Part shown: positions 1-36,249 of the stretch, piece by piece
Layout: every line of letters starts with the position of its first letter
Position numbering within the stretch: the first letter of the stretch is position 1
Source of the DNA: Thiotrichaceae bacterium
GTDB taxonomy: Bacteria; Pseudomonadota; Gammaproteobacteria; Thiotrichales; Thiotrichaceae
Direction: 5' to 3'
DNA length: 36,249 nucleotides
Assembly: GCA_015490895.1 (NCBI GenBank)
Contig: WFWY01000033.1
Span: forward strand, 1 to 36,249
Translations under genes and position numbers: made by a program
The notes under the pieces: generated by a model
The model's input: only the letters and a program-made list of their open reading frames with translations
Database searches by the model: none
Told to the model about the DNA's origin: nothing

Positions 1-436
1 GTGTAAACACACACGAATAAATATTAAAAACAACGCTATTTAGCTGATGGCGGGCTTGCTTGCGCCCTGTGTTTGAGTAAATGGCTAATTTCTCTAGCAT
101 TTTGACCTAAATAAAACGAAAAGTGACTTTGCCGATAAGCAGGTGTAGATTCTGTGAGTCTTTTTTGTCAATTTTGGCTGTCTTTATCAATTTTTTGGCT
201 GTCCCATTTTTGTCTTTGTTCTCTTGCCGTTTGCCGTTTGCCGTTTGCCATCCACCGCAGTACTTCCTCATCGCACCTGTAAATTCATCGAAGAGACTTG
301 CTAACTCATTGGTTGACTTACGATCAGTGAATTCTGGTAGTTTATCGTAGATTTACTTTCTGTCGGCTACACCAGAGCCTTTCAGAGGCTAAATAAGAAA
401 CAGCGCTAATTACTCCCTTCACTATCTGAGTGGTAC
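1..436. other. Non-coding or decayed stretch at the window edge
   Basis: No convincing gene is visible here. A minus-strand open frame runs from 352 down to a stop at 107 but has an in-frame stop just above it. Its first ATG is at 271, leaving 54 codons with no recognisable domain. The frame is lysine- and asparagine-rich and protein-like in its upper part (it includes KLPEFTDRKS), so it could be a remnant of a broken gene. A 7-base tandem repeat sits inside it. The region lies downstream of recD and could also contain the recD terminator, but no hairpin followed by a T-run was seen. Confidence 0.3.
224..250. repeat. Short tandem repeat, 7-bp unit TTGCCGT
   Basis: Three perfect head-to-tail copies of TTGCCGT (224-230, 231-237, 238-244) are followed by a partial copy, TTGCCA. 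A 7-base unit shifts the reading frame with each copy gained or lost, so it argues against an intact coding sequence here unless it is a slippage switch. Confidence 0.7.
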
Positions 437-2167
437 TTACTCCATATTTTCCAGGTAGACTCTCATTTTTTCTCTTAAGCCACTATTTCGCTGCACCTGT
501 TTTTTTAGGGCTGCTACAAAAACTTCTTTACTACTGGCTATCTCAACTTTTTTTCTAGCACGTGTGATAGCGGTATAGATCAGTTCTTTACCCAGCACGG
601 GGTTAACGGCCTCTGGTAATACGACCAGTACATGCTCAAACTCGGAGCCCTGGCTTTTATGAATGGTCAGGGCATAGGCTGTTTCATGCACCGGCAAACG
701 GGCAGGCAGCAACCTACGGTAACTTCCGTCCGCCTGTTGAAAATACACGTACCAGTGTCTCTTCCCCGCTGCCGATGGATCCGGCTCACCCGGAAGGCAG
801 ATACCGATATCCCCATTAAACAGCTGGGTTGCTGGGTCATTACGGGTAATAAGAATGGGTTTCCCCGCATACCAGTTTTGCTGGGTATTGACACCCTGGT
901 GCTGTAATGCACGTTCAATATGGCGATTGATTCCGTCAACACCGCGTTGTCCCCGCCGGTTGGAGCAGAGCACCTGAAACTGGGAGAATGCCTTGAAGAC
1001 TGCATCCGGAATACTGTTTTCCTGTTGCTGTTGCTGTTGCACACAATCAAAATAGGCCTGGGAGACGTGCATAATATGGGCCAGCAAGGGTTGGCTAACA
1101 AGCGCGGTAGTCGTATTCCGGGTGTCGGTTAAATAGTGCCAGGCTGTCTGTGCGTCTTGCTGGTTAATTGCTGTTGCCAGTTGCTTGATCGCTTCATTAA
1201 ACCGCCAGGATTTTTTCAGCTCTGCGGTATGTGCGGGCAGGGCTGCACTCAAATCATTTAATACCGCGCCTGATTCTACGGATGCCAGCTGGTCTTTATC
1301 GCCGACCAGTAACAGTCTGGCACTCTTTTTCAGGGCATCCAGCAGTTTACTCATGAGCGCCAGATCTACCATGGATGCTTCATCTATAACAACAAGGTCG
1401 TGCACCAGTGGCCGTGCAACATGATGTTTGAAATACACTGAATCTGGTACAGTACCGAGCAAGCGGTGAATCGTGCTTACAGTATCCGGGATCGCCTCGG
1501 CCAGATCTGCCGCCAGAGCCAGTTGTTGCTTACCATGCCGTAAGCTTTCCTGTAGCCGCATAGCGGCCTTTCCAGTGGGTGCAGCCAGTGCAATATTGAG
1601 TCTACCAGCCGAAATCTCCTGCAGTATGGCTAGTATTTTCAGAATTGTCGTTGTTTTTCCTGTCCCCGGGCCACCGGTAATCATAGTGAAAGATTGCTTC
1701 ACCGCCGTTCTAGCAGCTTCTTGTTGCCAATCCAGGCCTGTGCCAGCGGTATCGTCTGGTGCAAAGTATTTCTCCAGCAGCGCTGGCAATTGTCCTGTCT
1801 CACTGGGTGGATGTTTTATCCTGTGAGAAATGGATTCAGCCAGATGCCTTTCATACTGCCAGTATCGACTGAAATACAAGCGGTTATCTTCCAGTACCAG
1901 TGGCGTTATAATAGCGTCAGTAGCATTCTGCCGAGTTGTTTCTGTGACCAGACCGGAGAGTAACAAGGTGGAACGCTGCTGCATGCTAACCTGGATACAG
2001 CTATCCCCTCTGCCAAGTGCCGCGGAAAGGTCTTTTACCTGTTGTGCAAATGCCTGGCGCTGAGCTTCCTCCGGGCATTGACAACGGCGGGCGAGAAACT
2101 CCCCCACTGCATTATCCAGTCGGGAGTAATAATAAAGTGAATCCTGGCCTAGTTCGCTGATACTCAT
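437..2167 (-). CDS. recD: RecBCD enzyme subunit RecD (5'-3' helicase)
   Basis: Exodeoxyribonuclease V alpha subunit, the 5'-to-3' motor of RecBCD, which processes double-strand breaks for recombination and degrades foreign linear DNA. The 576-residue product has an N-terminal domain (about 1-150) and then superfamily 1B helicase motifs: Walker A GGPGTGKTT (165-173), Walker B VVIDEASMVD, motif III VGDKDQLASVESG, and C-terminal TIHKSQGSEFEHV and YTAITRARKKVEI. Length is near the 608 residues of the E. coli protein. A short glutamine run (VQQQQQQEN) lies between helicase lobes, encoded by CAG/CAA-type codons. The start ATG overlaps the recB stop as ATGA, indicating translational coupling. Assignment is by motifs and by pairing with recB. 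Confidence 0.97.
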   Translation of the reverse strand: MSISELGQDSLYYYSRLDNAVGEFLARRCQCPEEAQRQAFAQQVKDLSAALGRGDSCIQVSMQQRSTLLLSGLVTETTRQNATDAIITPLVLEDNRLYFSRYWQYERHLAESISHRIKHPPSETGQLPALLEKYFAPDDTAGTGLDWQQEAARTAVKQSFTMITGGPGTGKTTTILKILAILQEISAGRLNIALAAPTGKAAMRLQESLRHGKQQLALAADLAEAIPDTVSTIHRLLGTVPDSVYFKHHVARPLVHDLVVIDEASMVDLALMSKLLDALKKSARLLLVGDKDQLASVESGAVLNDLSAALPAHTAELKKSWRFNEAIKQLATAINQQDAQTAWHYLTDTRNTTTALVSQPLLAHIMHVSQAYFDCVQQQQQQENSIPDAVFKAFSQFQVLCSNRRGQRGVDGINRHIERALQHQGVNTQQNWYAGKPILITRNDPATQLFNGDIGICLPGEPDPSAAGKRHWYVYFQQADGSYRRLLPARLPVHETAYALTIHKSQGSEFEHVLVVLPEAVNPVLGKELIYTAITRARKKVEIASSKEVFVAALKKQVQRNSGLREKMRVYLENME

Positions 2168-5100
2168 GTGTTCGCCTCACCGGTAAATGCCCGCGAAAAA
2201 GCTTCCAGTGTTGCCAACTCGGGCTGATCCTGAAAAACTCCGCTCATCGGTTCATCGGGATGCATACCTCGCACAAACAAATACCGCACACCGCCAAAGT
2301 GTTGTGCAAAACAATAATCTTTTAAGGTAGCCTGTAGATGCCGATGCAAAACGAGCGTGTAAATCCAGTATTGCAGACCATAATTATGCTCCCGCATGGC
2401 TGCTATCATGCTGTTGATGCTGTAATCAGGCAAACTGTTGGTCTTATAGTCCATCACATAATATCGCCCCTCATATTCACAAATCAGGTCAATAAACCCG
2501 GTGAGTTGCCCCTGTAGTTGCTGTTCCGTGAGTGGTAGACAGGCTGCACATGCTTTTAGAACCTGATTGATTCGCCAGGTATCCAGCCGGGGGACAGAAA
2601 AATAAAAAGGCATCTCTTTCAAGCACTGAGCCTCCGTGAGACTAGCCAGGGTGAAGGGGGAAGTATCCGTGACGGGAGCCAAGGGTGTTGTCACTGTATG
2701 ACACAATAAGGTATCCAGTACGCTCGTGTCCTTGATGGGAACGCCAAACCGTTGAATCAATTCGGTACGTCTGGTGATATAGTCAATATTGTCTTGTTTA
2801 TAAGCCAGTTGACTGAACGGTATCTGTTCCAGCAGTTCATGTACCAGGTTTCCGGTATGTGCACCTTTGGGCAAAGCGCTGTCCTGCTGTGAATCCACTT
2901 CGCGCTGTACTGTCTCAAATTCACCAGCTTTATCCAGAGGCAGTTCCGGAATTTCTTCATCCTGCACGCTGTTGTGTGCCAGGCCGCTATAGCTACTCAT
3001 CCGCCAGTCAACCTGTACAGTGCGTTGTAATACTCTATTGGCCGTCAGCGGTAACTGGGGCACGGCCTGATAGTAAGCGCTAATTTCAGGTTCGATCACA
3101 AGCTTTTCGTAATGGAAGGGAGGGGTGTCTTCCGTGCCGCCTTTTTTCACCAGTTCCTGCATCCGCTGTTGCCAGCTATCACCAGGCTGTTGCCGGTATA
3201 AGTGTGCCAGAGGTGACTGATTCTGAATATTGGTACTACGCTGGTTTGCCCAGGCGATATAGCAGCGAAATTGCGCCCGGGTGATAGCAACATACAACAA
3301 GCGCAGTGCTTCGGCCTGTTCTTCATAATCGCTAATTTCGCGATGCTTCTCTATGGCCTCACTACCCAGGTCACTATATTGCCGCCCGTCTTTCTGAAAA
3401 ACGACAACAGGGGAACGTGTCTTTCGGGTACGGCTATTCCATAAATCAGGACAAAACACAATAGGGTACTCCAGGCCTTTAGCACTGTGGATTGTAACAA
3501 TATCAACCGCATCGGCATCACTTTCCAGACGCAATTCCTGACCACCGGGAATCACGCGCTCTTGCCTGGCATCTTGTAGCCATTCCAGTGTTTTTAGCAT
3601 TCCCAGTCGCTGGTTGACAGCCACTTCCTGAAGTAATTCCAGAATATGATAGATATTGGTTAACTTACGTTCTACAGCCCCCCCGTTACCCAGATGCCAG
3701 GCCACCTGTTGTTCCTGTAATAGTGTTCGCATCATGGACAGCAACCCGTGACGTTCCCAGAGATCATGGTAACGCTGAAAATCCATGAGCCACTGATCCA
3801 TCTGCCGGGGCTGCTCCAGTAGCTGCTGGATATCATTTCCTGTCATCCCGAACCAGGACTGGCATAAGGCATAACGTAAAAGCTGTGGATTGGCTGGTCG
3901 CGAAATGGCGTGTAACAGGTGGTATATTTCCTCCGCCTGAGGACTGGAAAATACCGAGCTTTTACTGTTTAACACGGCAGGAACACCATAGTCAGCCAGG
4001 GCTTGCTGATAGGCGAGTGCATCATCATGACGATACACCAGTATTGCGATGGAGGAAGGCATCAAAGGACTATCGTGCAGTGTAATTGACGAATCTGACA
4101 ATAAGGACAGTATCTCCTTAACCACATGCTGTCGTATTTGCTGCTGGGCTGTTGCCAGCCCCCAGTAACCATTTTTTTGTTCTGGATGCTGATCCAGCTC
4201 CCACAGTACCATTTGCTCGAAAGCAACATCTCCTTTGTACAAACCATGTGTTTGCAAGGCTGCATTGACCGGATGATAGTGGATACTATCCATTAAAAAA
4301 GGCGTTTCCACGGCAAATAAGGTATTGGTTGCTGTTACCAGTGCCTGACGGGAACGCCAGTTGGTTATCAGGCTGTATTGGCGATCTGCTTCTTCTCGGG
4401 CTTGCAGATAGGAATAGATATCTGCTCCCCGAAACCGATAAATAGCCTGTTTAGGATCACCAATCAGATACAGATAATTGCTGTGAGGAGTCATTTCCTT
4501 GCGGTTAACCAGGGCTGAAAAAACAGACCACTGCAACGGGTCGGTATCCTGAAACTCATCAATTAATGCCACCGGGTATTGTTGTTGCAACAGGTCTTTG
4601 AGGTGGTTTGAGCGAGGTTTATTGAGCGCCGCAGCCAGCTGCTCAATCATGCTGTCAAAGGAAATACAGTTACTCTGTAGCAGGCGTTGTTCGAGCTCCG
4701 TTTGCAGATACTGATAAAGACCCCGCTTAAAGGCTATCTGTAAAACAGGCAAGTCATCCACGACAGCGTTGATTGCATCCAGCTTAATCCGCTTGTCATG
4801 CAAGAAATTTTGCTTTCGCTGTTGCGCTGTCATGCCCTGCCGTTTCAGGAACTTGCGACCATTCAGAGCAGCGGCAAAAAAAGAGGCCTGACTCAGCATT
4901 GCCAGGCCTTCAACATTTAATACACCCTGCCCTGCCAACCAGTTTCGCAAGCTTGTTTCAATGGCCGGAAACTGCTTGAGAAATGCTGTTTTAAATAACT
5001 CAGGCTGCTGCGCTATACTGCCATGAATGGCATCCAGAGTGGGGGTTAATTGCCGGCGCAATACAGCCAGCTTTTCCTCCAGTTGTTGCAGGCACTCATC

Positions 5101-5721
5101 AAGGCTCTCTGTTTCTGGCAGAATTTCACTACCCTTGCGAATACCACGAACCCCCTCCAGTAACTCTGCCGGTGTGGTGGCGACGGTACGTAACAAGGCC
5201 AGTTGCTCGTAGGGTCGTTCATAGGTTTCAATACGCCAGTAGTCCTCAGCAATTTGACGGGTGATTTCCCGAGTGTCCTGCAACAACTCTGCATCGAAAA
5301 CCTGCCCACTCTCCAGGGCAAACTGCCCCAGGGTGCGCTGGCAAAAACCATGAATCGTGAAAATATTGGCATAATCAATATTTGCCAGAGCATCAACCAG
5401 CCGGCTGCTGACCTGCTCTGCATCAGGCAATGACGCGACCCAGGCATTAAGCGCCGCATCATCACTGGGATTGCCGGCAAGAATGGATCGAACTTGTAGA
5501 AGGCGCGAGCGAACACGTTCCCGCAACTCACCTGCGGCAGCATTGGTAAACGTCACTACCAGAAGTTGTTCGATGCTGTAGTTTTTCTCCACAATAAAGC
5601 GCAGCAACAGCATAACGATAGAAAAGGTCTTTCCGGTGCCAGCACTGGCTTCAATCAGGCTAATGCCTGGCTCCAGAGGTGTATGATAGGGGTTAAACTC
5701 AAGCGGGGATAAGCACGTCAT
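2164..5721 (-). CDS. recB: RecBCD enzyme subunit RecB (3'-5' helicase and nuclease)
   Basis: Exodeoxyribonuclease V beta subunit: 3'-to-5' helicase plus the single nuclease domain of RecBCD, which also loads RecA. The 1185-residue product is full length for the family. UvrD-like motifs appear in order: Walker A EASAGTGKTFS (24-34), ALIDEFQDTDPLQW (motif II), LIGDPKQAIYRFRGADIYSY (motif III), TIHSAKGLEYPIVF (motif V) and LRLLYVAITRAQ (motif VI). The C-terminal nuclease core is intact: GFID (D1078) and MDYK (D1091, K1093). It is co-transcribed with recD by a 4-bp overlap. The usual upstream partner recC is absent here; the next gene upstream is the RpfF-like gene, 276 bp away. The ribosome-binding site before the ATG is weak. 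Confidence 0.97.
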   Translation of the reverse strand: MTCLSPLEFNPYHTPLEPGISLIEASAGTGKTFSIVMLLLRFIVEKNYSIEQLLVVTFTNAAAGELRERVRSRLLQVRSILAGNPSDDAALNAWVASLPDAEQVSSRLVDALANIDYANIFTIHGFCQRTLGQFALESGQVFDAELLQDTREITRQIAEDYWRIETYERPYEQLALLRTVATTPAELLEGVRGIRKGSEILPETESLDECLQQLEEKLAVLRRQLTPTLDAIHGSIAQQPELFKTAFLKQFPAIETSLRNWLAGQGVLNVEGLAMLSQASFFAAALNGRKFLKRQGMTAQQRKQNFLHDKRIKLDAINAVVDDLPVLQIAFKRGLYQYLQTELEQRLLQSNCISFDSMIEQLAAALNKPRSNHLKDLLQQQYPVALIDEFQDTDPLQWSVFSALVNRKEMTPHSNYLYLIGDPKQAIYRFRGADIYSYLQAREEADRQYSLITNWRSRQALVTATNTLFAVETPFLMDSIHYHPVNAALQTHGLYKGDVAFEQMVLWELDQHPEQKNGYWGLATAQQQIRQHVVKEILSLLSDSSITLHDSPLMPSSIAILVYRHDDALAYQQALADYGVPAVLNSKSSVFSSPQAEEIYHLLHAISRPANPQLLRYALCQSWFGMTGNDIQQLLEQPRQMDQWLMDFQRYHDLWERHGLLSMMRTLLQEQQVAWHLGNGGAVERKLTNIYHILELLQEVAVNQRLGMLKTLEWLQDARQERVIPGGQELRLESDADAVDIVTIHSAKGLEYPIVFCPDLWNSRTRKTRSPVVVFQKDGRQYSDLGSEAIEKHREISDYEEQAEALRLLYVAITRAQFRCYIAWANQRSTNIQNQSPLAHLYRQQPGDSWQQRMQELVKKGGTEDTPPFHYEKLVIEPEISAYYQAVPQLPLTANRVLQRTVQVDWRMSSYSGLAHNSVQDEEIPELPLDKAGEFETVQREVDSQQDSALPKGAHTGNLVHELLEQIPFSQLAYKQDNIDYITRRTELIQRFGVPIKDTSVLDTLLCHTVTTPLAPVTDTSPFTLASLTEAQCLKEMPFYFSVPRLDTWRINQVLKACAACLPLTEQQLQGQLTGFIDLICEYEGRYYVMDYKTNSLPDYSINSMIAAMREHNYGLQYWIYTLVLHRHLQATLKDYCFAQHFGGVRYLFVRGMHPDEPMSGVFQDQPELATLEAFSRAFTGEANT

Positions 5722-5997
5722 TGATTAAGGATATTCGGACGATTAACTAACAGGAGGGACTTTCTGCAGGACATCTCTAGTAACAGAAATCCCAGGAATG
5801 TAACTCCCACAATATAGCATTGCGGAGCATTGCAGGGTATCTCTTTTGGCTACTTGCCAGTAAATCGCAACATCCGTTACTGAGGCCGCAAACTGACACT
5901 CTGGCACAGAATCAACGCGCGTGGTATCAGAAGGCTGCCTGATCTGAGTTTATAGAAATTATTAAAAAGCGACGGCTGTTCGTCTCTTCCAGCAATC

Positions 5998-6912
5998 TCA
6001 CTTTATGACACTCCTGTGATTTTCGCCACGCCCCCTATTCCCGGACAAGCTCCCAGGTTGATAAGTCGTATTGGAGATAGCTTCTATCAGACGCAAATGC
6101 TTATTATCCAGATTGAGGACGCTGTCAACCCAAAAATTGACAATCGTATCCAGCTCCTGTCTGTTAACCGGAGAGAACTGTTGTACCATTTTACGCATGG
6201 ACTGAATACCCTGTTGCTGTTGTTGGCGCCTGGAAATAAATTGTAGCGTGGTTTTGTAACCCTGCCCTTGTGGGCAGACTCTATCAACAATATTCATTTC
6301 ATGCAGTTCATGTGCGCTGTATTCTCTACCACTGTAGATGATTTCTTCCGCGATATGGCTGGGTACACGCTGCCGCAAAAAAGTATACGCACCCATTCCT
6401 GGAAACAACCCGAAACGTGTCTCCGGAAAAGCAAACACCGCTTGTTCCTCAGCAATCATAATATTCGCTGCAAGCGCTGCTTCAAAGCCACCTCCCAGTG
6501 CCATTCCCCGAATAAGAGTAATGGTTGTTACGGGCAAATGATAATTACTTGCCAGTTGATAAACAAATTCGACAGAGTCTCTTGCATAGCTCTGCAACGC
6601 TGCTCTGTCATGGCGCCTGGCGCATTGATAAAAATATCGCAAGTCCCCCCCCAGGGAAAATATATCTGGAATATCAGAGCCCAGCACATGAAAACTCACA
6701 GATGTTTTTTTCGTCCGGTCAGCAGTAGCCGTCAGCAGCTCCTGTTGCACCGATAAAAACTGTGTGAGTAGATTTGGAGTAATTCGACAGGGGGCATCTG
6801 GTTTCAGAATGCTCCATAAAATACCCCCTGAAGACGGATTAAGGTAATTATTAAGTGCACATCGCTGAGCCCCGAACAAGTCGGTTTTTCCTTCAAAAGG
6901 TATGACTGTCAT
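5998..6912 (-). CDS. RpfF-like DSF synthase (crotonase superfamily)
   Basis: Probable enoyl-CoA hydratase-fold enzyme of the RpfF type. RpfF makes diffusible signal factor, a cis-2-unsaturated fatty acid, from 3-hydroxyacyl-ACP by dehydration and thioester cleavage. The 304-residue sequence keeps the oxyanion-hole segments SLGGDL (86-91) and ALGGGFEAAL (138-147). It also keeps both glutamates known to be catalytic in Xanthomonas RpfF (E141/E161 there), here E144 in GGFEAAL and E164 in PETRFGLFPGMGAY. The GLFPGMGAY segment and the later VDRVCPQGQG resemble RpfF more than FadB or PaaF enzymes. The C-terminus is slightly extended and basic. It diverges from an ACP-ketosynthase pair across a 257-bp region with a large palindrome. 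No RpfC, RpfG or RpfR receptor lies in the window. Family is secure; the exact product is inferred. Confidence 0.82.
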   Translation of the reverse strand: MTVIPFEGKTDLFGAQRCALNNYLNPSSGGILWSILKPDAPCRITPNLLTQFLSVQQELLTATADRTKKTSVSFHVLGSDIPDIFSLGGDLRYFYQCARRHDRAALQSYARDSVEFVYQLASNYHLPVTTITLIRGMALGGGFEAALAANIMIAEEQAVFAFPETRFGLFPGMGAYTFLRQRVPSHIAEEIIYSGREYSAHELHEMNIVDRVCPQGQGYKTTLQFISRRQQQQQGIQSMRKMVQQFSPVNRQELDTIVNFWVDSVLNLDNKHLRLIEAISNTTYQPGSLSGNRGRGENHRSVIK

Positions 6913-7024
6913 AGTTTTATTCTTAGTTCTTGTTAATGCCTGAGTGCCGAAAGCTGCATGGATGAAACATAGTCTGGCAGGTATCCCCTTTGTTACCTAC
7001 ATTCTGTCACCTAAGATAACAGTG

Positions 7025-7057
7025 ATTATTATTTACACAGGATTGTAAAATAATAAT
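7025..7057. promoter_or_regulatory. Large AT-rich palindrome, candidate shared operator
   Basis: Left arm ATTATTATTTACA (7025-7037) and right arm TGTAAAATAATAAT (7044-7057) are complementary except for one extra T, with spacer CAGGAT. An outer pair AGTGATT (7021-7027) and AATCACT (7069-7075) extends the symmetry. It sits in the middle of the divergent RpfF-like/ACP intergenic region. It contains TTTACA boxes facing both ways, so a dimeric regulator bound here could control both transcripts. No T-run follows, so a terminator is unlikely. Confidence 0.55.
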
Positions 7058-7060
7058 GAT
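7032..7060 (+). promoter_or_regulatory. Candidate sigma-70 promoter for the ACP-KS pair
   Basis: A -35-like TTTACA (7032-7037) is followed after 17 bp by a -10-like AATGAT (7055-7060), about 110 bp before the ACP start. It overlaps the palindrome at 7025-7057. The -10 box is a weak match, so this is tentative. A mirror TTTACA on the minus strand (7044-7049) could serve the RpfF-like gene. Confidence 0.35.
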
Positions 7061-7169
7061 ACCGATACAATCACTTAAGTTTAGAAGTGGTTAATTTTTA
7101 TCCTTAATAAAGGTCTTCGGGATACCGTTGATAACCAAAACTCACCTATACCCTACTACAAGGAGCACC

Positions 7170-7427
7170 ATGCTAACTCGCGAATTACTTGAGCAAAAAG
7201 TTATTGATATTGTGCAAGAGACACTTGCGCTGAATACGCCACCACGTCTGGAGGATTCTTTCAGAGCGGATCTTAATGCCGACTCTATTGATATCGTCAC
7301 ACTGCTAGTCAGTCTTGAAGATGAACTGGGAACACCCTTTGATCAAAATGCACTACAAGACAAGGATACACTGCTTTCTGTCGTTAATTTTCTTGATGAA
7401 TTATTACTACAGACTGAAAACGCATGA
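7170..7427 (+). CDS. Dedicated acyl carrier protein
   Basis: Small acidic carrier protein of 85 residues. The phosphopantetheine attachment serine is in LNADSIDIV (S39), with DSI where housekeeping ACPs have DSL. Acidic helix II residues (SLEDELGTPF) and the C-terminal helix NFLDELLL fit the four-helix ACP fold. The ATG at 7170 is preferred over one 42 bp upstream because AGGAG lies 5 nt before it and the product then has normal ACP length. The stop overlaps the ketosynthase start as ATGA. It differs clearly from the housekeeping acpP at 15537-15770, so it is probably a specialised carrier for the adjacent ketosynthase and perhaps for the RpfF-like enzyme. Confidence 0.9.
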   Translation: MLTRELLEQKVIDIVQETLALNTPPRLEDSFRADLNADSIDIVTLLVSLEDELGTPFDQNALQDKDTLLSVVNFLDELLLQTENA

Positions 7428-8794
7428 GCTCACAGTCATCAGAAGCATGCCGGGTGTTTATCTCTGGCATGGGCATGATTACTCCGCTCGGACTTGATCT
7501 TCACAGCAGCTGGCAACACATCCTGGAAGGTAAACCCTGTGCCAAAAAAATACCGCCACACTGGTATGATTATCTGGATTTCCGTTCCGGTATCTGGGCT
7601 CCCCTCCCCGACATGGATTTCATGTCACAGGGTTTTCGTCGTGCAGAAACCATACAGAATGATACTTCAACTTTGCTCGCCATCGTTGCAACACATGAAG
7701 CATTGCAACAGGCGGGAATCGAAACCGTACTGACTGATAAAAAACGCAACCAGTATCAGCTTGCTACTATTAATCCGGAGCGTTGCTCCGTCATCTACGG
7801 CACAGGATCTGGTGGTTCCTGCTCACTACTGACCAATTTCAGTTATCACGCTATTGCAACGTGTAAACAGAAACTTTCTGAAACAGAAGCCTGTCACGAG
7901 AGTGAAGCACTACAGACACTGTACCACCCGCCTACACTAAACCCTTTCGTTATTCCCATGTCCATCTGTAACAGTGTGCCGGCAGGGATAGGGATAAAAT
8001 ATTCTGTTCATAATGATGTACAACCCGTTGTGCAAGCCTGTTCATCAGGAACAACCGCTATCGGTGAAGCCTTTCGCAAGATTCGCTCCGGCCAGTCTGA
8101 TCTGGTGATCAGTGGTGGCATTGAGCATTTGAAGGATCATTGGGGAGCCAGCTATAAGGGTTTTGATCTTGCACGCACCCTGGCCATGATTCCTGCAGAC
8201 GGTAATATTGATGCAGCCAACCGACCCTTTGACAAGGATCGCAGTGGTTTTCTGTTTTCTCAGGGAGGTGGTGCCAGCCTGATACTGGAAAGTGAAGAAC
8301 ATTTGCTGAACCGTGGCGGCACAGCACTTGCAGAAATCGTCGGTTTCGCTGAAACTTTTGATGCCAGCTCAGTCATGGCACCCGAACAAAGTGGCACACA
8401 GATAGAGCGCATGATAAGAAAAGCGCTCGACAGCGCCGGTATTACAGCCGGTGATATTGGCTATATTAATGCACATGGTACAGGGACTGTTTCTAACGAT
8501 CAGGTGGAAGCTCGTGTTATTGAACGGGTCTTTGGAAGCCAGACACCGATTAATTCTACCAAGTCTATCATTGGTCATTCACTGGGTGGCAGCGGGGCAA
8601 TTGAAGCTGCTGTTTGTGTGCTGAGTATGCAAGACCAGGTACTACATGCATCATCTAACCTGGAGAACCCTATTGCAGCACTGGATTTTGTCACCACGAA
8701 GCGGGATACCAGCAGCACACCTGTTCACTATAGTTTTTCAGAGTCCTTTGCCTTTGGCGGTCATAACAGTGGCCTGGTTCTCAAACGTGTATGA
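7424..8794 (+). CDS. FabF-like beta-ketoacyl-ACP synthase paired with dedicated ACP
   Basis: Thiolase-fold condensing enzyme of 456 residues with a complete Cys-His-His triad: C206 in VVQACSSGTTA, H351 in NAHGTGT and H385 in SIIGHSLGGSG. The glycine-rich C-terminus FAFGGHNSGLVL is typical of KAS II and type II PKS ketosynthases. It is about 40 residues longer than the housekeeping FabF at 14215-15459. Extra sequence lies in two places: about residues 45-75 (a Trp/Asp-rich segment) and 105-175 before the active-site cysteine. The Cys-containing loop also differs (QACSSGTTAIGEA against [13 protein letters not shown]). It is translationally coupled to the ACP. Likely role: one or more decarboxylative condensations on that ACP. 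Substrate and product are unknown. Confidence 0.88.
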   Translation: MSSQSSEACRVFISGMGMITPLGLDLHSSWQHILEGKPCAKKIPPHWYDYLDFRSGIWAPLPDMDFMSQGFRRAETIQNDTSTLLAIVATHEALQQAGIETVLTDKKRNQYQLATINPERCSVIYGTGSGGSCSLLTNFSYHAIATCKQKLSETEACHESEALQTLYHPPTLNPFVIPMSICNSVPAGIGIKYSVHNDVQPVVQACSSGTTAIGEAFRKIRSGQSDLVISGGIEHLKDHWGASYKGFDLARTLAMIPADGNIDAANRPFDKDRSGFLFSQGGGASLILESEEHLLNRGGTALAEIVGFAETFDASSVMAPEQSGTQIERMIRKALDSAGITAGDIGYINAHGTGTVSNDQVEARVIERVFGSQTPINSTKSIIGHSLGGSGAIEAAVCVLSMQDQVLHASSNLENPIAALDFVTTKRDTSSTPVHYSFSESFAFGGHNSGLVLKRV

Positions 8795-8844
8795 CGCACT
8801 CTCAATACTGCTGGCAGGTTGTATTCTGCTTCATGCTGACTATA

Positions 8845-8922
8845 TTAGGAGTCCCTTGTATTCAATCCGGTCGAACTTCATCTCACAGGAAAACAATTAG
8901 GACTTGATCAGAGTCTCCTTAA
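8845..8922. repeat. Family A inverted-repeat element, internally deleted copy
   Basis: Left end TTAGGAGTCCCTTG and right end GATCAGAGTCTCCTTAA are the ends of family A. The right arm (about 8877-8922) is a near-perfect complement of the left arm of the full copies, which shows the terminal inverted repeats are about 46 bp long. The central core found in the other copies is missing. It lies between the convergent ketosynthase and pilZ genes, and its last bases contain the pilZ stop codon. Confidence 0.75.
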
Positions 8923-9293
8923 TACGCCTGGTGTAATGCTGGCCGCTTGGCAAGATCACCCAGGTACGCTTCTATCGCTTTTTTAACATCTTCCCGGCTG
9001 TTACCGACAAATTGCAATCCAACACCGGGGTTATGACTGGCATGATGACTGGACTGAGGGGAAATCCAGACAACTTTGCCCGTAATAATCAGTTTCTTTC
9101 CACGATCAATAAACCGTAACACCATGGCAATCGTTTCACCAAATTGATAGGTACGGTCAGTGGGAATAAAAACACCGCCATGTTTAACAAAGGGCATATA
9201 GTGGGCATGGAGTGCGACTTTATCCCGGATGGATAGCTGGAGCAAGTCGCTGACCTCGGGTTTCTCTGCATCAATCACTGCTTCAGAATGCAT
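8919..9293 (-). CDS. pilZ: Type IV pilus assembly protein PilZ
   Basis: Small cytoplasmic PilZ-domain protein (124 residues) of the founding PilZ type, needed for type IV pilus biogenesis through PilB and FimX-type partners. The core reads LSIRDKVALHAHYMPFVKHG then GGVFIPTDRTYQFGE and ITGKVVWISPQ, which closely follow Pseudomonas PilZ as remembered. The RxxxR and DxSxxG c-di-GMP-binding motifs are absent, as expected for true PilZ. It sits 62 bp downstream of holB, the usual location. The C-terminus (ALHQAY then stop) runs into a family A repeat, which supplies the stop codon. No pilus genes are nearby. Confidence 0.92.
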   Translation of the reverse strand: MHSEAVIDAEKPEVSDLLQLSIRDKVALHAHYMPFVKHGGVFIPTDRTYQFGETIAMVLRFIDRGKKLIITGKVVWISPQSSHHASHNPGVGLQFVGNSREDVKKAIEAYLGDLAKRPALHQAY

Positions 9294-9355
9294 GGCTGAC
9301 CTCTTTTTATTCGATTTATTGGGGCAATGGCTATCAGGGCAAAGTTAGGGAGGGT

Positions 9356-10348
9356 TTATACCGATGCTCCGACATCACGCCACAAGAGTAACATGGATTC
9401 CAGAAAAATCAGCCGGTTTAGTGGATAACCGGTCATCGCTTTTAACTTCAGCAACTCCGTATAAAGATGCCAGAGTACCTCCGGGTGATGACTACTTGCA
9501 ATAATCTGGTCAAGAAATTTGTTGCCAGCAGATACTGTATCCGTCGTTGCCAGCAACTGTGCTTTCAGGGCTGCCTGTAACCACTTGAGTTGCCAGTTCA
9601 ACAAAATATCAAGATCCGTCTTTTGCCAGTCTCTGGCGGCATCTACAACAGAGCGCGTCTGCTGTAAAACAGCGACAAGGTCTGTCGCAAAGCGTTTATA
9701 GGCTGCCAGCAATACTTCATCGGTATCCAGTTGTAGAGCCAATAACGGTTTGCCATCAGCCAGACTCAGCATTTTCTGTGCTTCATGCTGTAGTGGTTGT
9801 TGCTGCAACCAGGCCAGTGCCATTTGCTGATCCGGTACCGGCAGGGGGAAAAGCTGGCACCGGCTGCGTACTGTTGCCGGTAAGTGTGCAGGCTGGTCAG
9901 CCACCAGGATCATCACCGTTTCGGCAGGGGGTTCTTCTAGCGCCTTGAGTAAACTGTTTGCTGCGTTGTCATTCATCTTGTCGGCAGGCTGTATCAATAC
10001 CACACGTCTATTTGAATAGCTCCGGCTTAATGTTAAAAACTCAATCAGCTCACGAATAGCACTAATAGGTATCTGTTGCTTTCCTGTGGGTAACGTCACC
10101 TCTTTGTAATCTGGATGTGCGTGACTCTGTTTAACCTTGCAATTTTTACATTCACCGCAAGCATAACCCTGGGGGTCGGTTTGTTCACACAGCAGGCTAT
10201 TGACCAGCAAATTGGCAAAGTCATTCTTGCCAGTACCCTGACTGCCCGCCACTAGCAGGGCATGGGGTAAATGATTGGCCTGACGCATGCTCATTAGCTG
10301 TTGCCACTGTTCACCCTGCCAGGGGTAGACTAATCCGGGCTGGGTCAT
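9356..10348 (-). CDS. holB: DNA polymerase III delta-prime subunit
   Basis: Clamp-loader subunit of the replicative polymerase (330 residues), an AAA+ protein that does not itself drive ATP hydrolysis. Visible features are the degenerate P-loop GSQGTGKND (36-44), the zinc-knuckle cysteines in YACGECKNCK, NSLLKALEEPP as in gamma/delta-prime subunits, and the SRC motif VRSRCQLF that contributes the arginine finger. The start ATG overlaps the tmk stop by 4 bp. Position between tmk and pilZ is standard for gammaproteobacteria. Confidence 0.95.
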   Translation of the reverse strand: MTQPGLVYPWQGEQWQQLMSMRQANHLPHALLVAGSQGTGKNDFANLLVNSLLCEQTDPQGYACGECKNCKVKQSHAHPDYKEVTLPTGKQQIPISAIRELIEFLTLSRSYSNRRVVLIQPADKMNDNAANSLLKALEEPPAETVMILVADQPAHLPATVRSRCQLFPLPVPDQQMALAWLQQQPLQHEAQKMLSLADGKPLLALQLDTDEVLLAAYKRFATDLVAVLQQTRSVVDAARDWQKTDLDILLNWQLKWLQAALKAQLLATTDTVSAGNKFLDQIIASSHHPEVLWHLYTELLKLKAMTGYPLNRLIFLESMLLLWRDVGASV

Positions 10349-10968
10349 GCGAACATTCCCGCAATGATATGCCGAAGCTGCTGCTGAACTTCGGCTAACC
10401 CTGCGCTGGCATCAATAACCCGATAACGCTGCGGATTATTATCTGCCATCGTCAGATATTGCTGTCGTACCCGGTTAAAAAAATCAATATCTTCCTGTTC
10501 AAAGCGGTCTGCTTCTCCACGGCTGAGGGCACGCCCCAGCCCGGTATGGGCGTCTACATCAAAGAGCAGGGTATAGTCGGGTCGCAGGGCACCTTGTACC
10601 CAGCCTTCCAGCTGTGCAATACGCTCAAGACTGATACCGCGTCCTGCTCCCTGGTATGCATAGCTGGCATCAGTGAAGCGATCACAGAGTACCCATTTCC
10701 CACTACTCAATGCTGGTTCTATTTTCTTTTTCAGGTGTTCAGCACGTGCCGCAAACATAAGCAGTAATTCTGTATCCTGATGCATCGCGGGCAATGCCGG
10801 TGCAATGAGAATCTCCCGAATAGCTTCACCGACTTCTGTACCGCCCGGCTCACGGGTATGCAGTATCCTTAACTTATGTGCTTCAAGCTGCTGCTGGATG
10901 TATGGCAGATTGGTCGTTTTTCCTGCTCCTTCGACACCTTCTATTGTGATCAGTTTGCCCCGTGTCAC
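10345..10968 (-). CDS. tmk: Thymidylate kinase
   Basis: Phosphorylates dTMP to dTDP, an essential step in dTTP synthesis. The 207-residue product has the P-loop GVEGAGKTT (10-18), TREPGGTEVGEAIRE for nucleotide binding, DRFTDASYAYQGAGRG (DRX motif and substrate site), and a lid-like segment near LSRGEADRFEQED. The start codon is GTG and overlaps the mltG stop (GTGA). The stop overlaps holB, so the three genes are translationally linked. Confidence 0.96.
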   Translation of the reverse strand: MTRGKLITIEGVEGAGKTTNLPYIQQQLEAHKLRILHTREPGGTEVGEAIREILIAPALPAMHQDTELLLMFAARAEHLKKKIEPALSSGKWVLCDRFTDASYAYQGAGRGISLERIAQLEGWVQGALRPDYTLLFDVDAHTGLGRALSRGEADRFEQEDIDFFNRVRQQYLTMADNNPQRYRVIDASAGLAEVQQQLRHIIAGMFA

Positions 10969-12002
10969 TTTTTGTCTCCCTGGTAGCGACTCGCGTTACC
11001 TTTTAACTGATACTTGATAACTGCCTTCCGATGCTCCTTGTAAGTGTCCGAAAAATATGATGTTCCATCGCCTTTAGCAACGAAGTACAGCGCACTTCCT
11101 GCGGGTGGATGCAAAACCGCATGAATAGCCGCTTTGCCCGGGAAAGCAATCGGCGTAGGTGGCAAGCCCGTCCGTGTATAGGTGTTGTAGGGCGTATCTT
11201 TTTGCAGGTCTTTCTTTCGAATGTTACCCCGATAGGCATCACCCATCCCATAGATAACGGTGGGGTCTGTCTGCAACATCATGCCCTTGTTCAGACGGTT
11301 GATAAAGACTCTCGCAATCATGGGTCGTTCTGCCTCGTGTCCCGTTTCCTTCTCAACAATAGATGCAAGAATCAGTGCTTCATACGGAGTGCGAATAGAG
11401 GCCTCCGGGGTACGTTTTGACCATTCCTGTTGTAAATACTCACGTAGCATTTTATGGCTACGTTTCAAGAAATCCAGGTCGGTCGTGTTTTTTGGGAAAT
11501 GATAGGTATCTGCCAAAAAAGCGCCTTCCGGATTATTATAATCACTGCCCAATTTCTGCATGATTGACGCATAGTCTTCATCGCTTAATGTCTGCACCAG
11601 GTCGGGATTGCTTCTGATAGACTGCACCAGTTGGCGAAACGTTTTGCCTTCAATAATTGTTTGCCGATATTGGAGGGACTTTCCAGAAGTAAACAGCCGC
11701 AAGACATCAGCAGGCTTCATGCTGTCCATCAGCGCATATTCACCGGCCTTGATGTTAGCTTCCTGCTTGTTCAGTTTCGCCAGTATCAAAAAGTAGTAGG
11801 CAGGTTTCAATATCTCGCGCTGCTCTAGTGCCCTGGCAACGTGGCGGATACTGCTACCTTTTTTGATTTCAAACCCGGCTGTTGAATCTTGCAGGGTAAT
11901 ATGACGCTGTAAATAGCGTGTATAGTCCGTATAGAAATAATAACCCAACGCTAAGCCGCCCAGCACCAGTAACCAGAAAACACTTTTAAAAATAAGCTTC
12001 AT
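10965..12002 (-). CDS. mltG: Endolytic murein transglycosylase MltG (YceG family)
   Basis: Inner-membrane lytic transglycosylase thought to end nascent glycan strands during peptidoglycan synthesis. The 345-residue product has one N-terminal membrane anchor (about 5-24, FKSVFWLLVLGGLALGYYFY). A LysM-like region follows (FEIKKGSSIRHVARAL), then the YceG domain with catalytic glutamate E217 in ASIVEKET and the downstream MIARVFINRLNKGMMLQTDP signature. Four-base overlaps join it to pabC upstream and tmk downstream. Length and topology are normal. Confidence 0.95.
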   Translation of the reverse strand: MKLIFKSVFWLLVLGGLALGYYFYTDYTRYLQRHITLQDSTAGFEIKKGSSIRHVARALEQREILKPAYYFLILAKLNKQEANIKAGEYALMDSMKPADVLRLFTSGKSLQYRQTIIEGKTFRQLVQSIRSNPDLVQTLSDEDYASIMQKLGSDYNNPEGAFLADTYHFPKNTTDLDFLKRSHKMLREYLQQEWSKRTPEASIRTPYEALILASIVEKETGHEAERPMIARVFINRLNKGMMLQTDPTVIYGMGDAYRGNIRKKDLQKDTPYNTYTRTGLPPTPIAFPGKAAIHAVLHPPAGSALYFVAKGDGTSYFSDTYKEHRKAVIKYQLKGNASRYQGDKK

Positions 12003-12820
12003 AGCAGGTTTTGTATCCTTTCCTGTAAACGACGTACAACAGCGGGGATATTATAAGTAGTTTCCTGAAACTGTTTAACCGGCCAGATTTTAATGATCGA
12101 GTTGGTAAGAAACAGACCCTTGGCCTGTACCACTTCTTCCAGCGTCAGGGGCATCACTACTACATCCACCTTCATATCCAGTAACACGCTGATTATACAT
12201 GACCTGGCAATGCCTTCGATACCGCAGTTCTGTAGCGAGGGAGTAACAAGCCGTGTCTCATCCCTGACCAGAAACAGATTACTCATAGTCGCTTCAATGA
12301 TCTGATCCGCAGTATCTCTCACCAGACCTTCCTGAAAATCCTGCCCCACTTCACTGCGTGCCAAAACTTGCTCCAGCCGATTCAGATGCTTGAATCCTGC
12401 CAGGGCTGAATTCCGGGAAAGCCGTGTCTGGCAGAGCATAAGATCTACACCCCGCCGGGAAAAATGTTCAGGATAGTCCGGCCATGGGTACAAAGTGACA
12501 ATATAGGTGGGTTGATCGCAACCACGGGGGCTGTAACCTCTGCCCCCTGATCCCCGTGTCACAATGATTTTCAGTACAACATTGACATGCCGATGGTCAA
12601 CCGCTTCAATAGCACACTCCATGTATTGCAACAAGCGGTCGGGTTCAAAGCCCCGAATGGCCAGTGCTGTCACCCCACGCTGCAAGCGTGCCAGATGTGC
12701 TGCCCGTTGCATAACCTTCCCCTGCCGCACTGCCAGTGTTTCCCAGACACCGTCACCGTATTGCAAGCCCCTGTCCATCACAGGAAGAGAGTCGCAGTGT
12801 TCGCCATTAACCCAGATCAT
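11999..12820 (-). CDS. pabC: Aminodeoxychorismate lyase
   Basis: PLP enzyme of fold type IV that converts 4-amino-4-deoxychorismate to p-aminobenzoate and pyruvate for folate. The 273-residue product shows GLQYGDGVWETL near the N-terminus and the PLP lysine K144 in FKHLNRLEQVLAR. It also has the EATMSNLFLV segment and the LTNSIIKIWPV motif near the end. Branched-chain aminotransferases and D-amino acid transaminases share this fold, but immediate linkage to pabB by a 4-bp overlap and to mltG supports PabC. Confidence 0.92.
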   Translation of the reverse strand: MIWVNGEHCDSLPVMDRGLQYGDGVWETLAVRQGKVMQRAAHLARLQRGVTALAIRGFEPDRLLQYMECAIEAVDHRHVNVVLKIIVTRGSGGRGYSPRGCDQPTYIVTLYPWPDYPEHFSRRGVDLMLCQTRLSRNSALAGFKHLNRLEQVLARSEVGQDFQEGLVRDTADQIIEATMSNLFLVRDETRLVTPSLQNCGIEGIARSCIISVLLDMKVDVVVMPLTLEEVVQAKGLFLTNSIIKIWPVKQFQETTYNIPAVVRRLQERIQNLL

Positions 12821-14139
12821 TGCTGAAAAGCTCGCAGCAGGCCTTTCGCCTTGTGGCGTGTCTCTTCCACTTCCTGTTGTGGAATGGAGTCATACACGAT
12901 GCCTGCGCCTGTGCGAAAATTTAACTGTTTATCCTGCAAGACCATGGTGCGAATCAATATATTCAAATCCAGGTCACCTGAGCGATTAATATAACCCACT
13001 GAGCCGGTATAAGCACCACGCCCGATTTGCTCCAGTTCGGCGATAATTTCCATACAGCGCACTTTGGGGCACCCCGTAATCGTGCCACCAGGAAAAACCG
13101 CATTGATGATTGCTCCCGGAGTCACGCCCAGTTGTAACTGCCCCCGAATATTGGAAACAATGTGGTGAACATGCTCGTAGGTTTCAACCACCATCAGCTC
13201 ATCAACCCTCACACTACCCGGCTGGCAAATCCGACCCATGTCATTACGTTCCAGATCAATCAGCATAATATGTTCGGCACGTTCCTTGGGATGGGCAATC
13301 AACTCCTGCAAGAGCTCCTCATCCAGCTGCGGATCTTCACTGCGTGGTCGAGTCCCCGCTATAGGGCGGGTCTGTATCAACCCTTCCTGTACACTGACCA
13401 AACGCTCAGGAGAGGAGCTGATAATAGCGAAATCACCAAAATTGACCAGTGCCGAGAAAGGTGCCGGATTGGTTTGACGTAAACTGGTATAAACTTGTGC
13501 GGCATCGACCTGCCCTGTAAATTTTCCCTGCCAGGCACGTGACAGGTTCACCTGAAAGACATCTCCTGCCCTGATATAGTCAGAAATACGCGTAACGCCC
13601 TCCAGGTAATGCTGGGGGTCATCTTCTGTCAAATGAATAGCGAGCGTATCTGCAACGCTCGGTACGACATGGGATAGATCCCGCTCAATTTGTCTCCACT
13701 CCTGCCTGGCGATGACGTCCCCATGTTCACTGACGAACCAGGCCTGGTTCTTATCATGATCGATAATAACAGCCGAGTAGATGCGGGTTGCAATGGCAAT
13801 CGGTAGCTCAAAAACATCCGGTTTTAGCTGCAATACTGGTTCTATCTGCCCTGCCAATTCATAGCCCAGATAAACAAACCAGCCACCGGAAAAAGGCAGT
13901 GGTGTTGCGACACTGCCAGATTGACCAGGCTCTGTTAGAAACCAGTCATCAAAAACATCTGTAAAATATCGGCTGTCTCCGAATTCTACTCGTAGCGTGT
14001 CACCTGGAAAAGTAAACAGCAAGCTATAACGGGAGATACCTGACAGGGAGCTGCGTTCTAACAAATAAGGGTAACGCTGCGGGTTAACACGATGGAGTGC
14101 CAGCAGGTCGGGCGGGGATGGGAGTTTAAAGCAAAACAA
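12817..14139 (-). CDS. pabB: Aminodeoxychorismate synthase component I
   Basis: Chorismate-binding enzyme (440 residues) that aminates chorismate with ammonia from a PabA-type glutaminase, feeding PabC next door. The C-terminal domain shows DVFQVNLSRAWQG, FSALVNFGDFAIISSSPERL, ERAEHIMLIDLERNDMGR, VHHIVSNIRG, FPGGTITGCPKVRCMEII and YTGSVGYI. The loop reads PIAGTRPR, with Ala261 where E. coli PabB has the active-site lysine of PIKGT; TrpE enzymes also have alanine there. Context with pabC and the GCPKVRCME signature favours PabB over TrpE. The start appears to be TTG: no ATG or GTG lies between the upstream in-frame stop and the conserved N-terminus, and a weak AGG lies upstream. Insertion of pabB between fabF and pabC departs from the E. 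coli order. Confidence 0.88.
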   Translation of the reverse strand: MFCFKLPSPPDLLALHRVNPQRYPYLLERSSLSGISRYSLLFTFPGDTLRVEFGDSRYFTDVFDDWFLTEPGQSGSVATPLPFSGGWFVYLGYELAGQIEPVLQLKPDVFELPIAIATRIYSAVIIDHDKNQAWFVSEHGDVIARQEWRQIERDLSHVVPSVADTLAIHLTEDDPQHYLEGVTRISDYIRAGDVFQVNLSRAWQGKFTGQVDAAQVYTSLRQTNPAPFSALVNFGDFAIISSSPERLVSVQEGLIQTRPIAGTRPRSEDPQLDEELLQELIAHPKERAEHIMLIDLERNDMGRICQPGSVRVDELMVVETYEHVHHIVSNIRGQLQLGVTPGAIINAVFPGGTITGCPKVRCMEIIAELEQIGRGAYTGSVGYINRSGDLDLNILIRTMVLQDKQLNFRTGAGIVYDSIPQQEVEETRHKAKGLLRAFQQ

Positions 14140-14214
14140 AAAACAGTGCCTGCAGACGGAATAAAAAATGCGTAATGCATTAACGCCAGATGATCTTACC
14201 CGGTGTCATTTATC

Positions 14215-15459
14215 CTACATTTTTTTAAAGATAAGTGTTCCGTTTGTTCCACCAAAGCCGAAAGAGTTACTCATGGCAACATCAATTTTAGCGTCCCTGG
14301 CAGTGTTGGCCACATAGTCCAGATCACATTCCGGATCCTGGTTGTCAATATTGATGGTTGGTGGAAGTACCTGGTCGCGAATAGCAAGAATAGAAAAAAT
14401 TGCTTCAATACCACCTGCCGCACCCAGTAAATGCCCGGTCATGGATTTCGTTGAGCTAACAGCAACCTGCCTGGCGTGATCGCCCAATGCACGTTTCAGG
14501 GCAACGGTTTCAGCCACATCACCAGCCGGTGTTGAGGTGCCATGTGCATTAATGTAATCCACATCCTCAGGATTCAAGCCAGCATCTTTTAAGGCATGTA
14601 ACATGCAGCGTGCTGCCCCTTCACCATCCGTCGAAGGTGAGGTCATATGATAGGCATCACTACTCATACCAAAACCGGCCAGTTCGCAGTAAATATCAGC
14701 CCCCCGTGCTTTGGCAGACTCGTACTCTTCCAGCATAATCACGCCGGAGCCATCTCCCAGCACAAAACCATCACGGTCTTTATCCCAGGGGCGACTGGCA
14801 GCGACCGGATCATCATTGCGAGTTGACAGGGCACGGGCAGCTGCAAAACCGCCAATACCTAATGGCGTTGACCCCATTTCTGCACCCCCACAGAGGAAAG
14901 CATCTGCATCACCATAGCTAATCATTCTGGCAGCATCACCAATACTGTGTGTTGCTGTGGCACAAGCAGATACGGGAGAAATATTGTGACCTTTCAGGCC
15001 ATGCATGATAGACAAGTTACCGGCTACCATATTGACAATGCTGCTGGGGACAAAGAAAGGAGAGATACGCTTGGGGCCTTTTTCCAGAAAGACACTGTAA
15101 TTCCTTTCAATGGTACCGAGGCCACCAATACCTGAACCGACGATAACGCCGGTACGTGATGCATTTTCTTCGGTCACTTCAAAGTTGGCATCAACTATCG
15201 CATCCGTACCCGCTCCAATACCATAATGGATAAAGGGATCCATCTTTTTCTGGTCTTTGCGCTTGATATAATCATCGACCACAAAGTCTTTAACATTGCC
15301 CGCAATTTTTACACTAAAATCTGTGGTATCAAACAGATTATCACTGATGACATTAATACCACTTTTTCCAGCCAGAATATGACTCCAGGCTTTCTCAATT
15401 TTGGAACCGACGGGTGATACAATACCCAGTCCAGTCACTACAACGCGTCTCTTAGACAA
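14215..15459 (-). CDS. fabF: 3-oxoacyl-ACP synthase II (KAS II)
   Basis: Housekeeping condensing enzyme that elongates acyl-ACP with malonyl-ACP, including the step that adjusts cis-vaccenate content. The 414-residue product has the catalytic triad C166 ([12 protein letters not shown]), a histidine in [11 protein letters not shown] and another in [12 protein letters not shown], plus the [15 protein letters not shown] ending. Length is normal. It follows acpP by 76 bp and precedes pabB by 75 bp on the same strand. Confidence 0.97.
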
Positions 15460-15536
15460 TGCTCTGACCTTTAATAGTTTTCAATAGAGATATGACTTGC
15501 ATAGCGTTCCTGTATGAACACAGGTGCAATCCAGAC

Positions 15537-15770
15537 TTATGCATTAGCGTTAATATAATCAACGGCTTTTTGAACAGTTGTGATTTTTTCTGCCTCATCA
15601 TCAGGAATGTCAGCATCAAATTCTTCTTCCAGAGCCATCACCAGTTCAACGGTATCCAGTGAATCAGCGCCCAAATCGTCAACAAACGAAGACTCTGCTT
15701 TCACCTCACTTATGTCAACATCCAGTTGTTCAGCGACGATTGCTTTTACACGGCTTTCAATATCACTCAT
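15537..15770 (-). CDS. acpP: Acyl carrier protein (housekeeping)
   Basis: Carrier of growing fatty acids, 77 residues and strongly acidic. The phosphopantetheine serine is S37 in [12 protein letters not shown]. The ATG at 15770 is chosen because AAGGAA lies 8 nt upstream and the product then begins [11 protein letters not shown] as in other ACPs; a longer frame adds nine unlikely residues. It lies between fabG (131 bp upstream) and fabF. The larger gap before it, with a palindrome, could hold an extra acpP promoter. Confidence 0.97.
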
Positions 15771-15843
15771 TGTTGTGTTCCTTAAAATTAAAATCAAAGT
15801 TTTGGCCAGATAAAGACTGTACCAGTAGATCCAAGTTGGCTAT

Positions 15844-15859
15844 TGTAGTTAAAACTACA
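15844..15859. promoter_or_regulatory. 16-bp palindrome upstream of acpP
   Basis: TGTAGTT (15844-15850) and AACTACA (15853-15859) form a perfect 7-bp inverted repeat with an AA spacer, 74 bp upstream of the acpP start in the fabG-acpP gap. It could be an operator for a fatty-acid regulator or the stem of a small RNA hairpin. It does not match the FadR or FabR consensus I know. Confidence 0.35.
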
Positions 15860-15901
15860 TCTTCAATCCAGCATTTATCCGGCCCGTTGGAATATCGAGG
15901 G

Positions 15902-16657
15902 TCAGGCCATATACATTCCACCATTCACATGAATGGTCTCTCCAGTAATATAGGCGCCCATATCCGAGGCTAGAAACAATACCGCATTGGCGATATCCTC
16001 CGCATGACCAAGGCGTTGCAACGGAATTTCCCTGAGCAATGTTTCTCGCTGTTCTTCCGGCAGGGCTCGGGTCATATCCGTATCAATGAAGCCGGGAGCA
16101 ACCACATTAACAGTGACGCCACGAGAACCAATTTCTCTGGCAAGGGATTTTGAAAAACCAACCAGTCCCGCCTTGGCAGCAGAATAGTTTGTCTGGCCAG
16201 CATTTCCACTGGCACCCACAACGGAGGAAATGGAAATAATACGCCCCACCCGAGCCTTCATCATGCCTCGCAGACAAGCTTTGGAGGTACGATATACAGA
16301 CGATAAATTGGTGTTAATGATACTGTCCCATTCATCATCTTTCATACGCATCAATAAATTATCTCGCGTAATGCCGGCATTATTCACCAGGATCCGAATC
16401 GCGCCGAACTCACCGGCAATCGCCTTCACTACGGTCATGACTGAATCAGAATCGGCAACATCCAGTACCATGCCCTTACCTTCTACCCCCTGTTCCTGGA
16501 AGTAATCAGAGATTGCCTGTGCCCCCTTTTCCGAGGTAGCTGTGCCAACGACCGTTGCTCCTGCTTGCCCCAGCATCTCGGCAATGGCACGACCAATCCC
16601 CCGGCTGGCTCCCGTTACAAGTGCGACCTGACCCTGTAGCTCTATATTGTTACTCAT
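15902..16657 (-). CDS. fabG: 3-oxoacyl-ACP reductase
   Basis: NADPH-dependent short-chain dehydrogenase of the fatty acid cycle (251 residues). Seen are TGASRGIG (15-22) for the cofactor, NNAG (92-95), and catalytic S145, Y158 and K162 in SSVVGASGNAGQTNYSAAKAG, with E. coli FabG spacing. The C-terminal GETIHVNGGMYMA is typical. The start ATG overlaps the fabD stop by 4 bp. Confidence 0.97.
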   Translation of the reverse strand: MSNNIELQGQVALVTGASRGIGRAIAEMLGQAGATVVGTATSEKGAQAISDYFQEQGVEGKGMVLDVADSDSVMTVVKAIAGEFGAIRILVNNAGITRDNLLMRMKDDEWDSIINTNLSSVYRTSKACLRGMMKARVGRIISISSVVGASGNAGQTNYSAAKAGLVGFSKSLAREIGSRGVTVNVVAPGFIDTDMTRALPEEQRETLLREIPLQRLGHAEDIANAVLFLASDMGAYITGETIHVNGGMYMA

Positions 16658-17601
16658 TTTTCTTTCTCCTGCACCAGCTGTAGTGCTTTATCCAGTGAAG
16701 CGTTATCCTGTACACAGATTGTCTTTATACCTTTATCTATGCGTCGATTCAGTCCAAAAAGGACTTTCCCCGGCCCAAACTCAATCATCTTTGTTGCCTG
16801 CTTATCCTGTTTTAAATGGTGAATACTATCCACCCATTTAACAGGCCTGTAGAGCTGTTCTGCCAGCACTTCACGAATGCCTGCGGCATCCGTTGCAGTG
16901 GCCGCATCGACATTATGAAAAACCGGTGTATCAGGGTAATGAATGGATACTTCTTGCAGATGGCTGGCTAATTGCTCAGCAGCTGATTTCATTAAATCAC
17001 AATGCGAAGGGACACTGACAGGCAAATCAATAACCCGCCTGGCACCTGCTTTTGTTGCCAGAGCCATTGCCCTGGCAACAGCCTCCTTGTTGCCGGCAAT
17101 CACCACCTGACCCGGCGAGTTAAAATTCACAGCCTGCACTATCTCACTGGCAGCCGCATCGGCACAAACTTTTATAACCTCATCGTCATCAAGCCCCAGA
17201 ATTGCGGCCATGGCGCCCGCACCTTCCGGTACTGCCTGCTGCATCAAGGCGGCTCGTGTTCTCACCAGCATCACAGCATCTGTAAACGGGATAGCTTCAG
17301 CGGCAACCAGAGCGCTATATTCTCCCAGACTGTGCCCTGCCAGAGCAACAGGCTGCCCTCCCCCCTGCGCTTGCCAGACACGCCAGGTCGCTATGCCTGC
17401 GGTCAACATCGCAGGCTGCGTATTAACCGTTTTATTAAGCTCTACAGCGGATCCGTCCTGAGTTAACGTCCAAAGGTCAAGTCCCAGCGCATCAGAAGCT
17501 TCTTCGAAGGTCTGCCTAACCACAGGAAAAGAAGCAGCCAAACCGGACAACATTCCAACACTTTGCGATCCCTGTCCGGGAAAAATACCAGCGAATGCCA
17601 T
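16654..17601 (-). CDS. fabD: Malonyl-CoA:ACP transacylase
   Basis: Loads malonate onto ACP for fatty acid synthesis. The 315-residue product begins MAFAGIFPGQGSQ, has the nucleophile S91 in AGHSLGEYSALVA, and the catalytic histidine H200 in VSVPSHCDLM. The internal ATG at 17601 is chosen over one 45 bp upstream because AAGGAG lies 6 nt before it and FabD proteins begin at this point. It is first in the fab operon here. plsX, fabH and rpmF, which often precede it, are absent; infA is divergent instead. Confidence 0.97.
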   Translation of the reverse strand: MAFAGIFPGQGSQSVGMLSGLAASFPVVRQTFEEASDALGLDLWTLTQDGSAVELNKTVNTQPAMLTAGIATWRVWQAQGGGQPVALAGHSLGEYSALVAAEAIPFTDAVMLVRTRAALMQQAVPEGAGAMAAILGLDDDEVIKVCADAAASEIVQAVNFNSPGQVVIAGNKEAVARAMALATKAGARRVIDLPVSVPSHCDLMKSAAEQLASHLQEVSIHYPDTPVFHNVDAATATDAAGIREVLAEQLYRPVKWVDSIHHLKQDKQATKMIEFGPGKVLFGLNRRIDKGIKTICVQDNASLDKALQLVQEKEK

Positions 17602-17727
17602 GTTTACTCCTTGATAAAGAGAGGGTTCGGAACTATATATCTGCAACAGGGGTATAGTTCACGCCATAAATGCGTGCGATAATACCGATTAATTACCTGC
17701 GGATAAAGCTATCTGGTCAATTAGACC

Positions 17728-17755
17728 TTGTTTTTCACCCTTATCGGTGGATAAT
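17728..17755 (+). promoter_or_regulatory. Candidate sigma-70 promoter for infA
   Basis: TTGTTT (17728-17733), a 16-bp spacer and GATAAT (17750-17755) lie 36 bp before the infA start, giving a short leader. The match is reasonable but not strong. No clear Shine-Dalgarno sequence precedes the infA ATG. Confidence 0.4.
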
Positions 17756-17791
17756 AGCCCGCTCCCTCATATCTGGATTGATTATATTTGT

Positions 17792-18010
17792 ATGGCAAAA
17801 GAAGAGCACATTGAAATGGAAGGTGTGGTGAAAGAAACACTGCCCAACACAACCTTTCGCGTAGAACTTGAAAACGGACACATGGTAACCGCCCATATTT
17901 CTGGTCGTATGCGTAAAAACTATATTCGTATTCTGACTGGTGATACCGTCACGGTACAATTAACCCCTTATGACCTTAGCAAAGGCAGAATTACTTTCCG
18001 TTCCAAATAA
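17792..18010 (+). CDS. infA: Translation initiation factor IF-1
   Basis: S1-fold protein that binds the 30S A site during initiation. The 72-residue product begins [13 protein letters not shown] and includes [27 protein letters not shown] and [16 protein letters not shown], nearly identical to E. coli IF-1. The ATG at 17792 gives the exact family length; a longer frame adds 15 non-conserved residues. It is divergent from the fab operon and convergent with ampD, an unusual neighbourhood for infA. Confidence 0.98.
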
Positions 18011-18038
18011 TGCCATACCGGCAACCTGCCACGTAACA

Positions 18039-18632
18039 TCATGACTCACTACCACGACATATTTCATCAGCTCGAGCCGGTAGTATAGCCTGACATTCAC
18101 GCCCCAGCCTACTCCAGTCAAAACAGGGTCCCGGATCAGTCTTGCGCCCTGGTGCGATGTGTTCATGCCCGGTGATATGTTGCATATCCAGGCTCTCGTA
18201 ACAAGCTACCAATGCTTTCAGGACGGCCACCAGTTGTACATATTGTGCGTCAGTGAAGGCGCTGACATCATCCCCTTCAAGCTCGATGCCGATTGAAAAA
18301 TCATTACATACCGAACGCCCCAGATAGCGGGATACCCCAGCATGCCAGGCACGCTTGTGGAAAGGAACATACTGTATAATCTGTCCATCACGACGAACCA
18401 GCAAATGACTGGACACTTTCAGTGTATGTATCCCGGAGAAATACTCATGAGCCTCAGGATCCAGTGTATTGGTAAATAATTGATTAATATAAGGGCCTCC
18501 AAATTCCCCCGGAGGTAAACTGATGTTATGCAAAACAATCAATGACAATTCGTTTTCTGGCCTGTCATCACAGTTGGGGGATGGTATATAGAGGGCGGTT
18601 ACTAAAAGCCCGGTTTTTTTGTCAATATGCAT
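18039..18632 (-). CDS. ampD: 1,6-anhydro-N-acetylmuramyl-L-alanine amidase
   Basis: Cytoplasmic zinc amidase that removes the peptide from anhydromuropeptides during wall recycling and so lowers ampC-type induction. The 197-residue product has zinc ligands H35 (IVLHNISLPPGEFGG), H156 (ITGHEHIAPGRKTDPGP) and D166. Catalytic E117 (GIELEG) and K164 match the AmpD spacing. There is no signal peptide, consistent with AmpD rather than AmiD. It is convergent with infA, 28 bp apart. Its 5' side is followed by repeat elements. Confidence 0.94.
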   Translation of the reverse strand: MHIDKKTGLLVTALYIPSPNCDDRPENELSLIVLHNISLPPGEFGGPYINQLFTNTLDPEAHEYFSGIHTLKVSSHLLVRRDGQIIQYVPFHKRAWHAGVSRYLGRSVCNDFSIGIELEGDDVSAFTDAQYVQLVAVLKALVACYESLDMQHITGHEHIAPGRKTDPGPCFDWSRLGRECQAILPARADEICRGSES

Positions 18633-18675
18633 GGCAGATTAGAATACATGACACTCTTATTCTTTCAACAGTATC

Positions 18676-18854
18676 TTCAGGAGGCTCTGGATAAGTCTGG
18701 CCGGAATTTCTGAGTGATAGAATTTGTCAGGTTTTTGATAGAAGAGTTAGCAATAGCCGTCACTATTGGTCACTTTTATAGCGATAACCTGGCAGATTCT
18801 AGCCTCAAAGATTCTAGCCTCTGAACCAGTCATGACTGGTTCAGAGGCTCCTTT
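18676..18854. repeat. Family A inverted-repeat element, full copy with strong palindrome
   Basis: Starts TTCAGGAGGCTCTGG and ends GTTCAGAGGCTCCTTT. It contains the family core GTTAGCAATAG then TATTGGTCACTTTTATAGCG. No transposase is encoded. Its right portion carries a perfect 34-bp palindrome (18816-18849). It lies between ampD and the flippase gene, both transcribed away from it, and is followed 73 bp later by a family B copy. Confidence 0.8.
18816..18849. repeat. Perfect 34-bp palindrome
   Basis: The sequence from AGCCTCTGAACCAGT through central CATG to ACTGGTTCAGAGGCT reads identically on both strands, 17 bp per arm. It could extrude as a hairpin. It is inside the family A element and looks like a local duplication of its right end in inverse orientation. 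Confidence 0.85.
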
Positions 18855-18927
18855 GGGAGTCTCTTGTATCTCTCAAAAATAATAAATTAGATAGCTTCTG
18901 TTTTATCAGGACACAGAGGGAGCCTCG

Positions 18928-19086
18928 GAGCTTGTCCAGAAACAGAAAGTGTAGCAGAAAACCACAGGAATATTGCAAGCTAGGCTTATTGAACAAGGTG
19001 AATAGTTTCTCTATTTAACAATTTCAATAAGTTAAGGTATGATGCTCACAGGGTTTGTAGTAGTTTCCCGGTTCCAGGACAAGCTC
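18928..19086. repeat. Family B inverted-repeat element, copy 1 (159 bp)
   Basis: Perfect 10-bp terminal inverted repeats, GAGCTTGTCC (18928-18937) and GGACAAGCTC (19077-19086). The interior matches the second copy at 33170-33328 over its length, for example CTATTTAACAATTTCAATAA against CTATTTAACGATTTCAATAA. No coding capacity is seen. It lies 141 bp before the chosen flippase start and could affect its expression. Confidence 0.8.
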
Positions 19087-19227
19087 ACGGGAACCTCTAA
19101 TCTATTGCGCTTATGAAAGCTTAACGTATTAAGATACAATTCCCCCCTTTTGTTTTAGTTGTCAGGAGAGTGTGCGAAAATAAACAAGCGCCTGACTCGT
19201 TCGAGAAATCCTCCACCCGTTCAAATA

Positions 19228-20529
19228 ATGCGCGACCTGATCCTTAAAATCGTTCAAACCAGTGGTGCCAAGATCTATTCCCTGCTACTGGGCATGGTGA
19301 CTCTGGCCATTACAGCCCGCTGGCTTGGTCCCGATGGGCGTGGCATCGTCGCTTCGGTAACGACCTGGGTGAATATGTTTGTCTTTGTAACCAGTATCAG
19401 CCTTAGCCTGGTCGTTATTTACCAGGCAACAGAGGGAAGAGGAAAAAAGTGGCTATCAAAGATGCTCGGTGCCATGACACTGCATACGCTGATTGTTACC
19501 CTGTTAAGCTGGTTTGTTGTCGTCATTTTGTATGTCGCTGGTCACTATTGGGGTTTTGTGAATGTCTTTGGTGATATCCCTGCAATGGCTTTGCTGATTG
19601 GTTGCCTGATTATGCCATTCAGCCTGTGGGAGCTCTACTCACAGTCACTGCTCAATGTTGAAAACAGGCTCTTTGTTTTCAATAAATTTCAAGTTGTTGG
19701 CAGCACGGTTAATAGTATTCTTGTTGCGATTACCGTCATTGTATCCGGCTTTGGTGTACTGGGTGTACTGATATCAAAACTGGTCTGGCAGGGTATCATT
19801 GCTATCGGTGGTATTAAGGACTTGTTAAAGCATTCGAGCCACCCTGTTACCCTGAAACTGGGAAGCTATACGGCAACCTATAAGACCATGCTGACTGATG
19901 GCCTGAAGCTCCACCTGAATATTTTGGGCACAGTCATGCTGACGAATGTCGATATCCTGATGGTCAGTGCCTACCTTGGCAATGCAGAGACAGGGATCTA
20001 TCAGCTCGCCGTACAATTCACAGAAATGATGCTGATCGTTTCTTATGCGGTGATGACAGTATTACAGGGAGAAGCTTCCCGAAAAGGAGTTCATGACGTG
20101 TGGCCCTATCAAAGGAGATTGATTTTTTTGACCGTTGCATTCCTTATGGCTGCTGCTTTTTTTATGGGCTATACTGCAAAATGGTGGCTAATCTGGTTGG
20201 CGGGCGAAGAATTTCGCGCTTCTGTGGATGTGTTCCGCTATCTGGTTATATCGGTGATTGCAACCACGTTGCAGGCAATTATGATTAGCGTGCAATGGAT
20301 TGCCCGAGGCTGGTTTCTACAACTATCCATGATATCTATTGTCCTGGGAATCATGAATATCACCCTGAATGCCATACTGATCCCAAAATTTGGCCTGTTG
20401 GGTGCGGTATGGGCGACTCTGGCAACTTCAGCGCTGAGTTTGGTTATCAATATAACCGCTTTTATCTATGTTGAACTGGATGTACGCAAGCATCAACGGC
20501 TTGTGGCAAAGCAGGAACAGAGCTTATGA
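19228..20529 (+). CDS. Polysaccharide flippase-like membrane protein (MOP superfamily)
   Basis: Multi-pass inner-membrane protein of 433 residues resembling Wzx-type flippases that move undecaprenyl-linked sugar units across the membrane. About 12 hydrophobic segments are visible. The start IVQTSGAKIYSLLLGMVTLAITARWLGP has the N-terminal pattern of polysaccharide biosynthesis proteins, and the C-terminal half has LGNAETGIYQLAVQF and FGLLGAVWATLATS. The start is uncertain: a TTG at 19159 would add 23 basic residues, while the ATG at 19228 fits the family but has no clear ribosome-binding site. No glycosyltransferase genes adjoin it, so it looks like an orphan. The substrate cannot be inferred. 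Confidence 0.78.
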   Translation: MRDLILKIVQTSGAKIYSLLLGMVTLAITARWLGPDGRGIVASVTTWVNMFVFVTSISLSLVVIYQATEGRGKKWLSKMLGAMTLHTLIVTLLSWFVVVILYVAGHYWGFVNVFGDIPAMALLIGCLIMPFSLWELYSQSLLNVENRLFVFNKFQVVGSTVNSILVAITVIVSGFGVLGVLISKLVWQGIIAIGGIKDLLKHSSHPVTLKLGSYTATYKTMLTDGLKLHLNILGTVMLTNVDILMVSAYLGNAETGIYQLAVQFTEMMLIVSYAVMTVLQGEASRKGVHDVWPYQRRLIFLTVAFLMAAAFFMGYTAKWWLIWLAGEEFRASVDVFRYLVISVIATTLQAIMISVQWIARGWFLQLSMISIVLGIMNITLNAILIPKFGLLGAVWATLATSALSLVINITAFIYVELDVRKHQRLVAKQEQSL

Positions 20530-20562
20530 GAGGATGATGCCAGAGGGCGGTTAATGGCCTCT

Positions 20563-21768
20563 TTAGTCATAGAGATAAAAACCGGAAGCTTGTTGTTTCC
20601 AGTGTGTTTCATCAGCCTGTAGTCTTGTTTCCAGTGCCTCGACTGTAGCTTCTGCACGATCTATCCAGTTCCTCAAAAAATCCCCGCCATTAATGACATC
20701 AAAAGCAAGGCGGTCAAACTCATATTCATAAGGAAAATCACGCCACAAGGGATAAGCCGGGTAAAGCAGACGAATACTTTTCAGAAACAGTGCCAACAAC
20801 CGAAACGGTTTAAAATCATCTGGCTTGTACTCCGGATAGTCCGTATGCAAGTGGAGACCGGCACACAAGACCCCCTGATATTTGTGGAAGGTTGGTTCAA
20901 ACCAGACTTCGCGCAGACGGACGCCTTGCATCCATTGCGGTGCCAGTTCGTACATCTGCCGTAGAATATTTGGTATATCCAGATTCGGCGCACCAAACTG
21001 CTCCAGTGGTCGGGTTGTGCCCCGCCCTTCTGACAAGGTGGTCCCCTCCAGCAAGACCGTTCCCGGATAGGCTCTGACGGCATTCAGTGTCGCAATATTG
21101 GGGCTTGGGTTTACCCAGCAGAGCTGCTCTTGTGGCCAGCCATAACCGGGAGCTGCGTCCATGGAATAACCTTGCAGAGCAATCACCGTGAGTTTAAGTG
21201 CCAGAGATCGGTGATGCTGGTACCATTGTGCGGCCTCGCCAAGAGTTAGCCCGTGTCGCATCGGGATGGGAGCTGCGCCAACAAAGCTTTCCTGCCCAGG
21301 TTCCAGCAATAAGCCTTCAATCACTCTGCCTGCCGGGTTTGGTCTGTCCAGCACCCAGACTTCTTTATCGCAGTCAGCCAGGTCTTCCAGCAGATAAAAT
21401 AGCGTGGTGATAAATGTATAGATCCGGCAGCCGACATCCTGAATATCAACCAGCAGCACATCAAAGGTTTCCAGCATGGCGGGAGTGGGACGTCTGACTT
21501 TTCCATACAAGCTAAAAACCGGTATCTGGTGCCGGTGATCCATGCTGTCTGCTGTTTCCTCCATATTATCCTGTTTATCACCACGCAAGCCATGTTGTGG
21601 GCCAAAACAGGAAACCAGCTGGATATTCGGGCAGTCCATCAAGGCATCAATAGTGGGTCGAAAGTCACTGGTCAGGGAGGCAGGATGTGCCAGTAATGCC
21701 ACGCGCTGGTGTTTTAGTCTGGCCTGCAATGCTGGCTCATTGAGCAGACGGTCAATCCCCAGCATCAT
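20563..21768 (-). CDS. DUF1343/NamZ-family exo-beta-N-acetylmuramidase-like protein
   Basis: Member of the DUF1343 family, whose Bacillus representative NamZ removes MurNAc from the non-reducing end of peptidoglycan fragments. The 401-residue product shows the family pattern: [91 protein letters not shown] and [15 protein letters not shown] later [20 protein letters not shown] segment and [21 protein letters not shown] are also conserved. No signal peptide is visible, so it may act in the cytoplasm on recycled muropeptides. The ATG overlaps the recQ stop (ATGA), so it is co-translated with recQ. Confidence 0.88.
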
Positions 21769-23975
21769 GGTGCGTTACTCACTTGCTCCATCCCCGCAAT
21801 CACACACTGCAATATACTATAGTCCCACTGTTCTTCAAGTGCTTCATACAACGGTTTCATACTTTCACCCCAATGCACCGAAAGAAAGGAAGCTGCTGTT
21901 TCTATCGTTTCTATTTCCGTATCGCTCAATGTCAGCACTTGATGCCGCTGTAGCTCACCCGCGTGAATAGCATTAGCAAGGTGTGTATAAACCGTTGAAG
22001 GTTTAAGGCTACGCTGCTGGCAAATAGCGTCCGGATCCAGGCCATCTTTAAACATGGCAAGCGTGATGGTGGTGGTCTCATTCAGTGACGGGTTACTCTG
22101 TGCTGCTCCCTGGTTCTGATAGTGAATATCCGCTACTTCCTGCACGCTAGTATCGGAAGGAGGATGCTGCCGAATAATAGCCATAAACTGCTCACCATAT
22201 TTTTCCAGCTTGGATTGCCCCACACCGTGAATAGCCAGAAAGTCGCTATCGCAGGTTGGTCGATACCCTGCCAGATCATCCAGTACTGAATCATGAAAAA
22301 TAACATATGGGGGAACACCCTGCTCTTCTGCCAGCCGGGTACGCAACTGACGGAGTGCATCACGTACTACCTGATCAGCTTCTGCAAGCTGTGTACGAGC
22401 TTTCTTCCCGACACCTGTGCGCTGGCGTGCTTTCTTTTCCGGCTTACGCTGTTTCCGCGCCATAAAAACTTCTTCACCTCGCAGCAGATTACGCGCTTTT
22501 TCTGTCAGCTTCAGTACACCATGCTCCATATCGACATGCAGATAGCCCAGAGCAATTAATTCACGAAAGATACCCCGCCACTCTACCTGCGTATAGTCGG
22601 TACCAATACCCCAGGTGCTGATACGGTCATGCCCGTTATAAGCGATTCGCTTGTCCGTCTTGCCAACTAGCACATTAATAACATAAGTCACCCCAAAACG
22701 CTGCTGCGTCCGGTAGACACAGGATAATGCCATTTGTGCCAACCGGGTTGCGTCCCATGTTTCGGGGGGATTATCGCAGTTGTCACAATACCCGCATGGT
22801 GCTGGCAATGCTTCATCAAAATAGGCCAATAGCGCCTGGCGCCGGCAGGTCGAAAGTTCGCACAACCCCAGTAAGGCCTGTAACTTAAACTGGGTTACCC
22901 GCTTTATGGTATCGCTGGCATCAGAATCTTCCAGCATTTGGCGCAGAAAGATCACGTCTTGCAGGCCATAACTCATCCAGGCATCAGCGGGCTCGCCATC
23001 ACGTCCGGCACGTCCGGTTTCCTGGTAGTAAGATTCAATATTCCTGGGCAGGCTCAAATGTGCGACAAAGCGTACATCCGGTTTGTCAATTCCCATACCA
23101 AAGGCGATGGTTGCTACTATAATGACACCCTCTTCCCGCAAAAACCGTTGCTGATTTTGTTTACGTTGTTGCTGGGATAGCCCAGCATGATACGGTAGAG
23201 CCAACCGGCCTTTCTGCATCAGCCATTCGGCTGTACTTTCCACCTTTTTTCGAGACAGGCAATAGATAATGCCTGCATCTTCGGGATGTTTTTGCTCCAG
23301 AAACTGCCACAGGCGCTGGCGCACATTACCGCTTGATTCAGCAATCGTATAATGAATATTGGGTCGGTCGAAACTGTTAACAAAAATACCTGCCTGCTGA
23401 AGGCTTAACTGTTGCAGTATTTCTTGCCGGGTACGAGCATCCGCTGTTGCTGTTAGCGCGACCCTGGGCACCGTAGGAAAATGCTGTGCCAACAGACCCA
23501 GTTGTTGATACTCCTTGCGGAAATCATGCCCCCATTGCGATACACAGTGCGCTTCGTCAATTGCAAACAGGGAAATCTGGCACTGATCCAGTAAATTGAT
23601 CATTGCTTCGGTCAGCAGGCGCTCTGGTGCTACATACAGAATATCCAGCTCGCCCCGGAGTAATAACGCCTCTGTCTCCTGCTTTTCCAGAAAAGATAAT
23701 GATGAGTTAATAAATGCAGCGCGTATCCCCAGTTGACGCAGTGCATCCACCTGATCCTGCATCAATGCAATGAGCGGAGACACGACAACGCCAACACCAC
23801 GACGCACCAGTGCGGGTATCTGGTAACACAGTGACTTGCCACCCCCGGTTGGCATTAATACAAACGCATCTTCACCCTTGATCAAGGACTGAATAATTGT
23901 CTCCTGGTTATGCCGAAACTGGTCATAACCAAAGGTCTGCTTGAGAACGTAATGGGCATCAGTGTGTGTTGGCAT
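21765..23975 (-). CDS. recQ: ATP-dependent DNA helicase RecQ
   Basis: 3'-to-5' superfamily 2 helicase for recombination and fork repair (736 residues from the chosen ATG). Domains in order: helicase with Walker [13 protein letters not shown] (41-52), [14 protein letters not shown] and [12 protein letters not shown]; a zinc-binding region with [10 protein letters not shown] and CGYCDNC; a winged helix; HRDC ([20 protein letters not shown] to [13 protein letters not shown]). A C-terminal helix-turn-helix of about 90 residues ([20 protein letters not shown]) marks the long RecQ type. The upstream GTG frame adds 20 hydrophobic residues unlike RecQ, so the ATG at 23975 is preferred although its ribosome-binding site is weak. 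It overlaps the NamZ-like gene by 4 bp. Confidence 0.96.
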
Positions 23976-24066
23976 AGACCGAAATATAGAGGATAGCGCA
24001 GCAGATATGAAGTAAATTCCGAGGAATATCACCACCTGTCATAAAAGATTCACTGCTGATCTTTGG

Positions 24067-24080
24067 CGGACTGTAGTCCG
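24067..24080. promoter_or_regulatory. Short palindrome between recQ and the CsgF-like gene
   Basis: CGGACT (24067-24072) and AGTCCG (24075-24080) form a perfect inverted repeat with a GT spacer in the divergent intergenic region. It could be an operator. It does not match the LexA consensus. Confidence 0.25.
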
Positions 24081-24138
24081 TTCACCCATTTTCAGATACT
24101 AAAACCCTGATAACAGCAAGTCACCTGTGAGGGTCCGT

Positions 24139-24582
24139 ATGAGTAACCCGTTTTCACCACAACATTTACCGCAGTATTGCCACGTTTTTATTTGCTTGTG
24201 TCTATTAAGCCTGGTCAGTACAACCAGCCTGGCTGCACATATTGCACCAGAAACTCTTTATCTCGATAACCACAACACGCACTCTAACCTGACTTCAACG
24301 ATGGCAACATCAGTGGCTACCTCAATCAGCCCTGCCAATGATCTGGAGCGAAATTTTAATCAGGAACTACAGTGGCGAATACTAAACCTTCTCGCCCAGC
24401 AGCTCTTTCTCGAAACCCAGCATGACAGAAAGAAACTTTCTGCCCCGTACAAAAATCTGTTGCCCTATATCACGCAAACCTTCTCGGTCGATATTTCATT
24501 CCTGAATCCTGAGTTCTTCAGGGTACAAATTATTGACAGAAACATCGGCGAGAAAACACAACTCACGATACCTCGCCTATAA
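24139..24582 (+). CDS. Small exported protein with a CsgF-like C-terminal half
   Basis: 147-residue product with an N-terminal signal peptide (about 1-33, hydrophobic CHVFICLCLLSLVSTTSLAA). The linker is Ser/Thr-rich and low-complexity (about 45-66). The C-terminal half reads NFNQELQWRILNLLAQQLF, then a beta-like stretch ending VQIIDRNIGEKTQLTIPRL. This resembles the order in CsgF, the curli secretion accessory (NFTQAIQSQILGGLL, then VDIA and VTDRKTGQTSTIQVSGL, from memory). The N-terminal segment of mature CsgF that plugs the CsgG pore is not present, and no csg gene is nearby. The ATG at 24139 is preferred over GTG at 24127 because GAGGG lies 5 nt upstream. A real gene seems likely; CsgF homology is a hypothesis. 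Confidence 0.6.
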   Translation: MSNPFSPQHLPQYCHVFICLCLLSLVSTTSLAAHIAPETLYLDNHNTHSNLTSTMATSVATSISPANDLERNFNQELQWRILNLLAQQLFLETQHDRKKLSAPYKNLLPYITQTFSVDISFLNPEFFRVQIIDRNIGEKTQLTIPRL

Positions 24583-24607
24583 TTTGCGCTCCGCTATAGT
24601 GCAGTGT

Positions 24608-25009
<402 letters not shown>

Positions 25010-25159
25010 TATTGATCAGAGGTTCCTAATGCAACGCCTATGCCAGGGCAAACAGTACAAGCGACTTACCCAGCCAGTCTGGATAACCTCATTTATGTCT
25101 TTTATTTCAGAATAAGAGGCCTGTTATCTTCAGTAAGCCGGGATATTCCGTTTTCGCCC

Positions 25160-25315
25160 AAGGAGCCTCTGATTAAGTCTGAGTGGAGTTTCTCGAATGA
25201 TAAAAAAAGTTAGCAATCGTTATTCTATTGGTCACTTTTATAGCGAAAACCTGTCGAATTCTAGCCTCAGAAAAACAAGTATGACTGGTTCAAGGATCTC
25301 CTTAACTTCCATACT
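25160..25315. repeat. Family A inverted-repeat element between glnK and amtB
   Basis: Starts AAGGAGCCTCTGATTAAGTC and ends CAAGGATCTCCTTAA. The core includes GTTAGCAATCGTTATTC and TATTGGTCACTTTTATAGCG. The right half is closer to the copy at 18676 (ATGACTGGTTCA) than to the copies at 29130 and 32444, suggesting subfamilies. It separates two genes that normally form an operon. Confidence 0.8.
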
Positions 25316-25344
25316 ACCTATTCAATCAGTTACAAGGACAAGCA

Positions 25345-26637
25345 ATGAAATCTCTTAGTTTACTTACCCTGTTTCTTTTATTTCCACTTAGCAGTTTTGC
25401 GGCGGATGAGATCAATGCAGCCAATACTGCATGGATTCTAACCGCCACCGCACTCGTTCTTTTTATGACATTACCCGGGCTGGCACTTTTTTACGGTGGT
25501 CTGGTACGCAGCAAAAACGTCCTGTCCATTTTGATCCAGTGTTTTGCCATCGCTGGCCTGGCCTCTATTCTCTGGTTGCTAATTGGCTACAGCCTCGCCT
25601 TTGATGCTGGTTCACCCTATATTGGAGGCCTCAGCAAAGTATTGTTTAATGGTATTGGTGAAGATACTTTACAAGGTGATATTCCTGAATCCCTGTTTGC
25701 TCTTTTCCAAATGACCTTTGCCATTATTACGCCCGCATTGATCATTGGTGGTTTTGCCGAGCGAATTAAGTTCTCCTCCGTACTATGGTTTTCATCACTC
25801 TGGTTATTGCTGGTTTATGCACCCATTACACACTGGGTCTGGGGTGGTGGCTGGCTAGGTGAAATGGGCTTACTGGATTTTGCAGGAGGCACGGTGGTGC
25901 ATATTACCGCCGGTGTTGCTGCACTGGTTGCTGCACTCGTTCTTGGCCCCAGAAAGAACTTTGGAAAAGCCGCCAGCACGCCACACAACATGACCATGTC
26001 AATTATGGGAGCAGGCATGCTATGGGTAGGCTGGTTTGGTTTTAATGGCGGAAGTGCTCTGGCAGCCAATGGTGACGCTGCCATGGCCATGCTGGTAACA
26101 CATATTTCTGCAGCAACTGCCGCTATGGTCTGGATGTTTATGGAGTGGGTCAAATTTGGCAAACCAACAGCACTGGGTACTGTGACAGGTATGGTAGCAG
26201 GCCTGGGTACAATCACACCTGCCTCCGGATTTGTCGGCCCTGCTGGTGCACTGGTCATTGGCCTTGCCGCAGGTTTTGTGTGCTTCAATGCCACCATCAT
26301 CGTCAAACAAAAACTTAAAATTGATGATTCACTGGACGTATTTCCCGTACACGGTATTGGTGGCATACTGGGAACATTACTTGCGGGGGTTTTTGCTTCT
26401 ACCCAACTGGGTATTTTCAGCGGCCAGGGGTTTTTAAATGAAAACATCACCAGCATCGGGCAACAAGTAAGTGTGCAATTTATCGGTGTGGTAGCCACCA
26501 TTGCGTATACCGCTATCGTGACCTATATTCTGTTCAAGCTGGTAAGCCTCATCACGGGAGGGCTGCGCGTCAGTGCTGATGAGGAGTCACAGGGTCTGGA
26601 TATCCTGGATCACGAGGAACGTGGTTACGATATGTAA
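25345..26637 (+). CDS. amtB: Ammonium transporter
   Basis: Trimeric inner-membrane ammonium channel (430 residues). It has a cleavable N-terminal signal peptide (SLLTLFLLFPLSSFAAD, cut near 20) as in other AmtB proteins, then about 11 membrane helices. Signature sequences include GLALFYGGLVRSKN, DFAGGTVVHITAGVAAL with the first pore histidine, and VFPVHGIGGILGTLLAG with the second. The cytoplasmic C-terminus (GLDILDHEERGYDM) has the conserved form that couples to GlnK. ACAAGGAC precedes the ATG. Confidence 0.97.
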   Translation: MKSLSLLTLFLLFPLSSFAADEINAANTAWILTATALVLFMTLPGLALFYGGLVRSKNVLSILIQCFAIAGLASILWLLIGYSLAFDAGSPYIGGLSKVLFNGIGEDTLQGDIPESLFALFQMTFAIITPALIIGGFAERIKFSSVLWFSSLWLLLVYAPITHWVWGGGWLGEMGLLDFAGGTVVHITAGVAALVAALVLGPRKNFGKAASTPHNMTMSIMGAGMLWVGWFGFNGGSALAANGDAAMAMLVTHISAATAAMVWMFMEWVKFGKPTALGTVTGMVAGLGTITPASGFVGPAGALVIGLAAGFVCFNATIIVKQKLKIDDSLDVFPVHGIGGILGTLLAGVFASTQLGIFSGQGFLNENITSIGQQVSVQFIGVVATIAYTAIVTYILFKLVSLITGGLRVSADEESQGLDILDHEERGYDM

Positions 26638-26648
26638 TCAAACCGTTA

Positions 26649-26678
26649 AACCTGTGTTGGGTTACATCAACACAGGTT
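26649..26678 (+). terminator. Hairpin downstream of amtB, possible terminator
   Basis: AACCTGTGTTG (26649-26659) and CAACACAGGTT (26668-26678) form a perfect 11-bp stem with an 8-nt loop, 11 bp after the amtB stop in the gap between convergent amtB and glmM. It has no T-run on either side, so it may act as an RNA 3'-end stabiliser or a weak bidirectional terminator. Confidence 0.5.
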
Positions 26679-26765
26679 CCCGGTGTTCGCCAAAAGTGAG
26701 ACTTTGCTAACACCTGCCCCTTGGGGCAACAGATATAGCTCCCGCTGGAGTGAAAAGGCTACGCC

Positions 26766-28103
26766 TTAAGCCGCTACTGAGCGTACTGTATCTGCTATTT
26801 TTTCTGCCAGTATCGAGGTTTCGGCCTGGTCTTCACCTTCAACCATTACCCGAATTAAAGGTTCTGTTCCAGAAGCACGTAATAATACTCTTCCCCGGTT
26901 TCCCAGTGTTGCTTCAACATCACGCACGGATTGCTGTATCTCATCTGATGCATCCAGATCAATTTTTTCCTTGATGGGAATATTAACCAGTATCTGCGGG
27001 TATTTCGACATCACCCGTTTGAGTTCATGTAAGGGCTTGCCAGAATCAATAAGGGCATGCATTACCTGAAGTGCTGCAATCGTTCCATCACCTGTTTCTA
27101 TGCGGTCACGAATAATGATATGCCCAGAGCCTTCACCTCCAATAATACCGTCACAGGCTCGTAACTTTTCCATAACATAACGGTCTCCCACATCTGCCCG
27201 ATGAAACCCCAGATTCATTGCCTTGATGGCTTTTTCCAAACCCAGGTTACTCATCAATGTGCCCACAATATCACCTTTCAGTCCATCCCGTTGCAGACGA
27301 TGCTGGGCGATGATCGCCAACACTTCATCACCATCCACTATATTACCCCTCTCATCGACCAGCATAAGCCGGTCACCATCACCATCCAGAGCAACACCGA
27401 TATTCGCTCGGTATGTTTTTACCGCATCCTGTAGGTTGGCCAGTGAGGTTGCACCACACTCATGATTGATATTGACCCCGTTCGGTTCTGCAAAAATCGT
27501 AATGACTTCTGCCCCCAACTCTTCGAAAACATTGGGTGCCACATGGTAAGTTGCTCCATTGGCACAATCAACGACAACACGTAAGCCGTTGAGTTGCACA
27601 TTATTGGGCAGGGAGCGCTTGCAAAACTCAATATAACGGCCTGCGGCATCCTCTACACGAGTCGCTTTACCCAAATTGTCAGACTCTACCGTCACCATAT
27701 CTTTTTCCAGATAAGCCTCAATCTCCAACTCAATAGCATCGTCCAGCTTGGTTCCATTAGAGGAGAAAAACTTAATCCCATTATCATAATAAGGGTTATG
27801 TGAGGCGCTAATGACAATGCCTGCCGATGCCCGAAATGTGCGTGTTAAATAAGCAACTGCCGGGGTAGGCATAGGCCCTACCAGTTTTATATCAAGCCCC
27901 GCTGCTACCAGACCCGCTTGCAATGCAGACTCCAGCATATAACCCGAAATCCGGGTGTCTTTACCAATAACAACCAGCGGGTGTGAATTTCTGGATAAGA
28001 CTTTTCCGGCCGCCCAGCCCAACTTTAAGGCAAAATCCGGGGTCATAGGACGTGTACCGACACGCCCCCGAATGCCATCAGTGCCGAAATACTTTCTACT
28101 CAT
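26766..28103 (-). CDS. glmM: Phosphoglucosamine mutase
   Basis: Converts glucosamine-6-phosphate to glucosamine-1-phosphate for UDP-GlcNAc, feeding peptidoglycan and LPS. The 445-residue product starts [16 protein letters not shown] and has the phosphoserine S101 in [17 protein letters not shown]. The metal-binding loop is [14 protein letters not shown], sugar binding is GEGSGHII, and the phosphate-binding C-terminus is [15 protein letters not shown]. Its first codons overlap the folP 3' end by 8 bp, and the gene order folP-glmM matches E. coli. Confidence 0.97.
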
Positions 28104-28890
28104 ACTGTTTCACCCCTTCTACAATCCTTAAAGCTTCCACGGTTTCTTTGACATCGTGAACGCGAATAATATCAGAACCTTTCATGGCTGCAACAACAGC
28201 TGCTGAAAGACTACCATTCAAGCGTTTACCCACCGGAGCATCATCCAGCAAACTACCTATCATGCTCTTGCGGGAAATACCTATCAACAGTGGTAGATCA
28301 AAGCTCTTGAAACGATCCAGCTTCGCCAGCAATTCCAGATTATGTGCTAACGTCTTGCCAAATCCAAAGCCTGGATCCAGTAGCAGACGATCACGATGAA
28401 TACCCATCGTTTGGCAGGCCTCAATACGTTGCTTAAAAAAGTCGCTCACTTCCTTAATCACGTCTGTATAGCCCGGTAACTTTTGCATAGAACTGGGTTG
28501 ACCCTGCATATGCATCAAACAGATTGGTACAGAGGTTGTAGCACACACCTGCAAGGTCCCTGGCTCCTGCAAGGCACGCACGTCGTTGATCATATCAACT
28601 CCAACCTTCAGCGCTTCTTCCATCACAACAGCCTTGCTGGTATCAACTGATAGCCGTACCTGGCCAGTTGCCTTGATCGCTTCGATCACGGGAATGACAC
28701 GGTCTAACTCTTCTTGCAAAGAAACCTCTACTGCCCCAGGCCGTGTAGATTCCCCTCCCACATCGATGATATGCGCCCCTTCAGCAATGAGTCGGTGTGC
28801 TTGCTGTACAGCAGCACCCCGTGACTGGAAAGCCCCCCCATCTGAAAAAGAATCGGGCGTGACATTAAGAATACCCATTACCTGAATCAT
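28096..28890 (-). CDS. folP: Dihydropteroate synthase
   Basis: Condenses p-aminobenzoate with dihydropterin pyrophosphate in folate synthesis; the target of sulfonamides. The 264-residue product has [16 protein letters not shown] near the N-terminus, [24 protein letters not shown](V) with [32 protein letters not shown] and the final [13 protein letters not shown]. Overlap with glmM suggests co-transcription. It is separated from ftsH upstream by about 400 bp containing a strong terminator and a repeat, so it probably has its own promoter, unlike a fused ftsH-folP-glmM unit. Confidence 0.97.
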
Positions 28891-29049
28891 CTCTCTAGTC
28901 TCCAGACTTGTTCACGCAATATATTCCGGGCAACGCACAGAACGAAAATTGACAGTCCATTAAATATATTTATCAACAAGTTAAAAGGTTATTGAACGTA
29001 AGTACTCGAAGCTCGCAGACGAAGGTACATTCCAGGAAAAGAAGAAATG

Positions 29050-29073
29050 AAAAAAGGCGCCACAAGGCGCCTT
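29050..29073 (-). terminator. Rho-independent terminator of the rlmE-ftsH transcript
   Basis: Read on the minus strand, AAGGCGCC, a TTGT loop and GGCGCCTT form a perfect GC-rich stem followed by a run of T (GCCTTTTTTCATTTC). It lies about 220 bp past the ftsH stop and before folP, so it should end transcription coming from ftsH. Confidence 0.85.
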
Positions 29074-29129
29074 AAGTCCGACATAAGTTGTGCTGCCAGT
29101 TTCAAGACAGGATAGCTCCGGTGAGCCTC

Positions 29130-29296
29130 TTAAGGAGCCTCTGATTAAGTCCGGACGAATTTCCTGTGAGATGAAATGCGTCAGTTTTTTGATAGAAAAG
29201 TTAGCAATAGTCATTCTATTGGTCACTTTTATAGCGAAAAAATGGCGATATTTCAGCCTCAGGAAAACGATTGGGACTTGATCAGAGTCTCCTTAA
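29130..29296. repeat. Family A inverted-repeat element, reference full copy (167 bp)
   Basis: The outermost 23 bp of the two ends are inverted repeats with two mismatches: left TTAAGGAGCCTCTGATTAAG and right TGATCAGAGTCTCCTTAA. Complementarity extends inward to TTTCCTGTGAG and CCTCAGGAAA. The core has GTTAGCAATAG and TATTGGTCACTTTTATAGCG. The right end contains the ftsH stop codon (29293-29295). Its minus strand has an open frame starting MTNRMTIANFSIKKL that recurs in other copies but is not a gene. Confidence 0.85.
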
Positions 29297-31236
29297 TGAG
29301 TACTGGCAGGCCCTCCTATGGAGCTGTCTTTTTTCGATATATCCGCTGCATTCTTCGTCTGGTGGTCTTCCTCAGGCACAACCGAACCAGAGTCACTATC
29401 ATCATCGTCTGACCAGTCTTCAGGTGGAGGCGGTGTTTTTCCATCCATCAACGCTTTCAGCTGGTGCATATCAATGGTTTCATATTTCATGAGTGCCTCT
29501 GACATGGCATGTAGAATATCTATTTTTTCGTTAAGAATATCTTTCGCACGTTGATAATTTCTGTCAATCAGGTCACGAATTTCTTCATCAATGGCATGTG
29601 CAGTATCATCCGACATCTGCTTATGTTGTGTCACTGAACGGCCAAGGAACACCTCACCTTCATCTTCACTATATGCCAGCGGCCCCATCCGGTCTGACAA
29701 GCCCCACTTTGTCACCATATTACGGGCAATATCGGTTGCCCGTTCAATATCATTTGAGGCACCAGTGGTTACCCTGTCATGTCCAAAGATCAGCTCTTCA
29801 GCAACCCTGCCTCCAAACAGGCTGGACAACTGGCTTTCGAGATGCCGCTTACTGTGACTATAGCGATCTTCTTCCGGCAAGAACATGGTAATACCCAGAG
29901 CACGTCCACGTGGAATAATGGAAACCTTGTAGACGGGGTCATGCTCAGGCACAGTCAAACCGACAATCGCATGACCGGCTTCATGATAGGCAGTAAGCTT
30001 TTTTTCATCCTCACTCATGACCATGGATTTACGTTCAGCACCCATCATGATTTTATCTTTTGCTTTCTCAAAATCTTCCATATTTACAGTACGCTTATCA
30101 GAACGTGCTGCAAACAGAGCGGCTTCATTAACCAGGTTTGCCAGATCAGCACCTGAAAACCCCGGTGTACCACGCGCCAGCAGCTTGGGCTTGACATCAT
30201 CAGCCAGTGGAACCTTACGCATATGGACTTTCAAAATCTGTTCGCGTCCACGCACATCCGGCAGTGGCACCACAACCTGACGGTCGAATCGTCCGGGACG
30301 AAGTAGTGCTTTATCCAGCACATCCGGTCTGTTGGTTGCTGCAATGACGATAACCCCTTCATTACCTTCGAAACCATCCATTTCAACCAGCAACTGGTTC
30401 AGGGTTTGTTCGCGTTCGTCATGTCCACCACCCACACCGGCACCCCGCTGGCGTCCAACAGCGTCTATTTCATCAATAAAGATAATACAGGGCGCGTGTT
30501 TTTTTGCTGTTTCAAACATATCCCGAACACGGGAGGCACCTACGCCAACAAACATTTCCACAAAGTCTGAGCCGGAGATACTAAAAAATGGCACCTTGGC
30601 CTCACCGGCGATAGCGCGTGCCAGTAATGTTTTACCCGTACCGGGGGAACCAACCATCAATACGCCTCGTGGTATTTTCCCCCCCAGCTTCTGAAACTTG
30701 CTTGGATCCCTCAGAAAATCAACTACTTCGGTGACATCATCTTTGGCTTCTTCACAGCCGGCCACATCATTAAAGGTTACTTTTACCTGGTCATCCGTCA
30801 TCATGCGTGCCCGGCTCTTGCCAAAAGACATAGGGCCGCCCTTGCCGCCCCCGCCCTGCATTTGACGCATAATATAAATCCACAGGCCAATAATCAGCAG
30901 AAATGGCGCCCAGCTGATAATAATCTCCCACAGGAGTGAATTTTCCTTAGGCGGCATAGCATTGACCTGGACATCATTTGCCAGCAAATCATCGATCATT
31001 TTTGGATCATTGGGAGGGGTATATGTGGTGAATTTCTGCCCGCTTTTGGTTTTTGCAATAATATTCTGTTCCTGAATATTAACCGACACAATATTACCGT
31101 CTTTCACCTCTTTCAGGAATTGCGAATAACTTAATGCCCTTGAGTTTTGTAGCGGCTGCTGGAATTTCTGGAACACCAAAATCAGCATCATTGCAATGGC
31201 TACCCAGATGAGTATGTTTTTTGTTAGATCGTTCAA
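29293..31236 (-). CDS. ftsH: ATP-dependent zinc metalloprotease FtsH
   Basis: Membrane-anchored AAA+ protease that degrades misfolded membrane proteins and regulators such as LpxC in enterics. The 647-residue product has two membrane helices (about 8-22 and 103-122) around a periplasmic domain. Walker A is GSPGTGKT (196-203), Walker [12 protein letters not shown], the second region of homology [20 protein letters not shown], and the zinc site HEAGH (418-422). The start is TTG with AAGGTG upstream, and the N-terminus [11 protein letters not shown] fits the family. The acidic, Ser-rich tail ([19 protein letters not shown]) ends at a stop inside a family A repeat. Confidence 0.97.
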
Positions 31237-31292
31237 AATTTCACCTTAACTATTAAACACCCGTTGGTTTGGAACGAGCACAGCTACTTATT

Positions 31293-31910
31293 TTACACAA
31301 GTTTTTGACCAAGTACATAAACTTCACGGCTACGTGGTCGCGATGCTTTCGGTTTTATAATTTTCACCTTCTGAAAAATGTGCCGCACCGCTTTAATATA
31401 ATCATCTGAGCCCTGCCCCTGAAACAGCTTGGCAACAAAAGCACCGTCCCTGTCAAGAATACGACTCGCCATGTCCAGCGCAAGTTCACATAAATAAATA
31501 GATTTGGGCTGATCAATAGAGTCCACCCCACTGATATTGGGTGCCATATCAGAAATAACAAGGTCGCACTTGTCACTACCCAGGGTAGATAGTAGTGCTT
31601 CAAACACATCATCCTCACGAAAATCACCCTGAACAAATTCCACGTGAGGCAGGGGATCAACAGGCAAAATATCACTGGCTACTACTCTGCCACTGTCCCC
31701 CACCAGCGTTGCACAAAACTGGCTCCATCCACCCGGCGCAGCTCCCAGGTCAACCACTCTCATACCGGGTTTAATGATCTGGCTTTTTTGCTGAATTTCT
31801 ATTAGCTTGTACACCGCTCTGGAGCGATAACCGTCTTGCCGTGAGCGCTTGACATACTCATCGTCAAAATGCTCATCTAGCCAGCGTTTGCTACTTTTAC
31901 TTCTGGACAT
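31293..31910 (-). CDS. rlmE: 23S rRNA 2'-O-methyltransferase (U2552)
   Basis: Heat-shock-linked methyltransferase RrmJ/FtsJ, which methylates U2552 of 23S rRNA late in 50S assembly. The 205-residue product has VVDLGAAPGGWSQ for S-adenosylmethionine and the K-D-K-E tetrad: K35 (RAVYKLIEIQ), D in VISDMAPN, K in FVAKLFQG and E in SREVYVLG. The ATG at 31910 is chosen because MSRSKSSKRWLDEHF is the conserved N-terminus; a longer frame adds 19 residues. It is followed by ftsH after 56 bp, as in E. coli, and diverges from yhbY. Confidence 0.96.
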   Translation of the reverse strand: MSRSKSSKRWLDEHFDDEYVKRSRQDGYRSRAVYKLIEIQQKSQIIKPGMRVVDLGAAPGGWSQFCATLVGDSGRVVASDILPVDPLPHVEFVQGDFREDDVFEALLSTLGSDKCDLVISDMAPNISGVDSIDQPKSIYLCELALDMASRILDRDGAFVAKLFQGQGSDDYIKAVRHIFQKVKIIKPKASRPRSREVYVLGQKLV

Positions 31911-32073
31911 ATGGGTGTGACTCAGTTCTACTTGACATTCAGGCTCCCCACGCAAACAGCATTTCATACCTGAGCGTACGAGGGAGCTTGTTACTATTTA
32001 TTTATTGATCCAGGAAAGCCCGGCAGCACCATGAACGACTAAGCCTGGACAATGTTCACTCTACCGGAATCCC

Positions 32074-32096
32074 TTTAGGGAGCCCCTGATAATCAG
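32074..32096. repeat. Possible solo end of a family A element
   Basis: TTTAGGGAGCCCCTGATAAT resembles the left end TTAAGGAGCCTCTGATTAAG of family A. No core or partner end follows, so it may be a degenerate remnant or coincidence. It sits between rlmE and yhbY. Confidence 0.3.
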
Positions 32097-32159
32097 AATT
32101 TTTATTCGAGGTGCCCCAACCCAGCATATACAAAGGACTTCCCTGATGATGAGGTTATC

Positions 32160-32447
32160 ATGGAACTAAGTAATACAGAGAAAAAAACACTCAAAGGATT
32201 GGCACATAATTTGCGCCCACTGGTGATGATAGGCCAGCAGGGGCTCAAGGAATCCATCCATAGTGAAATGGAAACCGCCCTGGATTTTCATCAGCTGGTC
32301 AAAGTAAAAATTATCGCCGATAACCGTGAGCAACGAAAAACGATAATTAAACAACTTTCCGAGCAGCACAAAGCTACGGTTATCCAGACTATAGGACACA
32401 CCGCAGTATTTTATCGAACCAATAAAGATAAAGCCCGGCTCTATTGA
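32160..32447 (+). CDS. yhbY: YhbY-type RNA-binding protein (CRM domain)
   Basis: Ribosome-assembly factor with a CRS1-YhbY domain that associates with pre-50S particles. The 95-residue product has LSNTEKKTLKGLAHNLRPLV, the GxxG loop MIGQQGLKES (GQQG), and VKVKIIADNREQRKTII. The genomic place divergent from rlmE-ftsH matches E. coli. A GAGG lies just before the ATG. The TGA stop coincides with the left end of a family A repeat, so the 3' UTR is repeat-derived. Confidence 0.95.
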   Translation: MELSNTEKKTLKGLAHNLRPLVMIGQQGLKESIHSEMETALDFHQLVKVKIIADNREQRKTIIKQLSEQHKATVIQTIGHTAVFYRTNKDKARLY

Positions 32448-32606
32448 AGGCCTGATTAAGTCCGGTCGAATTTCCTGTGAGATGATATTCGACAGTTTTT
32501 TGACAGAAAAGTTAGCAATGGTCACTCTATTGGTCACTTTTATAGCGAAAAAAGGCGATATTTCAGCCTCAGAGAAACGATCGGGACTTGATCAGAATCT
32601 CCTTAT
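32444..32606. repeat. Family A inverted-repeat element after yhbY (about 163 bp)
   Basis: The left end is eroded (TTGAAGGCCTGATTAAGTCC) and the right end is GGGACTTGATCAGAATCTCC followed by TTAT. The interior is the closest match to the copy at 29130. It contains GTTAGCAATGGTCACTC and TATTGGTCACTTTTATAGCG. It begins at the yhbY stop codon and fills the gap to the convergent thioesterase gene. Confidence 0.8.
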
Positions 32607-32643
32607 CAATGCAAAACCCTATTCTTTGTGCCATGTGGTGAAA

Positions 32644-33123
32644 CTACGGATTCAAATTCCAGGATCTTTGTAACACCTCTACTGCCTCCGCAACACGCTG
32701 CGGAGGTATCACACCACTTCTTCCACGAATAACCGAACGGGATGTGCCGATGGCTACCTGCGTGTCGCCTCTGGTAAATTCATGACGGCTATAAAAGTAC
32801 TTTTCATCATAATCGTGGATATGCATTTTAATGGTATATTCCTGAAATAGTGTCAAAGAAGCCTTGTAAGTCATATCATGGTAAGCAATCAGGGGCATCC
32901 AACCATGCTGCTTCATCACACGCAGCAACCCCGTGCGTACAAACAAATCAAAACGGGACAAGTCACACAAAGTGAGAAAACGCCCATTATTCACATGCAA
33001 ATTAACATCCAGGTCATTCGGCCAAACCCTTAGGGAAAATTCATTTCTCAGGTCATCCGGTGTAATCACGCTGGCACGACGAGCTCGCCAGTAGATCCAG
33101 AGCATTCGCAGATAAAGATTCAT
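32644..33123 (-). CDS. Hotdog-fold thioesterase (4HBT-like)
   Basis: 159-residue protein resembling acyl-CoA thioesterases of the Them6/4HBT_2 type. The N-terminus is weakly hydrophobic (YLRMLWIYWRARR). The hotdog signature WPNDLDVNLHVNNGRFLTL (34-52) follows, with Asp37 and Asp39 as candidate catalytic residues and Asn/His pairing typical of the family. Then come LSRFDLFVRTGL and a beta-rich C-terminus (YSRHEFTRGDTQVAIGTSRSV). It lies downstream of the hydrolase on the same strand, separated by a family B repeat. It could release free fatty acids or remodel acyl-CoA used by the desaturase operon. The substrate is not predictable. Confidence 0.8.
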   Translation of the reverse strand: MNLYLRMLWIYWRARRASVITPDDLRNEFSLRVWPNDLDVNLHVNNGRFLTLCDLSRFDLFVRTGLLRVMKQHGWMPLIAYHDMTYKASLTLFQEYTIKMHIHDYDEKYFYSRHEFTRGDTQVAIGTSRSVIRGRSGVIPPQRVAEAVEVLQRSWNLNP

Positions 33124-33150
33124 GTATCTATCCTTTTGAGATATTTACTA

Positions 33151-33184
33151 TTTTCGGACAGCCTTCCAGAAGCTTGTCCGAAAA
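33151..33184. repeat. Inverted repeat at the left edge of family B copy 2
   Basis: TTTTCGGACA (33151-33160) is exactly complementary to TGTCCGAAAA (33175-33184). It includes the left end of the family B element, suggesting an inverted fragment of a second family B end next to it. No T-run follows, so it is not a clear terminator. Confidence 0.5.
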
Positions 33185-33328
33185 CAGGAAGCGTAGCGAA
33201 AATCACAAGAATATTATAAGCCGGGCTCATTGAATGAGGCGAACAGTTGTTCTATTTAACGATTTCAATAAGTTCAGGTTATGATATTCATGGGGTTTGC
33301 AGTAGCTTCTTAGTTCTCGGACAGGCTC
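33170..33328. repeat. Family B inverted-repeat element, copy 2 (159 bp)
   Basis: Ends AAGCTTGTCCG and CGGACAGGCTC, 9 of 10 complementary. Same length and order as copy 1 at 18928-19086 (TCTATTTAAC, TTTCAATAAGTT, ATGAT, GGGTTTG). Its right 41 bp are read as the last codons and stop of the YheT-like hydrolase. Confidence 0.8.
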
Positions 33329-34226
33329 CTAGTTCAGGTGCCAGCTTGAATTGGCTCCGATATGATGTGTGGAAAAATCCCAGATGTCCACCATTGGGTA
33401 GCAGGTTTAATTCAAAACCCCTACGTGCTGGAATCTGTGAATACAGCTTGTTATAGGGGATGAGAGGGTCATTTGCCGAGTTAGTCAACTTGCAGGGGAT
33501 ACTTACCTCTTTGAGAAATTGCAGGGCACTATTCTCTGTATAATACTGCTCCAGGCTACCATAACCATTCAGGGGAACCGTAATCTGTTCATCGAAGTCA
33601 ATCATGCAGTCCACCTTCTCAAGTGTTGGCAAAATAGCTAGTGTCTTAGCATCTTTGCGTCTTTTCAGCAAACGCCGATAACGTGACAAAACGACTTTCT
33701 GATACAAACGGCTAAAGCCTTCATTAACAATTTTTGCTGTTAACCCCAGATCAAGCGGTACTGAAATACAATGCAGCAAACGTGTAAACCACTGGGCACA
33801 AGCATGCTTCGCAGCCCACTGGCTCAGTACAATCCCCCCCAGTGAAAAACCGATAATAGCGCTCAACGAGGTACCTGTTTTATCACACAGATAGCGAATC
33901 ACTTCATCAACGTCATCAACAGATCCGGCATTAAAATAACCTGCTGTAGTACCGGGAAAGTCTGTACAGTTTCTAAGTTCAACGACAACCGGCGTCATCC
34001 CTTCCTGCTGCAATTCTCTGACAGCAGCCTGAACAACAGGCGCATGCCGGTTACTCGCCATGCCCGGAATTAGTAAAACTGTCTTGTCATACTGCAGGGG
34101 AGCCGGATAATGTAATGCAACAAAGTCACCGTCCGATAGCGGTATTGTTTCCCACTCCCACGCGGGAGACCTGAAAGCTGACAGTGAAGGACGTATCGTC
34201 TCAACATGCCCCTTAAGTGCACTCAT
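33288..34226 (-). CDS. YheT-like alpha/beta-fold hydrolase with repeat-derived C-terminus
   Basis: 312-residue serine hydrolase of the YheT/ABHD type. The triad is S128 (IIGFSLGGIVLSQ), D253 (NSANDPLIP) and H281 (NGGHLGF). Family-specific parts include ELRNCTDFPGTTAGYFNAG and GFSRLYQKVVLSRYRRLLKR. YheT proteins usually end in a helix after the His segment. Here residues 300-312 (GACPRTKKLLQTP) and the stop are encoded by a family B repeat, so the native end was probably replaced. Activity may survive, since the triad is intact. ATGA overlaps join it to the di-iron hydroxylase-like gene. It likely acts on lipid or acyl esters. Confidence 0.85.
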   Translation of the reverse strand: MSALKGHVETIRPSLSAFRSPAWEWETIPLSDGDFVALHYPAPLQYDKTVLLIPGMASNRHAPVVQAAVRELQQEGMTPVVVELRNCTDFPGTTAGYFNAGSVDDVDEVIRYLCDKTGTSLSAIIGFSLGGIVLSQWAAKHACAQWFTRLLHCISVPLDLGLTAKIVNEGFSRLYQKVVLSRYRRLLKRRKDAKTLAILPTLEKVDCMIDFDEQITVPLNGYGSLEQYYTENSALQFLKEVSIPCKLTNSANDPLIPYNKLYSQIPARRGFELNLLPNGGHLGFFHTSYRSQFKLAPELGACPRTKKLLQTP

Positions 34227-34918
34227 ATTAATCCAGCCTTTTTCATATCCCTGTAGTCTCCCAGGGTTGCTTTACGGGAAACACCCCGTATAACATCCGC
34301 CCCTAACACCAGGTTGAAATTGGATTTTCCTCCATACTTATGGTGGATAAAGTGGTTAACAGCCACTTGTCGCATGTAGCGTGTATTCATCAACCATTTC
34401 AGCCAGAAGCTAGAACTTTTCTGCACCTCTGCTCTCGGGATATGTATGTAATAATGTAACCAGCGTGACATCGGAATTGGCAACCAGGCTGAAATACAAA
34501 TCCCCAGAAAAATGATGTCATTAAACAGGACATAAAATAATGGCAAGGGTAACGCCAGTACAATCATATACTTGATAACGCCTGTTGCACCCAGGCCAAC
34601 GCCGTACCCTGAATTGATAATCAACCTGCCGTGGATGCCCCGTTTGACAAGTTTCTGCTGGAGCTTCTTTTCCTCTTCCTCGGACGCAAACTGTCGGGTA
34701 TGGGCAGTTTTGAATGTATGATAATGGTGAATAATATGATGCGTATAATAAGAGCTTGTTAACCCCGAAAAAAGGCGTGGATAGCGCTTGTAAAACCGAT
34801 AAAACCTGGACGGTGCATCCGATACATACTGATGCATGAATGATTCCACATACGAGCCTGAAAAATAGCCAATACACAAACCGGATACAAAATAAAGTGC
34901 TGTTATGAGCATGATCAT
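34223..34918 (-). CDS. Membrane di-iron hydroxylase/sterol desaturase-like protein
   Basis: 231-residue membrane protein with several hydrophobic segments and histidine clusters of the fatty acid hydroxylase superfamily: HHIIHHYH (60-67), HYYIH (155-159) and HFIHH (189-193). These would bind two irons for O2-dependent C-H hydroxylation or desaturation of a lipid. A charged stretch after the first cluster (SEEEEKKLQQK) is unusual. It lies in a 4-bp-overlapping chain between a fatty acid desaturase and a hydrolase, pointing to joint lipid modification. The substrate is unknown, and the family call rests on the histidine pattern and topology. Confidence 0.7.
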   Translation of the reverse strand: MIMLITALYFVSGLCIGYFSGSYVESFMHQYVSDAPSRFYRFYKRYPRLFSGLTSSYYTHHIIHHYHTFKTAHTRQFASEEEEKKLQQKLVKRGIHGRLIINSGYGVGLGATGVIKYMIVLALPLPLFYVLFNDIIFLGICISAWLPIPMSRWLHYYIHIPRAEVQKSSSFWLKWLMNTRYMRQVAVNHFIHHKYGGKSNFNLVLGADVIRGVSRKATLGDYRDMKKAGLI

Positions 34919-35919
34919 GCTCCAAACTTCACAAGCTGTGAGGTCTTTTCATCCCACAATTTAAGACCAAACGATGCAGGAATATCCTGATATCGCAGCA
35001 CCGTTAACTCAGCAGGGCTACCCAAATCTTGATGAGCCACAGGGAGGTGATAGTTCGGAATTCGAGAATCAAGATGGTGAATGTGGTGGTAACCTATATT
35101 CCCGGTTAACCAATGTCCAACCCTGCCAAGATTCAAAAAAGAAGAACCTTTCAGTGAGGCCTCCGCATGATTCCATCTCTCCCTGTCGCTCCAGTAAGTC
35201 CCCTGATAGTTGTGCTGTACATAAAAAAGAACAATCGCCATCATCGCGGCAAGCCACAGAGAAAGAGCCTCCACCACTAGCACTGCCATCCAGTCAAAAA
35301 ACAGACACAAGCACCCAATCCGCAGCACAATTAACGCATTAGTCAACACGATACTTTGCAGGGATTTTCTGTTTTTCCTTGCAGTAGCATGCGGCCATTT
35401 AAACCAGATGAAAAACTGAAACAATGCTCCCAGCACGACCATCACAAATGGATTGCGGTACAGCTTGTAAGCAAGTTGTGAACGCCCGGAGAGACTGGCA
35501 TATTCTGCCTTGGTCAGTACGCGAATATCACCAATATTACGACCCTGCAAGTTACCAGAATGTGCGTGATGAAAAGCGTGTTGCTGTTTCCAGTAAACAT
35601 GGGGAACATGGGTAAAAATGGATAACAAAAGACCCAGATAATTATTTGCCTTTACAGACTTTAAATAAGCATGATGGGCACAATCATGCTGAATGATAAA
35701 AATACGAATAATAGAAAAAGCCAGTAATAATATTAACCCTGAAAACAAGGATGCTGATAGCAGATCGGATGACACTAAAAGTGAGCCAAAAACCTGCACT
35801 GCCGAAACGTATAGAACACAATATAGAACACTATTCAGAAAAGTCTGCTTGACGCTGGAAGACAAATCTGCTCTCAACAAACGGACATTAACTGCTGCGA
35901 AACTTTCAGTAGAAGCCAT
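34915..35919 (-). CDS. Membrane fatty acid desaturase
   Basis: Di-iron acyl desaturase of 334 residues with three histidine boxes: HDCAHH (78-83), HAFHH (114-118) and HHIHH (278-282), the last in GNIGYHHIHHLDSRIPNY. Hydrophobic segments flank them (about 30-75, 155-172 and 192-235). It introduces a double bond in membrane lipid or acyl-CoA chains using O2, so the cell is at least partly aerobic. The ATG at 35919 is preferred because AAGGA lies 7 nt upstream; the longer frame adds eight residues. It is first in the operon desaturase, hydroxylase-like gene, hydrolase. Regiospecificity cannot be read from the sequence. Confidence 0.9.
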   Translation of the reverse strand: MASTESFAAVNVRLLRADLSSSVKQTFLNSVLYCVLYVSAVQVFGSLLVSSDLLSASLFSGLILLLAFSIIRIFIIQHDCAHHAYLKSVKANNYLGLLLSIFTHVPHVYWKQQHAFHHAHSGNLQGRNIGDIRVLTKAEYASLSGRSQLAYKLYRNPFVMVVLGALFQFFIWFKWPHATARKNRKSLQSIVLTNALIVLRIGCLCLFFDWMAVLVVEALSLWLAAMMAIVLFYVQHNYQGTYWSDRERWNHAEASLKGSSFLNLGRVGHWLTGNIGYHHIHHLDSRIPNYHLPVAHQDLGSPAELTVLRYQDIPASFGLKLWDEKTSQLVKFGA

Positions 35920-36249
35920 GAAGTATCCTTGTAAATAAAACAACGAGGCTTTTTAGAAGAAAGCATACGAAACCAGCAAACTACACACTGATGAAAGGTC
36001 TGCTTTTACGGACAAATAAGATATCGATTTATTATTTTTATTCGTGATTATGGCTCATACATACATGATTATATTTTTCTATGGTGCTATTAAGTGTAAG
36101 TATTGAATATAATACTTCGCAATAACTAATAACCATCATCAAAAAATACTATAGAGGGGGAGAACTACAATTACCCAACAATGTATAATTATTGAACTCA
36201 TTCGCCAGATGTGTATATTTACTAACCATTCTCCCGCTTGCTTTTAATC
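35920..36249. other. AT-rich upstream region of the desaturase operon
   Basis: No gene is seen. The stretch is AT-rich and should contain the desaturase promoter on the minus strand. It includes an inverted repeat AAGTATT (36098-36104) and AATACTT (36111-36117) with a 6-nt spacer, which could be an operator. The window ends before the next gene. Confidence 0.4.

Follow-up and report, generated by a model that had tools for sequence, protein, structure and literature searches.

An RpfF-type DSF-synthase homologue encoded beside its own acyl carrier protein and ketosynthase: a conserved variant of DSF-type loci

On the usual view, general fatty-acid synthesis supplies the material that is diverted into DSF signals, and how the type of chain and the timing are set has been left open. 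The synthase RpfF dehydrates and hydrolyses 3-hydroxyacyl-ACP drawn from the general fatty-acid synthesis cycle (PMC4542539), and a DSF review gives the same mechanism (PMC4504480). In Xanthomonas a specialised fatty-acid synthesis enzyme, the reductase FabG2, serves DSF synthesis and is described as a separate gene, XCC0416 (PMC5941067). The closest described loci are the Xanthomonas rpf cluster (rpfB/F/C/H/G) and rpfF/rpfR of Burkholderia and Cronobacter. No acyl carrier protein (ACP) or ketosynthase (KS) is described in rpf loci in the parts of the review that were consulted (PMC4504480), and we found no earlier report of an RpfF with a KS or ACP gene in the open-licence literature.

Here we analysed a locus from a Thiotrichaceae bacterium, lying in a stretch of 36,249 nucleotides (positions 1 to 36,249 of contig WFWY01000033.1) that is called the window below. 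The original prediction was that an RpfF-like crotonase with both catalytic glutamates faces an ACP gene and a KS gene coupled by ATGA, and coordinates, Pfam domains (ECH_1/ECH_2 for the crotonase, PP-binding for the ACP, N- and C-terminal ketoacyl-synt for the KS) and alignment all agree with it (Table 1). The crotonase gene is divergent from the two others, which overlap at this ATGA. The longest open frame of the ACP starts at a TTG at position 7128 and would encode 99 residues; the ATG at 7170 is preceded by AAGGAG 5-6 nt upstream and gives a frame that reaches the KS start as ATGA, so we take the shorter, 85-residue length to be right. Housekeeping acpP and fabF genes lie elsewhere in the window, also as predicted. 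Neither promoter nor terminator scans gave a signal above chance, and this holds for the promoter-like matches between the divergent genes.

Table 1. Features of the locus and the housekeeping genes used for contrast (window positions)
Feature	Position	Strand	Remarks
RpfF-type crotonase (DSF-synthase homologue)	5998-6912	-	304 aa; E144/E164
Divergent intergenic region	6913-7169		A+T-rich; should hold both promoters
Dedicated ACP	7170-7427	+	85 aa; DSI motif
FabF-like ketosynthase (KS)	7424-8794	+	456 aa; C206-H351-K380-H385; ATGA overlap with the ACP gene
Housekeeping fabF	14215-15459	-	Outside the locus, for contrast only
Housekeeping acpP	15552-15773 (match)		In the window, outside the locus

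Like the Xanthomonas cluster, the locus has an RpfF-type synthase and, in relatives, an RpfC-like kinase and RpfG; in one family (f82) rpfG, a gene for a GGDEF protein with RpfC-like input, and rpfC converge on the synthase as they do there. It differs in adding an ACP and a KS, which in f82 are in the synthase operon and elsewhere mostly divergent from the synthase, as well as in the lack of any rpfB seen in the loci with all three genes (the trio) and of rpfC or rpfG near the trio within the window. With rpfF/rpfR it shares the RpfF-type synthase, but the sensors linked to the trio are RpfC-like rather than PAS-GGDEF-EAL proteins, and ACP and KS are present. The parallel with FabG2 is that of a specialised fatty-acid enzyme for DSF synthesis; here, instead of a reductase encoded apart, a condensing enzyme and a carrier are linked to the synthase.

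A gene for a PilZ-domain protein (8919-9293) separates the KS gene from holB in the window, an order kept in the sister species G003. Since pilZ is commonly found next to holB in gammaproteobacteria, this gene is probably no part of the locus. The interval between pilZ and the trio in G003 (L093:1050-1593) encodes a toxin of YafQ/ParE-like type and an HTH antitoxin, both absent from the window.

The identity of the crotonase was assessed by comparison with solved chains, family models and phylogeny. Its best match among these chains was to RpfF (3m6m, E 2e-43). In the alignment the conserved glutamates of RpfF pair with E144 and E164, and both glutamates are present in every crotonase homologue of a trio. 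The protein scored 187 bits against the NCBIfam RpfF equivalog model (cut-off 550) and 275 bits against the broader PRK08788 model (cut-off 177), which makes it a homologue rather than an equivalog of the Xanthomonas enzyme. An AlphaFold model built from two sequences reached a pLDDT of 37 and was left unused. In the tree, trio crotonases fell inside the RpfF group and apart from other crotonases (split support 99-100), clustering away from the degradative CoA hydratases. Their three clusters (f1 with f131, f82, and f91) agree with the tree of the KS, and those of f82 were placed among RpfF genes without a KS. Trio crotonases were not one clade in this tree, although a single trio clade was not rejected (AU p 0.29). 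Our results support the window crotonase as an RpfF-type DSF-synthase homologue, for which enzyme activity on acyl-ACP is predicted.

The KS belongs to a discrete family beside FabF. It scored 317 bits against the NCBIfam fabF model, below the cut-off of 494, and searches with a KS profile gave 415-936 bits for the family's members at 20 loci versus at most 242 for any FabF. Across 369 genomes of the class the profile showed a sharp gap: 6 further genomes scored 485-594 bits, and the remaining matches, all FabF, did not exceed 242. A tree of 20 KS and 28 FabF proteins showed a fully supported split, with the window KS outside the housekeeping FabF clade. The predicted structure (pLDDT 86.7) has the thiolase fold of a plain FabF (TM 0.93 to P. 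aeruginosa FabF), and the KS shares with FabF the C-H-K-H residues, conserved in 20/20 KS, the gating Asp and the GG loop. Unlike FabF, it has 456 residues, and around residues 130-170 it carries a helical insert specific to the family, which lies in the least certain part of the model. It also departs from FabF in pocket residues, for which the active-site Cys of the FabF in the window served as the reference point for numbering. Phe133 of FabF, which like the Ile108 position we take to belong to the acyl pocket, corresponds to Val176 in the window KS; the Phe202 position is kept across the family. Ile108, a gating residue in FabF (PMC7138838), corresponds to Ser129 in the window KS, to Ser also in G003, and to Phe, Leu, Ala, Met or Ile in the other KS, depending on the clade. 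These differences suggest that chain preference may have changed. The KS is not of the type II PKS KS/CLF kind: there is a single KS gene, and the loop-2 Asp that is replaced by Asn in actKS (PMC7138838) is kept as D313.

With family-wide searches added, the KS-family loci numbered 20, in four gammaproteobacterial families: the window's own family f1 (own genome G000 and G003), f131 (n=2), f82 (n=4) and f91 (n=12). Among 397 other genomes across the phylum no member of the family was found. A search of contigs with the KS returned nearly exclusively ordinary FabF and one true relative, L013 (CAMATU010000137.1); this contig is titled as a Klebsiella pneumoniae MAG, its genes group with f91, and the label is probably wrong. 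In a plasmid collection the matches were FabF-like only, with less than 60% identity among the best matches listed.

The original prediction named conservation of the trio in relatives as a test, and the trio is conserved: an RpfF-type gene adjoins the KS and ACP genes in 17/17 loci with enough contig, in all four families. The other three loci are those of G165, L178 and L182, which lack enough contig. The L178 contig begins within the KS, and that of L182 about 250 bases ahead of the ACP. In G165 the ACP and KS genes lie at the end of one contig and an RpfF-type gene, pointing outwards, at the end of a second, consistent with a split locus. Wherever the sequence ahead of the KS is present (19/19 loci), the gene immediately before it is that of the ACP, the two often overlapping by 4 bases, and every one of the 19 ACPs keeps the serine. 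The crotonase gene is mostly divergent, as in the window; in f82 it is downstream of the KS and ACP genes on the same strand, and in G441 it shares their strand and lies past the kinase gene. All seven KS-bearing genomes among the 369 of the class were also among the 68 bearing RpfF (Fisher p 6e-6, a value that ignores kinship). Distances between crotonases and between KS were correlated (r 0.89 overall, 0.79 within f91), as expected if both were inherited together. The trio is kept across the four families despite differing outer neighbours, and its presence in every readable locus implies more than a chance grouping.

Two loci deserve separate mention. Among 35 RpfF loci without a KS, an ACP was detected only in that of G050: a standard-type RpfF directly followed by a free-standing ACP gene (L095:8964-10345). 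An RpfG-like gene lies upstream of them, and the arrangement may be a half-way form. In G125, IS3-type transposase-like fragments sit right beside the trio (L138:6859-7647) and might be relevant to any spread of the trio from one lineage to another.

We then considered how a signal from this locus could be perceived. The window holds no receptor gene, as had been stated, and the suggestion that sensing is encoded elsewhere agrees with the window's own genome, in which an RpfC-like kinase is found on another contig (C106). Most relatives, by contrast, have a receptor-like kinase close by. At 15/20 loci, a count that includes L178, a hybrid sensor kinase of RpfC-like type (TM-HisKA-HATPase-REC-Hpt) is encoded no more than ~2 kb from the KS; in f91 its gene mostly follows that of the KS immediately and in the same orientation. 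In their input region these kinases match those encoded next to standard RpfF genes, and an RpfG-like gene adjoins the kinase in 4 loci (G373, G116, G855 and G856). In G116 rpfG and rpfC are separated by a gene (L142:3992-5137) for a GGDEF protein whose membrane input region is RpfC-like, with a likely counterpart at L180 4300-4950; Xanthomonas rpfH is the input domain alone. The GGDEF protein is a possible, putative direct DSF-to-c-di-GMP receptor.

The window crotonase is the only RpfF-type gene found in its own genome, the other match being FadB-like. The C106 kinase, with membrane input, HisKA, HATPase, REC and Hpt domains, precedes sucA/sucB, and no RpfG was found in this genome. G005 has a kinase at the same place together with a standard RpfF. 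The lineage of the C106 kinase is the one its family normally pairs with standard RpfF, so that the kinase is a candidate partner of the trio. Three other species of the genus (G001, G002, G004) have neither an RpfF-type nor an RpfC-like gene, and among 57 relatives the two occurred together in 11 and were both missing in 43, with exceptions of 2 and 1. In G003, which has the trio, no RpfC-like kinase was detected in the 570-contig assembly. It looks as if the window's lineage kept the family receptor and carries a different synthase set.

Taken on genomic grounds, the link of the locus to DSF-type signalling is strong. Linkage of RpfF to RpfC is, however, known without KS or ACP, so the kinase linkage alone is no proof that KS and ACP serve the signal. 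The reading we prefer, to which we give a probability of roughly 0.62, is that the trio is a DSF-type signalling locus in which the dedicated ACP and KS build or channel the 3-hydroxyacyl-ACP precursor. The predicted supply of the RpfF-like enzyme by a carrier and a condensing enzyme of its own gains support from the conservation of the trio and the grouping with RpfF; what the enzymes do chemically, and what is gained from a private ACP and KS, we infer. The KS would condense malonyl units with an acyl chain on the dedicated ACP and would set the chain length. No dedicated ketoreductase was found in the window locus, so reduction of the 3-oxo group would have to fall to a shared FabG. The RpfF-type enzyme would then take the 3-hydroxyacyl chain from the dedicated ACP, dehydrate it to the cis-2 enoyl form and hydrolyse this to a free fatty-acid signal, the private ACP keeping the intermediate from FabZ and FabI. 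In the window's own genome the C106 hybrid kinase would be the receptor. A KS acting before the synthase is, we infer, the most economical order. A more specific version of this reading is possible and held only tentatively: a self-contained factory whose private ACP, KS and RpfF-type synthase make a lineage-specific cis-2-enoic acid, the KS pocket setting the chain and hence the 'dialect' to which the linked RpfC-like kinase responds.

The same genes would also fit the opposite order, with the KS acting after the RpfF-type enzyme. The cis-2-enoyl chain would then remain attached to the dedicated ACP for further elongation or condensation, and the product would be an unusual signal or lipid, unsaturated or of greater length. 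FabB, for comparison, acts on cis-3-decenoyl chains, and Ser129 and Val176 in place of the FabF Ile108 and Phe133 might allow the KS to take bulkier chains. We consider this order unlikely, as hydrolysis of the thioester is part of the activity of known RpfF enzymes (PMC4542539) and the locus has no further reductase or release enzyme.

That the locus makes a structural lipid or a small metabolite instead of a signal, the kinase adjoining it in relatives sensing something else, appears quite improbable. The window without a receptor and G003 without a detected kinase would be in line with it. Against it stand the 15/20 loci whose kinase input resembles that of kinases linked to standard RpfF, four of them also with RpfG, and the presence of both RpfF-type and RpfC-like genes in the window's own genome and G005, with neither in G001, G002 and G004. 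Ordinary duplicates of fatty-acid synthesis genes standing by chance beside a degradative crotonase, a reading to which the plain FabF fold of the KS would lend itself, are highly improbable given the discrete KS clade, the position of the crotonase outside the CoA hydratases and above all the conservation of the trio in four families with different outer neighbours, which refutes it.

The locus with its RpfF-type synthase, private ACP and KS is a real and conserved variant of DSF-type loci that has apparently not been described before. With a carrier and a ketosynthase of its own, and tied in several families to an RpfC-like receptor, it offers a direct test of whether a dedicated synthase set encodes the identity of the signal, and points to signals not yet seen.

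Follow-up and report, generated by a model that had tools for sequence, protein, structure and literature searches.

The closest described relatives of the locus presented here are the desaturase DesA of Bacillus, the PEDS1/CarF/FAD4 lipid desaturases, the fatty acid hydroxylase superfamily (PF04116), the hydrolases of the YheT type, and the 4HBT_2 thioesterases. Within the Bacillus cereus group, the presence of DesA tracks C16:1(5) and thermotype, according to the excerpted text of the study (PMC4521489). For PEDS1, excerpts of two reports describe eight histidines arranged unlike those of classical desaturases, together with an aspartate situated four residues past an essential histidine which, besides the histidines, was the sole tested residue whose change to Ala abolished activity (PMC8960569, PMC9131029); this essential D100 has been modelled beside H96 (PMC8960569).

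The window, that is, the whole stretch of 36,249 nucleotides analysed from a Thiotrichaceae bacterium (contig WFWY01000033.1), carries on its minus strand, from position 35919 down to 32644, the genes of a desaturase, a 231-residue membrane protein, a YheT-like hydrolase and a 4HBT_2 thioesterase, in this order:

34915..35919, minus strand: DesA-like acyl-lipid-type fatty acid desaturase, 334 aa (PF00487, histidine boxes)
34223..34918, minus strand: 231-aa membrane protein, likely a remote relative of the fatty acid hydroxylase superfamily (via homologues)
33288..34226, minus strand: YheT/ABHD-like alpha/beta hydrolase, 312 aa (PF00561, candidate triad)
33166..33332, no strand assigned: copy of a MITE-like dispersed repeat whose ends are inverted; lies between the hydrolase and thioesterase genes (alignment of copies)
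32644..33123, minus strand: hotdog thioesterase, 4HBT_2, THEM6/YbgC-like, 159 aa (PF13279)

Two ATGA junctions, at 34915-34918 (desaturase/231-residue gene) and 34223-34226 (231-residue gene/hydrolase), account for the 4-bp overlaps among three genes that a sequence-only reading of this DNA had claimed, and the repeat behind which it had placed the thioesterase is a genuine dispersed element lying between the hydrolase and thioesterase genes; the names it had proposed for the desaturase, the YheT-like hydrolase and the hotdog thioesterase are correct, and their catalytic motifs are intact. The hydrolase stop and the thioesterase start are separated by 164 bp, and an AAAGGA sequence of its own precedes the thioesterase gene. 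Judged from sequence, the four genes look like a co-transcribed unit, in which the thioesterase may have a separate transcript in the window, since the repeat sets it apart. Promoter-like sites were not enriched with respect to shuffles (10 found, 9.2 expected), and no dedicated electron donor is encoded in the cluster.

This neighbourhood is conserved in one further genome and partially in another, and its reach is confined to one genus. The 231-residue gene occurs in three of the six genomes of the genus, directly behind the desaturase gene in all three carriers; three members of a first set of 39 relatives (own genome included) carry it, as do three of the 63 genomes examined in the family, every one of them in a single genus. 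Among 398 genomes of the phylum a three-row profile matched the window's own gene alone, and among 369 genomes of the class the profile matched, besides the own gene, two remote homologues (L004 and L005), the same three being returned by a five-row profile. The four-gene unit was absent from all other genomes searched beyond the carriers of the genus, and at the loci examined elsewhere, relatives of the desaturase, the hydrolase and the thioesterase showed no clustering with one another.

One of the two other carriers, G005 (JALXAX010000114.1), holds all four genes in the same order and without the repeat, with a gap of 3 nt between the desaturase and the 231-residue gene, and an overlap of 4 nt between the latter and the hydrolase gene. 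The other, G003 (JALVFC010000163.1), shows the desaturase and the 231-residue gene on a contig that ends inside the second one; this third carrier may hold the first two genes only, because its whole assembly (93% complete, approximately 570 contigs) yielded neither a hydrolase nor a thioesterase. Two further genomes of the genus, G001 (completeness 100) and G004 (99), are devoid of desaturase, 231-residue gene, hydrolase and thioesterase, and none of the four was found in G002, an incomplete genome (completeness 69). Presence and absence of the operon genes thus go together in the genus. Protein identity between the window and its relative is 56-66% across conserved order and tight spacing, and this order and spacing is more than chance. 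Protein change is constrained where dS is measurable, namely for the 231-residue gene between the window and G003 (dN 0.146, dS 3.77, 160 codons) and for the thioesterase between the window and G005 (dN 0.268, dS 2.73); dS was saturated in the other four pairs. G003 and G005 carry different genes ahead of the operon; no empty insertion site could be demonstrated, since the content on the far side of yhbY varies among the genomes read and the window contig stops 330 bp upstream of the operon. In G005, a further PF00487 desaturase lies 134 nt downstream of the four-gene unit, followed by FadE-like and thiolase-like genes (named from sequence), and a relative of this extra desaturase (278 aa, E 3.8e-83) is present in G011 (L064).

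The repeat spans approximately 165 bp and fills most of the gap before the thioesterase gene. Its copies in the own genome amount to 45 match rows, which correspond to at least 40 distinct places, the window copy included, once 5 opposite-strand matches of places already listed are removed; the count is a lower bound because 40 of 136 first-look candidates were scored. The 23 aligned rows, among which the window locus appears two times and a further copy once in each orientation, share their edges, with inverted termini close to 33332 and 33166. The element takes in the final 14 codons of the hydrolase gene, and the catalytic residues of the enzyme are unaffected. The hydrolase and thioesterase genes of G005 are 8 nt apart without any repeat (taking the second ATG of the thioesterase, L008 8517, as its start); therefore, the element was probably inserted into a pre-existing four-gene unit.

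The desaturase, whose 334 residues are counted from an ATG (a TTG start at 35943 is likewise open), matches PF00487 (FA_desaturase) with 89.4 bits, over the gathering cut-off of 29.7. Its boxes, H78-x3-H82, H114-x2-H117-H118 and H278-H279-x-H281-H282, are invariant in three orthologues, and are also common to Priestia and Paracoccus desaturases at approximately 40% identity. The best NCBIfam model is that of the Bacillus delta-5 DesA (NF052548; 262.5 bits, E 5.1e-78), although the score stays under the equivalog cut-off of 500 bits. A carotenoid pathway, toward which a CrtW match (E 1.4e-4) could have pointed, was rejected because the DesA model outdoes it. Plasmid relatives are numerous (201 records at E up to 1e-10), headed by a Priestia protein with 41% identity over 79% of the query. 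One of the Priestia plasmid copies lies close to two cold-shock genes. Matches at E up to 1e-20 occur in 9 of the 369 class genomes, own included; seven of the eight others were examined (G332 was left out), and in one of them (L058) a longest-ORF filter hid the desaturase itself, so that six clean cases are available, in which the desaturase had no other operon protein next to it, as seen through a filter that may also conceal other genes.

With the window sequence of the second protein no Pfam family exceeded its cut-off, and searches with it at E up to 10 returned just a chance Tim54 row. PF04116 (FA_hydroxylase, gathering score 31 bits) gave no match for the window protein, and two of five family members matched it weakly, below that score (the G005 orthologue with 17.5 and L005 with 19.9). 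The remote homologues L004 and L005 align with the window protein at 28-29% identity, and the profile comparison between its family and these two proteins reached 93% (83-89% with one or two more rows), against a maximum of 1.7% in ten shuffled controls. Direct comparison of the family with PF04116 members gave 1.7-2.7%, the best of eight shuffles being 1.3%; with two or three homologues added it rose to 30-57%, the homologues alone giving 43-58%, and a value of 92% was only reached with L045, itself a PF04116 protein, in the query, which makes it circular. As the direct comparison is barely above the shuffles, descent from the fatty acid hydroxylase group, which we consider likely, rests on intermediates.

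The candidate metal ligands of the protein are D34 and nine motif histidines, H29, H60, H64, H65, H155, H159, H189, H192 and H193, and all nine histidines are kept in L004 and L005, whereas the non-motif H61, H67, H73 and H96 are not. D34 is invariant in the three orthologues, and the corresponding residue is a box-1 histidine in L004, L005 and a Nostoc plasmid ORF; L045 is gapped at this column in the same alignment. This histidine register supports a metal site in which one box-1 ligand position would be occupied by Asp, and a hydroxylase, as the sequence-only reading had proposed, is a possible assignment. The replacement of a ligand histidine by D34, added to the missing Pfam match of the window protein itself, would also suit a membrane partner of the desaturase devoid of oxygenase activity; we regard such a role as very improbable, given that the nine other motif histidines have been retained at 28-29% identity and the four non-motif ones have not.

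An aspartate at this place also brings the protein close to PEDS1, CarF and FAD4, and it might accordingly be a lipid desaturase of that kind instead of a hydroxylase, the operon then producing a doubly unsaturated or otherwise unusual lipid. An invariant D34 at the place of a box-1 histidine, and the precedent of PEDS1, with an essential Asp near an essential His in an atypical histidine arrangement (as excerpted from PMC8960569 and PMC9131029), speak for this alternative; it is nonetheless judged unlikely, as PF10520 (Lipid_desat) matched none of the five family members at E up to 10 (weak matches may be hidden by the HMMER filters), the weak matches that the family does give go to PF04116, and the spacing of the pair differs. 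AlphaFold models of the protein had mean pLDDT values below 50, either from three orthologues (43.6) or with the G005 orthologue first (45.3), too low to bear on a metal site; searches of PDB sequences found no relative (matches at E of approximately 1 were chance), viral contigs offered 52 pattern stretches and no relatives, the plasmid search retrieved no match to the protein, and PHROGs provided nothing useful. A 239-aa protein of G011 (L064), found near two desaturases with E 0.005, was set aside as a chance match, and we take it to be of the CPBP type from its motif.

The hydrolase belongs to PF00561 (Abhydrolase_1; 40.6 bits, cut-off 25.8), and its candidate triad, S128, D253 and H281, falls in the triad columns of eight YheT-like relatives. 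It scores 130.2 bits with the YheT model PRK10985, under the cut-off of 267, and does not have the N-terminal PAWWL-type start found in most canonical YheT-like relatives; it also resembles the ABHD1/2/3-like hydrolases. A match of the G005 hydrolase in L059 (E 0.0067) was put down to chance. The thioesterase belongs to PF13279 (4HBT_2; 77.6 bits, cut-off 25.5), and carries a candidate catalytic D39 in the sequence DLDxxxHxNN, which we take to be the catalytic Asp of the thioesterase motif. Of seven aligned relatives, three have the DxDxxxHxNN motif as well, and in the other, more distant four E replaces the H. The score of the thioesterase with the YbgC/FadM model TIGR00051 is under the cut-off (29.7 vs. 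68.7 bits); the protein also resembles THEM6. Its best plasmid relative, from Serratia, shares 46% identity and has thiamine genes and no lipid genes as neighbours. Related genomes hold solitary YheT-like hydrolases and THEM6-like thioesterases.

Such solitary occurrences, together with the relation of DesA to growth-temperature types in Bacillus (excerpted from PMC4521489), would fit a role in homeoviscous adaptation only, where membrane fluidity is set by the desaturase and its three companions are passengers with general functions in lipid turnover or quality control. We find this rather unlikely: the 231-residue gene is directly behind the desaturase in every carrier, and the operonic hydrolase is distinct from a second, canonical-looking YheT-like gene which G005 holds elsewhere in its genome and which is 29% identical to the window hydrolase.

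A shared role of the four genes in acyl-lipid modification is likely, because a histidine-box membrane pair and two acyl hydrolases have been kept at 56-66% identity and are absent together from close relatives. The reading that we favour, tentatively and at somewhat less than an even chance, is that of an accessory operon which oxidises membrane acyl chains and hydrolyses acyl products, with all four proteins in one pathway. The DesA-like desaturase would place a double bond in the acyl chains of membrane phospholipids, and the 231-residue protein would act on the same lipids with another O2-dependent modification, most likely a hydroxylation and possibly a second desaturation. The YheT-like hydrolase would then cleave modified or damaged acyl esters, and the thioesterase would hydrolyse the resulting acyl-CoA, so that the acyl chains may be recycled or exported. 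We infer these substrates and this succession; desaturation, hydroxylation and release, as proposed by the sequence-only reading, is one possible order of the steps. A bolder version, in which the 231-residue protein represents a new di-iron subfamily with a mixed His/Asp site and, with the desaturase and the two hydrolases, forms an undescribed oxidised acyl product and sets it free in this Thiotrichaceae genus, is considered doubtful.

If the favoured reading is true, the locus would contribute a module for lipid tailoring and a candidate membrane oxygenase in which Asp occupies a ligand position, a feature which would help to separate hydroxylases from desaturases within the group. The patchy and narrow distribution supplies natural presence/absence pairs for lipid analysis. 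Otherwise, the operon is a compact example of lineage-specific lipid metabolism.

The combination, which had been claimed as unrecognised from the sequence, indeed met no describing paper in the open PMC library, and both the operon and the Asp-bearing 231-residue family look undescribed as far as searched. Taken one by one, the proteins compare with known systems as follows. The desaturase shares PF00487 and three histidine boxes with Bacillus DesA and its plasmid-borne Priestia relatives, although no operon of this kind surrounds either of the two plasmid relatives inspected. The 231-residue protein shares, through its homologues, the histidine register of the PF04116 superfamily, and differs from it in a score below gathering and in the Asp at a ligand position; with PEDS1/CarF/FAD4 it has in common the many-histidine membrane architecture and an Asp close behind the box-1 His, in an H-x4-D spacing that contrasts with the H-x3-D of H96/D100 in PEDS1 (as given in the excerpts of PMC8960569). 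Family profile and triad relate the hydrolase to the E. coli-type YheT (PRK10985), from which it departs in the curated cut-off and in the PAWWL-type start. The thioesterase shares the DxDxxxHxNN motif with THEM6/YbgC-like 4HBT_2 proteins and falls short of the TIGR00051 cut-off. Each of the four enzymes is thus in or near a known family.

The MITE-like repeat lying between the hydrolase and thioesterase genes of the operon is dispersed, with two copies in the window:

33166-33332, repeat copy with inverted ends, about 165 bp
18929-19086, second copy of the same repeat

Besides these, at least about 38 other genomic sites carry it. Among the matches listed, identity to the copy at 33166-33332 reaches up to 93%.

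Immediately downstream of the operon copy of the same-genus relative G005 (locus L008), a further desaturase is found:

L008 9119-9922, additional PF00487 desaturase, 117.6 bits

A homologue in another genome, G011 (L064 3725-4561), adjoins another desaturase.

Elsewhere, the window contains the following genes:

7424-8794 (+), additional FabF-like ketoacyl synthase
20563-21768 (-), NamZ-type exo-beta-N-acetylmuramidase
21765-24035 (-), RecQ
5998-6912 (-), crotonase, 304 aa

The ketoacyl synthase, separate from the fab-type genes at 14215-17646, scored 317 bits against the fabF model, below the cut-off of 494. The NamZ-type gene overlaps the end of the RecQ gene by 4 bp. For the crotonase, the top NCBIfam model was PRK08788 (275 bits, passing the cut-off of 177), and the RpfF signal-factor synthase model reached 187, below its cut-off of 550, which would make this protein at most a distant RpfF-like enzyme.
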